Shown: piece by piece, positions 1 to 64,000 of the stretch
How positions within the stretch are numbered: the first letter of the stretch is position 1
Layout: every line of letters begins with the position of its first letter
NCBI RefSeq assembly: GCF_029094525.1
Contig: NZ_CP119107.1
Location: forward strand, 434,001 to 498,000
DNA: 64,000 bases
Direction: 5' to 3'
Source of the DNA: Pullulanibacillus sp. KACC 23026
GTDB lineage: Bacteria > Bacillota > Bacilli > Bacillales > Sporolactobacillaceae
The notes under the pieces: model-generated
Told to the model about the DNA's origin: nothing
Seen by the model: the letters and a program-made list of their open reading frames with translations, nothing else
The model's database searches: none
Position numbers and translations under genes: made by a program

Positions 1-674
1 TAATTTTTCTTAATAGTCTCGATTGAATCGGATTCTGAACACCCTAGTAAGATAAAATGGCGGGTTATTTCGGGTATGTAGCGCGCACGTATTTGCTTAA
101 ATGGCGTACTTACTTTTAACACGTCAGCAGCATGCGAGATAATCGCGTTCTGCCGGTCATCAATGGGGTTATCAGCCAAGGCAATTTGGAATAAGTGGTC
201 AATTAATTGAATCCGCTCCGACTCACTTTTAGGTAAAACGAGATGCAGTTGCTGAAGGATAGACGGGTAGCCATCAGGTGTTTGCTTGGCTAGGTTAAAT
301 AAGCGCCTTAATTCAGCCAGTTGGCGATCAGACGGCTGATAAGTTGATTTTAGAAGGCGGTCAACCACAAGAATTTCCTGCTTGGTCACAATTCCATCCG
401 ATTTCGTCATCTTCGCGAAGAGTTCGACGACTAAACGCATTTCCTTGGTGACACGGGCAAGAGGCTGTGTGTGAGACGCGCTCACTTTATTTTTGTATAA
501 AGTCGATTGGCATGAAGAACAGGTCCATGTGCCACCCGTCTTTTTCATTTTGTTTTGGCAAGTCGGGCACGTGGCGCTTTTGGGAGATGACGTGAAAGAC
601 GCCCAGCCAAACACATCCTTTAAGAGGCTGACACTCGTGATCAGTATGAGAATGACAAATAAGAGCTGAATCAT
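1..674 (-). CDS. Membrane-anchored zinc-ribbon, TerB/DjlA-like, J-domain protein (partial)
   Basis: I translated this frame by hand; it starts at ATG 674-672 behind a GGGAGGA ribosome-binding site and runs off the left edge after 224 residues. Residues 2-18 form one hydrophobic segment (IQLLFVILILITSVSLL). A zinc ribbon follows, with CPTC at 36-39 and CSSC at 52-55. An all-helical region at about 75-190 has the look of a TerB/DjlA N-terminal domain (ELFAKMTKSDGIVTKQE, then a second half with LFQIALADNPID). The visible end, HFILLGCSESDSIETIKKN, matches the first helix of a DnaJ J domain; the HPD motif would lie outside the window. By analogy with DjlA it may be a membrane-tethered co-chaperone that recruits DnaK, but the zinc ribbon at the N terminus is not part of classical DjlA. 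It is transcribed divergently from rmlA. The domain assignment is by eye. Confidence 0.75.
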   Translation of the reverse strand, partial: MIQLLFVILILITSVSLLKDVFGWASFTSSPKSATCPTCQNKMKKTGGTWTCSSCQSTLYKNKVSASHTQPLARVTKEMRLVVELFAKMTKSDGIVTKQEILVVDRLLKSTYQPSDRQLAELRRLFNLAKQTPDGYPSILQQLHLVLPKSESERIQLIDHLFQIALADNPIDDRQNAIISHAADVLKVSTPFKQIRARYIPEITRHFILLGCSESDSIETIKKN

Positions 675-1071
675 TCTTAAATCCTCCCTAAGATCTCTTA
701 CGTTCGGATCTTTTTAATAATAAAGATGAATTAATAAGTAATTTTACCATTTATATGCACGACTTATCCATATTAGGGAGGAAAAATCCTCACTATTTGT
801 TCAATCTTCATGCTGATGCGATCGATTTTAGCGAAAGGCTCGGGTATTAAGAGGGACATCTCGTTTAAATAAACGTTTGTTTAAATTCTCCGTTTAAAGT
901 TTAACTTCTTAGAGCTCCTCATCACCCGCTGCCTTCTAAACTTGATGAAACGCTAGGTAACCTAGTTAATGGGAAACGAAAAACAATTGGATAATCGGCA
1001 AAATTTGGTTAAAATAAAGAAGGATGTCCAACTAATGACATTTAAAGCAGAAAGCAAAAAGGAGTCGTTCT
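675..1071. other. Divergent intergenic region upstream of rmlA
   Basis: This gap separates the J-domain gene from the rml operon and must hold promoters for both. Around 861-905 there is a cluster of GTTTAAA-type words, including the palindrome GTTTAAATAAAC at 863-874 and CGTTTAAAGTTTAAC at 891-905. These could be operator sites or simply an A+T-rich upstream element. No small gene with a convincing ribosome-binding site was seen. Confidence 0.5.
987..1015 (+). promoter_or_regulatory. Probable SigA promoter of rmlACBD
   Basis: TTGGAT at 987-992 and TAAAAT at 1010-1015 are separated by exactly 17 bp. The rmlA start codon follows at 1072 after an AAGGAG ribosome-binding site. The match is by eye and no transcript start is known. 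Confidence 0.6.
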
Positions 1072-1965
1072 ATGAAAGGGATTATTTTGGCTGGAGGAAG
1101 CGGCACGCGTCTTTACCCGCTTACACGGTCGGTGTCTAAACAATTACTACCAGTCTATGATAAGCCAATGATTTATTATCCGATTTCCATTTTGATGTTA
1201 GCCGGTATTCGCGACATTTTAATAATTTCAACACCACAAGATACCCCGCGTTTTGAGCAATTGTTAGGGACAGGAGAGGAATTAGGGATTCACCTGTCTT
1301 ATGCGGTTCAGCCTTCACCTGATGGGCTCGCTCAAGCATTTTTAATCGGTGAGGACTTTATAGGCGAAGAGTCTGTTGCTCTCATTTTGGGTGATAACAT
1401 ATTCTATGGCCACGGTTTTACTGATCTTTTGACGAAAGCAGCCAATCGTTCGAGTGGTGCTACGGTGTTTGGATACAACGTGAAAGACCCCGAACGCTTT
1501 GGGGTCGTCGAATTTGATTCATCAGGAAAGGCAATTTCTATCGAGGAAAAACCAAAGCAGCCGAAATCAACCTACGCGGTTACAGGGCTCTATTTTTATG
1601 ACAATGAAGTGGTTGAAATTGCGAAAAATATTCAACCATCTGAACGCGGCGAGCTTGAGATTACATCAGTCAATGAGGCTTACCTGAGAAAAGAGTCTTT
1701 AAATGTAGAATTGCTTGGGCGCGGCTTTGCCTGGCTCGACACAGGAACTCACGAGTCTCTGTTAGATGCCTCTAATTTTATTGAAACGATAGAAAAAAGA
1801 CAAAGTCTGAAAGTGGCCTGTCTTGAAGAGATTGCTTATCGAAAAGGATACATAACCCGCGAGCAATTAATCGCTTTAGCGGAACCTTTAAAGAAAAATA
1901 ATTATGGGGCCTATTTGCTCCAAGTGGCGAGCAGACCACGAGACATGGGAGGGGTCTATTCATGA
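1072..1965 (+). CDS. rmlA: Glucose-1-phosphate thymidylyltransferase
   Basis: RmlA makes dTDP-glucose from dTTP and glucose-1-phosphate, the first step of dTDP-L-rhamnose synthesis, in the cytoplasm. The 297-residue product has the usual family length. The N terminus carries the nucleotidyltransferase signature [11 protein letters not shown] (residues 8-18), followed by [24 protein letters not shown] supplies the metal-binding aspartate and [11 protein letters not shown] the C-terminal sugar-binding region. AAGGAG lies 8 bases before the ATG. It is the first of four overlapping genes in the order rmlA-C-B-D, and its stop overlaps the rmlC start by four bases, so translation is probably coupled. 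The presence of all four genes and their order make the call firm. Confidence 0.97.
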
Positions 1966-2528
1966 AGGTCATGACAACCATTTTTGACGAAGCCTTATTA
2001 ATTGAGCCTCAAAGCTTTGGGGACCACCGGGGATTTTTCATGGAAAGTTATAATGACAACCTCTATAAAGAGAACGGAATCAGCTATCAATTCGTTCAAG
2101 ATAATCAGTCCTTATCTCGGGAAGCTGGGGTGTTAAGAGGCCTTCATTATCAACTCAATCCTAAGGCGCAAACAAAGTTGATTCGTGTTTTAACAGGTGC
2201 CATCTATGATGTGATTGTGGATATCAGAAAAGGATCCCCGACTTTTGGAAAGTGGCAAGGGTTTATCTTAAGTGAGCACAACAAGCGACAGTTATTGGTT
2301 CCAAAAGGTTTCGCTCATGGTTTTTGTACCTTAGTTCCAGATACGAATGTGTTCTATAAGGTGGATGAATTTTATTCTCAGGAAAATGACCGAGGCATTC
2401 TTTGGAATGATCCAGAGATTGGAATTGAGTGGCCGGTGAGCAATCCGATTCTTTCTGAGAAGGATACTAAGCACGCGGGAATCAGGGAAGCTGAGCATAA
2501 CTTTGTTTGGAAAGAGGGAGTCCAATGA
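1962..2528 (+). CDS. rmlC: dTDP-4-dehydrorhamnose 3,5-epimerase
   Basis: RmlC epimerises C3 and C5 of dTDP-4-keto-6-deoxyglucose. The 188-residue cupin-fold protein shows the family hallmarks: HRGFFMESY near residue 22, LRGLHYQ with the catalytic histidine near 60, and VPKGFAHGF near 115. The chosen start is ATG 1962, eight bases after GGGAGGGG; a second in-frame ATG three codons on is also possible. The gene overlaps rmlA by four bases and rmlB by four bases (ATGA), so it sits inside a tightly coupled operon. Confidence 0.95.
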
Positions 2529-3589
2529 AGCTGTTAGTCACAGGTGGCGCAGGTTTTATTGCAAGTAATTTCATCCATTATTATTTGGACAAGCACCCTG
2601 AAGACCAAATCGTGAACCTCGATTTGCTGACCTATGCAGGGAATTTAGAAAATCTTAAAGATGTGGAAGATCATCCGAATTATACCTTTGTCAAAGGCAG
2701 CATTACCAATCGGGAATTAATTGAGCATGTGGTGAAAACTCATCAGATCGATACAATCGTGAACTTTGCAGCAGAGTCCCATGTGGATCGAAGCATTACG
2801 GATCCTTCTGTTTTTATTAAAACAAATGTCCTTGGAACAAGCGTCTTGCTGGACGTTGCTCGCGACTTAAAGATTTCTAAATATCTTCAAGTGTCCACGG
2901 ATGAAGTGTATGGTTCACTCGGGGAGGAAGGGTATTTTACTGAAGAAACCCCGCTTGCGCCAAACAGCCCTTATTCGGCAAGTAAGGCATCGGCTGACCT
3001 ACTAGTCAGAGCGTATCACGAAACCTATGGAATGAATGTGAATATCACCCGCTGTTCAAATAACTATGGGCCCTATCATTTTCCTGAAAAGCTTATTCCT
3101 TTAATGATCACGAATGCTTTAGAAGGAAAGGCGCTGCCTGTGTATGGGGATGGGAAAAATGTGCGTGATTGGCTCCATGTCTATGATCACTGTGCCGCTA
3201 TTGATCTAGTTATTCATAAAGGACGCCCTGGCGAAGTGTATAACGTCGGCGGCCATAATGAAAAGCAAAACATTGAAATTGTCGAGCTCATTGTGGATCG
3301 GTTAGGAAAGTCCCGCGATTTAATCAAGTATGTCGAGGATCGTCTCGGGCACGACCGCCGCTATGCCATTGACCCGGCGAAAATTGAGACAGAACTCGGC
3401 TGGAAACCAAAATATACTTTTGAGACCGGAATTACAGAAACGATCCAATGGTATTTAGATAACGAAGATTGGTGGCGCCGAATTAAGTCAGGGGATTACA
3501 TGGCCTATTACGAAAATCAATACGGTAAAAAAGGCGCCGGATTAGTCGAAATTCCAAGCGGGGCTCAAGGAGAGAAAACGAATGGCTAA
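2525..3589 (+). CDS. rmlB: dTDP-glucose 4,6-dehydratase
   Basis: RmlB converts dTDP-glucose to dTDP-4-keto-6-deoxyglucose with tightly bound NAD. The extended SDR fold is shown by the N-terminal GGAGFIASN, the STDEVYGSLGE segment with the catalytic Thr-Asp-Glu, and the YSASK motif (Tyr and Lys of the active site). NNYGPYHFPEKLIP is typical of this dehydratase. I place the start at ATG 2525, preceded by AGAGGGAG and overlapping the rmlC stop (ATGA); this gives 354 residues. An upstream in-frame TTG at 2507 would lie inside rmlC and lacks a better ribosome-binding site. The gene overlaps rmlD by eight bases. Confidence 0.96.
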   Translation: MKLLVTGGAGFIASNFIHYYLDKHPEDQIVNLDLLTYAGNLENLKDVEDHPNYTFVKGSITNRELIEHVVKTHQIDTIVNFAAESHVDRSITDPSVFIKTNVLGTSVLLDVARDLKISKYLQVSTDEVYGSLGEEGYFTEETPLAPNSPYSASKASADLLVRAYHETYGMNVNITRCSNNYGPYHFPEKLIPLMITNALEGKALPVYGDGKNVRDWLHVYDHCAAIDLVIHKGRPGEVYNVGGHNEKQNIEIVELIVDRLGKSRDLIKYVEDRLGHDRRYAIDPAKIETELGWKPKYTFETGITETIQWYLDNEDWWRRIKSGDYMAYYENQYGKKGAGLVEIPSGAQGEKTNG

Positions 3590-4427
3590 GGTACTGGTAA
3601 CGGGCGCTAAAGGTCAATTAGGACAGGACGTGGTCCGCTTATTTACGGAAGCGGGCCATGAGGTCATCGGACTAGGACGTGAAGATTTGGATATCACGAA
3701 CAGTAACGATGTTTGGCGATGTTTAGAAGCACTGCGTCCAGAGGTCGTCATCCACTCGGCGGCTTATACGGCTGTCGACCAAGCGGAATCGGATGTGGAA
3801 GGGGCTTTTCTAGTAAACGCCTATGGTACGCGGAACATGGCGGCGGCCTCTGAAGCCGTAGAGGCAAAGCTCGTTTACATGAGCACCGATTATGTGTTTA
3901 ATGGCGAATCCGACCAACCTTATAATGAATTCGAAGCGACCTCACCGCTTGGAGTTTACGGGAAGTCAAAGCATGCCGGAGAGCAATTTGTGCGTGAGCT
4001 CCATTCCCGCTTTTTTATCGCCAGAACTTCTTGGGTATTCGGAGCCCATGGAGGCAACTTTGTAAAAACAATGCTTAGGCTTGCAGAGACGCAGCCACAA
4101 TTAAAAGTGGTCCATGATCAGCGCGGCTGCCCGACCTACACGGTTGATTTGGCCAATTGCCTATTGAAGATGATTGAAACCAGCCAATTTGGAACCTATC
4201 ATGTTTCGAACTCAGGAGTCTGCACGTGGTACGAATTTGCTAAGACTATCTTCGAGAAGAAGGGCATTTCAATCGACGTGGTCCCTGTAACCACAGAAGA
4301 ATTCCCGCGCCCCGCCCGGCGTCCGAAGAATTCTGCTTTCGACCACATGGCCCTTAGATTAAATGGATTTGAGGAACTGCCAGACTGGCAAAATGCCTTA
4401 GACCGTTTTTTAGATGAGGTAAAATAA
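3582..4427 (+). CDS. rmlD: dTDP-4-dehydrorhamnose reductase
   Basis: RmlD reduces the 4-keto group to give dTDP-L-rhamnose, the donor for rhamnosylation of cell-wall polymers. The 281-residue SDR protein opens with VLVTGAKGQLGQDV (cofactor loop), then has STDYVFNGE and the YGKSKHAGE catalytic Tyr/Lys motif. RTSWVFG and RPRNS-like RPARRPKNSAFD near the C terminus are typical of RmlD. AAGGAGAG precedes the ATG. It ends the rml operon and is followed by a strong terminator at about 4508-4542. Confidence 0.96.
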   Translation: MAKVLVTGAKGQLGQDVVRLFTEAGHEVIGLGREDLDITNSNDVWRCLEALRPEVVIHSAAYTAVDQAESDVEGAFLVNAYGTRNMAAASEAVEAKLVYMSTDYVFNGESDQPYNEFEATSPLGVYGKSKHAGEQFVRELHSRFFIARTSWVFGAHGGNFVKTMLRLAETQPQLKVVHDQRGCPTYTVDLANCLLKMIETSQFGTYHVSNSGVCTWYEFAKTIFEKKGISIDVVPVTTEEFPRPARRPKNSAFDHMALRLNGFEELPDWQNALDRFLDEVK

Positions 4428-4507
4428 CACTGGGCTTTGCTTTGAGAACATGGCGCTCACAAAAGTCAGTGCTGTGCGCTCCTCCCTGATCGTTTTAGAA
4501 AAATAGT

Positions 4508-4542
4508 AAAAAGGCTGTCGAAATGGATTCGACAGCCTTTTA
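4508..4542 (+). terminator. Intrinsic terminator of rmlACBD
   Basis: AAGGCTGTCGAA pairs with TTCGACAGCCTT around an ATGGA-type loop and is followed by TTTT. It lies about 80 bases after rmlD. The A-rich 5' flank means it could also stop the leftward transcript of the SH3-like gene. Confidence 0.85.
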
Positions 4543-4728
4543 AAAGTAAGTAAGTCTATTTTTATAAGCAAGGAAGCCATGTGCTTTTCTTCGGAATTGG
4601 TGCGTGGACTACGGTCATTCTGTCAAGGCTGCCACTCCGCTCCACGGGCGGCGCAGCACAGATCACCGTAATAAGGGGTTCTTAGATGACTTCCGAGTTC
4701 CATAGCAGCAGATCAAATGCCCAGCGCT
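4543..4728. other. Short gap after the rml terminator, no gene seen
   Basis: The gap between rmlD and the SH3-like gene (about 300 bases in all) holds the rml terminator and otherwise no convincing coding region. A GC-rich patch at 4630-4660 has short inverted words but no clear function. Confidence 0.5.
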
Positions 4729-5007
4729 TTAGTGATGGCCGGCTAGCCTTGATTTTGTAAATCCTTTTAGTTTTTTAGTAAATAACTGGAATCGGGATTC
4801 AATCCCAACATCTTCTGCACGAATAAATTCTGTGTTCATAATGCCATCAAAATCAACGGGACGTAACTCGTACCAGCCTTTGACGCTTGGATAAAGGGTT
4901 AATTCGGTTCCTTTTGGATAGCGATTCACGACTAAAGCATTACGTGATGGGCGTGCATAGGTGATAACATCATTCTTTTTGGTTTTCATTTTTAGCATGT
5001 CAATCAC
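4729..5007 (-). CDS. Small SH3-like protein, paralogue of the 8289-8591 product
   Basis: The 92-residue product has no signal peptide or membrane segment. Its central 55 residues resemble a bacterial SH3-like fold: YARPSRNALVVNRYPKG, then LYPSVKGWYELRPVD and GIMNTEFIRAEDV. The same words recur in the 8289-8591 protein, so the two are clearly paralogues. Each lies just downstream of a TarS-like glycosyltransferase on the same strand, here 80 bases after the gene at 5088-6605. That linkage suggests a shared role in modifying a cell-wall polymer, perhaps as a glycan-binding accessory protein. No enzymatic motif is visible, and the function is inferred from context only. The first codons may be misplaced; ATG at 4998 or 4992 is also possible. 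Confidence 0.7.
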   Translation of the reverse strand: MIDMLKMKTKKNDVITYARPSRNALVVNRYPKGTELTLYPSVKGWYELRPVDFDGIMNTEFIRAEDVGIESRFQLFTKKLKGFTKSRLAGHH

Positions 5008-5087
5008 TCCCGATAAAGATCAGATTACATAAAGTAGGTTGATTCAAGCTATCACGTGCAAACTTGATTTTTTGAAATCTAAATTAG

Positions 5088-6605
5088 TCAATCCCATTTT
5101 TTTATGTCAAGACTCAGATTGTTGCGAGGAGTTGTCCAATAAGGTTTGAAAGTGAAGGTTTTACCTAATAACTCCACGCCTTCAATTGGAGGATCGAGCT
5201 CGATATCTACTGAACGATGTGATCCCAGGCGGCGCCGAGAAACATAGGAATCCGCTTTAGCCTCAACAAAGAAATCCCAAGGACCGATAAGTATATCTTT
5301 AATAAGCAAATCCAGATAGTTCACAGTAAATCGGAAGCTGCCTTCTCGATCAGTTGGTTCTGAAGGAAAAGGGCATTCAAAACCCGTTTCTCTATGAACA
5401 GCAATGAGATGATAGGACAGCTTATAATTGGTTAACAAAGGTTGTGGAAAGAAACCCTCTAGTTGAAAGAATGCTTGGCCAAAGGATAATCCACTCAAAA
5501 GGACTTTAGACTTATTTTTATGAGTGACATTCACTTCAACATCAAACTCACGCTTATCCTCATTTTTCACAAAACGAGCAAAGAGTTGACCATTTTCGAT
5601 CCGTGAGACATCGTTTGCCGTCAGATTCTCTAGGTGACGGTGGATGAAAAGAAGCTTCTCCAGGTCATTCTCTTGCACCAATTGAATGAAATAGTGATAC
5701 TCAGGATTAAGTTCGTCTTTTATATCAGAAACATGTGTATCAATAAATTTCTGGGCTTCCGCAAGCCATAATTTTTTTTGCTCATCATTTAAAACGGAAT
5801 TCGTTAATAAGTATTTTCGGAGTCGGCTGGCCCTAAAGAACCGATTTAAATAGGCAATTCGGAGTTCTCTCTTTCGCTCTTCAGATTGAACGCGCTCGTT
5901 AATGTATTCCATAATCCGATAAAAGGCGAAGAAAAATTGCTCGGCTGGAAAATATTTAAGACTCAGGTTTTCATCACCGCGTTTGACCACATAGTAATAG
6001 TCATAATCGCTAAGCACGGTGATCACTTTAGATTCAATGAAGCATTGCATCGTAAAGAGCTGATCCTCACCGACAACCGCTTTTGGATGAAATGTAAGTC
6101 CATGCTCACGCAATAACCCTAACCGGTACATTTTATGTGGGGCGAGCCCCATCACCAAGTTGTCCTTTACAATATCTGCTTGAGGCAGATTGCCTTTTTT
6201 GAACATCGATTGTGGCACCTTGCGTCCATTAACACCGACATAGCGCCCGTATATCACATCAGAATGATAAGCTTTGGCCTTATTATAAAACCGTTCAAGT
6301 GTTTCTTCCCCTAAGAAATCATCATTGTCTAAGAATAAGATGTATTCCCCATGAGCGGCCTCGATCGCATCATTTCTTGGAATCATCGGTCCACCTGAGT
6401 TTTCGGTTCGATTGATCAATTTTAGATTGGGTAATTGCTTCTCGAAACTTTTAATAACCTCTTCACTATTATCTGTCGAACAATCATTAATACATAATAT
6501 TTCAAAGTCATCATAACTCATCGTTTGATTCACTAAGGAATCAAGCGTTACTTTGACATGGCGTGATGCATTATAAATAGGAATTGCTACAGAAACTTTA
6601 ACCAT
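5088..6605 (-). CDS. TarS/TarP-like family 2 glycosyltransferase
   Basis: This 505-residue cytoplasmic enzyme begins with a GT-A fold: VSVAIPIYNASRHVKVTLDSL, NDCSTDNSEE, then NSGGPMIPRNDA and the metal-binding DNDD at residues 93-96. GVNGRKVPQSMFKKG and GEDQLFTMQCF (the ED at 180-181 is the expected catalytic-base position) closely resemble what I recall of Staphylococcus aureus TarS and TarP, which add GlcNAc to wall teichoic acid. The C-terminal 200 residues look beta-rich, in the place of the oligomerisation domain of that family. It has a close paralogue at 8584-10098. The exact acceptor and sugar cannot be read from sequence; nearby rml genes make a rhamnose- or teichoic-type wall polymer plausible. 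Confidence 0.85.
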   Translation of the reverse strand: MVKVSVAIPIYNASRHVKVTLDSLVNQTMSYDDFEILCINDCSTDNSEEVIKSFEKQLPNLKLINRTENSGGPMIPRNDAIEAAHGEYILFLDNDDFLGEETLERFYNKAKAYHSDVIYGRYVGVNGRKVPQSMFKKGNLPQADIVKDNLVMGLAPHKMYRLGLLREHGLTFHPKAVVGEDQLFTMQCFIESKVITVLSDYDYYYVVKRGDENLSLKYFPAEQFFFAFYRIMEYINERVQSEERKRELRIAYLNRFFRASRLRKYLLTNSVLNDEQKKLWLAEAQKFIDTHVSDIKDELNPEYHYFIQLVQENDLEKLLFIHRHLENLTANDVSRIENGQLFARFVKNEDKREFDVEVNVTHKNKSKVLLSGLSFGQAFFQLEGFFPQPLLTNYKLSYHLIAVHRETGFECPFPSEPTDREGSFRFTVNYLDLLIKDILIGPWDFFVEAKADSYVSRRRLGSHRSVDIELDPPIEGVELLGKTFTFKPYWTTPRNNLSLDIKKWD

Positions 6606-7189
6606 TGAAATCCAACCTTCTTTGAAGAATTTTCGATCCTATGGCCACACTGCTTGGACCAAACAAGATCGGGTAATTGTTTCTGAAGGGGTATTTAGCG
6701 AGAAAACGACTTCTCGATTAACGAACAGGAGTGTTGGCTGTTTTATATTATATGTCCCAATTAAGCCATGATTAAATCGGCTGAACATCCGCTTATAAGG
6801 TAAAGGGCCTCCATTTGCGGGAAAAAATCAAACTGATATGTAAGAGCCATGTTTGGTTAATCGATTTTTTGTTACCCATGTCGTGTTCTCAGTTTACCCC
6901 CTCATCGTAACATTAAATCCTTTTAGTCCTTTTTCTTTAAAAATAATTTCAAAAAACTTGTTGCACCTATAGAAGGGTAGGGGATGAGTAAAAAATAACA
7001 AAGGTAAAGGTATCGTATTATTTGTGTCAAATGAAAGGACGACAAATAATGGAAATTGTTCAGGCTGAAAAAGTGACAATACCATGAACAGCATACTACT
7101 TAAATTGTCTGTCCTATGGTTACCAAACACTCTTCGAAACAAGTTGAAGATTTCTGGCCGTTGAAATGGTGGCGCCGGGTTTGAGCAGG
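6606..7189. other. Intergenic region between glycosyltransferase gene and repeat array 1
   Basis: No convincing gene. It should hold the promoter of the leftward glycosyltransferase gene (start 6605). The short open frame at 6894-7142 on the minus strand has no ribosome-binding site or recognisable motif. The first array linker begins near 7190. Confidence 0.5.
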
Positions 7190-8226
7190 AGGCCCGGCCC
7201 CACCATTAAGTAGGCGGGCCTAATCCAAGAAGGTTGAGGAAAAATCTGAGAAGGTTAGTCAAAAATCCTAAAAGGTTAGTCAAAAATCCAAGAAGGTCGG
7301 CTCAAAATCCGAGAAGGTCCAGCCCCGCCCATAAGTAGGTGGACGTGATCCTAGAAGGTAGAAGAAAAATCTGAGAAGGTTACTCAAAAATCCAAGAAGG
7401 TCCTGCAAAAATCCGAGTAGGTTGGCGCAAAATCCGAGAAGATCCAGCGCCGCCCATAAGCAGGCTGGACCCATCCAAGAAAGTTGAGGAAAAATCTGAG
7501 AAGGTTCCTCAAAAATCCTAAAAGGTTTGTCAAAAATCCAAGAAGGTCGGCGCAAAATCCGAGAAGGTCCAGCGCCGCCCATAAGCAGGCGGTCCCCATC
7601 CAAGAAGGTTGAGGAAAAATCTGAGAAGGTTACTCAAAAATCCTAAAAGGTTAGTCAAAAATCCAAGAAGGTCGGCGCAAAATCCGAGAAGGTCCAGCCC
7701 CGCCCATAGGCAGGCGGGCCTCATCCAAGAAGGCTGAGGAAAAATCTGAGAAGGTTAGTCAAAAATCCTAAAAGGTCCTGCAAAAATCCAAGAAGGTCGG
7801 CGCAAAATCCGAGAAGGTCCAGCCCCGCCCATAGGCAGGCGGGCCCCATCCAAGAAGGTTGAGGAAAAATCTGAGAAGGTTCCTCAAAAATCCTAAAAGG
7901 TTAGTCAAAAATCCAAGAAGTTCGGCGCAAAATCCGAGAAGGTCCGGCCCCGCCCATAAGCAGGCGGGGCACATCCAAGAAGGTTGAGGAAAAATCTGAG
8001 AAGGTTCCTCAAAAATCCTAAAAGGTTTGTCAAAAATCCAAGAAGGTCGGCGCAAAATCCGAGAAGGTCCGGCCCCGCCCATAGGCAGGCGGGCCTCATC
8101 CAAGAAGGTTGAGGAAAAATCTGAGAAGGTTCCTCAAAAATCCTAAAAGGTTAATCAAAAATCCAAGAAGGTCCAGCAAAAATCCAAGAAGGTCCAGCGC
8201 CGCCCGCCCACAAGACAAGCACCCCA
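7190..8226 (+). repeat. Repeat array 1: nested 21-bp / 125-bp tandem array
   Basis: About eight super-units of 125 bp. Each holds four 21-bp units of the type AAATCCGAGAAGGTNNNNCAA and one 41-bp unit with a GC-rich linker (CCGCCCATAAGCAGGCGG), which can form a hairpin. The linker word CGCCCATAAGCAGG recurs at 7451 and 7576, exactly 125 bases apart. The AGAAGGT core reads on the plus strand. The array fills the space between the two glycosyltransferase/SH3-like modules and begins directly beyond the terminator of the 8289-8591 gene. The long frames inside it (LLGFLTNLLGF-type translations) shift phase with each super-unit and have no ribosome-binding sites. Confidence 0.95.
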
Positions 8227-8237
8227 ATCCAACACGA

Positions 8238-8271
8238 AAACCATGCACTGACCTGGGTGAGTGCATGGTTT
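8238..8271 (-). terminator. Terminator after the SH3-like gene
   Basis: AAACCATGCACT and AGTGCATGGTTT form a 12-bp stem with a GACCTGGGTG loop. Read leftward it lies about 18 bases after the stop of the 8289-8591 gene and is followed by TTTTCG. It separates that gene from array 1. Confidence 0.8.
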
Positions 8272-8288
8272 ACATAAATAATCATGTA

Positions 8289-8591
8289 TTAGCCTTTTCT
8301 TTGTGTCATTATAACTTTTAGGATGTTGTTAAATAGGGAGTCGAGGCGGACATCCTGTGTTCGGATAAATTCGGTGTTCATGATCCCATCGGTGTCAACC
8401 GGTCGGAGTTCAAACCATCCTTTGACGCTAGGGTAGGCACGCATGTTTTGTCCTTTAGTATAGTGCTGGACGACCAATGCTTTTTCAGAGGGGCGCGCGT
8501 AAGTTGTAACACTTGCTCTTCTTATTTTTATCTTAAACTCCTGGTGCTTTCGCCATTCTTTTCTTAATCGTTTCTTGAGTTTATTAAGCAT
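8289..8591 (-). CDS. Small SH3-like protein, second copy
   Basis: The 100-residue product is a paralogue of the 4729-5007 protein: TYARPSEKALVVQHYTKG, YPSVKGWFELRPVD and DGIMNTEFIRTQDV are shared nearly word for word. The N terminus differs and is very basic (MLNKLKKRLRKEWRKHQEFKIK), which could bind a polyanionic wall polymer precursor or the membrane surface. The start overlaps the end of the upstream glycosyltransferase gene by eight bases, so the two are probably translationally coupled. No catalytic motif is visible. A terminator follows at 8238-8271. Confidence 0.75.
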   Translation of the reverse strand: MLNKLKKRLRKEWRKHQEFKIKIRRASVTTYARPSEKALVVQHYTKGQNMRAYPSVKGWFELRPVDTDGIMNTEFIRTQDVRLDSLFNNILKVIMTQRKG

Positions 8592-10098
8592 CTTTCACCT
8601 CTAGGCTAAGCTGTCCGTCTGGTGTCGTCCAAAATGGCTTAATCATATATCTTCTGTTTAGTGGCCTTTGTGTAAAGGCCTTCTCAGCAATTATTTCGAA
8701 TGGCTTCGAGCAAAGCCGGCAGCGATTTGTATAGCCGTTCAGTTTGGCTTCGACATATAAATCCCAAGAACCACTAAGAGATTCTCGTTTAAAAAGGTCA
8801 TTATAGTCGATGGTAAATTTAAAACCATTTTTGCTGATTGAAGGCATGGATGGGAATGAATAGTGTTCATTAGATCCACGGTGGATAAAGGTCAATTCAT
8901 AATCCATTTTATAACCGGACAACAAGCTTTGAAAAAACTGCCCCTCGATGGTCAAAGTTGTTTCCGTTAACTGAAATTGGTCAAGAACGAGGTTAGAGAT
9001 ATTCCAAGAGTTCACAACCAGTTCAACATCATAAGGCATGTTATTTTTTTTATTAACACCAATAAAACGGGCATAAATCTTCCCATCTTCTATCCGAGAG
9101 ACATCCTGTGGGGTCACTTGTTCCACTTTTGAATATGCTTTTTTCAAAGTAGCCAAATTATTTTCTAAAGCAAGTCCAGCGAAAACGCGGTGGTTCAAAT
9201 CAAGATGTGGCAAAACGTCTACGACATGAGTCTCAATAAATTTTTTTGCCTCGTTAAGCCACAATTTCTTTTCTGCATGGTTGAGAACCGATTTCGTTAG
9301 AAGATACTTCCTGAGCCGGCTTGCTTTAAAGAAGCGGTTTAAGTATTCGATCTTGAGTTTTCTCCTAAGAACGTCATCGGCTATGTGTTCATTCATATAT
9401 GCCATTAAATGATTGAATGAGAAAAAAAACTGTTCAGCGGGAAAATACTTAAGACTGAGATTCTCATCCCCTCTTTTAACCACATAATAGTAGTCGTAAT
9501 CGTTTAAAACGGTAATGACCTTCGATTTAATATAGCACTGCATTGTAAAAAGCTGATCTTCGCCAACCACTGCTTTTGGGTGAAAGCGAAGTCCATTGTC
9601 TCTTAACAGACCGACGCGATACATTTTATGTGGAGCTAAACTCCAAACCAATCTATCTTTTATAAGATCAGCTTTCAGCAAATTTCCCTTTTTGAACATG
9701 GACCTTGGAATTTTTCTCCCATTGACGCCCACATATCTGCCGTAAATAACGTCAGAACGATTGCGTACAGCCTGATTGTACAACCGCTCTAAAGATTCCT
9801 CTCCAAGAAAATCATCATTATCCAAAAATAGGAGGTAGTCGCCTTGCGCTGCCTCAATAGCATCATTTCTTGGAGTCATCGGTCCGCCAGAATTTTCTTT
9901 GCGATTGATTAATTTGAGGTTAGGGAGCAGAGGATAAAAGCTTTTAACAACCTCTTCGCTATGATCTGTTGAGCAATCATTGACACAAATGACTTCGAAA
10001 TCCTTATGTGGCAAAGTCTGATGGACCAAAGAATCAAGTGTGACTTTTAAATGGCGTGCCGCATTATAGATCGGTATTGCAACCGTTACTTTAACCAT
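8584..10098 (-). CDS. TarS/TarP-like family 2 glycosyltransferase, second copy
   Basis: This 504-residue protein aligns without gaps over its first 180 residues to the product of 5088-6605: NSGGPMTPRNDA, DNDD at residues 93-96, GVNGRKIPRSMFKKG and GEDQLFTMQCY with ED at 180-181. The family resemblance is to TarS/TarP wall teichoic acid glycosyltransferases. The C-terminal region (from about residue 330) has diverged much more between the copies, so the two may use different acceptors or oligomerise differently. It overlaps the downstream SH3-like gene by eight bases. The module pair looks like an old tandem duplication now separated by repeat array 1. Confidence 0.85.
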   Translation of the reverse strand: MVKVTVAIPIYNAARHLKVTLDSLVHQTLPHKDFEVICVNDCSTDHSEEVVKSFYPLLPNLKLINRKENSGGPMTPRNDAIEAAQGDYLLFLDNDDFLGEESLERLYNQAVRNRSDVIYGRYVGVNGRKIPRSMFKKGNLLKADLIKDRLVWSLAPHKMYRVGLLRDNGLRFHPKAVVGEDQLFTMQCYIKSKVITVLNDYDYYYVVKRGDENLSLKYFPAEQFFFSFNHLMAYMNEHIADDVLRRKLKIEYLNRFFKASRLRKYLLTKSVLNHAEKKLWLNEAKKFIETHVVDVLPHLDLNHRVFAGLALENNLATLKKAYSKVEQVTPQDVSRIEDGKIYARFIGVNKKNNMPYDVELVVNSWNISNLVLDQFQLTETTLTIEGQFFQSLLSGYKMDYELTFIHRGSNEHYSFPSMPSISKNGFKFTIDYNDLFKRESLSGSWDLYVEAKLNGYTNRCRLCSKPFEIIAEKAFTQRPLNRRYMIKPFWTTPDGQLSLEVKDA

Positions 10099-10471
10099 GT
10101 CATTCTACCTTCTTATTTATAAGAATTTCGAGCAGGCCCTCTTCGTCAATCAGACAGCCCTCGGAGTCGATTGGCCAGCTTATTTATGAAAAGGGTGACT
10201 TTTAAATCAGTTCATTCATATCCTCAAGATAAATGAAGAAAATGGCGAATATGTCTATATTAGTCACCAAATCTTACAAAAAAATACATATTATAGATTA
10301 GATTATATAGGACGGCTTGAGGGAATGAAAGAGAATTAACGTGACATAAAACGAGGCGATTCGACAGTTTTCGCGAATGGGAATAATAGATTAAAAAGAT
10401 GGGGACCCAAGCTAATGAGTGTGGGGTAACAGGAGAGAGGAAGTATAGAATTTAAAAAGTCTTAAGCGTAC
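10099..10471. other. Intergenic region, promoter side of the glycosyltransferase gene
   Basis: No gene seen in the roughly 430 bases between the glycosyltransferase start and the ABC transporter. It is A+T-rich around 10260-10310 and probably holds the leftward promoter of the 8584-10098 gene. The transporter terminator lies at its right end. Confidence 0.45.
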
Positions 10472-10505
10472 GAAAACCGCCTGCCCCAATTGGACGGCGG
10501 TTTCG
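10472..10505 (-). terminator. Terminator of the amino-acid ABC transporter operon
   Basis: AAACCGCC at 10474 pairs with GGCGGTTT ending at about 10504. Read leftward, the stem ends in GGTTTTCG, about 25 bases past the ATPase stop codon. The A/T tail is short, so efficiency is uncertain. Confidence 0.65.
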
Positions 10506-10527
10506 TGATGCTCACATAAGTGGATGC

Positions 10528-11250
10528 CTAGAGTACTTTGCTTAAGAAAGATATTGTCCGTTCATTTTGCGGATTAGAAAAAATCTCAGAGGGGATATTT
10601 TCTTCAACAATATAACCGCCGTCCATAAAAAGAACACGGTCGCCTACTTCACGGGCAAATCCCATTTCGTGGGTTACCACAATCATAGTCATGCCTTCTT
10701 TGGCAAGATTCTTCATAACTTCGAGAACCTCTCCGACCATTTCCGGGTCAAGAGCGGAGGTAGGTTCATCAAAAAGCATGATTTTAGGTTCCATTGCTAA
10801 GGCACGAGCGATCGCCACACGCTGCTTTTGTCCCCCAGATAATGAGGCGGGATAGACATTGGCTTTATCGGCCAATCCAACCTTTCCAAGCAATTCAAGT
10901 GCTTTTTTCTTTGCGGCATCCGGCTTGATCTTCCGGACAATTTTCGGTGACAAGGTGATATTTTCAAGCACGGTCTTATGAGGAAATAGATTAAAATGCT
11001 GAAACACCATGCCGACTTCTTCGCGAATTTTGTCGATATTAGTTTTCTTATCGGAAATATCAACATCTTCTATATAAATATGGCCATCGGTAATGGATTC
11101 TAGAAGATTAATACAACGCAAAAAGGTAGATTTTCCGGAACCGGATGGGCCGATCACGACGACGACCTCTTGCGGTTTAATCTGGACATTAATATCTTTC
11201 AAAACAACGTGGTCACCGAAGGCCTTTTTTAAGTTTTCAACACGAATCAT
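10528..11250 (-). CDS. Polar amino-acid ABC transporter, ATP-binding protein (GlnQ type)
   Basis: The 240-residue cytoplasmic ATPase energises uptake by the permease and binding protein encoded upstream. It has a Walker A motif (GPSGSGKST, about residues 34-42), a Q-loop ([12 protein letters not shown]), the ABC signature LSGGQKQR, Walker B ([13 protein letters not shown]) and the switch histidine in VTHEMGFA. The FNLFPH and [10 protein letters not shown] words are typical of the GlnQ/ArtP polar amino-acid subfamily. Its start overlaps the permease stop by four bases. The order binding protein - permease - ATPase on the minus strand is a complete importer operon. Substrate is not certain from the ATPase. 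Confidence 0.93.
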
Positions 11251-11903
11251 TCGGTAGCCAACCTTCTTTCAAGATAATTTAACAGCAAGCTCATGGAATA
11301 AGTTAAGACAAGATAAATGGCAGCGGCTGTGAAGTAAGGCTCCCATACGCGGTAATATTGACCTTGCATCGCTCGTCCCCAATACATGATCTCTTGACAG
11401 GCAATGATAGCCAAGAGAGAGGAGTCTTTAATCAAAACAATAAATTCATTTCCAAGCGGCGGAATCATACGTTTAAAAGCCTGTGGCAAAATAACATGGC
11501 GCATGGCTTGAACGTGACTCATTCCGAGAGAACGCGAGGCTTCCATCTGTCCTTTGTCGATGGACTGAATGCCGGCACGAAAGATTTCTGCGGTATAAGC
11601 AGCAGAATTCAAAGAGAGAGAAAGGATACCCGCAAAAATGGAGTTGGTTTTACCAATGATGAGCGGGACAAAACCGAAATGAATGATTAAAATTTGCACA
11701 AATAAAGGCGTCCCACGAAAGATCGTAATATAAAGACTGAACGGGAAAGCAAGCCATTTATTGCGCATTATTTTTCCAAGACCAATCAGCAACCCTAAAA
11801 TAGTTCCAAAAAAGATACCAGCAAGAGAGAGACCGATCGTTAAAAGTGTTCCCTTAAGAAAAAACGGGGCATAAGCTGCGATGATGTCCCATCTAAAATT
11901 CAT
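11247..11903 (-). CDS. Polar amino-acid ABC transporter, permease
   Basis: The 218-residue inner-membrane protein has the length and hydrophobic pattern of HisM/GlnP-type permeases with about five membrane helices. [20 protein letters not shown] and the long EAA-type loop ([20 protein letters not shown]) that docks onto the ATPase are visible. [14 protein letters not shown] is the usual His/Glu/Gln family word. A single permease gene suggests a homodimeric channel. It lies 158 bases downstream of the binding-protein gene, beyond a hairpin, and overlaps the ATPase gene by four bases. Confidence 0.92.
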
Positions 11904-12007
11904 GTTAGAACCTCCAATCTAGAAGCCCATTCAAAAAACGTAACTGTCTACAATAAATTCCCTAAAAAGGAAAAAATAAGGGGGATTTTGACGGGCTTTA
12001 AAGTTAA

Positions 12008-12043
12008 ATTGCGTAACACTTGCTCTGAACAAGGTTACGCAAT
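12008..12043 (-). promoter_or_regulatory. Intercistronic hairpin between binding protein and permease genes
   Basis: ATTGCGTAAC and GTTACGCAAT form a 10-bp stem, extended inside by CTTG/CAAG. It lies just after the binding-protein stop codon in the leftward transcript. Such hairpins usually act as partial terminators or mRNA stabilisers so that the binding protein is made in excess over the permease; that role is inferred. Confidence 0.7.
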
Positions 12044-12061
12044 CCGGTTTTACCATTTTAT

Positions 12062-12886
12062 CTATTCAGCTTTTGCTTGTTCAGCTTTGATTTGAGCCAG
12101 GTCTGGATCTTTGCCGAAATTAGCTTTATAGATCTTCGCATACGTGCCATCAGAGATGATTTTCTTAATGGCTTTATTAAATGCAGGTACAAGCTTGCTG
12201 CCTTTAGGGAACATGATACCGTAATATTCACTTGGGAAGCTTGGATCGTCTACAATTTTGAGCTTCTGATCTGGGTTATTCTTGACGTAAGCCTGGACAA
12301 CCCCGCTGTCTGCTACTACTGCATCTGCCCCATTGTTGAGCATTTCTTGAATGGCAAGCGGTGTCGTATCAAATTTCTTGATCTTAGAACTGTTTTTACC
12401 GAGGATTCCTTCAGCAATCGTTTGACCAGTTGTTGCGTTTTGGACGGCAATCGTTTTTCCTTTTAGATCCTTACCGCTGCTGATGGTGCTACCGTCTTTA
12501 ATTAAGATTTCATTTTTAGATTGGAAGTAAGGAAGTGAAAAATCATAGGTTTGTTTGCGGTCATTGTTTATAGTGATTGCCGAAATACCAGCGTCAGCGT
12601 TGTTTCCTTCAAGTGCTGCGAAGGCTGCATCCCAACCTACATTATCCATCTTAACTTTGTAACCAGCATCCTTTGCAACAGCGTTCATAATATCAACATC
12701 AAAGCCCACCATTTTACCATTATCCATATTTTCAAATGGCGCATAAGAAGCATCTGTTACAACATGCAGCGTTTTTTCTGATTTTGTGCTGGAACTCCCA
12801 TTATTACTGCTTGTCCCACAGCCAGCCAGCATGATAACTGACATGATGAGGAGAGCCATCACTAAAGAAAAGCTTTTTTTCATCAT
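12062..12886 (-). CDS. Polar amino-acid ABC transporter, substrate-binding lipoprotein
   Basis: This is the extracellular receptor of the ABC importer. From the ATG at 12886 (five bases after TAGGGGGA) the product is 274 residues; an upstream in-frame start at 12913 has no good ribosome-binding site. The signal peptide ends in a lipobox LAGC with Cys23 as the lipidation site. The periplasmic-binding type 3 fold is shown by DASYAPFENMDNGKMVGFD, DAGISAITINNDRKQTYDFS, and a second lobe with GKTIAVQNATTGQTIAEG. The DASYAPFE and GFDVDIM words are shared by glutamine, arginine and histidine receptors, so the ligand cannot be fixed; glutamine or a basic amino acid is likely. Confidence 0.92.
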   Translation of the reverse strand: MMKKSFSLVMALLIMSVIMLAGCGTSSNNGSSSTKSEKTLHVVTDASYAPFENMDNGKMVGFDVDIMNAVAKDAGYKVKMDNVGWDAAFAALEGNNADAGISAITINNDRKQTYDFSLPYFQSKNEILIKDGSTISSGKDLKGKTIAVQNATTGQTIAEGILGKNSSKIKKFDTTPLAIQEMLNNGADAVVADSGVVQAYVKNNPDQKLKIVDDPSFPSEYYGIMFPKGSKLVPAFNKAIKKIISDGTYAKIYKANFGKDPDLAQIKAEQAKAE

Positions 12887-13133
12887 TTTTCCCCCTAATA
12901 AACATTTTGTCACTCTCCGTTACATTAAATCTCTCTTTTAAATTCCCCTAGAAATAATCAAATTATTAGAGCACCTATTAAGGAAAATTAATGACGGCAG
13001 AGATTTCTATGAGTTTTACTTTAATGTATTAATGAAAAGAAGGCAACTCAAAATTTCCATATTATTTGAAGGATTTAAAGAAATTTAGACAAGGTTAGAC
13101 AAAAGTTAAGGATGAATGCGATTTCAATCAATT

Positions 13134-14915
13134 GCCGGCGCAAAATCCGAGAAGGTCCAGCGCCGCCCTTAAGTAGGTGGACGTGATCCGAGAAGGTAGA
13201 AGAAAAATCCGAGAAGGTTACTCAAAAGTCATAGAAGGCTAGCCAAAAATCCGAGAAGGTCGGCGCAAAATCCGAGAAAGTCCAGCGCCGCCCCCAAGCA
13301 AGCGTGCGTGATCCTAGAAGGTAGAAGGAAAATCTGAGAAGGTTACTCAAAAATCATAGAAGGTCGGCGCAAAATCCGAGAAGGTCCAGCGCCGCCCCCA
13401 AGCAAGCGTGCGTGATCCTAGAAGGTAGAAGGAAAATCTGAGAAGGTTACTCAAAAATCCTAGAAGGTCCAGCAAAAATCCTAGAAGGTCGGCGCAAAAT
13501 CCAAGAAAGTCCAGCGCCGCCCTTAAGTAGGTGGACGTGATCCGAGAAGGTAGAAGGAAAATCTGAGAAGGTTACTCAAAAATCCAAGAAGGTCCACCAA
13601 AAATCATAGAAGATCGGCGCAAAATCGAAGAAGTTCCAGCGCCGCCCCCAAACAAGCGTGTCCAATCCTAGAAGGTAGAAGAAAAATCCGAGAAGGTTAC
13701 TCAAAAATCTAAGAAGGTCCACCAAAAATCATAGAAGGTCGGCGCAAAATCCGAGAAGGTCCGGCTCCGCCCCCAAACAAGCGTGTCCAATCCTAGAAGG
13801 TAGAAGAAAAATCCGAGAAGGTTACTCAAAAATCTAAGAAGGTCCACCAAAAATCCTAGAAGGTCGGCGCAAAATCCGAGAAGGTCCGGCGCCGCCCCCA
13901 AGCAAGTGTGCCCAATCCGAGAAGGTAGAAGAAAAATCTGAGAAGGTTACTCAAAAATCCGAGAAGGTCCAGCAAAAATCCAAGAAGGTCGGCGCAAAAT
14001 CCGAGAAGTTCCAGCGCCGCCCCCAAGCAAGCGTGCCCAATCCGAGAAGGTAGAAGAAAAATCTGAGAAGGTTACTCAAAAATCCGAGAAGGTCCAGCAA
14101 AAATCCAAGAAGGTCGGCGCAAAATCCAAGAAAGTCCAGCGCCGCCCCCAAACAAGCGTGCGTGATCCTAGAAGGTAGAAGAAAAATCCGAGAAGGTTAC
14201 TCAAAAATCTAAGAAGGTCCACCAAAAATCCAAGAAGGTCGGCGCAAAATCCAAGAAGGTCCATCGCCGCCCCCAAGCAAGCGTGCGTGATCCGAGAAGG
14301 TAGAAGAAAAATCCGAGAAGGTTACTCAAAAATCTAAGAAGGTCCACCAAAAATCCTAGAAGGTCAGCGCAAAATCCGAGAAGTTCCAGCGCCGCCCCCA
14401 AGCAAGCGTGCCCAATCCGAGAAGGTAGAAGAAAAATCTGAGAAGGTTACTCAAAAATCCGAGAAGGTCCAGCAAAAATCCAAGAAGGTCGGCGCAAAAT
14501 CCGAGAAGTTCCATCGCCGCCCCCAAGCAAGCGTGCCCAATCCGAGAAGGTAGAAGAAAAATCTGAGAAGGTTACTCAAAAATCCGAGAAGGTCCAGCAA
14601 AAATCCAAGAAGGTCGGCGCAAAATCCAAGAAAGTCCAGCGCCGCACCCAAACAAGCGTGCCCAATCCTAGAAGGTAGAAGAAAAATCTGAGAAGGTTAC
14701 TCAAAAATCATAGAAGGTCCAGCAAAAATCCAAGAAGGTCGGCGCAAAATCCAAGAAAGTCCAGCGCCGCCCCCAAGCAAGTGTGCCCAATCCGAGAAGG
14801 TAGAAGAAAAATCCGAGAAGGTTACTCAAGAATCTAAGAAGGTCCACCAAAAATCCTAGAAGGTCAGCGCAAAATCCGAGAAGGTCCAGCGCCGCCCCCA
14901 AGCAAGTGTGCCCAA
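13134..14915 (+). repeat. Repeat array 2: nested 21-bp / 125-bp tandem array
   Basis: About fourteen super-units of 125 bp made of the same 21-bp units as array 1 (core AATCCGAGAAGGT). The array-specific 41-bp linker reads GCGCCGCCCCCAAGCAAGCG. Reading frames start at 13951, 14076, 14201 and 14451, i.e. at steps of 125 or 250 bases. The block at about 13926-14150 recurs 500 bases downstream (four super-units) with near identity. The core reads on the plus strand. The array begins about 220 bases upstream of the amino-acid binding-protein gene and ends only about 12 bases past the proA stop codon. Confidence 0.95.
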
Positions 14916-14916
14916 T

Positions 14917-14957
14917 CGGGAATGCATCAATTTCTAACTTGCCCATTCCCGTTAATC
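14917..14957 (-). terminator. Hairpin overlapping the proA stop codon
   Basis: CGGGAATG and CATTCCCG flank a 19-base loop that contains the proA stop codon. There is no T-run because array 2 begins immediately after it. It may be a weak terminator or an mRNA 3'-end stabiliser, and array 2 may have replaced the original tail. Confidence 0.4.
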
Positions 14958-16174
14958 ACGTATTTGGTAGAGGTGAGGGCAGGGAGCCCCATTGGTCCGC
15001 GAGCGTGTAATTTTTGTGTACTGATGCCGATTTCGGCTCCAAATCCAAATTCATAACCGTCAGTGAAGCGTGTGGAGGCATTGTGGTAGAGAACGGCGGC
15101 GTCTACTCTGTTAAAGAAAGCCTGTACCTCTTTTTCATCTTCAGAAATGATGGCTTCCGAATGCTTGGTCCCATAAGTTTGGATATGAGAGATGGCTTCA
15201 TCAAGATTACTTACCAGTCGAAGTGCAACGATTAAATCGAGATATTCGGTTGCCCAGTCATTCTCATTTGCTGGCATAAGGCTAGGATCAAAAACACGTG
15301 CCGCCTCATCAGCATGAATCTCCACCTGTTTATCTTTTAAAGCTTGGATTAATTTAGGAAGATGTTTGGCTGCCCATTTTTCATGGACTAAAATCGTTTC
15401 GGCTGCATTACAAACAGAGGGACGATGGGTTTTGGCATTGACAGCAATGGAAACGGCTATTTCAGGTTTGGCAGTTTCATCAATATAGATATGGCAATTG
15501 CCCACCCCGGTTTCTAGAACTGGAACGGTGGCTTGCTGCACAACGGATTGAATAAGAGACGCTCCTCCTCGTGGAATGAGTACATCTAAATAGTGATTCA
15601 GTTTGAACATCTGGGCAGCCGTGTCACGTGAAGTATCTTCTAAAAGTTGGACCGCCTCAGAGGGAAGGTCAGATTGATGAAGCGCACGATGAAGGACTGA
15701 GACAATGGCTTTATTCGAATGAATGGCTGAAGAGCTGCCTCTTAGCAGCACAGCATTTCCCGTTTTAAGACAAAGGCTTGTGGCATCAACGGTTACATTG
15801 GGCCGCGCTTCGTAAATCATGCCAATAACTCCTAATGGTACTCTGATCTTTCGAATGTGCAAACCATTAGGGCGATCCCACTCCTCGAGCGTTTCACCAA
15901 TAGGGTCAGGGAGTTCCGCTACCTGTTTTAGGCCCTCTGCCATTTCCATAAGTCTTGTTTCTGTGAGTGTAAGACGATCTATCATGTGGTCTTGAACCCC
16001 CTGACTCTTTGCCAAGGCCAAATCCTTTTGGTTTTCTTCTAGAAGATAGGGGGATTCCTTCATTAATTGATCCGCCATTTTTAACAAAGCCTCATTCTTC
16101 TCCTTGGTTGAAGCTAAAGCGAGTGTTGCGGCTGCCTGTTTAACAAGGGCTGCCTTTTCATATAAATCAGTCAT
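14927..16174 (-). CDS. proA: Gamma-glutamyl phosphate reductase
   Basis: ProA reduces gamma-glutamyl phosphate to glutamate-5-semialdehyde with NADPH, the second step of proline synthesis. The 415-residue length is normal. [29 protein letters not shown] and [12 protein letters not shown] are family signatures. [11 protein letters not shown] carries the catalytic cysteine (segment [12 protein letters not shown]), and [21 protein letters not shown] is the conserved C-terminal region. GAGGAG precedes the ATG. It is the second gene of a proB-proA operon, but a 149-base gap filled by two GGGGACGGTTCTC-type elements separates it from proB. It shares the T-box control upstream of proB. Confidence 0.97.
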
Positions 16175-16227
16175 TTGTTTAATCTCCTCTCAGTTTATAG
16201 GGTAGCTTCGCAAATGGTCTGCTCAAT

Positions 16228-16326
16228 TAGTGTAAGTGGAACGAGAGAACCGTCCCCGCGTTTCCCCGCGTTTCAAGTGGAACGAGAGAACCGTCCCCGC
16301 ATTTCCCCGCGTTTCACAGCGTTTCA
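16228..16326. repeat. Two tandem GAGAACCGTCCCC elements between proB and proA
   Basis: Two near-identical copies of GGAACGAGAGAACCGTCCCCGC, each followed by CCCCGCGTTTC, lie in the gap between proB and proA. Related elements occur at 33484, 57778, 57841 and 60076. Insertion here lengthens the intercistronic gap of an operon that is usually tight. Confidence 0.85.
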
Positions 16327-17433
16327 TTGAGTGGGTACCCAATGGTCTCTGTGGATGACTTCTGGTCGGTGGTGGGGGGAGTGGTGTTTGATTGCTTGGC
16401 TGTGTTTGCCTTTTATGCGTTTTAAGTCTTCGGCGGATAAGGTGACTTGTCCTTTGCCGATTAATTGCCCCGCGTGGGTTAGGACCTCGACGACTTGGCC
16501 TTCATGGAAGTGGCCGCGCACTTCTACAACTCCTGCAGGAAGCAAACTTTTTCCTTTGTCTAAGAGAGCGTCAGCGGCACCGTTGTCTACCACAACTTGG
16601 CCGGAAACCTCTGAGTGAAGCTGAATCCACTGCTTTTTATTTTTTAAGGGCAAGGCATGAGGAGAGGAACCAACATATGTGCCATCGCCTTTTCCCTCGA
16701 GGACTTTGAGCAGCTTCTCAGGTCCTGAGCCCGTTCCGATAAACGAAGGGACCCCAAGATGCAAGGCGGTCTTAGAGGCTTCAATCTTGGAACGCATACC
16801 GCCTGTCCCGACTTTCGAAACCGCATCACCTGCTAAGGCAAGCTCCTTTTCTGTAATTTCGGGTAAAAATGAAAGGCGCTCAGCAGCGGCTGACTTTCTT
16901 GGGTCTTTAGAATATAGGCCATTTATATCTGTGAGAATAATGAGCCAATCGGCATGAACTAGGCCGCTGACTAGAGCAGACAATCGGTCGTTATCACCAA
17001 ATGTGAGTTCCTCAATCGCGACGGAATCATTTTCATTAATAATTGGAACGACACCCCGCCTTAAAAGTTCCGATAGAGTGTTAAAGGCATTGGTGTATTG
17101 ATCTTGAATGGAAAAATCATGTCGAGTGAGTAAGAGCTGAGCGGTCAATAAACCATGGGAGCGAAACTGGTCGGAGTAGTGCTGCATCAACAAGCTTTGT
17201 CCAACTGCCGCGGCTGCTTGTTTACCAGAAATTGTGACGGGGCGAGAGGGATAACCAAGAGCCGAGAAGCCGGCTGCAACGGCACCAGATGTGATTAAGA
17301 GAAGCTCATGACCCGCTTTTCTTAATGCCGACAAGGCAGCGACGTGTTCCGTCAGTTTGCTTTCCGATAACTGTCCATGTTCATCAGTCAATGAACTACT
17401 GCCTATTTTTACGACAATTCTTTGACGTCCCAT
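16324..17433 (-). CDS. proB: Glutamate 5-kinase with PUA domain
   Basis: ProB phosphorylates glutamate with ATP to gamma-glutamyl phosphate, the first committed step of proline synthesis. The 369-residue protein has an N-terminal amino-acid kinase domain: [53 protein letters not shown] and [17 protein letters not shown]-terminal PUA domain occupies roughly residues 275-360 ([21 protein letters not shown]). The kinase domain normally carries the proline feedback site. A proline-type T-box leader precedes the gene, so expression should rise when tRNA-Pro is uncharged. proA follows after 149 bases. Confidence 0.97.
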
Positions 17434-17465
17434 TTTTTTTACGCCTCACTTTGTGTTTAAAGTAA

Positions 17466-17502
17466 AATAAAAACTCCTCCATCCTATAAAAGGACGGAGG
17501 AG
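17466..17502 (-). terminator. Regulatory terminator of the proBA T-box
   Basis: An 11-bp stem with a TTTTA loop followed by TTTTTA, read leftward. The T-box core overlaps its 5' flank, so it is the off state of the riboswitch. Confidence 0.9.
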
Positions 17503-17695
17503 CCGTGGTACCACCTTTTTTCAGAAATTCTTAGAACGAATGTCTGATCTTAAGCCCGTATCGTGGGAAACGGTTAGGTTTGCCTAACTGCTCATGGGCA
17601 GGTTCGATCCTCCATCAGTGGTGCACCTTTCAGCCAAGGGTGTACTCTCTAATCACCTGAAAAGACTTACTAATCCCAATCTTTGCATTGCGTAT
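17466..17695 (-). promoter_or_regulatory. T-box riboswitch leader of proBA, probable proline specifier
   Basis: Read leftward, the leader carries an AGAGAG element, a long stem I, and GAACCTGCC, in which CCT (positions 17602-17600) sits where a specifier codon is expected; CCU is a proline codon. The T-box itself is AAGGTGGTACCACGG (about 17517-17503). Its TGGT would pair with the discriminator A and CCA end of uncharged tRNA-Pro. It is followed by a competing terminator, CTCCTCCGTCC...GGATGGAGGAG plus TTTTTA (17502-17466). T-box control of proBA is known in Bacillus subtilis. Uncharged tRNA-Pro would favour antitermination and proBA expression. The stem I fold was judged by eye. Confidence 0.9.
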
Positions 17696-17699
17696 GGAA

Positions 17700-17938
17700 T
17701 TGGCGTACATAGAACTTTAATGGATTAAATTATAGGTAAATTTAGTTTGTTCGTCAAGGATTGATTTTCAAGTAAAAGGCCTATGTTTTAGTGTGGTTGA
17801 GCGGAAAAAGTCGAATAAACAGGAAACTATTCCCCAGGAAATGACAACATGCAGATAACTTCGACAGTTGAAATCAAAAAACATATATGTTCTCATGGTT
17901 GCAAAGAGTAAAATGATCGAAATTTAGGGTGGGTTAAT
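17700..17938. other. Divergent promoter region for proBA and the DUF488 gene
   Basis: This stretch must hold the leftward proBA promoter, upstream of the T-box, and the rightward promoter of the DUF488 gene. No further gene is seen. Confidence 0.4.
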
Positions 17939-18301
17939 TTGGATTTAAAAATAAAAAGAGTTTATGAAGAGGCTGAGGAGAAGGATGGTATACGCATTCT
18001 TGTTGACCGATTATGGCCAAGAGGGGTAACCAAGGAGAAAGCAAAGTGCGATGTATGGCTTAAGCAAGTCGCTCCAAGTCCAACTCTTCGTAAAACGTTT
18101 GCCCATAAGCCTGAGCGGTTTGATGCATTTCGAGAACAATATATTCAAGAGTTAAGAACCGATCCAGAAAAAGGAAAACCCTTGGCGTTTATTCGGGAAA
18201 AATTAGTTCATGAGACCGTTACACTCGTTTATGCTTCAAAGGAAACTTTCTATAACCATGCAAACGTATTAAAAGATTTTCTGGAATGTAAGAAGCACTA
18301 A
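17939..18301 (+). CDS. DUF488 (YeaO-like) family protein
   Basis: A 120-residue soluble protein of the DUF488 family, shown by IKRVYEEAEEKDGIRILVDRLWPRGV near the N terminus, the conserved WLKQVAPSPTLRKTF segment, and TLVYASKETFYNHANVLKDFL at the end. The biochemical role of the family is not established. I accept a TTG start at 17939, placed eight bases after AGGGTGGG; no ATG lies nearby in frame. The gene stands alone between the proBA leader and a leftward MFS gene and is followed by a possible weak terminator near 18306-18332. Confidence 0.85.
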   Translation: MDLKIKRVYEEAEEKDGIRILVDRLWPRGVTKEKAKCDVWLKQVAPSPTLRKTFAHKPERFDAFREQYIQELRTDPEKGKPLAFIREKLVHETVTLVYASKETFYNHANVLKDFLECKKH

Positions 18302-18305
18302 AAAA

Positions 18306-18332
18306 AGGGGTTAATCCTAATCACCCCCAATT
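18306..18332 (+). terminator. Possible terminator of the DUF488 gene
   Basis: GGGGTTA and TAATCACCCC flank a short loop and are followed by AATTTTT, five bases after the stop codon. The stem is imperfect. A second GC palindrome, GAGGGCGCCCTC, at 18412-18423 may serve the leftward MFS gene. Confidence 0.45.
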
Positions 18333-18487
18333 TTTGCTTAATAAAATAGATTTTCAGGCTATTCATCGAGGATTCACACGGTGAGTCACTCACTCCTTAT
18401 TTAATAAATGAGAGGGCGCCCTCAAAAATAAGTCTTTTGGGACACCCTCAAACAAATTAAAGATTATATTATCTGTAGCAGCACGGT

Positions 18488-19723
18488 TTAGGCATTTTTG
18501 GCATGTCTGTCTGAAAGGGGGTGATTATGTTTCTCTTTAAAAATAGCGACCAATAAAGCTATGCCACTTAAAACAAGTAAGGCACTAGTTACAAAAAACA
18601 CATTAGAGATTCCATAGAGACTCGAAATAAAACCGCCGAGGGATGGGCCGATGATGTTCCCGAGAAAACGAACGCTTGTGTTATAACCCATGACCTCTCC
18701 TTGCATGGCAAGCGGGGTAACCTGGCGAATAAAGGCGACCAGGACAGGCAGTACACCGCCGATTGTAATTCCAAGGAAGAAGCGGATAATAACGAGCTGC
18801 CATATGGATGTGACAAACGCGCCAGGCAAATAGACGATGCCCGATAACAAAATAAGGATGACGAGAATTTTTTGATAGCCGATTTTATCGCCAAGTTTTC
18901 CCCAGTTTCGAGCAAACAGAAGATTCCCTAAGCCGGCTGCAGAAAAGGCGAGTCCCGAGAAGAAAGCCAAATTTTCAGGTCCGTGAAGATGACTGACGTA
19001 GAGAGCAAGGATGGGCTGAATACTGAAGTTGGCAATTTGGACGAATAAGGCGACCACCATAATCATGGTCAGCATCGGGTTGGTAATAATATGAGCAAGG
19101 ACTTCTTTGGTGGAATAATTCTTTTGCTTACCTGTTTTTTCTTCGAGGCGAAATTCCTTAACACCGAATAAAACAAAGAAAGCGGCAATTAATAGAGTAA
19201 TAGCTGTAAAATGGAACGTCATCTTAAATCCAACCGAATCGGCAAGTAATCCAGCAAGCATTGGACCAAGCAAGGTTCCCGCCACATTTCCTGTTTGCAG
19301 GGTACCGAGAACACGTCCGGCTAGATGCCTTGGCGTTTGGGTTGATATAAGAGCCTGTGACATGGAGATGAAACCGGTAAAGATCCCCATGAGGAAACGG
19401 AGTAAAAATAACTGAAAGACGGATGTGACAAAGCCCATTAAGAAAACAGACACGGCAAGGCCAAAAGCGGCAATCACAAGTATCTTTTTTCGCCCATGGC
19501 GATCGCCAAACCGTCCCCAAATGGGTGAAGCAATAAAGGCCATGACAAATGTAATCGCAAATACCCACCCCGACCATCGCTGAACATATTCAGGCGTATG
19601 GTGACCAAGTGTCTGAATATAGAGCGAGAGAAAGGGAATCACCATGGTCATGCTGCCGCCTATAAAAAAGTTGGCAAACCACATGATGATCAGATTCTGT
19701 TTCGCTGCTCGTTCATGCTGCAA
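18488..19723 (-). CDS. MFS multidrug-type efflux transporter
   Basis: The 411-residue membrane protein has the twelve-helix pattern of drug:H+ antiporters of the 12-TM class. The loop 2-3 motif A, GRFGDRHGRKK, is clear, and its half-repeat NWGKLGDKIGYQK appears in the second half, as expected for an MFS protein. GTLLGPMLAGLLAD resembles motif C of antiporters, which favours efflux over uptake. The start is TTG 19723, eight bases after AAGAAGGG; the first residues MQHERAAKQNLI are cytoplasmic. It stands alone, downstream of the lacI-type gene on the same strand but separated by a terminator. Substrate unknown. Confidence 0.88.
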   Translation of the reverse strand: MQHERAAKQNLIIMWFANFFIGGSMTMVIPFLSLYIQTLGHHTPEYVQRWSGWVFAITFVMAFIASPIWGRFGDRHGRKKILVIAAFGLAVSVFLMGFVTSVFQLFLLRFLMGIFTGFISMSQALISTQTPRHLAGRVLGTLQTGNVAGTLLGPMLAGLLADSVGFKMTFHFTAITLLIAAFFVLFGVKEFRLEEKTGKQKNYSTKEVLAHIITNPMLTMIMVVALFVQIANFSIQPILALYVSHLHGPENLAFFSGLAFSAAGLGNLLFARNWGKLGDKIGYQKILVILILLSGIVYLPGAFVTSIWQLVIIRFFLGITIGGVLPVLVAFIRQVTPLAMQGEVMGYNTSVRFLGNIIGPSLGGFISSLYGISNVFFVTSALLVLSGIALLVAIFKEKHNHPLSDRHAKNA

Positions 19724-19860
19724 GACATAACCCTTCTTTCCATTAAATTGTAAATACTTCGGAAACCTAACATTTCGGAAATCAAAATATATTTTACGCC
19801 TTTCTGTGCTGCTTGAAAAGAGTTCAGCTTTAATTCATTGCAAATTGATGAAAATAACCA

Positions 19861-19911
19861 TGGGGACAGACGCCACCTGCAAGAGCACCTTATTGCCGGG
19901 GTCTGTCCCCA
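19861..19911. repeat. GGGGACAGAC...GTCTGTCCCC inverted element
   Basis: GGGGACAGAC at 19862-19871 and GTCTGTCCCC at 19901-19910 form a 10-bp inverted repeat with a 29-base loop. It belongs to the GGGGACAG element type also found at 31874-31921 and 60159-60198. Confidence 0.8.
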
Positions 19912-19931
19912 CGCTCTAATTGCGGCAAAAG

Positions 19932-19961
19932 AAAAAGGCAAGTCGATTGACTTTGCCTTTT
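19932..19961 (-). terminator. Terminator of the LacI-type regulator gene
   Basis: AAAAAGGCAAGTC and GACTTTGCCTTTT form a stem with one bulge just past the regulator stop codon. Read leftward it ends in CCTTTTTC. Confidence 0.75.
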
Positions 19962-19979
19962 AATCTGTATATGGTTTTA

Positions 19980-21008
19980 TTATTTTGTTTTGGGAGGTGC
20001 GCAGGAGGCTCTCTCAATAATTTCATGAGGGATAATAAAACGATTAGTGGGTAATTCGGTTTCTTTGATAAGCTGGAAGAGGGCATCCGTGGCACTGCTC
20101 CCAAGCTGAAAAATATTGATTTCGACAGAGGTTAGCGGTGGGGAACAATACTCGGAAATTAGCAAGTTATTAAAGCTGATTAACGAGATGTCTTCAGGGA
20201 CTCGAACTGAGATTTCTGTGAGGGAACTCATAATCCCAAGAGCCATGATATCGTCCGCCACAATTAAACCGGTAGGGGGATCTTCCATTGACATCAGCAA
20301 TTGCCCGGCTTGCCGTCCGCCTTCTTGAAGGAAATCTTGGTGGACAATATATTCATCTCTAATAGGAAGACCAGCTTGCGTGAGGGCTTGTTTATAACCA
20401 TTTAGCCGGTCCGTTGTCACCACAAGCTCAGGAGCCCCCCCTATAAACGCACATTTAGTATGTCCTAAGTTAATCAGATATTGGGTCGCTTCAATGGCGG
20501 CTTGTATATTATCATTATCTACATGAGTAATTTGGTTTTCATTGATATAAGGCTTACCGATAAGGACAAAAGGAAATCTTAGTTTGATTAGCAAATCAAC
20601 TAACTCGTCGCCAATTCGAGAGTATAACAGAATCAGTCCATCGACGCGGCGCCCGTGAACCATGCTAAGGACTTCAGCCCGAATTTCTTCTTTTGTAATA
20701 CCTGTTGTCATATAAATACCATAATGGTTAGCATGTGCTTCTTTACTGATCCCCTGAATGACCTGAGGGAAGAATGGGTTTTGAAAGAGTTCCCCTCCAG
20801 AACCGGGGAGCACAATGCCAATGGTCTGAGCACTTTGATTAGCTAGACTTCGAGCATGATGGTTCGGATAATAGCCTAATTGTTCCATCGCTTCTCGAAC
20901 CGTTCTCTTGGTTTTCTCACTGATCCTTGAGCTGTTAGCAATAACACGAGAGACCGTTGATGGGTTAACATTGGCAAGCTTTGCGACATCTTTTATAGTG
21001 ACAGCCAT
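19980..21008 (-). CDS. LacI-family regulator, probably of maltodextrin genes
   Basis: A 342-residue DNA-binding repressor. The start is ATG 21008, preceded by GGAGGAAATAAA; an upstream in-frame start at 21122 would add 38 unlikely residues. The N-terminal helix-turn-helix (TIKDVAKLANVNPSTVSRVIANSSRISEKT) is canonical, followed by the hinge YYPNHHARSLANQSAQTIG and a periplasmic-binding-like effector domain. It is transcribed away from the alpha-glucosidase gene, and similar 14-bp palindromes (TGCWAWCGNTTGCA) lie ahead of its own promoter, the glucosidase and malE. By context it is a MalR-type repressor that responds to maltose or maltodextrin, but the effector is inferred. Confidence 0.88.
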   Translation of the reverse strand: MAVTIKDVAKLANVNPSTVSRVIANSSRISEKTKRTVREAMEQLGYYPNHHARSLANQSAQTIGIVLPGSGGELFQNPFFPQVIQGISKEAHANHYGIYMTTGITKEEIRAEVLSMVHGRRVDGLILLYSRIGDELVDLLIKLRFPFVLIGKPYINENQITHVDNDNIQAAIEATQYLINLGHTKCAFIGGAPELVVTTDRLNGYKQALTQAGLPIRDEYIVHQDFLQEGGRQAGQLLMSMEDPPTGLIVADDIMALGIMSSLTEISVRVPEDISLISFNNLLISEYCSPPLTSVEINIFQLGSSATDALFQLIKETELPTNRFIIPHEIIERASCAPPKTK

Positions 21009-21154
21009 TTTATTTCCTCCTTTATCATAAAGCCAAACAACCTGCTGATGCTTTAAAACGGTGACACCATTTGAGGAATTAAGGCATTTTTCTTGTCTTA
21101 GATGACAAATTTTAGAGAGCAAAAATCATAAAATTCGGCTTAATCAGATTCCTT

Positions 21155-21168
21155 TGCAAACGGTTGCA
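21155..21168. promoter_or_regulatory. Putative LacI-type operator 1
   Basis: TGCAAACGGTTGCA, arms TGCAA/TTGCA. It lies about 150 bases upstream of the regulator start, so autoregulation is likely. It matches the palindromes at 21521, 26073 and 26162. Confidence 0.65.
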
Positions 21169-21274
21169 TGGATTGACACAAAAATAAACGAAAATCATTT
21201 CCTATCAGATGAAGACTCACTAAAATTGATTCTAATTCTGATTGAATCGTTTGTCAATTAAGTTCCCCCAAATA

Positions 21275-21290
21275 GGTTAAACGTTTCCAA
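21275..21290. promoter_or_regulatory. Possible CcpA (cre) site
   Basis: On the minus strand TGGAAACGTTTAAC approximates the cre consensus TGNAANCGNWNNCA, with two mismatches at the end. Catabolite repression of the alpha-glucosidase would be expected, but the site is a weak match. Confidence 0.4.
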
Positions 21291-21317
21291 AAAAAATTAT
21301 ACGCTTACAAAAATGAT

Positions 21318-21346
21318 TTGACTTGTTCAATCAAAACGTTTTATAG
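21318..21346 (+). promoter_or_regulatory. Probable promoter of the alpha-glucosidase gene
   Basis: TTGACT at 21318-21323 and TTATAG at 21341-21346 are spaced by 17 bp, with AAAACGTTTT between them. The start codon is about 260 bases away, leaving a long leader that contains operator 2. A nearer promoter cannot be ruled out. Confidence 0.5.
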
Positions 21347-21517
21347 TTTTAGTGTCACAACTTTTTAAACATGAAGAGGTTTGGTTAAAATTTTATGGCT
21401 TAGCGTGGAGAATCCCTCACCTAACAACTAATTTTTATTTTTTAAAAGGGCTTCACCCCTTAGCGAGTGACGGATTGACTTAGTGGCAAAGGGTTGTGAG
21501 GATTTTATTTTGTCGAT

Positions 21518-21537
21518 TTGTGCTAACGCTTGCACAA
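21518..21537. promoter_or_regulatory. Putative LacI-type operator 2
   Basis: TGCTAACGCTTGCA at 21521-21534, extended to TTG...CAA arms. It lies 70 bases ahead of the alpha-glucosidase start and shares its pattern with operators 1, 3 and 4. Confidence 0.65.
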
Positions 21538-21604
21538 AAAGTTTTTTCATTAAGCAGGGTATTCGTATTAAAAAAGAACAGGTCTATAGTAAAGGGGCAT
21601 ATGT

Positions 21605-23272
21605 ATGAAGCATCAATGGTGGAAAGAAGCAATTGCCTACCAAATCTATCCGCGGAGTTTTATGGATTCTAATGGGGATGGAATCGGGGATATACAAGGT
21701 ATTATTTCTAAACTGGATTACGTTAAGAATCTTGGGATCGATGTCATTTGGATTTGTCCGATTTTTAACTCGCCAAATGATGATAACGGTTATGATATCA
21801 GTGATTACAAAGGTATTATGGCTGAATTTGGGACGATGGCTGATTTTGACGAACTTTTAAGTGAAGTTCACAAGCGCGGCATGAAACTCATTCTTGATCT
21901 TGTTATTAATCACACTTCGGATGAGCATCCTTGGTTTGTCGAGTCGCGTTCCTCTAAAGAAAATCCTTACCGTGACTACTATATTTGGAAAAAGGGAAAA
22001 GCGGGTAAGGAACCGAACAATTGGGAGTCTATTTTTGGTGGGTCTGCTTGGAAATACGATGAAGCGACCGATGAGTATTTCTTGCATGTCTTTTCAACCA
22101 AACAACCTGACCTCAATTGGGAAAATCAGACGGTGCGTCATGAACTCTATGACATGATTAATTGGTGGCTAGATAAGGGGATTGATGGTTTCCGAGTGGA
22201 TGCGATTTCCCATATCAAGAAAGAAGCCGGCTTTCCTGATCTTCCCAACCCTAACAAGAAAAAATATGTCCCGTCCTTTGATGGACACATGAACCGTCCT
22301 GGCATTCAGGCGTTTTTAAAAGAACTCAAAGAGCATACGTTTGCACGCTATGACATCATGACGGTCGGGGAAGCGAACGGCGTCAAAATTGAAGAAGCAG
22401 ATGAGTGGGTGGGCGAAGAGAACGGCATATTTAACATGATCTTCCAATTTGAGCATCTTGGTCTCTGGGGAAAGAGTGCTGAAGGCGGCTTGGACATCCA
22501 CGCCTTGAAAAAAATATTCACGAAATGGCAAAAAAGTCTGGATGGAAAGGGCTGGAATGCACTTTTCCTAGAGAATCACGATCAGCCCCGATCGGTGTCA
22601 ACATGGGGGGATGATGGAGAATATAGGGAGAAGTCCGCTAAATCCTTGGCAGCCCTATACTTTCTCATGCAAGGCACCCCATTTATTTATCAAGGTCAAG
22701 AAATTGGGATGACGAACGTTCAATTTGATTCTATTGATGACTACAATGATGTAGCCATTAAGAACATGTACAAAAGTGAGCGGGAGGAAGGCAAGTCTCA
22801 CCTTGATATTATGAAAGTGATCTGGAAAAATGGCCGTGATAACTCCCGAACACCTATGCAGTGGTCGGACGCTGCCCAAGCCGGATTTACAACAGGAAAG
22901 CCTTGGATGACGGTCAATCCTAACTATCAGACTATCAATGTTGCAACTGAATTGACCAATCCAGATTCAGTCTATCACTTCTACAAATCACTGATCGATT
23001 TAAGAAAAGACAATGCGGTTCTAGTTTATGGTTCCTATGACCTTGTTTTAGAAAACCATGACTTTGTCTATGCCTACACAAGAAAGTTCAATGATGAAAC
23101 GGTCTTGGTTTTATGCAACCTGTTTAATGAAGATGCAAAGGTAAACTTGCCAAAAGAATTAGTGAGTGAACAAGCAGAACTTCTTTTAAGCAATTACAGT
23201 CCAATAAAAACCGGACTTCCAAAGTCCCTCACATTGAATCCTTTCGAGACAAGAATCTATCGACTGGCTTAA
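21605..23272 (+). CDS. GH13 alpha-glucosidase (oligo-1,6-glucosidase family)
   Basis: A 555-residue cytoplasmic enzyme that cleaves glucose from imported maltodextrins or isomaltodextrins. Family signatures are AYQIYPRSFMDSNGDGIGDI, DLVINHTSDEH, GFRVDAISH, VGEANG and LENHDQPR. The catalytic residues by position are Asp199 (nucleophile), Glu256 (acid/base) and Asp326. Residue 200, next to the nucleophile, is Ala; isomaltose-specific members usually have Val, so a preference for alpha-1,4 links (maltase) is plausible but not proven. AAAGGGG precedes the ATG. There is no signal peptide. It heads the rightward maltodextrin genes and has a probable operator at 21521. Confidence 0.94.
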   Translation: MKHQWWKEAIAYQIYPRSFMDSNGDGIGDIQGIISKLDYVKNLGIDVIWICPIFNSPNDDNGYDISDYKGIMAEFGTMADFDELLSEVHKRGMKLILDLVINHTSDEHPWFVESRSSKENPYRDYYIWKKGKAGKEPNNWESIFGGSAWKYDEATDEYFLHVFSTKQPDLNWENQTVRHELYDMINWWLDKGIDGFRVDAISHIKKEAGFPDLPNPNKKKYVPSFDGHMNRPGIQAFLKELKEHTFARYDIMTVGEANGVKIEEADEWVGEENGIFNMIFQFEHLGLWGKSAEGGLDIHALKKIFTKWQKSLDGKGWNALFLENHDQPRSVSTWGDDGEYREKSAKSLAALYFLMQGTPFIYQGQEIGMTNVQFDSIDDYNDVAIKNMYKSEREEGKSHLDIMKVIWKNGRDNSRTPMQWSDAAQAGFTTGKPWMTVNPNYQTINVATELTNPDSVYHFYKSLIDLRKDNAVLVYGSYDLVLENHDFVYAYTRKFNDETVLVLCNLFNEDAKVNLPKELVSEQAELLLSNYSPIKTGLPKSLTLNPFETRIYRLA

Positions 23273-23311
23273 CTAAAGGTTAATTAGAATCTAGTAAACA
23301 AACAGATGGTT

Positions 23312-23880
23312 CGGCGCTAACCTGCTGGGGGGCAGAGTAGCTTTTTGTATAAATTGGATGACCTTTTCGGAAAGGGTGCCAATCTGCCAGGGGGGGCAGT
23401 GGACCTTCTTGGATAAATAGTCGACCTTTTCGGATTTTTAGCGGACCTTCTCAGATTTTTCACCAACCTTCTCGGATAATTGGCGGACCTTCTCAGATTT
23501 TTCGCCAACCTTCTCGGATAATTGGCGGACCTTCTTGGAAAGGGTGCTAATCAGCCGGGGTTCCAGTGGACCTTCTCGGATAAATAGTCGACCTTTTCGG
23601 ATTTTTTGAGGACCTTCTCGGATTTTTCGCCAACCTTCTCGGATAATTGGCGGACCTTCTTGGAAAGGGTGCCAATCTGTCAGGGGGGGCAGTGGACCTT
23701 CTTGGATAAATAGTCGACCTTTTCGGATTTTTAGCGGACCTTCTCGGATTTTTCACCAACCTTCTCGGATAATTGGCGGACCTTCTTGGAAAGGGTGCCA
23801 ATTTGCCGGGGTTCCAGTGGACCTTACCGGATAAAAGGCCAACCTTCTCGGATAGGTGTTAATTTGCCGGGGGGAGTGCC
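23312..23880 (-). repeat. Repeat array 3: 21-bp / 125-bp array in reverse orientation
   Basis: About four super-units. The core reads ACCTTCTCGGATTTTT on the plus strand, so the AGAAGGT strand is the minus strand, opposite to the other four arrays. The linker carries CTTGGAAAGGGTGC and a GGGG-rich tract. The word CCTTCTTGGAAAGG starts at 23530, 23655 and 23781, giving spacings of 125 and 126. The first unit near 23312-23400 is degenerate. It lies between the alpha-glucosidase and the small zinc-ribbon gene, inside the maltodextrin region. Confidence 0.92.
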
Positions 23881-23949
23881 CGGAGTTTCCTATAAGAATA
23901 GCTTTTCACGAGGGTTTAGCTCATAAACTTTTTTAAAAGAGGTGATTCT

Positions 23950-24171
23950 ATGAACTTGGGTGAAGATGTCCTGATTTTTATGGGAGTGTTGTTGGTCTTT
24001 TGGCTGGTGTTCGCGGTTTTTGTGAAACGACTGTACGGTGAAAAGCGGGTGATCTGTGCCTCATGTCATAGGAAGGTTAACTCTTTAGGAATGGCGAAAT
24101 GCCCGAGGTGCGGAGGGTATTTGTATAAGGATCACATTGAAGATGATTATTATAAGCGGAATGGCCGATAG
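23950..24171 (+). CDS. Small membrane protein with zinc ribbon
   Basis: A 73-residue protein with one N-terminal membrane helix (VLIFMGVLLVFWLVFAVFV) and a C-terminal zinc ribbon formed by CASC and CPRCG. GAGGTGATTCT precedes the ATG, so it is probably real. The layout, membrane helix then zinc ribbon, repeats the N terminus of the J-domain protein at 1-674. It sits 30 bases ahead of the lipoprotein amylase gene and could be co-transcribed. No function is assigned. Confidence 0.7.
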   Translation: MNLGEDVLIFMGVLLVFWLVFAVFVKRLYGEKRVICASCHRKVNSLGMAKCPRCGGYLYKDHIEDDYYKRNGR

Positions 24172-24201
24172 ACTATTAAAGGGGGAGGGGGAGTTTTCGA
24201 T

Positions 24202-25809
24202 ATGAAAAAGAGACTATGGACAGCTTGTTTTTCCATTTGTTTGTCGCTCGTCATGTTGACGGGTTGTGCGACGGGTGCTTCTCAGTCAGCACCCAAATCG
24301 AAGGGGGCTCAAGCGGCAGCGGTTAAGGCACCAGTTTTTACTGAAACGGATTTTGCTCCTAATTCATCACATGATATTTACTATGAGATTTTTGTGCGAT
24401 CTTTCGCGGACAGCAATGGGGATGGCATTGGCGATTTGAAGGGAATCACTGAAAAGCTATCATACCTAAAAAAGCTGGGTGTACAAGGGATTTGGTTAAC
24501 ACCGATCTTTGAATCACCTTCTTATCATGGCTATGATGTGACCGACTATTATAAAATCAATCCGGATTTCGGTACCGAAGCTGATTTGAAGAATTTGGTG
24601 AGCAAGGCCCATCAAATGGGAATAAAAGTGCTTCTTGACCTCGTTGTTAACCATACAAGTGATCAAAATCCGTGGTTCAAGAAGGCGCTCGCTGATGATC
24701 CGACTTATAAGAACTATTATATTTGGAAAAAGCCTGCCGATAGCCTAGATCAGCAGGGAGACTGGGGGGAGCAGGTTTGGCAGACTAATGGAGATCAGGT
24801 CTATGAAGGGGTCTTTGATAAGAGTATGCCAGACCTTAACTATGACAATCCAGTTGTCCGTCAGCAAGTGATTAAGATTGGTCAATATTGGCTGAAGAAT
24901 GATGGTGTTGACGGCTATCGTTTAGATGCGGCGATGCATATTTATTCAAACTGGCAGTATCCCGACGCCGCAGAAAAAAATGCCCAATGGTGGACTGAGT
25001 TCTATGATGCGATGAAACAGGTGAATCCGAAAACATACCTAGTAGGGGAGGTATGGGATGACCCAACTGTTATCGCTCCTTATTTGAAGAGTGCTCTTAC
25101 TTCGGGATTTAATTTTGACTTGTCGACTCAGATTCTTGATGCGGCAAAATCGGAATCAGATAACGGCTTGGTATCGAGGCTTGAGGCCATCCGATCATTG
25201 TATGCCAAGCAAAATTCTGATTTTAAGGATTCAACATTTATTACGAACCATGACATGGACCGAACCATGAGTCAGTTGAATGATAATGTGAATGATGCCA
25301 AAATGGCGGCATCACTTCTATTGACGCTGCCAGGCAACCCGTTTATTTATTATGGCGAGGAGATCGGCATGCAGGGAAGCGGACCCGATGAGGCCAAACG
25401 TGAGCCGTTTATTTGGTCATCTGATCCAAATGATAAAACCACGACGTCTTGGGAGCCGACAGGAGTAAACGATACAGGCAAGATAGCTCTGAATGTAGAA
25501 GAAAAAGATCCGAATTCTATGTACAATTGGTACAAAAACTTGATCTATGCCCGCCGCTCAAGTCCAATTTTGATGGATGGTGAGCTCCAAGATACGAATT
25601 ATACAGTGGATGGACTCATTACGTTTAAACGTGTTCTTAATCAAAAGAGCTTGCTTGTCCTTACAAATATGACTGGAAAAGCGAAGTCTCTAAAGCTCTC
25701 AAAAGAAGATCGCTCGTACAAGAATGTGTATTTTGAGACGTCGAAAAAGGTGAAAACAGGAAAAACGATTAGTCTGCCAGCTTATTCAACTGTTATTCTA
25801 TCTCCATAA
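24202..25809 (+). CDS. GH13 alpha-amylase, lipoprotein
   Basis: A 535-residue extracellular, membrane-anchored amylase that would break starch or maltodextrin into pieces for the MalEFG importer. The signal peptide ends in LTGC with Cys22 lipidated. The GH13 barrel follows: YYEIFVRSFADSNGDGIGDL, DLVVNHTSD, GYRLDAAMH with Asp242 as nucleophile, VGEVWDD with Glu283 as acid/base and ITNHDMD with Asp351. The missing GH13 C-terminal domain is short but present (LVLTNMTGKAKSLKLS). AAGGGGGAGGGGGAG precedes the ATG. The neighbours (alpha-glucosidase upstream, malE downstream) fit a starch-utilisation cluster. Confidence 0.93.
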   Translation: MKKRLWTACFSICLSLVMLTGCATGASQSAPKSKGAQAAAVKAPVFTETDFAPNSSHDIYYEIFVRSFADSNGDGIGDLKGITEKLSYLKKLGVQGIWLTPIFESPSYHGYDVTDYYKINPDFGTEADLKNLVSKAHQMGIKVLLDLVVNHTSDQNPWFKKALADDPTYKNYYIWKKPADSLDQQGDWGEQVWQTNGDQVYEGVFDKSMPDLNYDNPVVRQQVIKIGQYWLKNDGVDGYRLDAAMHIYSNWQYPDAAEKNAQWWTEFYDAMKQVNPKTYLVGEVWDDPTVIAPYLKSALTSGFNFDLSTQILDAAKSESDNGLVSRLEAIRSLYAKQNSDFKDSTFITNHDMDRTMSQLNDNVNDAKMAASLLLTLPGNPFIYYGEEIGMQGSGPDEAKREPFIWSSDPNDKTTTSWEPTGVNDTGKIALNVEEKDPNSMYNWYKNLIYARRSSPILMDGELQDTNYTVDGLITFKRVLNQKSLLVLTNMTGKAKSLKLSKEDRSYKNVYFETSKKVKTGKTISLPAYSTVILSP

Positions 25810-25856
25810 GGGTTCCCAAAAAATCTAGCTTCTGCTCGTTAGCCAGACTTCTCCAA

Positions 25857-25932
25857 TAGTGATCTCGCGTAATGGGTAAGGCGACGTCATCAAATAGTGA
25901 TTCTCTCGTAAAGGGCAGGGCGACCTCATTCA
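25857..25932. repeat. Imperfect direct repeat ahead of malE
   Basis: Two adjacent copies of about 37-39 bases share TAGTGAT, CTCGCGTAA/CTCTCGTAA, GGGTAAGG/GGGCAGGG, and CGACGTCATCA/CGACCTCATTC. They are not part of the 21-bp arrays. A GTCTGTCCCC half-element follows at about 25953. Function unknown. Confidence 0.6.
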
Positions 25933-26019
25933 GAGATGATTCCTTCTGTTGAGGTCTGTCCCCTTTCTAGTAAAAAATCCTTATATATCAAGGGTTTCAA
26001 AGATTTTATAAAAAAGTTA

Positions 26020-26057
26020 AAAAAACGCTTTCAAAATAGTTTCAAATGATTTATAAT
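26020..26057 (+). promoter_or_regulatory. Possible malE promoter with overlapping cre-like site
   Basis: TATAAT at 26052-26057 has a weak -35 (TTTCAA) 17 bases upstream. AAAAACGCTTTCA at 26020-26033 resembles a CcpA cre site and overlaps the -35. The LacI-type operator at 26073 lies just downstream of the expected transcript start. All are matches by eye. Confidence 0.5.
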
Positions 26058-26072
26058 ACAAATTGTACAAAG

Positions 26073-26086
26073 TGCAATCGTTTGCA
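26073..26086. promoter_or_regulatory. Putative LacI-type operator 3
   Basis: TGCAATCGTTTGCA, directly downstream of the putative malE promoter. The placement fits repression by blocking initiation or early elongation. Confidence 0.7.
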
Positions 26087-26161
26087 AAGAAGTGATTAAT
26101 TAAACGTTTATTTAATAAATGGCGGCGAATGCTAGTTTATTAAATAAAAAATAGGCTTTAG

Positions 26162-26175
26162 TGCAATCGTTTGCC
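26162..26175. promoter_or_regulatory. Putative LacI-type operator 4
   Basis: TGCAATCGTTTGCC, 89 bases from operator 3 and about 20 bases ahead of the malE start. The nearly identical pair could allow cooperative binding or looping. Confidence 0.65.
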
Positions 26176-26196
26176 AAAACCAAGGAGGAAACAATA

Positions 26197-27531
26197 GTGA
26201 ACTTACAAAAAACAGTTAAAGTTTTAGCTAGTGGATTTATAGCTGTCACATTACTTGCTGCTTGTGGATCTAACAGCACCAGCAAATCTTCCGAGACTTC
26301 TACCAAAGCAAAAGATACAACCAAAACAGCTCAAACTGCAGAAGTTAAGCCGGAAGATGGTGCAAAATTAACGGTTTGGTACGACGATGGGGACAAAGGC
26401 TGGGCTACTAGTATTGCGAATCAATTCACTAAAAAATATGGGGTTAAAGTAACGCTTCAACAAGTGGCTTCAACTGATGCTCCGGCTAAAATGGAAAAAG
26501 ATGCTTCAGCAGGTATTGGAGCCGACGTGTTCGTTGCGCCTCATGACCACACTGGTGAAATGGCATCTCAAGGTATTTTGTATCAAAATATGGATCCTGA
26601 TTATTACAAGAAAAATGATATTTCTGCTGCTGTTACAGGGGTTTCTACAAATGATAAAGACGGTAAGTACACGATGTACGGTTATCCACTCTCCGTTGAA
26701 ACTTATGCCTTATTCTATAATAAAGAATTAATGAAAAAAGAAGGGATTACTTCTGTTCCAACAACTTGGACCGAATTGTTTGCAGACGCTAAAAAGTTTA
26801 ATGATGACACGTCTGTTAGCGGTAAACACTACGGCTTCATGATGGACGTTGGTAACGAGTATTACATGCAGTCCTTCTTATCAGCTTACGGCGGTTATGT
26901 ATTTGGTAAGAACAACACTGATCCAACTGATTTAGGTTTGTCTGGTGCTCCTGCTGCTAAGACCGCTGACTTTGTGAATCAAATGCATGCGATTTTACCG
27001 CTTAACCAATCCAGTATCACGTCGAACGTTATGACGTCAATGTTCGATACAAATAAATTGATGTTTTATGTAGACGGTCCTTGGGCAATTGCCGGTCATA
27101 CACAAAACAAAGTGAACTTCGGCGTTGCAACATTACCAAAACTTGATAACGGTAAATATCCGCAAACGTTTTCTGGTATCAAAGCGTTATATGTAAATGC
27201 TTATACGAAATATCCTAAGGCTGCTTATCTCTATGCTAAGCTTGCATCAAGTCCAGATGCTCTTGCCTTACGTTACAAAGATGATTCTCAAATCCCGGTT
27301 GCAAACTCTTTGATCAATAGCTCCGACATTAAGTCCAATCCAAATGTCCAAGCGATTTTGAAACAAGCTCAGCTTTCGGCTGTTCCAATGCCTAATATTC
27401 CTCAAATGCAGGCCGTTTGGACACCGATGGGAACCGCGTTTGTTACCGCTTGGAACAAACCAGACGGTAAAGTGCCATTTGAAAAAGCGGAAGCCCAAAT
27501 TCAAACAGCCATCAAAGCTGAAACCAAGTAA
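26197..27531 (+). CDS. malE: Maltodextrin ABC transporter, substrate-binding lipoprotein
   Basis: A 444-residue extracellular receptor for maltose or maltodextrin. The start is GTG 26197, eight bases after AAGGAGG; an upstream in-frame GTG at 26161 overlaps operator 4 and lacks a ribosome-binding site. The signal peptide ends in the lipobox LAAC with Cys23, followed by a Ser/Thr/Lys-rich linker. The MalE fold is visible in LTVWYDDGDKGWATSIANQF, GIGADVFVAPHD, YGYPLSVETYALFYNKELM and FYVDGPWAIAGH. malF and malG follow after an intercistronic hairpin. No ATPase gene is nearby. Sugar specificity rests on context with three GH13 enzymes. Confidence 0.92.
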   Translation: MNLQKTVKVLASGFIAVTLLAACGSNSTSKSSETSTKAKDTTKTAQTAEVKPEDGAKLTVWYDDGDKGWATSIANQFTKKYGVKVTLQQVASTDAPAKMEKDASAGIGADVFVAPHDHTGEMASQGILYQNMDPDYYKKNDISAAVTGVSTNDKDGKYTMYGYPLSVETYALFYNKELMKKEGITSVPTTWTELFADAKKFNDDTSVSGKHYGFMMDVGNEYYMQSFLSAYGGYVFGKNNTDPTDLGLSGAPAAKTADFVNQMHAILPLNQSSITSNVMTSMFDTNKLMFYVDGPWAIAGHTQNKVNFGVATLPKLDNGKYPQTFSGIKALYVNAYTKYPKAAYLYAKLASSPDALALRYKDDSQIPVANSLINSSDIKSNPNVQAILKQAQLSAVPMPNIPQMQAVWTPMGTAFVTAWNKPDGKVPFEKAEAQIQTAIKAETK

Positions 27532-27562
27532 GTTGATTTTCAACTGAATAAAACAATTAAAT

Positions 27563-27592
27563 AAGGCTAGTATCTGTACAGATATTAGCCTT
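27563..27592 (+). promoter_or_regulatory. Intercistronic hairpin between malE and malF
   Basis: AAGGCTAGTATCTG and CAGATATTAGCCTT form a near-perfect stem with a tiny loop, followed by TTAATCCTTT. It likely stabilises malE mRNA or partly terminates, giving excess binding protein over permease. The role is inferred from similar operons. Confidence 0.75.
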
Positions 27593-27622
27593 AATCCTTT
27601 AAAAATAAAAGGGGTGAGAGGG

Positions 27623-28921
27623 TTGAAACAGTCAACTAAAGCTGCTTGGCTTTCAGTCATTTTCATGGGGCTTGGTCAACTTTATAACAGACAATTTATA
27701 AAAGGAATTATTCTTTTTATTATAGAAGCTTATGCTTTAATTTTTGATTTACTGCCTTTTTGCCATAGCATGAAAGGACTTGTTACTTTAGGAACGCATA
27801 CCCAGCACCAGGATGGGTGGACGATTGTTCCAGGTGATGATTCCATTAATTTAATGCTTATCGGAATTATTAACATTATTATTTTCGGCATTTTTGCTTG
27901 GGTATATGTGTTAAATGCAAGAGATGCTTATAAAAATGGTCAATTAAGAGATCAAGGTAAGAAACCAAATAACTTTAAGGAAACTTTGAAATTCTTATCC
28001 GGAAATGGTTTTCCGTACGTACTCTTAACTCCGTCACTTGTCATCACATTGTTCATTACGATGCTTCCTTTATTGTTCGGAATCATGCTCGCTTTCACTA
28101 ACTATTCAAGTCCGAACCATTTGCCGCCGAAAAATTTGGTGCAGTGGACCGGTTTCCAAGCCTTTACTCAATTGTTTTCGATGAAGGGCTGGAGTTCAAC
28201 CTTTGTCGGTGTCTTTACCTGGACCATTGTGTGGACGATCCTTTCAACACTAACCTGTTATTTTGTCGGTCTATTATTTGCTGTTTTTATCAACACACAA
28301 GGTATTCGTTTCAAATCATTTTGGAGAGGTATTTTCATTTTACCTTGGGCAATTCCGCAATTTGTCAGCATTCTCATTATGCATGACATGTTCAATGAAG
28401 ATCTTGGTCCAATTAATCAGTACCTTCATATGCTTCATTTACCTATGGTTCCTTGGTTTTCCAATCCATTAGCTGCCAAAGCTTTGCTTGTAGTGGTTAA
28501 CATTTGGTTTGGCTTCCCTTATTGGACGATGTTGATGAGCGGAATCATGACATCCGTTAATCAAGAGATGTATGAAGCTGCCGATGTGGACGGAGCAAGT
28601 CCGTTTTATAAGTTTAGAAAAATTACGCTTCCAGTGGTCCTCTTTTCGACGGCACCATTGTTAATCATGAGCTTCGCAGCGAACTTCAATAACTTCAATG
28701 TGATTTATCTGTTGACTCAGGGTGCACCAGCCAATAGTGATTATATGTACGCAGGGTCTACGGATATCCTGATATCCTGGATTTATAACATGACCTTAAA
28801 TGTCGGTCAATATAACATGGCAAGCGTTGTTTCCCTATTAATCTTTATTGTCATTTCGATTGTGACAGCTTGGAACTTACTCCGAAGCCGAGCCTTCCGA
28901 GAGGAGGATATGATGTCATGA
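27623..28921 (+). CDS. malF: Maltodextrin ABC transporter, permease 1
   Basis: A membrane protein of 432 residues from TTG 27623 (AAAGGGGTGA upstream); GTG 27614 is an alternative. It has an extended N terminus with KAAWLSVIFMGLGQLYNRQFIKG, similar to the TM2-like extension of Bacillus MalC-type permeases. The MalF core follows, with PSLVITLFITMLPLLFGIML near residue 140 and the EAA loop YEAADVDGASPFYKFRKITLP that contacts the ATPase. It ends REEDMMS and overlaps malG by four bases. It pairs with MalG to form the channel. Confidence 0.92.
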   Translation: MKQSTKAAWLSVIFMGLGQLYNRQFIKGIILFIIEAYALIFDLLPFCHSMKGLVTLGTHTQHQDGWTIVPGDDSINLMLIGIINIIIFGIFAWVYVLNARDAYKNGQLRDQGKKPNNFKETLKFLSGNGFPYVLLTPSLVITLFITMLPLLFGIMLAFTNYSSPNHLPPKNLVQWTGFQAFTQLFSMKGWSSTFVGVFTWTIVWTILSTLTCYFVGLLFAVFINTQGIRFKSFWRGIFILPWAIPQFVSILIMHDMFNEDLGPINQYLHMLHLPMVPWFSNPLAAKALLVVVNIWFGFPYWTMLMSGIMTSVNQEMYEAADVDGASPFYKFRKITLPVVLFSTAPLLIMSFAANFNNFNVIYLLTQGAPANSDYMYAGSTDILISWIYNMTLNVGQYNMASVVSLLIFIVISIVTAWNLLRSRAFREEDMMS

Positions 28922-29802
28922 CAACCCAAACACCTAAGAAACTCCGTGCCGGTAAAGCTCGCGGGTCACTTTTGGCTAAAACGTTTATTTATGTCATCCT
29001 GTCTCTTACCGTTATTACGATTATTTATCCTATTTGGTGGATTGTGGTTGGGGCATTAAACCCAAGCAATGGTCTTTATGCAGCAAGCATTATTCCAAAA
29101 GGATTAACACTTGAACATTTTATCTATTTGTTTACGCAGACAGATTATGCGATCTGGTTCAAAAATACGTTATATATTGCTGTTTGGAACACGATTATTT
29201 CAACTGTTTTAGTTATTACAGCGGCTTATGCCATGTCGCGGTTCCGCTTTAAGGGCCGCAAATATGGGTTGTTAACACTCATGATTCTTCAAGGCTTCCC
29301 TTCCTTTATGGGAATGATCGCCATGTTCACATTGCTCCAGCAATTGACCTGGTTTGGTCCTCATGGATTATTAAATAGCCTTTGGGGATTAATCATTATT
29401 TACGCCGGCGGGTCCATTCCATTTAACGTTTGGATGATCAAAGGGTATTTCGATTCTCTTCCAAAAAGTTTAGAAGAAGCGGCCAAAATTGATGGAGCAA
29501 GCAATACGAAGATCTTCTTTAAAGTGATGCTTCCGTTAGCGAAACCGATGATCGCTTTCGTTGCGGTGACCCACTTTATTGGACCATGGATGGATTATAT
29601 TTTCCCTAGTATCGTGCTGACAACAAGCAACAAGTTCACGCTCGCTATGGGCTTATATTCCATGGTAACCGGCGAACAAAACACTCAGTTCTCAACGTTT
29701 GCAGCCGGAGCTGTTCTAGTCGCACTGCCGATCTCCATTTTATTCTTGTTATTCCAAAAGCAAATGACAGAAGGCTTAACGGCTGGAGCTAACAAAGGGT
29801 AA
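28918..29802 (+). CDS. malG: Maltodextrin ABC transporter, permease 2
   Basis: A 294-residue permease with six predicted membrane helices. The start is ATG 28918, overlapping the malF stop and preceded by GAGGAGG; a longer in-frame version inside malF is unlikely. AKTFIYVILSLTVITIIYPIWWIVVGAL is the first helix. The EAA loop reads LEEAAKIDGASNTKIFFKVMLP. FNVWMIKGYFDSLP is typical of MalG. A terminator hairpin overlaps the stop codon. No malK is present; transport probably uses a shared ATPase of the MsmX type encoded elsewhere. Confidence 0.93.
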   Translation: MTTQTPKKLRAGKARGSLLAKTFIYVILSLTVITIIYPIWWIVVGALNPSNGLYAASIIPKGLTLEHFIYLFTQTDYAIWFKNTLYIAVWNTIISTVLVITAAYAMSRFRFKGRKYGLLTLMILQGFPSFMGMIAMFTLLQQLTWFGPHGLLNSLWGLIIIYAGGSIPFNVWMIKGYFDSLPKSLEEAAKIDGASNTKIFFKVMLPLAKPMIAFVAVTHFIGPWMDYIFPSIVLTTSNKFTLAMGLYSMVTGEQNTQFSTFAAGAVLVALPISILFLLFQKQMTEGLTAGANKG

Positions 29803-29828
29803 TCCCCTTTGTGCTCCTTTCTTTTTTT
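29793..29828 (+). terminator. Terminator of malEFG, overlapping the malG stop codon
   Basis: CAAAGGG and CCCCTTTG pair around TAAT, which contains the stop codon TAA (29800-29802), followed by TGCTCCTTTCTTTTTTT. A compact intrinsic terminator. Confidence 0.8.
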
Positions 29829-29978
29829 ACCAGGAAAGTATATTTGGCTTGGGCAAATGATCCTAAAGATTTATAATATTCTTGTTAGTTGTTAAAACAG
29901 GCCTCATCTCAGCATGTTTTAAGGTTCTCCGGCTGTCTCGAGGTTCGTTTATTCAGACAAAAAAAGAGAGGTCCTAAA

Positions 29979-30707
29979 ATGAACGTAACAGTATGGAATG
30001 AAAATCGTCATGAACAAACGAGTGAACAAGTACGCGAAGTCTATCCAGAAGGCATTCATGGTGCCATTGCTGGTTTTTTAAGAAACGAGGAAGGCATTGA
30101 GGTTCAAACAGCTACATTAGATGAGCCGGAGCATGGCCTGACAGAAGATGTTTTACAAAACACGGATGTTCTTATTTGGTGGGGACATATGGCTCATCAT
30201 GAAGTGAGCGATGAAGTGGTGGAAAAAGTAAAGCAGCGTGTGCTTGAGGGGATGGGTCTGATTGTCCTTCACTCAGGGCATTTCTCTAAAATCTTTAAAA
30301 CGCTTATGGGGACAAGTTGTGATCTAAAGTGGAGAGAAGCGGATGAGACTGAACGTCTATGGGTCATTAACCCAGGGCACCAAATAGTAGACGGCATTCT
30401 TGAGTATATCGAGCTTGAAAAAGAAGAAATGTACGGGGAGCACTTTGATATCCCGGCACCGGACGAAGTGATTTTTACAAGCTGGTTCGAGGGTGGAGAG
30501 GTTTTCCGCAGCGGTTGTACGTTCTATCGCGGAAATGGAAAAATCTTTTACTTCCGACCAGGGCATGAAACTTATCCAACTTACTACAACAAAGATATTC
30601 AAAAAGTTATTACAAACGCGGTTAAATGGGCAAAACCAGCGGACCGCAAGCGCCCGGTCTACGGCAATGCCAAACCGCTTTCACCTATCGCTCCTAAAGG
30701 GGAATAA
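29979..30707 (+). CDS. ThuA-like family protein
   Basis: A 242-residue protein of the ThuA (trehalose-utilisation) family with a class I glutamine-amidotransferase-like fold. [62 protein letters not shown] and [12 protein letters not shown] are the conserved segments. The start at ATG 29979 follows GAGAGGTCC; the upstream extension has no support. It is followed by a Gfo/Idh-type dehydrogenase after about 130 bases, a pairing common in sugar-utilisation loci. The exact substrate is not known; keto-sugar or trehalose metabolism is a family-based guess. Confidence 0.88.
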
Positions 30708-30836
30708 AAGTTAGGAAGATCAGTTAAGCGAACGAAAAAGCATAAGCGAGGGAGAGTGGGGGTGGGAATACAATCGCTCACTCTCCTAATTAATTTAGAA
30801 AAAAATAACTCCGGTAACCTAAAGGAGGGTGACGTA

Positions 30837-31868
30837 ATGAAAGAAAAACTGAAGCTTGGTGTGATTGGAGCAGGAGGCATTTTTAGACATGCTCATGCTC
30901 CGGCATGGCTTTCACATCCTGAAATTGAGATAGTTGCAATCAGTGATCCAGTGGTGGAGGCAGCAGCGGCTTTCGCCAAAGAGCATGGGATTCCACAAGT
31001 GTTTAAGGATTATCATGACCTTTTAGCCCAAGAGGAAATCGATGTGGTCGATATCTGTACGCCGAACAGCCTGCATTCAGAGATTGCCATCGCCGCACTA
31101 AAAGCAGGTAAGCATGTGTTCTGTGAGAAGCCAGATGCCGTCAATGCGGAAGAAGCCAAAAAGATGGCAAGGACGGCGGGTGAAACGGGAAAAAGACTCA
31201 TGGTTATGCGAAATAATCGCTTTAATCCGGCGTCCCAATTCATGAAAAAGTACGTCGATGCCGGTCATATGGGAGATATTTACACAGGAAGATGCGGTTG
31301 GATTCGCAGGCGCGGCATTCCAGGCCGAGGCGGTTGGTTCACGACGAAAGAGTTGTCTGGGGGCGGCCCGCTGATCGACCTTGGTGTCCATTTTATCGAT
31401 GTCGCCATGTGGCTCATGGGGAATCCAAGGCCAGTAGCAGTGGTCGGTGCCACTTACAATAAATTTGCCAGTGCAGATGAGTTAGAAACAGGTACCTTTG
31501 ATGTGGAAGACTTAGCCAGTGGTTTTATTCGATTTGAAAATGGTGCCACTTTGCAAATTGAATTCAGTTGGGCATCCAACGTTGAAGAAGAAATGAACTT
31601 CTATGAACTCCGCGGCACAAAATCGGGTGTCCATTTTAAAAATGGCGAGCTGAAAATTTTTTCCGAAATCGAAGGGACTTTAGTTGACATCATCCCTCGC
31701 CTGCCTGAACATAAGATCTCTGACCATACGAGTAACATTAATCATTTTGTTAATGTCCTTCAAGGGCGCGAGGAACCTATCCTTACACCAGAGCATGGTG
31801 TGCACATGATCGAAATCCTAACAGCTATTTATGAATCGGCCCGGCTTGGCCGGGAAGTTTTGTTGTAA
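30837..31868 (+). CDS. Gfo/Idh/MocA-family oxidoreductase
   Basis: A 343-residue NAD(P)-dependent sugar or cyclitol dehydrogenase. The start is ATG 30837 directly after AAAGGAGGGTGACGTA; the frame extends upstream but without support. The Rossmann motif is LGVIGAGGIFRHAHAP. CEKPDAVNAEEA holds the conserved EKP lysine of the family. GGPLIDLGVHFIDVAMWLMG carries the active-site Asp/His pattern. With the ThuA-like gene it forms a likely two-gene operon. Substrate unknown. A terminator-like GGGGACAG element follows six bases after the stop codon. Confidence 0.9.
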   Translation: MKEKLKLGVIGAGGIFRHAHAPAWLSHPEIEIVAISDPVVEAAAAFAKEHGIPQVFKDYHDLLAQEEIDVVDICTPNSLHSEIAIAALKAGKHVFCEKPDAVNAEEAKKMARTAGETGKRLMVMRNNRFNPASQFMKKYVDAGHMGDIYTGRCGWIRRRGIPGRGGWFTTKELSGGGPLIDLGVHFIDVAMWLMGNPRPVAVVGATYNKFASADELETGTFDVEDLASGFIRFENGATLQIEFSWASNVEEEMNFYELRGTKSGVHFKNGELKIFSEIEGTLVDIIPRLPEHKISDHTSNINHFVNVLQGREEPILTPEHGVHMIEILTAIYESARLGREVLL

Positions 31869-31873
31869 ATGGT

Positions 31874-31928
31874 GGGGACAGCCTCTACAAGCAGTCATTC
31901 TTTTAGTAGAGCTCTGTCCCCTATTTTT
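31874..31928 (+). terminator. GGGGACAG element acting as a likely terminator
   Basis: GGGGACAG and CTGTCCCC flank an inner CTCTAC/GTAGAG stem and are followed by TATTTTTAT, six bases beyond the oxidoreductase stop codon. It has both repeat-element identity and terminator form. Confidence 0.75.
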
Positions 31929-31963
31929 ATTTAGGGAGTGAGGGAGGGCGGTTTGGCCGGGTT

Positions 31964-31991
31964 CTAACGGACATGGGCCTAAATGTCCGTC
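31964..31991. repeat. TAACGGACAT...ATGTCCGT inverted element
   Basis: ACGGACAT and ATGTCCGT form an 8-bp stem around GGGCCTAA. Similar TAACGGACAT hairpins are common in Bacillaceae intergenic DNA as I recall them. A related TAACGGCC word follows at about 32021. Confidence 0.5.
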
Positions 31992-32080
31992 ACAATAGAA
32001 AAATGACGAAAGAAGAGACTCTAACGGCCTGAAAAAATGCCCATTATGGCCAGCGATCAACCTAGGATTGGGCAGCACTT

Positions 32081-33262
32081 TTACTCCGGCTCTGCAATAA
32101 CCCCATCAAAAGCGGCTTGGTAAATCGCGCGGATCTCGTCTTCACCAAGTGGGAGCGGGCTTCGGGCAAGCAATCTTTTTTGCTCGTGAGCATCTTCAGT
32201 GAGCTGGTCAAGAGCAGTTACTGGAATGTTATACTCTCCAAGGACAGCAGGTAAACCGACGTCTTTAACAAGTAACTCAAGCCTTCGGACACATTCATAG
32301 GAGGCCTCTTTCTCAGATAGAAAACTAGAATTACCACCTAACGCATTCAAAATATCAGCCATCCGCTTGGTGCAGCTTTTTCTAATATAGCCCATAACAT
32401 AAGGAAGCAATACGGCATTTGCCTCTCCATGAGGAAGATGGAATTGACCGCCTAGCGGGTAGGCCAGGGCATGAACCCCTGCGACACCTGCATTAAAAAA
32501 GGCAAGACCTGCGATGTAGCTTCCATGACTCATGTCAGTCCGTGCTGCCTGGTCATCACCATTTGTTGCAGCTTTTTGTAGTGAGCGGCTGATCAGACGA
32601 ATCGCTTGCAGGGCGAGTCCATCTGTTGTTGGGCCGGCATTGACCGATACATAAGCCTCAATAGCATGGGTGAGGGCATCGATACCTGTTGCGGCTGTGA
32701 CCCGCGGCGGGAGCGAAACCGTTAAGGCAGGGTCGACAATAGCAGCATCAGCTAGGAGGTAATCATGCGTGACGACATCCTTAGAGGAATCTAATGATAA
32801 AACGGCAATGTTGGTGACCTCAGAGCCTGTGCCAGAGGTGGTTGGAATGAGAACCTTTGGGAGCCCTTTTTTTGTAATGGGTCTGATCCCGGTCAAATTT
32901 AAATACTCCTCAACAGGACCTTCGTGAACAGCAAGAACGGCCGCAAGCTTAGCTAAATCGAGGGAACTGCCGCCGCCAACACCAATGATCAAATCAAATT
33001 GACCTTCCCGTGTATAGTGGACTAACTTCTCTGCTGTTTCCAGAGGAGGCTCAGGAACAATATCTGTGTATAGGGTGTACGGAAGCTGCTGGCTATCGAG
33101 TAAGCTTGTCACCTGATCCAATAGACCGATTTGTTGGAGCAGAGGATCGGTGACAATGAGTAACCGCTTAGCTTCATGCTTCTCGATTTCTGGAGTCAAA
33201 TATTCCAGAGACCCCCAACCGGTATAACTTAATGGAGTAAACACAAGTTTTGATACTGTCAT
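32081..33262 (-). CDS. Iron-containing alcohol dehydrogenase
   Basis: A 393-residue cytoplasmic NAD(P)-dependent enzyme of the Fe-ADH family. GVGGGSSLDLAKLAAVL is the nucleotide-binding signature, and PTTSGTGSEVTN is the usual family word. Metal ligands are expected in DALTHAIEAYVS and HALAYPLGGQFHLPHGEANA. AAGGAGAGATAAT precedes the ATG. Substrate cannot be told; butanol-, propanediol- or lactaldehyde-type dehydrogenases share this fold. It is a monocistronic leftward gene. Confidence 0.92.
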   Translation of the reverse strand: MTVSKLVFTPLSYTGWGSLEYLTPEIEKHEAKRLLIVTDPLLQQIGLLDQVTSLLDSQQLPYTLYTDIVPEPPLETAEKLVHYTREGQFDLIIGVGGGSSLDLAKLAAVLAVHEGPVEEYLNLTGIRPITKKGLPKVLIPTTSGTGSEVTNIAVLSLDSSKDVVTHDYLLADAAIVDPALTVSLPPRVTAATGIDALTHAIEAYVSVNAGPTTDGLALQAIRLISRSLQKAATNGDDQAARTDMSHGSYIAGLAFFNAGVAGVHALAYPLGGQFHLPHGEANAVLLPYVMGYIRKSCTKRMADILNALGGNSSFLSEKEASYECVRRLELLVKDVGLPAVLGEYNIPVTALDQLTEDAHEQKRLLARSPLPLGEDEIRAIYQAAFDGVIAEPE

Positions 33263-33483
33263 ATTATCTCTCCTTAAGTTGGTTTCAAGAAAGTGCGACT
33301 AACTATTTAATTCTCCACATAAGGCCGATTTCCTTGTTTGGCTACCTCATAGAATAAATAGCCAGTTGAACGGAGGTGCCTCATTAGGAGTTTCCGTAAG
33401 TCATTTTATGTATTTCCTTTTTGCGGATGAACCGTCACTTGTATGCTGGCGGGGATCGGATTACGAAAAAATTGATGATTAAA

Positions 33484-33510
33484 ATGAAACGCGAGAACCG
33501 TCCCCAAGTG
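33484..33510. repeat. GAGAACCGTCCCC element upstream of the HAD gene
   Basis: GAAACGCGAGAACCGTCCCC is one copy of the dispersed element seen at 16228, 57778, 57841 and 60076. It lies about 35 bases ahead of the HAD ribosome-binding site. Confidence 0.75.
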
Positions 33511-33542
33511 GTAAACTAATAGAAAAGGGGTGAGGAGAAATT

Positions 33543-34283
33543 ATGTCAACCATTCGATTATTAGCTTTGGATATGGATGGGACCACTTTAACGTCTGATA
33601 AGGAAATCACTCTGTTAACTAAAAAGTGGATTCAAATGGCGGCGGCTTCCGGAATAACGGTTATGTTTGCTACAGGGCGTGGAGAGGAGCAAGTCGATCA
33701 ATTTGCTGAGGAGCTTGAACTTAATATGCCAAAAGTCTTGCTTAATGGCAGCCTCATTCTTGATCAGAGCGGGAAGGTTATGGCTCGTTATTTTCTTGAA
33801 CCTGATACAGTGAAGCACCTTTATCAATTAGCGCGTGACCATGGGACACATTTCTGGGGATACACCCTTCATGGGCGAAGGCTCCAGTCCGAATGGGATG
33901 AGGCTTGGCTGGATGAACCATGGCATAAGTTTGGTTTCCGCTCGGATGATCCTAATGTTCTGAAGGCTATTCGTGAGGATCTCTCAACCTATGATTCAAT
34001 TGAGATTACCAGTTCATATTGGGATAACCTGGAGATCAATCCATTAGGTGTCAACAAGGCAATGGGTGTGCAGAAAATTTGTGATGAACTAGGCTACACG
34101 ATGAATCAAGTTATGGCAATAGGCGATAGCCTGAACGACTTTTCCCTCATAAAAGAAGCTGGACTGGGCATAGCCATGGAAAATGCAGCCCCAGAACTCA
34201 AGGCCATTGCAACTGGCAGCACCAGTTCTAACAATGATCACGGGGTGGCTCTAGCTATCCAGCAATACTTGTTTAATAAATAG
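33543..34283 (+). CDS. HAD-superfamily Cof-type phosphatase
   Basis: A 246-residue cytoplasmic phosphatase of the Cof/HAD-IIB type. Motif I is LLALDMDGTTL (Asp10 nucleophile, Asp12), motif II is FATGRGEEQ, the motif III lysine lies in NPLGVNKAMGV and motif IV is GDSLNDFSLIKEAG. The ribosome-binding site is AAAAGGGGTGAGGAG. Such enzymes remove phosphate from sugar phosphates, flavin or pyridoxal phosphate; specificity cannot be read. The length is slightly below the usual 260-280. It is probably single-gene. Confidence 0.9.
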   Translation: MSTIRLLALDMDGTTLTSDKEITLLTKKWIQMAAASGITVMFATGRGEEQVDQFAEELELNMPKVLLNGSLILDQSGKVMARYFLEPDTVKHLYQLARDHGTHFWGYTLHGRRLQSEWDEAWLDEPWHKFGFRSDDPNVLKAIREDLSTYDSIEITSSYWDNLEINPLGVNKAMGVQKICDELGYTMNQVMAIGDSLNDFSLIKEAGLGIAMENAAPELKAIATGSTSSNNDHGVALAIQQYLFNK

Positions 34284-34330
34284 GCTCTTTTCAAAAAGAT
34301 TGTTACTAGTTGATAAAAAAATAGGTGGAA

Positions 34331-34432
34331 ATAGGTGAGACGCCTGCGGGAATAGCTAGCCAGGTGAGACCCCGCAGGCGTATTTTGCCAAGAAGGCTCA
34401 CGGATTGACCGCGGAAAGCGAGCTTATTGGAG
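34331..34432. repeat. CCTGCGGGAA...CCGCGGAAAGC dispersed element, copy 1
   Basis: GAGACGCCTGCGGGAA, then ACCCCGCAGGCG and CCGCGGAAAGCGAGC. The first two segments form a strong CGCCTGCGGG/CCCGCAGGCG hairpin. The same type occurs at 49642-49746. It resembles intergenic repeats common in Bacillaceae genomes. Confidence 0.75.
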
Positions 34433-34555
34433 CCTAAAAAGCAACAAAATTTACGAAAACAGCCAATAAATAATATCGAAATACGTTTTTTAGTTATTCA
34501 TGTCGTATCCTAGTATCTAGACGTGAACGGATTCATTAGTTGGAGTCGATTGCAA

Positions 34556-34592
34556 AAAGCCGCCCTTAGGGAAAATCGCATGGGAGGCGGCT
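34556..34592 (+). promoter_or_regulatory. Leader hairpin upstream of the thioesterase gene
   Basis: GCCGCCC at 34559-34565 pairs with GGGAGGCGGC at 34582-34591. It lies about 15 bases before the AAAGGGG ribosome-binding site. It may be a weak attenuator or a remnant terminator; no T-run follows. Confidence 0.4.
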
Positions 34593-34621
34593 GGAACAAT
34601 ACTAAGTAAAGGGGTAATCAT

Positions 34622-35143
34622 ATGGAAAAAAAGTATGCAAGAGAGTCACGTGTTGTTAAAACGAGCCGTGTATTTCCGACTCATACCAATAATCATGACA
34701 CCCTTTTTGGCGGATTGTTAATGAGTTACATTGATGATATCGCTTCTATATCAGCAGCGCGACACTCAAGGAGAGAATGCGTTACCGCTTCAACCGATTC
34801 AGTTGACTTCCTTCGTCCCATTACACCGGATGACTCAGTGTGTCTCGAATCAGTTGTCTCATGGACCGGCCATACCTCTATGGAAGTATTTGTTAAAATT
34901 GTTGCTGAAAACCTGCGAACCGGCGAACGGCGAATTGCAGCAACCTCCTTTATCACCTTCGTGGCCTTGGATGACAACAAAAAACCAGTTGCAGTTCCAC
35001 AAGTCATACCGGAAACCGAAGAGGAAAAGAAACTCTTCGCCACAGCAGAACGCCGAGCTGAAGCCAGACGAGCCCACCGCGAAGTCAGCCGAGAACTCGC
35101 CTCCACTCTCACAGTCGAACGATCATGGGAAAAATATAAATAA
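34622..35143 (+). CDS. Acyl-CoA thioesterase (YkhA-like, hotdog fold)
   Basis: A 173-residue cytoplasmic hotdog-fold thioesterase that hydrolyses acyl-CoA. The conserved words are SRVFPTHTNNHDTLFGGLLMSYIDDIASISA (with catalytic Asn/Asp), CVTASTDSVDFLRPI and SWTGHTSMEVFV. The C-terminal tail (EEKKLFATAERRAEARRAHRE) is charged and helical, as in the YkhA group. AAAGGGG precedes the ATG. A perfect terminator follows at 35151. Chain-length preference is not deducible. Confidence 0.92.
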   Translation: MEKKYARESRVVKTSRVFPTHTNNHDTLFGGLLMSYIDDIASISAARHSRRECVTASTDSVDFLRPITPDDSVCLESVVSWTGHTSMEVFVKIVAENLRTGERRIAATSFITFVALDDNKKPVAVPQVIPETEEEKKLFATAERRAEARRAHREVSRELASTLTVERSWEKYK

Positions 35144-35150
35144 CAATTAC

Positions 35151-35178
35151 AAAAGTGCCGCCCGCGGGCGGCACTTTT
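35151..35178 (+). terminator. Terminator of the thioesterase gene
   Basis: AAAAGTGCCGCCCG and CGGGCGGCACTTTT form a perfect 14-bp inverted repeat, eight bases after the stop codon. Symmetry allows use from both directions. Confidence 0.9.
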
Positions 35179-35269
35179 ATCATAAAGAAGAGATCGCACG
35201 CAAAGAAAGTGTCGCGCAGCCTCAAGCAAGAAGATGTTTGGGAAATCCCGAAAAAATAGGGCGCTAGTC

Positions 35270-38200
35270 AAAAGCACGAGGGTCCAATCCGAGAAGGTCC
35301 AGCGCCGGCCCCGGTTAAGAGGGTCCAATCCGAGAAGGTCAGCACAAAATCCGAGAAGGTCGGTGCTGGCCCCAGCCAAGAGGGTCTAATCTGAGAAGGT
35401 CAGCAAAAAATCCTAGAAGGTCGGCGCAAAATCCTAGAAGGTTGCCCAAAAATCATAGAAGGTCTGTCAAAAATCCGAGAAGGTCCAGCGCCGGCCCCAG
35501 CCAAGAGTGCCCAATCTGAGAAGTTCAACCAAAAATCCAAGAAGGTCGGCACAAAATCCTAGAAGGTTGCCCAAAAATCATAGAAGCTCTGTCAAAAATC
35601 CGAGAAGGTCCAGCGCCGGCCCTGGTCAAGAGTGTCCAATCCCAGAAGGTCAACAAAAAATCCCAGAAGGTCCAGCGCGCCCCCCGGTTAGAGGGGCCAA
35701 TCCGAGAAGGTCAGCAAAAAATCCTAGAAGGTCCAGCGCCGGCCCTGGTTAAGAGGGTCCAATCTGAGAAGGTCAGCCAAAAATCATAGAAGGTCGGCGG
35801 AAAATCCTAGAAGGTTGCCCAAAAATCATAGAAGCTCTGTCAAAAATCCGAGAAGGTCCAGTGCCGGCGCCGGTTAAGAGGGTCCAATCTGAGAAGGTCA
35901 ACCAAAAATCCGAGAAGGTCGGTGCAACATCCGAGAAAGTTGCCCAAAAATCATAGAAACTCTGTCAAAAATCCAAGAAGGTCCAGAGCCGGCCCGGGTT
36001 AAGAGTGTCCAATCCTAGAAGGTCAGCAAAAAATCCTAGAAGGTCGGTGCAACATCCGAGAAGATTGCCCAAAAAACATAGAAGCTCTGTCAAAAATCCG
36101 AGAAGGTCCAGAGCCGGCGCCGGTTAAGAGGGTCCAATCTGAGAAGGTCAACCAAAAATCCGAGAAGGTCGGTGCAACATCTGAGAAAGTTGCCCAAAAA
36201 TCATAGAAACTCTGTCAAAAATCCGAGAAGGTCCAGTGCCGGCGCCGGTTAAGAGGGTCCAATCTGAGAAGGTCGGTGCAACATCTGAGAAAGTTGCCCA
36301 AAAATCATAGAAGCTTCGTCAAAAATCCTAGAAGGTCCAGCGCCGGCCCGGTTAAGAGGGTCCAATTTGAGAAGGTCAGCAAAAAATCCGAGAAGGTTGC
36401 CCAGAAATCCGAGAAGCTCTCTCAAAAATCCCAGAAGGTCCAGAGCCGGCCCCGGTTAAGAGGGTCCAATCTGAGAAGGTCAACCGAAAATCCAAGAAGG
36501 TCGGTGCAAAATCCGAGAAAGTTGCCCAAAAACCATAGAAGCTCTGTCAAAAATCCCAGAAGGTCCAGAGCCGGCGCCGGTTAAGAGTGTCCAATCTGAG
36601 AAGGTCGGTGCAAAATCCCAGAAGGTCGGCGCAAAATCATAGAAGGTTGCCCAAAAATCATAGAAGGTCTGTCAAAAATCCGAGAAGGTCTAGGGCCGGC
36701 CCCGGTTAAGAGTGTCCAATCTGAGAAGGTCGGTGCAAAGTCCCAGAAGGTCGGTGCAACATCCGAGAAGGTTGCCCAAAAATCATAGAAGCTCTGTCAA
36801 AAATCCAAGAAGGTTCAGCGCCGGCCCGGGTTAAGAGTGTCCAATCCTAGAAGGTCAGCAAAAAATCCCAGAAGGTCGGCGCAAAATCCTAGAAGGTTGC
36901 CAAAAAATCCTAGAAGCTCTGTCAAAAGTCCCAGAAGGCCCAGTGCCGGCCCCGGTTAAGAGTGTCCAATCTGAGAAGGTCGGTGCAAAATCCGAGAAGG
37001 TTGCCAAAAAATCATAGAAGCTCTGTCAAAAATCCAAGAAGGTCTAGGGCCGGCGCCGGTAAGAGGGTCCAATCTGAGAAGGTCAGCCAAAAATCATAGA
37101 AGGTCGGCGCAAAATCATAGAAGGTTGCCAAAAAATCATAGAAGCTCTGTCAAAAATCCGAGAAGGCCCAGTGCCGGCGCCGGTTAAGAGGGTCCAATCT
37201 GAGAAGGTCAACCAAAAATCCGAGAAGGTCGGTGCAAAATCCGAGAAAGTTGCCCAAAAATCCTAGAAGATCTGTCAAAAATCCAAGAAGGTCCAGAGCC
37301 GGCCCGGGTTAAGAGTGTCCAATCCTAGAAGGTCAGCAAAAAATCCAAGAAGGTCGGCGCAAAATCCTAGAAGGTTGCCAAAAAATCATAGAAGCTCTGT
37401 CAAAAATCCTAGAAGGTCCAGAGCCGGCGCCGGTTAAGAGGGTCCAATCTGAGAAGGTCGGTGCAAAGTCCCAGAAGGTCGGTGCAAAGTCCCAGAAGGT
37501 CGGCGCAAAATCCTAGAAGGTTGCCCAAAAACCATAGAAGCTCTGTCAAAAATCCCAGAAGGTCCAGCGCCGGCCCGGGTTAAGAGTGTCCAATCCTAGA
37601 AGGTCAGCAAAAAATCCAAGAAGGTCGGTGCAACATCTGAGAAAGTTGCCCAAAAATCATAGAAGCTCTGTCAAAAGTCCCAGAAGGTCCAGCGCCGGCG
37701 CCGGTTAAGAGTGTCCAATTTGAGAAGGTCAGCAAAAAATCCAAGAAGGTCGGCGGAAAATCCGAGAAAGTTGCCAAAAAATCATAGAAGCTCTGTCAAA
37801 AATCCGAGAAGGTTCAGCGCCGGCGCCGGTTAAGAGTGTCCAATCTGAGAAGGTCAGCCAAAAATCCGAGAAGGTCGGTGCAAAATCCGAGAAAGTTGCC
37901 CAAAAATCATAGAAGCTCTGTCAAAAATCCAAGAAGGTCCAGCGCCGGCGCCGGTTAAGAGTGTCCAATCTGAGAAGGTCAACCGAAAATCCAAGAAGGT
38001 CGGTGCAAAATCCGAGAAAGTTGCCCAAAAACCATAGAAGCTCTGTCAAAAATCCCAGAAGGTCTAGGGCCGGCGCCGGTAAGAGGGTCCAATCTGAGAA
38101 GGTCAGCCAAAAATCCCAGAAGGTCGGCGCAAAATCATAGAAGGTTGCCAAAAAATCATAGAAGCTCTGTCAAAAATCCGAGAAGGCCCAGTGCCGGCGC

Positions 38201-38860
38201 CGGTTAAGAGGGTCCAATCTGAGAAGGTCAACCAAAAATCCGAGAAGGTCGGTGCAAAATCCGAGAAAGTTGCCCAAAAATCCTAGAAGATCTGTCAAAA
38301 ATCCAAGAAGGTCCAGAGCCGGCCCGGGTTAAGAGTGTCCAATCCTAGAAGGTCAGCAAAAAATCCAAGAAGGTCGGCGCAAAATCCTAGAAGGTTGCCA
38401 AAAAATCATAGAAGCTCTGTCAAAAATCCTAGAAGGTCCAGAGCCGGCGCCGGTTAAGAGGGTCCAATCTGAGAAGGTCGGTGCAAAGTCCCAGAAGGTC
38501 GGTGCAAAGTCCCAGAAGGTCGGCGCAAAATCCGAGAAAGTTGCCCAAAAACCATAGAAGCTCTGTCAAAAATCCTAGAAGGTCCAGAGCCGGCCCGGGT
38601 TAAGAGTGTCCAATCCTAGAAGTTCAGCAAAAAATCCGAGAAGGTCGGCGCAAAATCATAGAAGGTTGCCAAAAAATCCTAGAAGCTCTGTCAAAAATCC
38701 AAGAAGGTCCAGAGCCGGCCCCGGATAAGAGTGTCCAATCCCAGAAGGTCAGCCAAAAATCATAGAATGTCGGCGGAAAATCATAGAAGGTTGCCCAAAA
38801 ATCCTAGAAGCTCTGTCAAGAATCCCCAGAAGGTCCAGCGCGACCTCAGACAAGAGGTTC
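35270..38860 (+). repeat. Repeat array 4: largest nested 21-bp / 125-bp array
   Basis: About 3.6 kb, or roughly 28-29 super-units of 125 bp. Units are AAAATCCGAGAAGGT variants: CATAGAAGCTCTGTC, CGAGAAAGTTGCCC, CTAGAAGGTCGGCGC and so on. The linker is GCCGGCGCCGGTTAAGAG or GCCGGCCCCGGTTAAGAG. The linker start recurs at 36113 and 36238, exactly 125 apart. A block at about 37110-37511 is identical to 38130-38531, showing a recent 1020-base-spaced duplication. The core reads on the plus strand, sense with the upstream thioesterase gene and the downstream NERD gene. No protein frame stays open through super-units with a real start. Confidence 0.96.
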
Positions 38861-38987
38861 AAAATTGTCTGGAAAGTCTATTGTATAGATAAAAAATCAC
38901 AAAATGACTGTATTTTATCAAAATAAGAGAAGGGAAATTAGAATTTAAAGAGAATATAAGAAATAAGAAAATTTATGGAGGGGATTT

Positions 38988-40001
38988 ATGGTAACTATAG
39001 TGAAGCCTCGAGATTACCCCATTGATCTAAGACAATTAGAGGCAATAAGACGAAATTATCGATTTAATGATGCGAAGAGTTTAGAAATCGAGTCGGAAAT
39101 TATTAACAGAGAAATGGGATTTCGCGGAGAAAGGCAACTTGATTATTATCTGAGCATGATTACGGATGAGCCAATCTATGTTTTGCATAATTTAAGGCTC
39201 TGTGGGCAAAACATGTATTTTGAAATTGACACAATTTTGCTTTCTCCATTTTTTTGTCTATTAATTGATGTGAAAAATTATAAGGGACATCTATATTTTG
39301 ACCAGTTATTAAAACAATGTATTAGAACCTACAAGGAAAATAAGGAAGGTATACAAGACCCTATTAGTCAATCTGAAATGCATCTTTATTGCATGCAAGA
39401 TTTTTGGAAAAACAATAACTTACCGGTCACCACTTTTCTACCTCTTGTAGTCATTGCATTTGCCACCACATCGGTATCCACGAACCAAGGCCTCGAAAAA
39501 AATCTTCACCAAATGGTTATTCATTCACACCACTTAATTAAACGACTTCAAACTGTCTATAAGTCTCATCCCAAAAAAATCTTTACAAAAAATCAACTTC
39601 AAACTATTTCCAAATTTCTGCTTTCAAAACATGTACCTAAATGTCCAAGCGCAATGAAAAAACTGAGTCTGCAACCTACTGACTTTCATCAAGGTGTTCA
39701 ATGTCCAAGTTGTAAATTGTTTTCGATGATTTGGAAGGTTGCTAAATGGTATTGCCCCTCCTGTGGTGCTATATCAAAAAATGCCCACTACCAGGCCCTC
39801 TCTGATTATTTCCTCCTTCACAATCCAAGTATTACTTCTGCACAATTTCAAAAAATGATGGATCTCCCCACCATGGACGTCTCGCGTCGGCTCCTTCAAA
39901 ATGTTCAAGGTCTGCAAAAGATAGGGAATACCTATAACACCACATATGCACCCAAAACTCTTGACTGGTTAAGTACAGATGATGTACAAAACTCGCACTG
40001 A
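38988..40001 (+). CDS. NERD-domain protein with zinc ribbon
   Basis: A 337-residue protein. The N-terminal NERD (nuclease-related) domain shows GFRGERQLDYYL, then FEIDTILLSPFFCLLIDVKNYKGHLYF; Glu, Asp and the DVK lysine are in the order of a restriction-endonuclease-like active site. A zinc ribbon follows with CPSC and CPSCG (roughly residues 242-262), and a helical tail of about 60 residues. GGAGGGG precedes the ATG. The gene is visibly richer in A+T than its surroundings and stands alone between arrays 4 and 5, which suggests transfer into an array. Nuclease activity, target and link to the repeats are not shown. NERD proteins have been associated with DNA processing and mobile or defence contexts. 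Confidence 0.85.
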   Translation: MVTIVKPRDYPIDLRQLEAIRRNYRFNDAKSLEIESEIINREMGFRGERQLDYYLSMITDEPIYVLHNLRLCGQNMYFEIDTILLSPFFCLLIDVKNYKGHLYFDQLLKQCIRTYKENKEGIQDPISQSEMHLYCMQDFWKNNNLPVTTFLPLVVIAFATTSVSTNQGLEKNLHQMVIHSHHLIKRLQTVYKSHPKKIFTKNQLQTISKFLLSKHVPKCPSAMKKLSLQPTDFHQGVQCPSCKLFSMIWKVAKWYCPSCGAISKNAHYQALSDYFLLHNPSITSAQFQKMMDLPTMDVSRRLLQNVQGLQKIGNTYNTTYAPKTLDWLSTDDVQNSH

Positions 40002-40010
40002 ATCACCCCA

Positions 40011-41565
40011 AAAATCCCAGAAGGTCCAGCGTCAGCCCTGGTCAAGAGTGTCCAATCTGAGAAGGTCAACAAAAAATCCTAGAAGGTCGGCGCAAAATCC
40101 GAGAAAGTTGCCCAAAAATCCTAGAAGCTTCGTCAAAAATCCGAGAAGGTCCAGGGCCGCCCCTGGTTAAGAGTGTCCAATCTGAGAAGGTCAGCCAAAA
40201 TCCTAGAAGGTTGCCCAAAAATCCTAGAAGCTTCGCCAAAAATCCGAGAAGGTCCAATGCCAGCCCCGGTTAAGAGTGTCCAACCTGAGAAGGTCAGCGC
40301 ACCATCCGAGAAGGTCCAGCGCCGGCCCCAACCAAGAGGGTCTAATCTGAGAAGGTCAGCAAAAAATCCGAGAAGGTCGGCGCAAAATCCGAGAAGGTTG
40401 CCAAAAAATCCTAGAAGGTCTGTCAAAAATCCGAGAAGGTCTAGGGCCGGCCCCGGTTAAGAGTGTCCAATCTGAGAAGGTCAACCAAAAATTCTAGAAG
40501 GTCGGTGCAAAATCCGAGAAAGTTGCCCAAAAATCCTAGAAGATCTGTCAAAAGTCCCAGAAGGTCCAGCGCTGGCCCCAGCCAAGAGGGTCCAATCTGA
40601 GAAGGTCAACCAAAAATCCGAGAAGGTCGGCGGAAAATCATAGAAGGTTGCCAAAAAATCATAGAAGCTCTATCAAAAATCCAAGAAGGTCCAGAGCCCC
40701 CCCGGTTAAGAGTGCCCAATCTGAGAAGGTCAGCAAAAAATCCGAGAAGGTCGGCGCGCCATCCCAGAAAGTTGCCCAAAAATCCTAGAAGCTTCGTCAA
40801 AAATCCAAGAAGGTCCAGCGCACCCCCTGGTTAAGAGTGTCCAACCTGAGAAGGTCAGCAAAAAATCCGAGAAGGTCGGCGCAATATCCGAGAAAGTTGC
40901 CCAAAAATCCTAGAAGCTCTGTCAAAAGTCCCAGAAGGTCCAGCGCCGGCCCCGGTTAAGAGTGTCCAATCTGAGAAGGTTAGCACTAAATCCCAGAAGG
41001 TTGGCGCGCCATCCCAGAAGGTTGTCAAAAATCCCAGAAGGTCCAGTGCCGCCCCTGGTTAAGAGTGTCCAATCCCAGAAGGTCAGCAAAAAATCCGAGA
41101 AGGTCGGCGCACCATCCCAGAAAGTTGCCAAAAAATCATAGAAGCTTCGTCAAAAATCCCAGAAGGTCCAGCGCCCCCCCCCGGTTAAGAGTGCCCAATC
41201 TGAGAAGGTCAGCACAAAATCCGAGAAGGTCGGCGCACCATCCCAGAAAGTTGCCCAAAAATCCTAGAAGCTTCGTCAAAAATCCCAGAAGGTCCAGCGC
41301 ACCCCCCGGTTAAGAGTGTCCAATCCCAGAAGGTCAGCCAAAAATCCCAGAAGGTCGGCGCAAAATTCAAGAAGGTTGCCAAAAAATCATAGAAGCACTG
41401 TCAAAAGTCCCAGAAGGTCCAGCGCCGGCCCCAGCCAAGAGGACCAAATCCAAGAAGGTCGGTGCAAAATCCCAGAAGGTTGCCCAAAAATCCGAGAAGC
41501 TTCGTCAAAAATCCAAGAAGGTCCAGCGCCGGCCCCAGCCAAGAGGGCCCAAGCCAAGAATCCCC
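40011..41565 (+). repeat. Repeat array 5: nested array after the NERD gene
   Basis: About 1.55 kb, or twelve super-units. The 21-bp units and linkers (GCCGGCCCCGGTTAAGAG, GCCAGCCCCGGTTAAGAG, CACCCCCCGGTTAAGAG) match array 4 type rather than arrays 1-3. It resumes only ten bases after the NERD stop codon, beginning with an AAAAATCCCAGAAGGTCCAGCG unit, the same unit type with which array 4 ends. Its right end decays into AAGCCAAGAATCCCCTCC. Same orientation as array 4. Confidence 0.95.
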
Positions 41566-41788
41566 TCCAAAAACCCCACAAAATTCCACCACCTCCAAGG
41601 CAAGGTGACTCCATCTTATCCCAAACTTCTCCAAAATGGCTTGACTCCATTGGCGTTCCGTTTTATCATTAGTTTTGTAAGTAGGCAAGTGTGAATTTAC
41701 TGTCCGCTTGCGAGACAATTGGCAGCCGGTTAATGATGGTATCAGAAGGTTGCTTAATAATTTGAGGGCAATGCTTTGTCTAAGAAGA
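41566..41788. other. Gap between array 5 and the neopullulanase leader
   Basis: No gene with support is seen. Open frames in this stretch continue from array 5 and carry no ribosome-binding site. It may hold the rightward promoter used by the terminator-bearing leader downstream. Confidence 0.4.
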
Positions 41789-41840
41789 CAACAACCCCGG
41801 AACTGTGCAAGTCGTTCCTTGGGTTGTTTTTTGTTTTTTT
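41789..41840 (+). terminator. Orphan intrinsic terminator in the neopullulanase leader
   Basis: CAACCCCGGAAC and GTTCCTTGGGTTG form an imperfect stem around TGTGCAAGTC, followed by TTTTTTGTTTTTTT. There is no gene upstream for about 1.8 kb on this strand, so it may be a leader attenuator for the neopullulanase gene (start 41917) or a relic of a lost gene. Confidence 0.7.
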
Positions 41841-41859
41841 AAGAATGAATTCAACCTAG

Positions 41860-43665
<1,806 letters not shown>

Positions 43666-43994
43666 GCGACAAGAGACACATAATCCTAGCAAAAGAGAAG
43701 TGCCAATGCCCTTGTCAGTTGCTGCTGGGGCCAATAGGCTAGTTAATTTAACGAGCTGTCCGAAGTAGTCCGAATGATTAGGAGACTTGGGTTCTCGCAA
43801 AAATAAGAAAAGGTTCCCTTATGGGGAACCTTTTCTGCGTTATGTACTTTATCCATGGTATAAGGTGCCGTGCCAATTTGGGCTTCGATTGAGATCGGGT
43901 TCATGCTAATCGTCCCAACACCATTTTGCTCGAGCGGCATCACGCCGTTTTAGTTCGTCTATGAGACTCCTTCACCCGAAAAAGGCTAACTCCA
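43666..43994. other. Intergenic region after the neopullulanase gene
   Basis: Contains a bidirectional terminator at 43807-43836 and the promoter region of the downstream pump. A minus-strand frame at 43743-43943 starts without a ribosome-binding site and overlaps the terminator, so I do not call it. Nothing else recognisable. Confidence 0.5.
43807..43836. terminator. Bidirectional terminator
   Basis: AGAAAAGGTTCCC and GGGGAACCTTTTCT pair around TTAT with A/T tails on both sides. It lies about 140 bases beyond the neopullulanase stop codon. Confidence 0.85.
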
Positions 43995-44046
43995 TTGACA
44001 AACGGAGAGTTCTCCGTTTATTATAAATGGTAGAGTTCTCCGTTTT
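43995..44046 (+). promoter_or_regulatory. Promoter and palindromic operator of the DHA2 pump gene
   Basis: A consensus TTGACA (43995-44000) is followed by TATTAT at 44019-44024. The spacer is almost entirely a palindrome with 9-bp arms, AAACGGAGA and TCTCCGTTT, around GT (44000-44019). A second copy of the right half (AGAGTTCTCCGTTTT) lies at 44032-44046. This is the layout of a repressor-controlled efflux-pump promoter (TetR or MarR type). No regulator gene is adjacent. Confidence 0.75.
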
Positions 44047-44115
44047 ATCTTACCTTAACAAAAAGGAGATGACAATAGATGCAAAATCAAAAAAACAGGA
44101 GGAGGGAACGAGCCC

Positions 44116-45504
44116 ATGTCGAATCGTAATCCGTTTTCTTGGAGATTCGTAGCACCGCTTTACATGGGATCCACGCTTAATCCGATCAATAGCTCGATGA
44201 TTGCCACTGCACTTGTGCCGATCGCCGCCTATCTGCATGTTTCCGTGGCTCATACGACACTCCTTGTTACGTCACTTTATCTTGCAAGCTCCATTGCTCA
44301 GCCGACTGCCGGCAAACTCTCAGAGGCGTTTGGACCTCGACGGGTATTCCTGACGGGTATCCTCTTAGTGCTATTAGGCGGGTTAATAGGAGGAATGGCG
44401 ACCAATTTGACCATGCTGATCCTATCACGTGTCCTAATAGGAATTGGAACTTCAACAGCTTATCCTTCTGCAATGCTCCTCATTCGGAGACGTGCAGAAG
44501 CGGTGGGGATGGCTAAGCCGCCGGGAAATGTACTTGGTGCCCTTCAAATTGCCGGAGTTGTAACAGCCGCTGTAGGGCTCCCGATTGGCGGATTGCTTGT
44601 GGATGCTTGGGGATGGCGGACAACATTTTTAGTCAATATCCCGTTTTCACTCGTTGCATTTGTCATGGCCGCACTGTGGATTCCAAAGGATGAGATCATT
44701 GAAGGGGGAAAATCTGTGCGGGCGATTTCCTCTCGCATTGATACAACAGGCATCATTGGATTCGCTGCCACAATTAGCTCCCTTATGGTATTTCTGTTCT
44801 CATTACCTAATCCCTCTTGGCTGGCTCTTGCTCTGTCTGTTGTGCTTGGCCTTTTTCTTATCTGGTGGGAGCTGCGCGCGAAGCATCCTTTTATCGATGT
44901 ACGTATGCTCGCTTCGAATCTCGCGCTCTCGCGGACTTATGCCCGGTTTGCCTTGATCACTTTGTGCATTTATACCGTCCTTTATGGTTTAACGGAATGG
45001 ATCAGCGCCGCACGTGGAACGTCTGCACTCGAAGCCGGCCTTCTCATTCTACCTATGAGCATCCTTTCTGCTTTGGTCGTAGGTCCTGTGTCAAAGCGCA
45101 ATTTGGTGCGCGGACCACTCATTATTTGTGCGGGATCCGCCATTATGGCTTCCATTGGCGTGCTCTTTCTCACCGCAGGCACATCGATCATTTGGATTCT
45201 GCTGATCACCTTGATCTTTGGAGTCACGATGGGCACAATGGCTAGCAGTAATCAAACCGCTCTCTACATGCAGATTACGTCAGACCAGATTGGGACAGCG
45301 TCAGGTTTGCTTCGTACTTTCGGTTACCTAGGTTCCATTGCTTCCTCTGCCTTAATCGGCATTGTCTTTCACAAAAAGGTTTCAGATGACGGTCTCCATC
45401 ACATTGCTATTATAATGATCGCAGTCAGTCTCATTGCTCTTATCTTGACTCTTAGTGATCGTCGACTTAAGGTGATGAGTAAACAAGCGAGTACGCGATC
45501 TTAA
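44116..45504 (+). CDS. MFS efflux transporter, DHA2 (EmrB/QacA) type
   Basis: A 462-residue membrane protein with up to 14 predicted helices. STLNPINSSMIATALVPIAAYL resembles motif D1 of DHA2 pumps, and LYLASSIAQPTAGKLSEAFGPRRVFL is motif A; VGLPIGGLLVDAWGWRTTFLVNIPFSL is a motif C/antiporter region. AGGAGGG precedes the ATG by about ten bases. A tightly regulated promoter lies upstream. It has a paralogue at 46529-47923, with a metallo-hydrolase gene between. Drug or solvent export is the family role; substrate unknown. Confidence 0.9.
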   Translation: MSNRNPFSWRFVAPLYMGSTLNPINSSMIATALVPIAAYLHVSVAHTTLLVTSLYLASSIAQPTAGKLSEAFGPRRVFLTGILLVLLGGLIGGMATNLTMLILSRVLIGIGTSTAYPSAMLLIRRRAEAVGMAKPPGNVLGALQIAGVVTAAVGLPIGGLLVDAWGWRTTFLVNIPFSLVAFVMAALWIPKDEIIEGGKSVRAISSRIDTTGIIGFAATISSLMVFLFSLPNPSWLALALSVVLGLFLIWWELRAKHPFIDVRMLASNLALSRTYARFALITLCIYTVLYGLTEWISAARGTSALEAGLLILPMSILSALVVGPVSKRNLVRGPLIICAGSAIMASIGVLFLTAGTSIIWILLITLIFGVTMGTMASSNQTALYMQITSDQIGTASGLLRTFGYLGSIASSALIGIVFHKKVSDDGLHHIAIIMIAVSLIALILTLSDRRLKVMSKQASTRS

Positions 45505-45696
45505 ATTATAGTTGTCAATCGAACGAAAGGGTCATAACTAGATAGGTCTTTTCAATAGAGAAGGTTTTTCCTGCGTGATATTGGATTGGGCTGTGTGCGG
45601 GTGAACCATTTATCTCCCGCAGACAGTGAGGCTTTACTTGTATTATAAAGTCGCCTATGTAAAACTAATTTAACTAATTTGGAAGGTGGTTTTTTT

Positions 45697-46347
45697 ATGC
45701 GGATTAAATGGTTCGGACAATCTTCTTTTTTAATAACAACGGATGCAGGCACACGAATTCTGATTGATCCGTTTGATCGAATGCTCGGATACAAGATGCC
45801 AAAGCCGATCGAAGTGGATATGGTTGCCGTTACCCATAATCATAGTGACCACAATAAAATTCATGTGGCATCAGGCAACTATCTGTTGGTCAATGAACCA
45901 AAAGAATTCAGTCTTGAGGATGTGTCTGTGAAGGGGATTAAGACCTATCACGATAAAGCAAACGGAAAAAGGAGAGGACCCAATAATATATTTCGATTCG
46001 AAATCGATGGTTTGAAGGTCTGTCATTGCGGGGATTTAGGTCATTTATTAACAGACGAGCAAGTCAGAGCCATTGGCGAAGTTGATCTTCTAATGGTCCC
46101 GGTTGGAGGAAGGACGACCATCAATGCAGGAGAAGCGGTTCAAGTCATGCATCAATTGAAAGCAAAAGTGGCGATTCCTATGCATTATAGCACCAAAGCA
46201 TTAGGAATACTTGGGAGAATCCTTTTCGAGAAGGTCGATAAATTTACTCAAGCCGCGGGCGTGCCCACAACCGAGGTGGCGCTGTTAAATGTTAACTCAG
46301 AAACCTTGCCAAACTATTCGGGTGTTATCGTAATGGATTATCTGTAA
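45697..46347 (+). CDS. Metallo-beta-lactamase-fold hydrolase (UPF0173/UlaG-like)
   Basis: A 216-residue MBL-fold protein. MRIKWFGQSSFLITTDAGTRILIDPF is the usual start, THNHSDHNKIH the first metal-binding motif (HxHxDH-like), CHCGDLGH the second and VGGRTTINAGEA plus IPMHY the remaining ligands. The start ATG 45697 follows GGAAGGTGG. Substrate cannot be read from sequence; UlaG-type lactonase and phosphodiesterase relatives are known. It sits between the two DHA2 pumps, so co-regulation is possible but not shown. Confidence 0.88.
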   Translation: MRIKWFGQSSFLITTDAGTRILIDPFDRMLGYKMPKPIEVDMVAVTHNHSDHNKIHVASGNYLLVNEPKEFSLEDVSVKGIKTYHDKANGKRRGPNNIFRFEIDGLKVCHCGDLGHLLTDEQVRAIGEVDLLMVPVGGRTTINAGEAVQVMHQLKAKVAIPMHYSTKALGILGRILFEKVDKFTQAAGVPTTEVALLNVNSETLPNYSGVIVMDYL

Positions 46348-46431
46348 AAGGAAATTAATAAAAACATGCACTTCAGCATAAGTCACATTGGACTCGTAGG
46401 TGCTTCTTAGAGAACTTATAAAAAAACGCCG

Positions 46432-46490
46432 ATGAAAAACCGCATGGACTAAAGCGCCCCATGTTTTTCACGTGCGGTTGATTATTGTTT
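46432..46490 (+). promoter_or_regulatory. Hairpin in the leader of the second DHA2 pump
   Basis: AACCGCATG and CGTGCGGTT (with a CG insertion) can pair across about 20 bases containing GCGCCCCATG. It lies shortly before the pump start. It might be a terminator of the MBL gene or a leader structure; no T-run follows directly. Confidence 0.35.
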
Positions 46491-46528
46491 CTAACAATAT
46501 CATTTTTCAGGATGATGAGAAGGAAGGC

Positions 46529-47923
46529 ATGAGTTTGTCCAAATTTAATGAGCAGACGACTTTAAATCAATTTAATAAAAAACTGATTACGCCATTGGTT
46601 TTGGGATCGATTTTAAATCCGATTAATTCTTCCATTATTTCAGTTGCTTTAATTCCTATTGGACAGGCGTTTGGGGCACCGACTTCGCAAACAGCGTGGC
46701 TTGTTTCTTCATTATATCTGGCTACAGCGATTGGGCAGCCAGTCGTAGGAAAATTAATCGATATTTTTGGTCCAAGACTGCTTTTTTTATTTGCCACGTC
46801 CTTAGTCGGGATTTCCAGTTTAATGGCGAGCTTTGCGCCAAATTTCTGGTGGCTGGTCGCAGCAAGAGTGTTACTCGGATTTGGAACTTGTGCAGGGTAT
46901 CCTGCGGCCATGTATCTGATCCGAAGTGAGGCCGATCGAACAGGCGAAGAGAGTCCGGCGAGTGTGCTCACATTATTGGCCATAGCCAGTCAGACGATCG
47001 CAGTAGTAGGCCCAACCTTAGGCGGACTGCTGATTCAAGTCGGCGGGTGGCAAAGTACTTTTCTAGTTAATATCCCTTTGTCTTTAGCGTGTATCATCTT
47101 GGGTTACACGCGGTTTCCGAGATTTTCTAAAGAATGGGCTGAAGACAATCAAAAGTTAGCCTCCATTGATTTTATAGGAATTCTGACCTTTGGTATCACC
47201 TTAATATCAGCTCTTTTATTCTTAATGAGTCCAAGTTGGCATAAGAGCTTTCTAGTCATTATGGCGCTGATAGCAGGTAGCCTGTTTGCCGTTTATGAGT
47301 TAAAAGTTAAAAATCCCTTTATCGATATACGCGTGTTAAGCGGGAATGCACCTCTATTACTTACTTATACTCGAAGCTTATTTTCAGCCACCTTGTCCTA
47401 CAGTGTTCTCTACGGCTATACTCAGTGGTTAGAAAAAGGCAGAGGACTGTCTCCCGCTCATGCCGGAATGTTGTTATTACCGATGTTCCTCATGTCAATT
47501 TTTATTTCGAGAATGACCGGGAAAAATCCGGCGATCTACATGAAACTGATCATTGGCAGCGTTGTTCAGTTCATAACAATGGTGCTCCTGTTTTTCACCA
47601 GCCATTCAAGCAGTCTTGTCTTTCTTATTTTGATTGCACTCGTTTTTGGAATTCCACAGGGCTTGCTTAGTTTGGCTAACCAAAACGCGGTCTATTTTCA
47701 GGCTTCTCCCAATCAAATGGGGGCCTCAGCCGGTTTGTTACGAACTTTCATGTATATGGGAGCCATGGTCACTTCTGTAGCAACGGGTTTGTTTTTAAAA
47801 TCTGACGCGATCACAGAGGGCATGCACCATTTAGCCGTTTTTTGTTCGATAATAGGCTTTGCTTTAATTATGCTCACTTTATTCGACCGCTCCTTGGCAA
47901 AAGTTAGGAAGACGGCGCATTAA
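46529..47923 (+). CDS. MFS efflux transporter, DHA2 type, second copy
   Basis: A 464-residue membrane protein from ATG 46529 (AGAAGGAAG upstream; an in-frame start at 46472 is less supported). It is a paralogue of the 44116-45504 product: SILNPINSSIISVALIPIG against STLNPINSSMIATALVPIA, and LYLATAIGQPVVGKLIDIFGPRLLF against LYLASSIAQPTAGKLSEAF. Motif-C-like VGPTLGGLLIQVGGWQSTF is present. The palindromic operator of the first pump is not seen upstream of this one. A hairpin overlapping its stop codon probably ends the transcript. Confidence 0.9.
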   Translation: MSLSKFNEQTTLNQFNKKLITPLVLGSILNPINSSIISVALIPIGQAFGAPTSQTAWLVSSLYLATAIGQPVVGKLIDIFGPRLLFLFATSLVGISSLMASFAPNFWWLVAARVLLGFGTCAGYPAAMYLIRSEADRTGEESPASVLTLLAIASQTIAVVGPTLGGLLIQVGGWQSTFLVNIPLSLACIILGYTRFPRFSKEWAEDNQKLASIDFIGILTFGITLISALLFLMSPSWHKSFLVIMALIAGSLFAVYELKVKNPFIDIRVLSGNAPLLLTYTRSLFSATLSYSVLYGYTQWLEKGRGLSPAHAGMLLLPMFLMSIFISRMTGKNPAIYMKLIIGSVVQFITMVLLFFTSHSSSLVFLILIALVFGIPQGLLSLANQNAVYFQASPNQMGASAGLLRTFMYMGAMVTSVATGLFLKSDAITEGMHHLAVFCSIIGFALIMLTLFDRSLAKVRKTAH

Positions 47924-47939
47924 TGAATAATTAATGCGC
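47915..47939 (+). terminator. Hairpin overlapping the pump stop codon
   Basis: GCGCATTAAT and ATTAATGCGC form a perfect 10-bp stem around GAATA; the TAA stop is inside the stem. A weak T-rich tail (TCATTCTTGCTTCTTT) follows. Possible terminator. Confidence 0.55.
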
Positions 47940-48268
47940 TCATTCTTGCTTCTTTAAAGTTGGCCGTGTGACCGTCCTTATTACTGGCTGTTTTCGAAAA
48001 ATGTGCTGCTTTTCCCTTGAGCAAGAGGTGCCCAAGGAACAGCAGAATGAACAGTGTTCCAAACTTCGGCATTTTCGCAATAGCAGTAATCTTTTAGACT
48101 GGACGCTCTTTATTAGGTGAACGAATGAAGGCTTAGGAAAAAATTGTTTTGCAGGGCGGCATTGACAAGTCCTCCGTGAGCATCAAGTTTTTCTAAACTT
48201 GCAAAATAGGGTCCTCTCGGGAGAAAATAGGAAGATATCATTAGAGCCTGTGCTCAGGAGGAATTGAG
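47940..48268. other. Intergenic region before the methyltransferase gene
   Basis: No gene recognised in roughly 345 bases. It should hold the promoter for the methyltransferase gene; the AGGAGG at its end serves that gene. Confidence 0.45.
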
Positions 48269-49459
48269 ATGCCTGGAGATGTAAACCTAAATTGGCGCAA
48301 GGCGCTCTTACAAGTGACCGATAGATTAGATGAAGCGGCTATTACTTATATGTTCATTGGAGAGGCAGCCTTGTTAGCGTGCGGGGCAGAACCGCCAAGC
48401 GGCCAGCCTTTAGAATGCGAATTTCAGTGGGACCAGCTGGAGGAAGCCCATCAGTTGTTTTTGCCATTCGGCGCGGGTCCTGTAACGAAAACGGAAACGG
48501 GTGCTCAGTTTACAGCAATCGTGGCAGGATCTCACTTGTTATTTTGGTGCCAGTGGAATCACGTCGTTCTCACCGACCCGGCCCGGATGGTTCAGGAATT
48601 CTCGGGCAAAAAGGTGTTTGTTGAGGCGCCGACCGCTATTATACATAGAACAAAAGAGACAGAACCTGAATTCAGACTGGCAAAAGCCTTCTTGAGCAGG
48701 CTGCAAAGTCAGAACACCGCTATCAGCCTGAATGCTTGGAATACAGGAACCTATGAGGCATGGGTCAATCGATTTGGGAACCCAGTCCAGTTAGGTGAGG
48801 CGATTCGGAAACAGCCCGAAAAACGATTGGTCACAGTGTCGCATTATCTTGGTAATTTGACGGGCAAAAAAGTGTTTAATTTAATGGGGTCCAACGCGAT
48901 CAAAGGGGTGGCGATGGCTTGCCTCGGTGCGACGGTAACCGTTTTAGATCTCTCCGAAGAAAGCGGGACGTATGCTCGGGAGTTAGCAGAAGCAGCAGGA
49001 GTCTCATTAACCTATATCGTGGGGGACGTTTTAGAAACGGAGCAGCTGCCGAGTGAGGGGGCGGATCGGATTCTAATGGAACGCGGCATTCTCCACTATT
49101 TTGTCGATCTTCAGCCTTTAATGACGCGTGTGGCGGCATGGCTTGCAGATGGCGGCCGGTTTGTTTTGCAGGACTTCCATCCTATATCGACCAAATTGAT
49201 TCAATCAAAAGGAAAGAAGCATCTGGTAAACGGCAATTATTTTGATCCAGCGATGCATCCATCGGCTGTGGCGACAAGCAAGTACACCGATCAAAATGAG
49301 ACCAGCTATATCTATCAACGCCGCTGGACCCTTGCGGAAATTATGACAGCTGTTGCCCAGTCTGGCCTCAGGCTTGTTCAACTTGACGAACACCCTAACG
49401 AAAAACGCCATGACATGGGGATCCCAAAGCTTTTTACATTAGTTGCCGAAAAATCATAA
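48269..49459 (+). CDS. Two-domain protein: nucleotidyltransferase-like N terminus and SAM methyltransferase
   Basis: A 396-residue protein with AGGAGG ahead of the ATG. The C-terminal half is a class I SAM methyltransferase with a divergent motif I (VFNLMGSNAIKGVAMACLGATVTV), VLDLSEES, GDVLETEQLP and ERGILHYFVDL. The N-terminal 150 residues resemble a nucleotidyltransferase-fold domain: LDEAAITYMFIGEAALLACGAEPP is the usual start of a minimal nucleotidyltransferase. The expected acidic pair is not clear (LECEFQWDQ), so that domain is probably inactive or a binding module. The reaction is unknown. The assignment of the N-terminal domain is by eye. Confidence 0.75.
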   Translation: MPGDVNLNWRKALLQVTDRLDEAAITYMFIGEAALLACGAEPPSGQPLECEFQWDQLEEAHQLFLPFGAGPVTKTETGAQFTAIVAGSHLLFWCQWNHVVLTDPARMVQEFSGKKVFVEAPTAIIHRTKETEPEFRLAKAFLSRLQSQNTAISLNAWNTGTYEAWVNRFGNPVQLGEAIRKQPEKRLVTVSHYLGNLTGKKVFNLMGSNAIKGVAMACLGATVTVLDLSEESGTYARELAEAAGVSLTYIVGDVLETEQLPSEGADRILMERGILHYFVDLQPLMTRVAAWLADGGRFVLQDFHPISTKLIQSKGKKHLVNGNYFDPAMHPSAVATSKYTDQNETSYIYQRRWTLAEIMTAVAQSGLRLVQLDEHPNEKRHDMGIPKLFTLVAEKS

Positions 49460-49641
49460 AGTGGGGAACCTGTTACGCTGCCTTTAAGAAAAACGTTATA
49501 ATGACGCTGCGATTCACTCGTAGTCCTTTTCATAAGTCAAGAGAGTTGCACGTATTGAAAAAGAGGCTAAAACAAAACTAAACGAACAGACTTAAATTCC
49601 GAACACGGAATGTTTATAAGGACAGAAACAAATAGGAAGCG

Positions 49642-49746
49642 TAGTCAAAATACGGAGACGCCTGCGGGAACAGCACGTGTCCGAAGAACCCGCAAGCAAG
49701 CATTTTCCATGCTGAGGCCGTGCCCGCGGAAAGCAACGTATTGTGA
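49642..49746. repeat. CCTGCGGGAA...CCGCGGAAAGC dispersed element, copy 2
   Basis: GGAGACGCCTGCGGGAACAG, then GAACCCGCAAGCAAGC, GCTGAGGCCGTGCCCGCGG and AAAGCAACGTA. It is the same type as the element at 34331-34432 but longer and diverged in the middle. It fills most of the gap between two convergent genes. Confidence 0.75.
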
Positions 49747-49779
49747 CTAGCGTTTCATAACTGACTTAACTTATAAATA

Positions 49780-49829
49780 AAAAACCGAACCCATCACGTC
49801 AGAAGGTGTGAAAAGGTTCGGTTTTTTTC
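49780..49829 (-). terminator. Terminator between convergent genes
   Basis: AAAAACCGAACC and GGTTCGGTTTTTT form the outer stem, with CACGTCAG/AGGTGTG inside. It lies 30 bases past the stop of the leftward HD-domain gene and may also serve the methyltransferase gene. Confidence 0.85.
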
Positions 49830-49858
49830 TATTCGTCAACTACTTCTGTCCCAGCCTG

Positions 49859-51523
49859 TTAGTTTTCAATTTTAAAATAGGAGAGAAAGTGGTTAAGCTC
49901 GTGCCCAATAAAGGAAATGGAGGACGTATCCACCCCTTCGTACAGGTTGTCAGGACGGCTATATAAAAGGATTTTTATAGCGGGATTAAGGCGGCGAACC
50001 AGTTGAATCACTTTATTAATCTGACAAACATCTTGGGGATTAATGTGTGCAAGGGTTAAATACTCCACATAATCCTTTTTTAAAATAGTAGACAAGCAGT
50101 CTTCAAGCCGCCCATCCATGTCCAGTCCATTCCTAAGAAAATAGGTTTGCCAGCTATTCACGAAAAGAACATCATGTAAGAGGCGAAGCGGGAACGCATG
50201 CAGCTCTTGCAGCGACAGAAACACAATGCCGAGGTTAAAGGTCGCCTGATAAGAGGGGGCATATTCGACGGTTTTTTGATTCATGATGTCAAAGCCTGCT
50301 TGAGTGGCGTTAGAAAAATCTGTTTCAGTGAGCTCGCCTTTAAGGAAACGCTGCCGGATTTCGATAGCCGCTCTTCCAAGAATGGAAAGATAGATGGTTT
50401 CCACTCGTTTGCCATCCGCAAGCTCCTCGAAATAAGCCAAAGCATTTGGGTGCAGGTGAATCAGACTATCAATAAAGGAGCTCCATAATTGCTTTTTCCA
50501 TTGCTCTAAGCGATGGCTTTTCCAGCCGACCATTTTCATCGGTTGACCTTTATAGGCAGCAATAGAGGTGATTTGACCCGTCTCTCTTATTTGCAGCTGC
50601 AAATGGGCTCTTTCTTTTTCATTATGAAGAACCGTCTTTGCCCGGGTTCCATTCGTCAGAAAAAGCTCTGCCTGTGGTGGAAAGAGCTGCAGCAAATCGG
50701 CAAGCCGATACGTACAGGATGCACACAGCTTATCGCGGTCATTTAGTATAATTTCAAGTGCCCGGGATGGTGAAAGGGGATCCCGATAGGTCCTCTTCAG
50801 GGTTAAGGCAGAATATACATCCACAACGGAGATGATGCGCCATTCTTCGGACAGATCCTCTTCCGTTAATGAAAGAGGATAGCCAGAGGCATTAAGCCGT
50901 TCATGGTGAAGGAGGGCCAAGTGTCTGATTTCATCTGGGAATTGCAGAAGTTTGAGCAAGGCATAACCGAGGGAAGTATGTTTTTGGACCGTGATAAATT
51001 CAGACTCGGTTAACTTGCTTTGCTTGGAAAGGATCACACAAGGCAGCAGACGCTTCCCAATATCATGGAGCAGACATCCTAACGAAAAGCTGGAGAGATT
51101 TTTGACGCCTAATTGTCTGCCTAATAAAGTACCTAATAAAAACACATCCACTGAGTGGTAGTAAGAATAGTCATCCCATTCCTTTAAGTGCTGAAGCAAT
51201 TGAAAGACAGAGTCATCCGACAAAAATTGACAAAAGCGGGTTTGAACAAATTGAAGCGCCTCTGAATCTTGAAGGATCGCCCCAAGGCGTCCATCTTGAG
51301 AAAGAGTGTCAATGGTCTCATTAAAGAGCTCTAAAAGCTGTGATTTCGTATGGGAATCTGTTTTTTCTTTATATAAAGGAAGGGTTTCAATAAATTCTAT
51401 TAGAATGGATTGTGGCAATCCGGTAAGCTTGGATACATTATGAGAGAAAGATGCCACATCAACGAGCGCGTCATTTTCAAGTTGTTCATGCTGATCTAAT
51501 AAGAAAACGTGGCGTTCTGACAT
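49859..51523 (-). CDS. HD-GYP-like protein with degenerate B12-binding-type C terminus
   Basis: A 554-residue soluble protein. Residues about 115-290 form an HD-GYP-type domain: YHSVD, LLHDIGKRLLP (HD at 153-154), HTSLGYALL and HHERLNASGYP (206-216). The canonical motif is HHExxDGxGYP; here the D and G are N and A. VVDVYSALTLKRTYR follows. The C-terminal half (about 325-554) resembles the helical cap plus Rossmann pair of B12-binding proteins: GKRVETIYLSILGRAAIEI, then LHAFPLRLLHDVL, HINPQDVCQINKVI. The cobalamin DxHxxG motif is changed (ELHAFP). It may be a c-di-GMP phosphodiesterase or only a binder, with a ligand-sensing region. Only the HD part is firm. Confidence 0.8.
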   Translation of the reverse strand: MSERHVFLLDQHEQLENDALVDVASFSHNVSKLTGLPQSILIEFIETLPLYKEKTDSHTKSQLLELFNETIDTLSQDGRLGAILQDSEALQFVQTRFCQFLSDDSVFQLLQHLKEWDDYSYYHSVDVFLLGTLLGRQLGVKNLSSFSLGCLLHDIGKRLLPCVILSKQSKLTESEFITVQKHTSLGYALLKLLQFPDEIRHLALLHHERLNASGYPLSLTEEDLSEEWRIISVVDVYSALTLKRTYRDPLSPSRALEIILNDRDKLCASCTYRLADLLQLFPPQAELFLTNGTRAKTVLHNEKERAHLQLQIRETGQITSIAAYKGQPMKMVGWKSHRLEQWKKQLWSSFIDSLIHLHPNALAYFEELADGKRVETIYLSILGRAAIEIRQRFLKGELTETDFSNATQAGFDIMNQKTVEYAPSYQATFNLGIVFLSLQELHAFPLRLLHDVLFVNSWQTYFLRNGLDMDGRLEDCLSTILKKDYVEYLTLAHINPQDVCQINKVIQLVRRLNPAIKILLYSRPDNLYEGVDTSSISFIGHELNHFLSYFKIEN

Positions 51524-53036
51524 GAAAGTGGCTCCAATCTACCAATTTTAAATAACATAGAAATTTGTCGAATTATAGAGAATTCTGTAAGCCTATATTA
51601 ACAGATAGTGTAAGAACTTTAGTCGGAATTTGGTAAAAAAACTCTAAAAACAGGTAATTAGACCTATTCTCTGGAGTGTTTCTAGTAAAGAATAAATCAA
51701 AGAATGGGATTGCTTTGCGAGCCTACTCCTTGAAGCAACCTCGTGATTTCACATCTTCGAACGACTTCATGCTGGCTTGTCCCGAGAAAGCCCGCTACGT
51801 TAGGATAAGCTGGTAGACGCAGGGACAACAGCACTTTGCAAAGTACAAGATGGAGTTCCAAGACTTTTTTCTTCGTGCTGGCTTGCGCAAAACCCTCAAC
51901 TTTTAATAAAGCCATTTTAAGCCCAGTTTTTTGTCTAATTCGCTAGGGCCTGGCGACTTCCTCTGATTGTGACTTTCTTGAAAGCCATTAGTAGTCCTTT
52001 AGGGCAACTTCGATATGTGACCCATAAATGAAAGAAGGTCATGAGGTGTCCTTTAGGGAAGGCCAAGTTTTTCTAAGAGGAATTTGTTTGGATGAATTAG
52101 GTGTAAAGTGATGAGGAGTGGAAAGTATGGGGCGTCTACTAAAAGGGCAACGCTTTTTGAGAGTCAACTGAATCCTGCTAACCAAGTGACTGAGCACGAA
52201 ACAAGTGAGGATGGTCTGAGGACATGCAACTGCATTGGAAAAATGATTACCTGCAAGGATAGATTGATAGTCTCATTTTCGGAAAACTCCCCCTAACTAT
52301 ATAGTTTTATACCGTGAGCACGGATAAATGGATGGAATGCCTCCTTTCCGTCAAACGAATTGACTTTCAGAAGTTAGTTATTATTTCGCTAATCCCATCC
52401 CAATTTCCTTTGGTAGTTTTTCTCCTTTTTTCAGTGTGGTCACCGATTTTTCTCCTTTACTCTATATATTAAAAGGCGGCGCAAAAAAAATTCTTATGGG
52501 GTTGTTCTCTTGATGGGGAGTGTTGTGCATCAAATCCACTCCAAAAGAAAAGGGCATCAATAGCTTGCAAATGGCCTGCGAAAAGGAAGCTAAAGTAATG
52601 AGCAACAAAGTCTGCGAAGGGCGGCTTGAGAATAACAATAGCGGAACTTTATTGTGAGGATCTTTTAAGAAGAGAGGGGCTCTTTTTTTTACTTGCTGCT
52701 AGTATAACGATTGGTTATATTAAAACCAGTAATGAAGGACGAGGAGTGTGCTTGTCAGTAGTGGCAGAGCCAACCTGCAGGAGGATCTTGGACAGATTGT
52801 GGCAGTCTACTTAAGCGAGGTCCTCGGCAACACAGCCATTGATAGCCAATCATCGGCAGATTCTTCTCTGAAAGCGGTCTACTAAGTGTGCAGAAGGAGG
52901 CAAAAACGACGTATCAACGTTTTTAATTGCCTATCCGTTTTGAGAGGGATATAAGTGACTTTTTTGCGAAATGGGTTCAACTGATTGAAGCCAAAGCCGA
53001 CCGCCTTGATCAAAGAAGACAGGAGGGAAACACGAA
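51524..53036. other. Gene-poor 1.5-kb region
   Basis: No open frame here has both a plausible ribosome-binding site and a recognisable protein. Short frames at 51697-51915 (minus), 52108-52296 and 52626-52814 (plus) are candidates at best and show no motif. CCTTTAGGG occurs twice (about 51994 and 52050) in similar surroundings. The low-complexity mixture suggests decayed coding DNA. I cannot name a parent. Confidence 0.5.
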
Positions 53037-53564
53037 ATGAATTCATTTGAATTTGAGAACATACACCTTTCGGAAGAGGAGGGAAGTTGGACGCTCGTTC
53101 TGGAGACTCGATTGGAGCATCCATGCAGCGAAGTCTGGTCTGCCCTGACAGAGAAGGCACGCATCCCAAAATGGGGGCCATTTAACCCGGATAGAGATCT
53201 GACCGAAAAGGGTCCGGTAAACTTGACCATGCTCGGAACACCCGAAGTTATGGAGACTCAAGGTGACGTACTTGAGGCTCGGGCCCCTCAGTTGCTGGTA
53301 TTAAAATGGGGAGACGATCGTTTAAGCTGGGAACTCTCAAGTGAGGGCGATCAAACACAGCTTGTACTTCGCCATCACTTCAACGACCGCAAACAAGCTC
53401 CATCTTATGCGGCTGGGTGGCATCTCTGTCTAAAAGGCTTTTCGGGCCAGCTTGCGGGTAAAGACACCCCTTCAATGGCAGGACAAAACGCTTATCAGTA
53501 CGGCTGGCAAGACTTGTATGAACACTATGCCAAGCTTTTAAGCATTGATTTGCTAAACGACTAG
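53037..53564 (+). CDS. SRPBCC (AHSA1-type) domain protein
   Basis: A 175-residue soluble protein of the SRPBCC/AHSA1 type: TLVLETRLEHPCSEVWSALTEKARIPKWGPFNPDRDL is the usual N terminus, WGDDRLSWELSSEGDQTQLVLRHHF the central strand pair and AAGWHLCLKGFSGQLAG the C-terminal helix. AGGAGGGAA precedes the ATG. The fold binds hydrophobic ligands or modulates Hsp90 in other organisms; function here is unknown. It is followed by the asparaginase gene after 67 bases, and the two may form a unit. Confidence 0.85.
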   Translation: MNSFEFENIHLSEEEGSWTLVLETRLEHPCSEVWSALTEKARIPKWGPFNPDRDLTEKGPVNLTMLGTPEVMETQGDVLEARAPQLLVLKWGDDRLSWELSSEGDQTQLVLRHHFNDRKQAPSYAAGWHLCLKGFSGQLAGKDTPSMAGQNAYQYGWQDLYEHYAKLLSIDLLND

Positions 53565-53631
53565 GAACTCACGTCTATACAAAACCAGTCTAATCGAATC
53601 TGGACAACTAAATGATGGAGAGGTGAAAAAA

Positions 53632-54624
53632 ATGAGTGCACCGCTGCTAGTCTCCGAGTACCGAGGAGACCTCCTTGAAAACCTGCACCATGGCGTTATT
53701 TGCGGGATCAACGACAAGAAAGAGATCATTTATAGTAAAGGCGACCCCAATCATATGACTTTCTATCGATCTGCCATGAAACCGATTCAGGCGATCCCGG
53801 CTTTTAAAACAGATCTCATAACAACATACGGCTTGTCTTCAAAAGAAGCCGCCTTGTTTACCGCTTCTCATAGGGGAGAGTCCTATCATCAAGAAGCCTT
53901 GCGCTCCCTAATGACAAAATTACACCTGGAAGAAGACCTGCTTATTTGTCATGCGTCTTATCCTTTAAATGATGAACCCAAACATCAATGCTTGTGGGAT
54001 CATGTCCCCAAACAAAAACATTTGCACAATTGCTCAGGGAAGCATCTTGGGTTTATTGCCACAGCCCGTGAAAGAGGCTTTGAACCGGAAACTTATTATG
54101 AACCAGAGCATCCTTTGCAGCAAGAAATTTTAAACTATTTGTCTGAGTTAGCAGAAATCGATAAAAATAAAATAGGTAAAGGGACGGATGGATGTGGTGT
54201 TCCTGTCTTTTCCGTTCCTTTATTTAATATGGCCTTATCCTATCTTAAATTTGTCTGCCCTGAAATGATTCCCGACTCAAGCACAAGAGCCGCAGTTCAA
54301 AAAATTGGTCAGGTGATGAATGACCATCCAGAAATGATTGCTTCCCATCAATTTGTCTGTACCGTGTTGCTCGAAGACCCTAACATTATTGCAAAAGGCG
54401 GCGCCCAAGGAGTCTATTGCTTTGCTCTGAGAGAAGAGAAGATGAGTTTTGCTTTAAAAGTGCTGAGCGGGTCAGAGCTCGTTTGGCCGCTCCTCATCGC
54501 CGGAATTCTCGAAGACATCCAATATAAAAATAAAGAAACGATTGAACGGTTAAAAGCCCTCCGCCCGTCCAACATTCTTAATGACAATGGCAAAGTCGTT
54601 GGAAGAATGATCGTGAACTTGTAA
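53632..54624 (+). CDS. L-asparaginase (Rhizobium etli ReAV-type)
   Basis: A 330-residue hydrolase that converts asparagine to aspartate and ammonia. The family is distinct from AnsA/AnsB amidohydrolases. RSAMKP supplies the Ser47-x-x-Lys50 pair and SHRGE the second serine (Ser79); these match the Ser48/Lys51/Ser80 catalytic residues known for ReAV with a one-residue shift. HNCSGKHLG and DGCGVPVFS are further family motifs with cysteines that may bind zinc. The ATG start at 53632 fits GGAGAGGTG better than the GTG at 53623. No signal peptide, so cytoplasmic. Confidence 0.9.
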   Translation: MSAPLLVSEYRGDLLENLHHGVICGINDKKEIIYSKGDPNHMTFYRSAMKPIQAIPAFKTDLITTYGLSSKEAALFTASHRGESYHQEALRSLMTKLHLEEDLLICHASYPLNDEPKHQCLWDHVPKQKHLHNCSGKHLGFIATARERGFEPETYYEPEHPLQQEILNYLSELAEIDKNKIGKGTDGCGVPVFSVPLFNMALSYLKFVCPEMIPDSSTRAAVQKIGQVMNDHPEMIASHQFVCTVLLEDPNIIAKGGAQGVYCFALREEKMSFALKVLSGSELVWPLLIAGILEDIQYKNKETIERLKALRPSNILNDNGKVVGRMIVNL

Positions 54625-54746
54625 TCGGTGCATTCAGGTAACAGGGTGGTGTGTTGTAGCTGAAGTTTGATTTCTAGCCGTGTGGGAAATGCAGGTAACG
54701 AGCATTAGCAGCGGCCTGCCAAGTTTGAATAATTAGGAGACCGTGT

Positions 54747-55439
54747 ATGGAAATCGAAGTCATTGTTCAAAATGAGCAAGATGCACGCATAGCCGAGAAA
54801 GCAGGAGCAGACCGGCTTGAATTAGTTGCAACAATGGAGGAGGGCGGTCTGACTCCCAATCTGCGGGTCATTGAGCAAGTGTTAGCTTCCGTAAACGTCC
54901 CGGTTTTTGTTATGGTCAGACCTCACAGCCGTCATTTTTGTTATCGGGGAGCAGATTTAGAGGTCATCAAAGAGACTCTCTCTGTTGTTACTAACTGCCA
55001 GGCAGATGGCATCGTGTTTGGTTGTCTTAATGAAAAAAAGGAAGTAGATGTCCCGGTTTTGGAGACGGTGCTGTCCCTTAAAGGGGATTTGAAAATGACG
55101 TTTCATCGAGCTTTCGATGAGGTCATGGATCAAACAGCGGCCTATCAAACACTGTGCCGCTATTCATCTCGTATCGAGAGGATATTGACCTCGGGAGGAG
55201 CCGAAAAAGCAGGAGACGCTTTGGATCAATTAGAACATTTGATAGCACTGTCAAAAGAAGCAAGGGGTCCAGCCATCATGGTGGGCTCAGGGCTTCACCC
55301 CCAAACTTTCACGGCCATTCATAAGCGATTAAAGGCAGAAGCTTATCACTTTGGCTCCGGCGTACGCATTCATCAATCCTTTAATAAGACGATTGACCCC
55401 TCGCCAATTGAATGGTTAAAGGAAATTGAAACAGATTGA
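54747..55439 (+). CDS. cutC: CutC family protein
   Basis: A 230-residue TIM-barrel protein of the CutC family. MEIEVIVQNEQDARIAEKAGADRLELVATMEEGGLTPN, VFVMVRPHSRHFCY and MTFHRAFDEVMD are hallmarks. CutC was first named for copper tolerance, but that role is disputed in several bacteria and the true substrate is unclear. GGAGACC precedes the ATG. It lies between the asparaginase and the haemoglobin genes without an obvious shared operon. Confidence 0.92.
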   Translation: MEIEVIVQNEQDARIAEKAGADRLELVATMEEGGLTPNLRVIEQVLASVNVPVFVMVRPHSRHFCYRGADLEVIKETLSVVTNCQADGIVFGCLNEKKEVDVPVLETVLSLKGDLKMTFHRAFDEVMDQTAAYQTLCRYSSRIERILTSGGAEKAGDALDQLEHLIALSKEARGPAIMVGSGLHPQTFTAIHKRLKAEAYHFGSGVRIHQSFNKTIDPSPIEWLKEIETD

Positions 55440-55669
55440 TCCCTGAGCATGATCCGGGTTGTTGGCAGCTATCGTGGCCATGAAATGAGCTTGAGAACGG
55501 TAGGACACAAAGAAATTTTAAAAAATGGTTTCCTAAGCAACCTTTCATTGAAAAACTGTGATGAAGCTCACTTCGAAGGAAATCAAAAAAAGTTATAATA
55601 AGCTTGCGAATGGCCTTATGGGCATAAAACTCTATAAAGATGACTGAAGGAAGGAGGCTGAATGAACGG

Positions 55670-56071
55670 ATGAAAAGTAAGTTAAGGACGATTTATGAGG
55701 AAATTGGTGAATCTACAATTTCACAATTGGTAGAAGCCTTTTATCCTAAGGTCTACAGCGATCCTGAACTTAGTCCATTATTTGTTGGTGATATGGACGA
55801 AATAAAAAGGAAGCAGAAGATGTTTCTCACTCAGTTTCTTGGCGGACCTCCTTTATACAGCGAAGAATTTGGTCCTCCTGCCATGAAGTACCGTCATCTG
55901 CGCTTTGAAATCACACCAAAACGAGCAGAATGTTGGCTGCGCTGCATGGGCGAAGCCTTTCAAGAAGTGGGATTACACAACCACCCAGCTGGCCCATTCT
56001 TCTATGAACGTCTAAAACAAGTAGCCGCTATCATGATTAATACTGAAGATACACATGACACCCATTCATGA
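55670..56071 (+). CDS. Truncated haemoglobin (group II, YjbI-like)
   Basis: A 133-residue haem protein of the group II (trHbO) type that binds oxygen or nitric oxide. TIYEEIGESTISQLVEAFYPKVYSDPELSPLF is the conserved N-terminal helix set; FLTQFLGGPPLYSEE, the expected proximal histidine in MKYRHLRFEITP, and WLRCMGEAFQEVG follow. I prefer ATG 55670, about 12 bases after AGGAAGGAGG; ATG 55640 gives 143 residues but lacks a site. The terminator hairpin spans the stop codon. Confidence 0.88.
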   Translation: MKSKLRTIYEEIGESTISQLVEAFYPKVYSDPELSPLFVGDMDEIKRKQKMFLTQFLGGPPLYSEEFGPPAMKYRHLRFEITPKRAECWLRCMGEAFQEVGLHNHPAGPFFYERLKQVAAIMINTEDTHDTHS

Positions 56072-56090
56072 ATATGAATGGGTGTTTTTA
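56058..56090 (+). terminator. Terminator overlapping the haemoglobin stop codon
   Basis: ACACCCATTCAT and ATGAATGGGTGT form a perfect stem around GAAT, followed by TTTTTA. The stop codon TGA (56069-56071) lies at the loop. Confidence 0.9.
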
Positions 56091-56646
56091 ATGGGTAAAG
56101 TGCTTTTTTCATGAGATCGCCTATGCGGCTAATTCTGCTGAACCTAAATTAGTAAATGTAGATCTAGGAGGAGCGCCATTATCATAAAAATGTCTATTTG
56201 TCCATGTCGTATAGGTTATATTTTGGTAATAACTGTAAAATTAGCGGTAATTATTTTTCGACATGCTTTATAGGAATGGATATGGGGGAAAGAGGCAGTG
56301 CCATGGATTGAGTGAGCCATCCTCGGCAAGTGGTTGACCATTTTTGCTCAAGCTGGCTTGATTTTCTCTCGGTTGTTGATTTGTTTTTAAAATGGTTAGA
56401 CATAGCGAATTTCTTTGTCCTAAGACGATGAATGTCTTGGGATCGTTTCTTTTTTACAGATTGATACGCTCTAATGTTACAAGTTTGTAACAAGCGGAGA
56501 ACAAAGCTTGGTTCACCAAGTGTTTCTCTTTTTACATTTGTAATGGGCATGTTTACCAAACCATTTTTGCATGATGATGTCTTATAATGGGGACAAGCAA
56601 ATAACTTGACAACAAGAACATACATCAGAGGAGAGATGATAAGTTT
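56091..56646 (+). promoter_or_regulatory. Upstream region of the LysM/NlpC-P60 gene
   Basis: TATAAT at about 56581-56586 is the clearest -10; the -35 is unclear. A terminator-like structure (TCCTAAGAC...GTCTTGGGA then TTTCTTTTTT) lies at about 56417-56455. I looked for a ydaO-type c-di-AMP riboswitch, which often controls such hydrolases, but did not see its conserved core. The minus-strand frame at 56251-56625 is not supported by any site. Confidence 0.45.
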
Positions 56647-57765
56647 ATGAAACTTTCATTTAAAGTTTTGACAACTGCAGCCCTTCTTTCGACTACTCTT
56701 ATAAGTGCAACGCATGCTCATGCCCAAGAAGTGACAGTAAAGTCCGGTGATTCATTATCTCTTTATGCGAAGCAATATAATGTGAATGTCCAGGATATTG
56801 AAACGCAAAATCATCTGACAAGTGATCGTATTTATGTCGGTCAAAAACTGAACATTAATCCATCTAATAAATATACTGTAAAAAGTGGAGATACACTTTG
56901 GAAGATTGCTCAAGTAAATGGTGTAACAGTGGACGAGCTAAAGGCGTGGAACGGTTTAACGAGCGATACACTCCAAATTGGTCAAACACTGAATCTTAGC
57001 TCAGCAGGTCAGACGGTATCAACGCAAGCTTCTGTTTCCACTGCTACCACTTATACGGTCAAATCAGGGGATACGTTATCCCAAATTGCCAAAAAGTATA
57101 GTGTAACAGTCGACCAGTTAAAAGCGTGGAATGGTTTAGCAAGTGACACCATTCGAGTTGGTCAAACGTTAAAGCTTAGTTCAGCGGGACAAGCTACAAC
57201 AACTCAAGGTTCTGCTCAAACGTCTGCCGTTTATACGGTCAAATCAGGTGACTCTTTGTCCTTGATTGCCAAAAAATATAATATAACAGTCAATCAGTTA
57301 AAAGCTTGGAACGGTTTAACAAGTGATGTCATTCGGGTCGGACAAGTCCTTCATGTCTCATCAACACCAACTCAAGATCAATCTCAATCTAAAGCATTGG
57401 TTTCCGTGTCGGATCAAATTATTCAGGATGCCGAAAGCTACACGGGTGTACCTTATTTGTATGGTGGGTCTACGCCGAGCGGGTTTGATTGCAGCGGGTT
57501 TGTGAACTATGTTTACAATAAAGAAGGAGTTTCGATTCCTAGAACCTCCTCAGCTCTTTATTCTGGCGGAAGCAAAGTCTCAACCTTGCAAAAAGGGGAT
57601 CTTGTCTTCTTCACGACCAATAGCACGGGAACAGTGTCCCATGTTGGAATTTATATAGGGAATAATCAATTTATCAGCGCAACAACCAGCAGCGGGGTAA
57701 AAATAGACAGCCTCTCAAGTACCTATTGGGGACCTCGCTATTTGGGTGCCAAGCGCTATTTGTAA
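56647..57765 (+). CDS. Secreted peptidoglycan endopeptidase, four LysM plus NlpC/P60
   Basis: A 372-residue exported wall hydrolase of the LytE/LytF type. The signal peptide ends near residue 26 (AHAHAQ). Four LysM modules of about 44 residues (about 28-71, 75-118, 135-178, 196-238) each carry SGDSLS/SGDTLS and an N-x-L type core; they bind wall glycan. The C-terminal NlpC/P60 domain has Cys282 ([11 protein letters not shown]) and His332 (VSHVGIYIG), which cut D-Glu-diaminopimelate bonds. The linkers between LysM 2, 3 and 4 are rich in Ser, Thr and Gln. AGAGGAGAG precedes the ATG. Confidence 0.95.
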
Positions 57766-57777
57766 AAATGGAATTTG

Positions 57778-57868
57778 TGAAACGGGAGAACCGTCCCTGC
57801 GTTTCAAGCCCCGCACAAGTGTGCGGGGCTGTTTTTAAAAATGAAACGAGAGAACCGTCCCCGCGTTT
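57778..57868. repeat. Pair of GAGAACCGTCCC elements around a terminator
   Basis: GTGAAACGGGAGAACCGTCCC (57778) and ATGAAACGAGAGAACCGTCCCC (57841) flank the hairpin at 57807-57836. The right copy abuts the stop codon of the downstream leftward reductase gene. Confidence 0.8.
57807..57836. terminator. Terminator between convergent genes
   Basis: AGCCCCGCACAA and TGTGCGGGGCT form a strong stem followed by GTTTTT, about 40 bases beyond the hydrolase stop codon. Confidence 0.85.
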
Positions 57869-58803
57869 CAACCTAGGATTTGGCTGATCCGAGCAAGGGT
57901 GTCTTCGGAGAGTTTGATGCCGGATGCTTTGGCGTTTTCTTCGATTTGTTCGGGACGGCTGGCACCGACGAGGGCGCTGGAGACGTTGGGTTGTCTCAAG
58001 ACCCATGCTAAGGCGAGTTGAGCCACGGTGATGTCGAGCTCCTGAGCCACTTGGGTCAGTTTGTCTACTTTTTCTAGATTTTCGTCAGTGAGAAGGTTGC
58101 TGAGGTCTTTTTCAGCGGCGCGGCTACCTGCTGGAGGTTGCTGGCCTTTTTTGTATTTACCGGTAAGGACGCCTTGTCCGAGCGGTGACCAGACGACTTG
58201 GCCAACGCCGTGCTTTTCACTGACAGGGATGACTTCTTTCTCGATTTTTGGCCAAAGCATGCTGTACTGCGGCTGGTTGGCGACAAAACGATCGAGGAGT
58301 TTTTTGTCAGCAAGGTGGGCGGCTTCGGTAATTTGTTCGGCGGTCCATTCGCTCACGCCGATATAGAGAACCTTTCCTTGACGGACGAGGTCATCGAGCG
58401 CACGTAAGGTTTCCTCAAGCGGTGTGCTTGGGTCGAAACGGTGGCAATAGTAAAGGTCAATATAGTCAACATCAAGGCGTTTCAAGCTGGCATTTGCCTG
58501 CTCTGTGATGTGTTTCCGGGAAAGCCCTTTGTCGTTAGGACCGTCGCCCATGTTACCGAACACTTTAGTGGCAAGTACATAGGATTCACGGCTGAACTTT
58601 TTGATGGCCTTTCCAACGACTTTCTCGGCCTCACCGCGCATATACACATTTGCTGTATCGAAAAAATTAATGCCTAGATCGTAAGCTTTGTGAATGGTGT
58701 TGATCGCATTTTCCTCAGCGACATAGCCGCCATAGGTTAACCAGCTGCCAAGGCTGATTTCACTGACTTTAAGACCAGTACGGCCAAGATTGCGGTATTC
58801 CAT
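57868..58803 (-). CDS. Aldo/keto reductase, YhdN/Kv-beta-like
   Basis: A 311-residue NADPH-dependent reductase with the AKR (beta/alpha)8 barrel. MEYRNLGRTGLKVSEISLGSWLTYGG is the usual start. The catalytic tetrad is spread over FFDTANVYMRGEAE (Asp and Tyr), VLATKVFG (Lys) and YYCHRFD (His). The cofactor region is ALVGASRPEQIEENAKAS. AAGGAGG precedes the ATG. It is a tandem paralogue of the 58998-59939 product, sharing long identical words. Substrate not deducible; reactive aldehydes are typical. Confidence 0.92.
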   Translation of the reverse strand: MEYRNLGRTGLKVSEISLGSWLTYGGYVAEENAINTIHKAYDLGINFFDTANVYMRGEAEKVVGKAIKKFSRESYVLATKVFGNMGDGPNDKGLSRKHITEQANASLKRLDVDYIDLYYCHRFDPSTPLEETLRALDDLVRQGKVLYIGVSEWTAEQITEAAHLADKKLLDRFVANQPQYSMLWPKIEKEVIPVSEKHGVGQVVWSPLGQGVLTGKYKKGQQPPAGSRAAEKDLSNLLTDENLEKVDKLTQVAQELDITVAQLALAWVLRQPNVSSALVGASRPEQIEENAKASGIKLSEDTLARISQILG

Positions 58804-58952
58804 GTGGGAAACCTCCTTAGAATTAAAAAATGTCCTTCGTTTGGGATGGGTAATGACGGTTAGCTGTTGGGCGTTACGGAATGATTGATGTTGTCATGCC
58901 TGGGCAAGAGAACTCTAACCCGAGAGCTCTAATCCAGCGGCACTAGTATAAA

Positions 58953-58979
58953 TGGCCCGCTGGCAAGAGCGAGCGGGCA
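58953..58979 (-). terminator. Hairpin after the second aldo/keto reductase gene
   Basis: GCCCGCT and AGCGGGC form a stem about 20 bases past the stop codon of the 58998-59939 gene. The A/T tail is weak, so read-through into the 57868-58803 gene is possible. Confidence 0.5.
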
Positions 58980-58997
58980 GTGGGATGAACAATCGTA

Positions 58998-59939
58998 TTA
59001 AGCTAAAATACCTTCGATTTTTTCAAGAACGTCAGCGCTGAGTTTAATGCCGGATGCTTTAACGTTGTCCTCGATTTGCTCTGGGCGGCTAGCACCAACA
59101 AGGGCACTGGCAACACCAGGCTGACGAAGGATCCAAGCGAGAGCAAGTTGAGGCATCGTGATCCCGAGCTCAGCGGCTATTGGCTTCAATTGTTCTACTT
59201 TTTGTAAGTTAGATTCTGTAAGCTGGTGATCGATCGCTTTCACACCTGAAGCAGCACGGCTGCCTTCAGGAGGGGCTTCACCAATTTTATATTTACCAGT
59301 TAATACACCTTGAGCAAGAGGGGAGAAGACAACTTGTCCAATACCATGCTTTTCACTGACAGGAAGAACAGACTCTTCGATATAGCGGTTGAGCATGCTG
59401 TATTGCGGTTGGTTCACGACGATGCGGTCAAGCAGTTTTTTGTCGGCAAGATGTACAGCATCTGTAATTTGTTCAGCTGTCCATTCACTGACACCAACAT
59501 AAAGAACTTTTCCTTGGCGCACGAGGTCATCAAGAGCACGAAGCGTTTCTTCAAGCGGTGTATTCACGTCATAACGGTGGCAATAGTAGATGTCCACATA
59601 ATCAACATCTAGGCGCTTCAAGCTGGCATGAGCCTGTTCCATAATGTGCTTACGGGAAAGCCCGCGATCATTTGGACCATCACCCATTGGCCAGAACACC
59701 TTCGTTGCAAGAACATAGGAGTCGCGTTGGAATTTTTTGATGGCCTTCCCAACAACCTTTTCAGCTTCACCTGTCATGTAGACGTTGGCGGTATCGAAAA
59801 AGTTGATTCCGAGATCATAGGCTTTATGAATTGTGTTCACCGCATTTTCCTCAGCAACATAACCAGCATAAGTGAGCCAGCTGCCAAGACTAATTTCACT
59901 GACCTTCAGACCAGACTTACCAAGACGACGATATTCCAT
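58998..59939 (-). CDS. Aldo/keto reductase, second copy
   Basis: A 313-residue NADPH-dependent reductase, a recent paralogue of the neighbouring product (MEYRRLGKSGLKVSEISLGSWLTY, FFDTANVYMTGEAEKVVGKAIKKF). The tetrad is again present in DTANVY, LATKVF and YYCHRYD. GGGAGGC precedes the ATG. The order suggests a tandem duplication with later divergence; the 194-base gap contains a stem-loop. They might be transcribed together from the right. Confidence 0.92.
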   Translation of the reverse strand: MEYRRLGKSGLKVSEISLGSWLTYAGYVAEENAVNTIHKAYDLGINFFDTANVYMTGEAEKVVGKAIKKFQRDSYVLATKVFWPMGDGPNDRGLSRKHIMEQAHASLKRLDVDYVDIYYCHRYDVNTPLEETLRALDDLVRQGKVLYVGVSEWTAEQITDAVHLADKKLLDRIVVNQPQYSMLNRYIEESVLPVSEKHGIGQVVFSPLAQGVLTGKYKIGEAPPEGSRAASGVKAIDHQLTESNLQKVEQLKPIAAELGITMPQLALAWILRQPGVASALVGASRPEQIEDNVKASGIKLSADVLEKIEGILA

Positions 59940-60075
59940 ACTGTAAGAAGCCTCCCAGAATATGTATTTGTGATGAGTAAACCTAAATTTGGACCACTAA
60001 AAACAAAGCAAGTCCAAATTATAAATCAATTCTATCATCTTACTAAAAACAAGGCTATGAAAACGCTTCTGAAAC

Positions 60076-60147
60076 GCGGGTGAAACACGGGGACGGTTCT
60101 CGTGTTCCAGGAACAGGCGAAACGCGAGAACCGTCCCCGCGTTTCCA
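60076..60147. repeat. Inverted pair of GGGGACGGTTCTC elements
   Basis: ACACGGGGACGGTTCTCGTGTT and GAAACGCGAGAACCGTCCCC face each other across a short GGAACAGG spacer, so the pair could form a long hairpin. It lies between the reductase and peptidase genes. Confidence 0.8.
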
Positions 60148-60156
60148 TTGAACAAG

Positions 60157-60201
60157 AATGGGGACAGTACTCCTTATGAACAAGGAGTGCTGTCCCCAAC
60201 T
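60157..60201 (-). terminator. GGGGACAG...CTGTCCCC hairpin, terminator of the peptidase gene
   Basis: GGGGACAGTACTCCTT and AAGGAGTGCTGTCCCC pair almost fully around ATGAAC, a few bases past the peptidase stop. It is an element of the dispersed GGGGACAG type used as terminator. Confidence 0.8.
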
Positions 60202-60207
60202 CTGTTT

Positions 60208-61470
60208 TTATTTGCGATTTGCCATAAATGCTTCAATTTCTTCGACAGTACGAGGAAGGTCAGGTGTGAGAACTTCGAAGCCATCCTCAGTAACGAGGAC
60301 GTCATCTTCAATACGGATGCCGATGCCTTCTTCAGCAATGTAGAGACCCGGTTCAACCGTGATGACCATGCCTGCTTCAAGCTCACGAACGCGGTCGAGA
60401 TTGCCGTAACTGCCGACATCATGCGTGTCGAGTCCAAGATAGTGGCTCACGCCGTGGAAGTAGTAGTTGAAAAGCTCGCTGTCTTCTTTAATAAGACCAA
60501 TCGCTTTACACTCTTCAGCTAAGATTTCTTTCGTGCGCTCCTGAAGGGCATTGAATTTGACACCTGGCTTAATCATTTCAGTGATTTCACGAAGCGCGCG
60601 GAGGACGATGTTATAAATCGTTTTTTGGCGATCTGTGAACTTACCATTAAGCGGGTAGGTGTAGCTGATGTCAGCACTATAATAATTCCATTTTGCCCCA
60701 AGATCGAGAAGAATCAGATCTCCATCTTTTGTCGGACTGTTGTTTTTGCCATAGTGAAGAATGGTTCCATTTTCTCCAGCTGCCGCAATGGTGTGGAAAG
60801 CGTGATGCTTCACACCGCGAGTCTTCAAACCAAAATCGAAATAAGCTTCAATTTCGGATTCGTTCATGCCAGGCTTGGTATGAGTCATTGTAAATTTGAT
60901 CGCTTCGGATGTAATGCGGCCCGCTTCTTTAATCTCGTCCACTTCTTCTTTAGACTTGATCACACGAAGCTCACAAATGGCGGGATACGCATTATGAATT
61001 TGTAAGTATGGGTAACGCGCCCCGATATCAGAAGCAAATTTTTGAGAAGCTGAAAGAGGCGCGTCCCAATGGCGGCGCTCAAGATCAAGATAGAGATGGG
61101 AATAAGAGTGCGAGATGAGAGCTCCTTGAAGGAAACCGTGAAAATCTTCTATGTATTGTACGGATTCGATACCGGAAGCAGCCATGGCCTCAGGCGCAGA
61201 GATCGTCTTACCTTCCCAGCGCTCACGAACAGGATCCGCTTTCTGTATGAATAAGGTTTCTTTTACCTTACCGTAAATCTTGTTGAGAACAAGGATGACC
61301 TTTGGTTCATCAATACCCGTTAAATAGTAAAAATTCAGATTTGGATAAAAATCATAGCCTTCATCGGCTGACTTATGAGGTGCTTCTCCTGCAAAGAACA
61401 CGGCAAGCGAGCCCTCTTCTATTTGCTCAGCCAAGCGAGCCCGATTTCTTGTAAAAAAGCTTGACTCCAT
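60208..61470 (-). CDS. pepP: Xaa-Pro aminopeptidase (M24B)
   Basis: A 420-residue cytoplasmic metallopeptidase that removes N-terminal residues before proline. The N-terminal domain (NRARLAEQIEEGSLAVFFAGEAPHKSADEGYDFYPN) and C-terminal pita-bread domain are both visible. Metal ligands: Asp in LLDLGAKWN, Asp in YYSADISYTYPLNG, His in HGVSHYLGLDTHD, Glu in MVITVEPGLYI and Glu in GIRIEDDVLV. GTGAGGGG precedes the ATG. Alone on the minus strand with its own terminator. The pepP name is by family; a specific prolidase role cannot be excluded. Confidence 0.92.
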   Translation of the reverse strand: MESSFFTRNRARLAEQIEEGSLAVFFAGEAPHKSADEGYDFYPNLNFYYLTGIDEPKVILVLNKIYGKVKETLFIQKADPVRERWEGKTISAPEAMAASGIESVQYIEDFHGFLQGALISHSYSHLYLDLERRHWDAPLSASQKFASDIGARYPYLQIHNAYPAICELRVIKSKEEVDEIKEAGRITSEAIKFTMTHTKPGMNESEIEAYFDFGLKTRGVKHHAFHTIAAAGENGTILHYGKNNSPTKDGDLILLDLGAKWNYYSADISYTYPLNGKFTDRQKTIYNIVLRALREITEMIKPGVKFNALQERTKEILAEECKAIGLIKEDSELFNYYFHGVSHYLGLDTHDVGSYGNLDRVRELEAGMVITVEPGLYIAEEGIGIRIEDDVLVTEDGFEVLTPDLPRTVEEIEAFMANRK

Positions 61471-61761
61471 TATGACCCCTCACTTTCAAATAATTCGAAC
61501 GCTTCTATTTTAACATAAAAATAAGGAAAAACCTTGTTGCGAAGCTTTAAAAAATGTCAGTGGTCAATGAAGTATTTTTGAAGGTGACGTACATAAATAG
61601 ACAGAGCGTCCCGAACGTTTTTGGTGAATCCATTGCTTGCAGCTGATGAAATGGGCCCATTGTCAGACAGCGTCGAGTAACAGTAACCAAACAGGGATTG
61701 GCCGCGATGAATAAGTGGCCGCTACGATAAGAATAGACAGTCAAACATAGGGGGAACGACG
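61471..61761. other. Divergent promoter region of the peptidase and DUF5667 genes
   Basis: Contains the leftward promoter of the peptidase and the rightward one of the secreted protein (ribosome-binding site ATAGGGGGA). No third gene is seen. Confidence 0.45.
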
Positions 61762-63090
61762 ATGATTAAAGTCAATAAATGGGGATTTACAGCGATTGCT
61801 GCCGTGACATTAGCTTTTTCACAGGGGGCAGGTCCTCTAACACACGCTTTTGCAGCGACAGGAGGGACGACAACCGCTCAGCAAACAACAGTTAATTCAG
61901 GCACAAGTGGTGATTCTACCTCGGTTAATACTGATTTAACCGCGACAAATACATCGGCTACCTCGATAAAGGAGCCAAAGCCGGGTTTATTGCCAGATAA
62001 TTTCTTTTATTTCGTAAAGGCGATGGTTCAATCGATTAATCTCGCACTGACCACTAATGATACCGAAAAGGCAAAAAAGCTTGCCCATTATGCGGCCGTT
62101 AAAATTTCGGAAGCCAACGCACTTATGAAGGAAGGCAAGACAGACTTAGCAGAAGAGACGCTTCAAAAAGCGATTGACCTTCAGAACCAAGCGACCGATT
62201 TGACCGCAAGTGCTGCTGTTAAAGCTAACGGGTCAGCGTCATCAGACAACGGCACCACGAGCACAACGACAGCTGTTTCGGCCAATACAACCGCAACAAA
62301 GGATCAAACAACTGAAGCCAACACGATTAACACGAGTGATTCAACCGATGGATCGGCTGCAAATACAACAGCAGTGAGTTCAACTAACTCGGGCAGTGCT
62401 CTTCCAGTTGAGAGTGGCACTACAACAACAACTGCAGGAACATCAACCAATTCAGGCAGTGCTCTTCCTGTTGACAGCACTCAAATCAACCAAGCTAATC
62501 CTAACTTGAAACACAATATAGAAGCACTATTAGCTGCCCTTCAACACATCAAGAATCCAAAGGCACAAGCAGCTTTGTCTAAAACAATTGAAAAAAGCTT
62601 TGAAAAACTTGGTTTGAAGTTAGAAAAAGTAAACAACACGTATGTTGCCGAAAACACAAATGATGAGAAAGCGACTGATCAAAACGTATCGGATGATCAA
62701 GCCAAGTCTGATGTAAAAGCAGACCAAGAAAAACCGGCCACTGATGAGGACAGCAAGCAAGCGCCCCCTAAGAAACCTACATCAGAGAAACCAACATCAG
62801 AGAAATTAAAAACAACGGTCGGCCAAACGAAAAAAGAGGCTAAGAAGGACGTCAAGGAACTTGTCAAACATAAAGCCCAGCCACTTGTTAAGAAGGTGGC
62901 TAAGCAAACGCCAAGCCAAGCTAAACAAGTTAAAGCAGATGTAAAGGCAGATGTAAAAAAAACAGTTGATAAATTATCAGCAAAAGTTACCAAGCAAGCG
63001 ATCACTCCAAAAAAGGTAAACCCACATCATGTTCTTCCAATCAAAAGTCATGCCAACGCGAAGAGTGAAAACCATGGACATAACAACTAA
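61762..63090 (+). CDS. Secreted low-complexity protein with DUF5667 domain
   Basis: A 442-residue exported protein. The signal peptide ends near residue 31 (THAFAA). A DUF5667 domain occupies about residues 75-135: GLLPDNFFYFVKAMVQSINLALT and KAKKLAHYAAVKISEANALM. The middle is a Thr/Ser-rich linker with duplicated words (TNSGSALPVESG, TNSGSALPVDST). The C-terminal 150 residues are Lys-rich and alternate KADVK and TSEKP words, which would bind acidic polymers, perhaps the wall. DUF5667 proteins occur in spore-formers, but the role is unknown. No cell-wall anchor or membrane anchor other than the signal peptide. Confidence 0.8.
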   Translation: MIKVNKWGFTAIAAVTLAFSQGAGPLTHAFAATGGTTTAQQTTVNSGTSGDSTSVNTDLTATNTSATSIKEPKPGLLPDNFFYFVKAMVQSINLALTTNDTEKAKKLAHYAAVKISEANALMKEGKTDLAEETLQKAIDLQNQATDLTASAAVKANGSASSDNGTTSTTTAVSANTTATKDQTTEANTINTSDSTDGSAANTTAVSSTNSGSALPVESGTTTTTAGTSTNSGSALPVDSTQINQANPNLKHNIEALLAALQHIKNPKAQAALSKTIEKSFEKLGLKLEKVNNTYVAENTNDEKATDQNVSDDQAKSDVKADQEKPATDEDSKQAPPKKPTSEKPTSEKLKTTVGQTKKEAKKDVKELVKHKAQPLVKKVAKQTPSQAKQVKADVKADVKKTVDKLSAKVTKQAITPKKVNPHHVLPIKSHANAKSENHGHNN

Positions 63091-63108
63091 ATAGTCACGT
63101 ACAAAAAA

Positions 63109-63129
63109 AGAACCAGCGTGTCTGGTTCT
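63109..63129 (+). terminator. First terminator after the DUF5667 gene
   Basis: AGAACCAG and CTGGTTCT pair around CGTGT with an A-run on the left and little T-run on the right. It is followed by a stronger stem at 63142. Confidence 0.6.
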
Positions 63130-63141
63130 CAGATTGTAAAC

Positions 63142-63178
63142 AAAAGGCACTCTTTCCTAACCGAGTGCCTTTTGTCAT
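63142..63178. terminator. Second terminator after the DUF5667 gene
   Basis: AAAAGGCACTC and GAGTGCCTTTT form an 11-bp stem around a ten-base loop, followed by GTCATGTCCTTTTTT. Usable from both strands. Confidence 0.8.
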
Positions 63179-63493
63179 GTCCTTTTTTAAAAGATATTGA
63201 CTAGTGGCAAGTGTCTTGTGTCCAGCGTCGGCAGTACAGAAGTGATGCTGAGGTTTTCTACCTGACACTTATTAAACGACTTGAAGAAAACGGCAATAAC
63301 GGTTAAAACAAATTATCTCGAAAATTTGTTAAAATTGAACCTAGAATCAATAAGTCTTTAACAATCTCAACTATTTTTTGAAATCTAAGCCAAATATCAC
63401 TTTATGTCGTCTAATGAGTGAAGACAGTTAAAGGGGAGGAACAATTTTGGAAAATACAAATTAACAAATAATTTGGTTTTATGGAGGAGAAAA
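63179..63493. other. Region upstream of the last gene
   Basis: Roughly 315 bases without a recognised gene. It should contain the promoter for the DUF4352 lipoprotein; GGAGGA at 63483-63488 is its ribosome-binding site. The minus-strand frame at 63397-63645 overlaps that gene and is not supported. Confidence 0.45.
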
Positions 63494-64000
63494 ATGAAGA
63501 CAATAAGATTCAAGAAATTAGTATTTATTGCTTTTATTGTTTTGCTGTTTATTTCTGGATGTGGGTCATCACAAATGAAGACCGCCGCAAATAAAAAAAT
63601 GACAGTAAATAAAGATCTAGTAAAGTCTCCTAAGATCGGTGACACAGTTGTTGTTGGGAAAATGGTCTATAAAGTGAATAAAGTTCATACTACTGCTCAA
63701 GTTGGTCCTGATTCTCAGGTGGGACCGTCTGTTTTACCATTAAAAGCCAAGGGGAAATATGTGGTTATTAATGTGACAGTAAAAAACAATGGTGATGATT
63801 CCGTTGTTTTGAAAGATAATTTTTTAAAATTAAAAAAAGGTAAGAAAATGTTTGATACAGATTCAAAAGCAAGTCTCACGGCAAACCTAGATAAAAATCA
63901 ACATATTAAAAATTTTTACAATCAAAATCTACTTCCGGGAAACAAAGCCACAATTAATATTGTTTTTGATGTCGCACCATCAGTTGCTTCATCACCGAAC
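63494..64000 (+). CDS. DUF4352-type lipoprotein (partial)
   Basis: I translated this by hand from ATG 63494, which follows GGAGGA by eight bases; it runs off the right edge after 169 residues. The signal peptide KKLVFIAFIVLLFISGC ends in the lipobox ISGC (Cys23). The mature part has a beta-rich DUF4352 (Ig-like, telokin-like) look: KIGDTVVVGKMVYKVNKV, then LKAKGKYVVINVTVKNNGDD and LLPGNKATINIVFDV. Such proteins are surface lipoproteins of unknown function, often next to membrane stress or secretion genes. The A+T content is higher than in the neighbours. Confidence 0.8.
   Translation, partial: MKTIRFKKLVFIAFIVLLFISGCGSSQMKTAANKKMTVNKDLVKSPKIGDTVVVGKMVYKVNKVHTTAQVGPDSQVGPSVLPLKAKGKYVVINVTVKNNGDDSVVLKDNFLKLKKGKKMFDTDSKASLTANLDKNQHIKNFYNQNLLPGNKATINIVFDVAPSVASSPN

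Follow-up and report, generated by a model that had tools for sequence, protein, structure and literature searches.

NERD-domain genes of Bacillus-like bacteria usually adjoin tandem repeat arrays of their own and may form a two-part chromosomal system with them

We examined a gene that lies between two long tandem repeat arrays in Pullulanibacillus sp. KACC 23026 (Table 1). (The window is the whole stretch of DNA that we analyzed, 64,000 nucleotides.) A preliminary description, made from the sequence alone, had singled out positions 38861-40010, which comprise this gene and its 5' leader. It claimed that an A+T-rich gene with a NERD domain and a zinc ribbon is the only gene between arrays 4 and 5, that both arrays are of one unit type, and that array 5 restarts ten bases after the gene's stop codon. 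The first three claims held. No other gene lies between the arrays; the GC content of 39001-40000 is 0.367, as compared to 0.455-0.513 in the 1-kb blocks that hold arrays; and arrays 4 and 5 have an identical type of 21-bp unit and of 125-bp superunit. The last claim was nearly right: array 4 ends at about 38838, and the first unit of array 5 lies 13 bases past the stop codon.

The 21-bp unit consists of a ATCCGAGAAGGTC-type half and a variable half. In arrays 4 and 5, there are mostly five units spaced 21 bp apart and then a step of 41 bp, which together make up the 125-bp superunit. (In the scanned stretch, 35001-42000, 28 of the 47 runs of units have exactly five units 21 bp apart. The other 19 runs include at least four spurious matches within the NERD gene or its leader.) The gene is located between modules, not within one: on its 5' side, array 4 stops after a complete five-unit module, and on its 3' side, array 5 opens with a single unit of the fifth-position type, followed by full modules. 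A two-unit pattern has 155 matches in the window's genome, while the reversed pattern has none, so a chance origin is excluded. We also considered whether the arrays might be coding sequence, and rejected this because the length of the superunit, 125 bp, cannot be divided by three and no open reading frame of 150 amino acids or more lies inside the arrays. No Rfam family matched the window. Outside of the arrays, the window also has two small duplications, one of 41 bp (16234-16316; 97% alike) and one of about 39 bp (25855-25942).

The same unit occurs elsewhere on this 4.8-Mb chromosome. We examined 15 arrays of it, and only two of them flank the NERD gene. The remaining 13 or more are solo arrays, without an adjoining NERD gene. 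(This is a lower bound, as the second pattern was stricter.) The preliminary description had suggested looking for the same repeats beside NERD genes in other genomes. Taken literally, this check failed: the window's unit pattern was found in just 1 of 58 genomes, its own, and in none of the 57 relatives. Nor did the unit pattern match any stretch in a collection of named genomes, from which the window's genome and its very near relatives may have been omitted.

Table 1. Positions of the NERD gene, its protein regions, and the 21-bp arrays within the window
Feature	Position	Strand	Remarks
Solo array of the window's 21-bp unit	7207..8205	+	no adjoining NERD gene
Solo array of the window's 21-bp unit	13136..14917	+	no adjoining NERD gene
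Solo array of the window's 21-bp unit, opposite strand	23360..23853	-	no adjoining NERD gene
Terminator-like hairpin	35151..35178	+	about 110 bp 5' of array 4; sequence and hairpin scan
Array 4	35287..38838	+	125-bp modules, each with five 21-bp units; 5' of the NERD gene
NERD / zinc-ribbon / winged-helix gene	38988..40001	+	337 aa, ATG start; proposed trans-acting protein
NERD domain, residues 44-156, PD-(D/E)XK-like fold	39117..39455	+	Pfam match, alignment, predicted model
Zinc-ribbon cysteines C239, C242, C256, C259	39702..39764	+	invariant in the sets of 28 and 77 proteins
C-terminal winged-helix region, about residues 265-325	39780..39962	+	predicted model; alignment to ArsR/MarR-type repressors, Z about 7-8 (middling)
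Array 5	40014..41560	+	21-bp unit and 125-bp module as in array 4, 3' of the NERD gene

The protein belongs to the NERD family, as its match to Pfam's NERD model (PF08378; E = 1e-16, 61.9 bits) exceeds the gathering score of 22.1 bits. A four-cysteine motif that resembles a zinc ribbon follows the NERD domain. (Pfam's zinc-ribbon models match below threshold.) From knowledge of the fold, we take E48, D81, and D94-x-K96 to be the likely active site; catalysis is inferred. E48, D81, K96, and the four cysteines are invariant across 28 aligned proteins that were gathered without using peptide patterns. At position 94, at least 90% of these 28 proteins have glutamate; the window's protein has aspartate. 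The likely nuclease residues are also invariant in 77 proteins, with the caveat that this set was chosen by peptide patterns that include some of those residues. (Another protein alignment, A3, contains 44 of the 80 named homologues described below and the window's protein. Four loci with stop codons, L068, L091, L101, and L118, were excluded from the protein comparisons.)

The predicted structure of the protein is confident (mean pLDDT of 92.9). In structural alignments, the N-terminal half resembles the PD-(D/E)XK proteins Cdn1/Can2, VC1899, and McrC (Z = 7.1-8.1), and the C-terminal part resembles winged-helix repressors of the ArsR/MarR type; these scores are middling. Foldseek with the same model gave no match below E = 0.001 (the best was 0.0034), and a sequence search of solved structures found no relevant match. 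Given the PD-(D/E)XK-like N-terminal half, the winged-helix C-terminal part, and the conserved residues, a DNA-binding nuclease is the natural reading of this protein. This is an inference from the sequence and the predicted model, for binding as well as for cutting.

Do other genes of this family adjoin repeats? We found matches to the protein in 47 of the 57 relatives, often several per genome. In a first set of 29 homologous loci, all from other genomes and part of a longer list of matches, a tandem repeat of the 20/21-bp type adjoins the gene in 25 cases and is lacking in four. The units differ between the loci. In a second set, the 80 best homologues from 372 relatives in one named collection, with up to 10 kb of flanking sequence per side, TRF identified a 20/21-type repeat no more than 1 kb away from the gene in 61 loci and not in the other 19. 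The preliminary description had proposed, as a conjecture, that the NERD gene and the repeats are linked, and had stated that homologues without arrays, together with arrays never linked to NERD, would refute this. We found the opposite in both sets: most of the homologues, in other genera, have arrays of their own, and the link is strongly supported.

In the named loci, the repeat is more often on the 5' side of the gene: it falls within the first 250 bp on the 5' side in 44 of 80 loci and on the 3' side in 19 of 80. The 5' arrays typically lie about 80-190 bp before the start codon. By a more sensitive periodicity score, 75 of the 80 loci exceed the 95% level of the null on at least one side, and 43 exceed the 99% level. 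By chance, over two sides, we would expect about 8 and 1-2 loci, respectively. (Five loci fail even the 95% test.) The null was built from 2,414 windows that start 1.5-9 kb away. As most of these windows are coding, we added a control of intergenic gaps (at least 150 bp long, with control gaps over 1.5 kb from the gene). Arrays are present in 29 of 52 gaps 5' of the gene and in 17 of 34 gaps 3' of it, as compared to 21 of 357 other gaps.

Averaged over the 77 loci with enough flanking sequence, the autocorrelation on the 5' side peaks at lags of 20, 21, 40-42, and 60-63, with weaker peaks on the 3' side at 21 and 42; windows 3 kb away show only the 3-base periodicity of coding sequence. In the same loci, the two flanks of a gene share at least three 10-mers in direct orientation in 21 of 77 cases, in inverted orientation in 1 of 77, and in 1 of 73 control pairs. 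(At L061, each flank has an element of about 140 bp; the two elements are alike and share a leader.) Repeats of the 20/21 type also occur farther out, in 16 of 72 loci for the bin 6-10 kb on the 5' side, as dispersal would give.

Not every homologue has an array. Across 299 genomes from the phylum, six had matches at E = 1e-25 or better. Ten loci from this wider search include five with a 20/21-type array and one with a 52-type array; neither type was found at L243 (a strong homologue), at the most distant homologues, L247 and L248, or at L255. Of 11 NERD matches in the genomes G058 and G059, seven have a 20/21-type repeat according to TRF; of the remaining four, two are broken copies and one lies where a contig ends. 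The window's genome has a fourth NERD gene (L194, G000:C1:2902049-2902387), which has the highest NERD score in that genome (118.8 bits), and we found no tandem array in the surrounding 11 kb. It may be that plain NERD proteins such as this one are outside the system.

We also noticed several features of individual neighborhoods. L078 (Salirhabdus sp.) has many separate 21-bp arrays over 20 kb, but none that TRF could identify less than 1 kb from the NERD gene. L116, L118, and L121 are homologous to each other on both flanks, and L079 and L093 share DNA with them to the left of the NERD gene. In L116, L118, and L121, the NERD gene and its arrays are enclosed by apparent enolase and secG genes, judging from the sequence of L116.

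A second subfamily of NERD genes has arrays with a longer period. Besides those mentioned above, the window's genome has two genes of this build, one encoding 301 amino acids at 3394642 and one encoding about 310-318 amino acids near 1247892, both with 52-bp arrays 3' of the gene. A search with the 301-amino-acid protein found matches in 29 of 81 genomes of the order. We analyzed 30 of the 58 listed matches, including the query's own locus, and found arrays of the 51-53-bp type (period of 50-54 bp) at 28 of them, or 27 of 29 without the query's locus. Of these 28 arrays, 25 start within about 135 bp of the gene's 3' end, and three are on the 5' side only. At the two loci where TRF found no array, one gene is at a contig end. 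Conversely, none of the 80 subfamily-1 loci have a 50-54-bp array within 1 kb of the gene, and only two such arrays are present elsewhere in their 1.59 Mb. The period of the array thus follows the subfamily of the protein.

Other long-period arrays have no partner that we could identify. In the window's genome, L181:2169-3087 (G000:C1 at about 1243168-1244086) is a tandem array with a period of 82/163 bp; its core, GCGTAACGAG, is unlike the NERD-linked families, and no partner gene was identified. L037:10595-11031 and L041:14772-14880 are arrays with periods of 102 and 51 bp that have CCCACCATTTT-like stretches in common, and could be another 52-bp-type family for which no NERD gene is known.

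Another potential explanation for the repeats is that they are transcribed, and that the array RNA is processed by the protein or serves as a guide. In support of this, units have the same orientation on both flanks where they are shared, and two-unit stretches of two 52-bp arrays fold better as RNA than shuffled sequences do (z = -4.9 and -2.4). However, for three modules of the 21-bp type, folding does not exceed that of shuffled sequences (z = 0.1 to 0.9), and there was no Rfam family in the window. Also, terminator-like hairpins point at 17 of 27 arrays, where transcription should be low. (The corresponding figure is 55 of 140 control gaps, p = 0.02, which is a weak result with an imperfect control.) We take a preference of arrays for sites behind terminators as no more than a lead. 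We consider a role for array RNA to be unlikely. The presence of RNA folding in the two 52-bp arrays and not in the three 21-bp-type modules suggests that the two subfamilies may work differently.

The unit varies from gene to gene, and close orthologues have it in common. We compared units and proteins for 58 loci that have an intact protein and a 19-22-bp TRF unit (60 loci had such a unit). Below 50% protein identity, unit similarity is about 5.0-5.9; at 50-60%, 60-70%, and above 70% identity, it rises to 7.0, 9.7, and 13.6. The control with reverse-complemented units remains at 5.7-6.1 in those upper three bands. Over all pairs, the correlation is small (Spearman 0.065, which was reached by 26 of 500 permutations). 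Correlations of the unit with the NERD, middle, and C-terminal parts of the protein taken separately are all below 0.08, so no region was informative. The signal is thus confined to close relatives, above about 50% identity, and among them the unit and the protein are co-inherited. Within one genome, G017, we examined seven paralogues out of eight matches; six of the seven have an array, and their units differ, yet those of L187 and L193 look alike. What is conserved across genomes is the pairing of gene and array, not the sequence of the repeat.

Dispersal of a gene's own unit is not limited to the window's genome. One NERD gene of Peribacillus acanthi (G053) has an array that is also present at many other sites: we found 17 clusters of three or more units in 13 regions, including two lone clusters of exactly five evenly spaced units. 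(The 13 regions were chosen because they matched the gene's array.) In the window's genome, a 52-bp array is repeated at 20 additional sites, of which one is weak, and was not found in the two other genomes tested. In G004, the tested array has 66 matches at 40 places, including the gene's own; of three other genomes, two had no match and the third had a single match of 71% identity. Dispersal is weak in G017, where the one array tested has just three weak extra places.

These results bear on another explanation, that NERD genes and tandem repeats merely gather in permissive intergenic spots. Both do occur in gaps between genes, and other tandem repeats are also plentiful in the window's genome. 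But hitch-hiking does not predict that the period is specific to the subfamily, that close orthologues have a common unit, or that arrays of the same unit are found at distant sites. We consider it very unlikely.

Can a solo array have its NERD gene elsewhere in the genome? In G053 and its sister species G058, a NERD gene with arrays lies between a response-regulator gene (Pfam Response_reg and GerE; probably degU) and degV (Pfam DegV). At this site, G059 has only an array, with another unit (of the GGGTTGAATTAT type), and no NERD gene. We therefore predicted that G059 has a NERD gene with that unit elsewhere. We found it on contig C63, with 16.5 copies of CGGGTTGAATTATTTAGAGAA directly 5' of the gene. 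Similarly, on visual inspection, the units of other NERD genes in G053 and G058 have opposite-strand matches among further solo arrays of those genomes.

The arrays also change quickly. At orthologous sites in the two sister species, there are eight modules in G053 versus one in G058, or several modules in G053 and none that are recognizable in G058. Thus, both copy number and presence vary. At L239 (G058:C32:502357-502770), G058 has a NERD remnant beside one retained array, and G053 has arrays only. Most of the nuclease part of this copy is deleted and the zinc-ribbon and winged-helix part is kept; it might be a repressor-like derivative or a decaying gene. For the origin of the arrays around the window's gene, the preliminary description had offered either insertion of the gene into an array or growth of the array on both sides. 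Growth in place fits better because sister species have one or eight modules and because the gene sits between modules.

There are some caveats. For some tandem arrays in the window's genome, we identified no NERD partner. We found no precise insertion edges or target duplications, either in Peribacillus or in 13 pairs of named loci. The one clear absence of an array in G058 (the L160 site) is possibly a decayed array, and the difference between L121 and L116/L118 has no clean edges. Also, these comparisons rest on one genome per species, without population data.

The preliminary description had also raised the possibility of a defense system, and we found nothing that supports defense specifically. 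In such a scenario, the arrays would keep the nuclease harmless, as a DNA sponge or a mark of self, and the nuclease would attack invading DNA or kill cells that lose the arrays. Consistent with this, NERD domains are found in defense proteins and the nuclease residues are kept. There are also matches to the NCBIfam model for MADS6 (E down to 2e-7; 29.8 bits versus a cut-off of 460) and a weak match to PglW (E = 0.0085, the best from PADLOC). But the MADS6 matches are far below the cut-off, no curated NCBIfam cut-off was reached, and no PADLOC model matched convincingly. Also, a search of 50,697 phage records with the window's protein found no match, and a search of plasmids with one homologue found only five partial matches. 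Finally, the copy at L239 has lost most of the nuclease part while an array was retained. We regard defense or addiction as unlikely. The third suggestion of the preliminary description, repeat processing, is (together with dispersal) the branch with the best support, with cutting inferred.

The main rival, which remains possible, is that the repeats are operators. In this scenario, the protein binds them to regulate its own gene, the solo arrays are regulatory or organize the chromosome, and the nuclease fold is a relic or is rarely used. Three observations favor this idea: the position of subfamily-1 arrays, more often 5' than 3'; the alignment of the C-terminal part to ArsR/MarR-type repressors; and the two-turn spacing of the units, which would suit cooperative binding. 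On the other hand, subfamily-2 arrays are almost always 3' of the gene (25 of 28), the likely nuclease residues do not vary (neither among the 28 proteins nor among the pattern-picked 77), and arrays can be several kilobases long. Furthermore, the solo arrays vary between sister species in presence, copy number, and sequence, unlike a conserved regulon. These points do not exclude operators.

Instead of operators, we lean towards a nuclease with a cognate satellite: the NERD gene and the repeats of the window would be one copy of a two-part chromosomal system. We hold this view, mechanism included, with only modest confidence. The protein would be a sequence-specific DNA-binding nuclease, with a NERD domain of the PD-(D/E)XK type, a zinc ribbon, and a winged helix. 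It would recognize the 20-21-bp units; with these spaced by two helical turns, several protomers could line up along the same face of the DNA. The basic site would be a cluster of about five units (a pentad). Each protein, or each group of close orthologues, would have a private unit. The protein would act in trans, both on its own flanking arrays and on the cognate solo arrays that are scattered between genes. The protein would nick or cut at the arrays, and recombinational repair would then duplicate modules side by side and also place copies at new positions between genes. As a result, families of arrays would expand, spread, and be quickly replaced. Such a mechanism would account for the cluster size, the two-turn spacing, the private units, the solo arrays with partners in trans, the tandem growth, and the rapid replacement. 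Binding, nuclease activity, copying, and spread caused by the nuclease are all inferred: we have not observed binding, cutting, or movement.

A bolder reading, which we lean slightly against, is that the repeats are a class of satellite DNA in bacteria for which a dedicated nuclease is both maker and spreader. Bacillales would have hundreds of such NERD-winged-helix proteins, each group of them directed to a repeat of its own, and cutting and repair would amplify pentads and disperse them over the chromosome. It would be an independent invention of the way of life of RAYTs and REPINs (see below) and a natural collection of paired DNA-binding specificities.

In the open-licence literature that we searched, we found nothing that links NERD to repeats, so within that limit a NERD gene with its cognate array looks like an undescribed two-part system in Bacillus-like bacteria. 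An earlier description elsewhere is not excluded. If our explanation is correct, then many of the long intergenic tandem repeats in these genomes gain an identifiable maker, and genes that are annotated merely as "NERD domain protein" gain a substrate, as each names its own DNA site. Given many natural pairs of protein and unit, it would be possible to decipher the code by which the winged-helix and zinc-ribbon part recognizes DNA.

How does this compare to known systems? As in CRISPR, tandem repeats adjoin a nuclease-like gene. But arrays 4 and 5 lack unique spacers of constant length; their units are degenerate and lie back to back, and the NERD gene between them (the only gene that we searched for Cas) has no Cas match above cut-off. 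By these features, they do not qualify as CRISPR-Cas. Plasmid iterons are direct repeats spaced about two helical turns apart, with a handful per cluster, beside the gene for the protein that binds them. In contrast, the NERD arrays are found at scattered places on the chromosome, and the fold of their protein is nuclease-like instead of Rep-like. A homing endonuclease gene interrupts its own recognition site, and empty sites are cut. In the window, the NERD gene is placed between two modules. Sister species have array sites that contain the NERD gene as well as array sites that lack it, and any cutting is inferred here. As members of the NERD family, these proteins score well above the curated cut-off for the domain; what sets this subset apart is the additional zinc ribbon and winged helix, as well as the link to arrays.

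A further likeness is to RAYTs, whose genes are flanked by their own repeats. These DNA-cutting transposases presumably act on REPINs in the manner that we propose above for the NERD proteins, with protein and repeats that are unrelated to ours. The enzyme and the repeats coevolve, the presence of the gene predicts the abundance of the repeats, and cognate repeats are dispersed in intergenic DNA (PMC2817692, PMC3116915). Similarly, the NERD gene encodes a putative trans-acting enzyme (DNA cutting is inferred) and has its own repeat on its flanks; further copies of that repeat are scattered through the genome, if weakly in G017; and protein and repeat appear to coevolve, here only above about 50% protein identity. 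However, RAYTs are transposases related to IS200/IS605, and their repeats are two palindromic REPs in inverted orientation. Neither holds here: in five NERD proteins scanned with Pfam, we found the NERD domain and no transposase catalytic domain (Y1, HUH), and the NERD loci have direct tandem arrays of units of about 21 bp or 52 bp, with inverted sharing as the rare exception. The type of enzyme and the orientation of the flanking repeats rule out that these loci are RAYT-REPIN systems. If our explanation is correct, they are a second and unrelated type of partnership between an enzyme and a repeat, beside RAYTs and REPINs.
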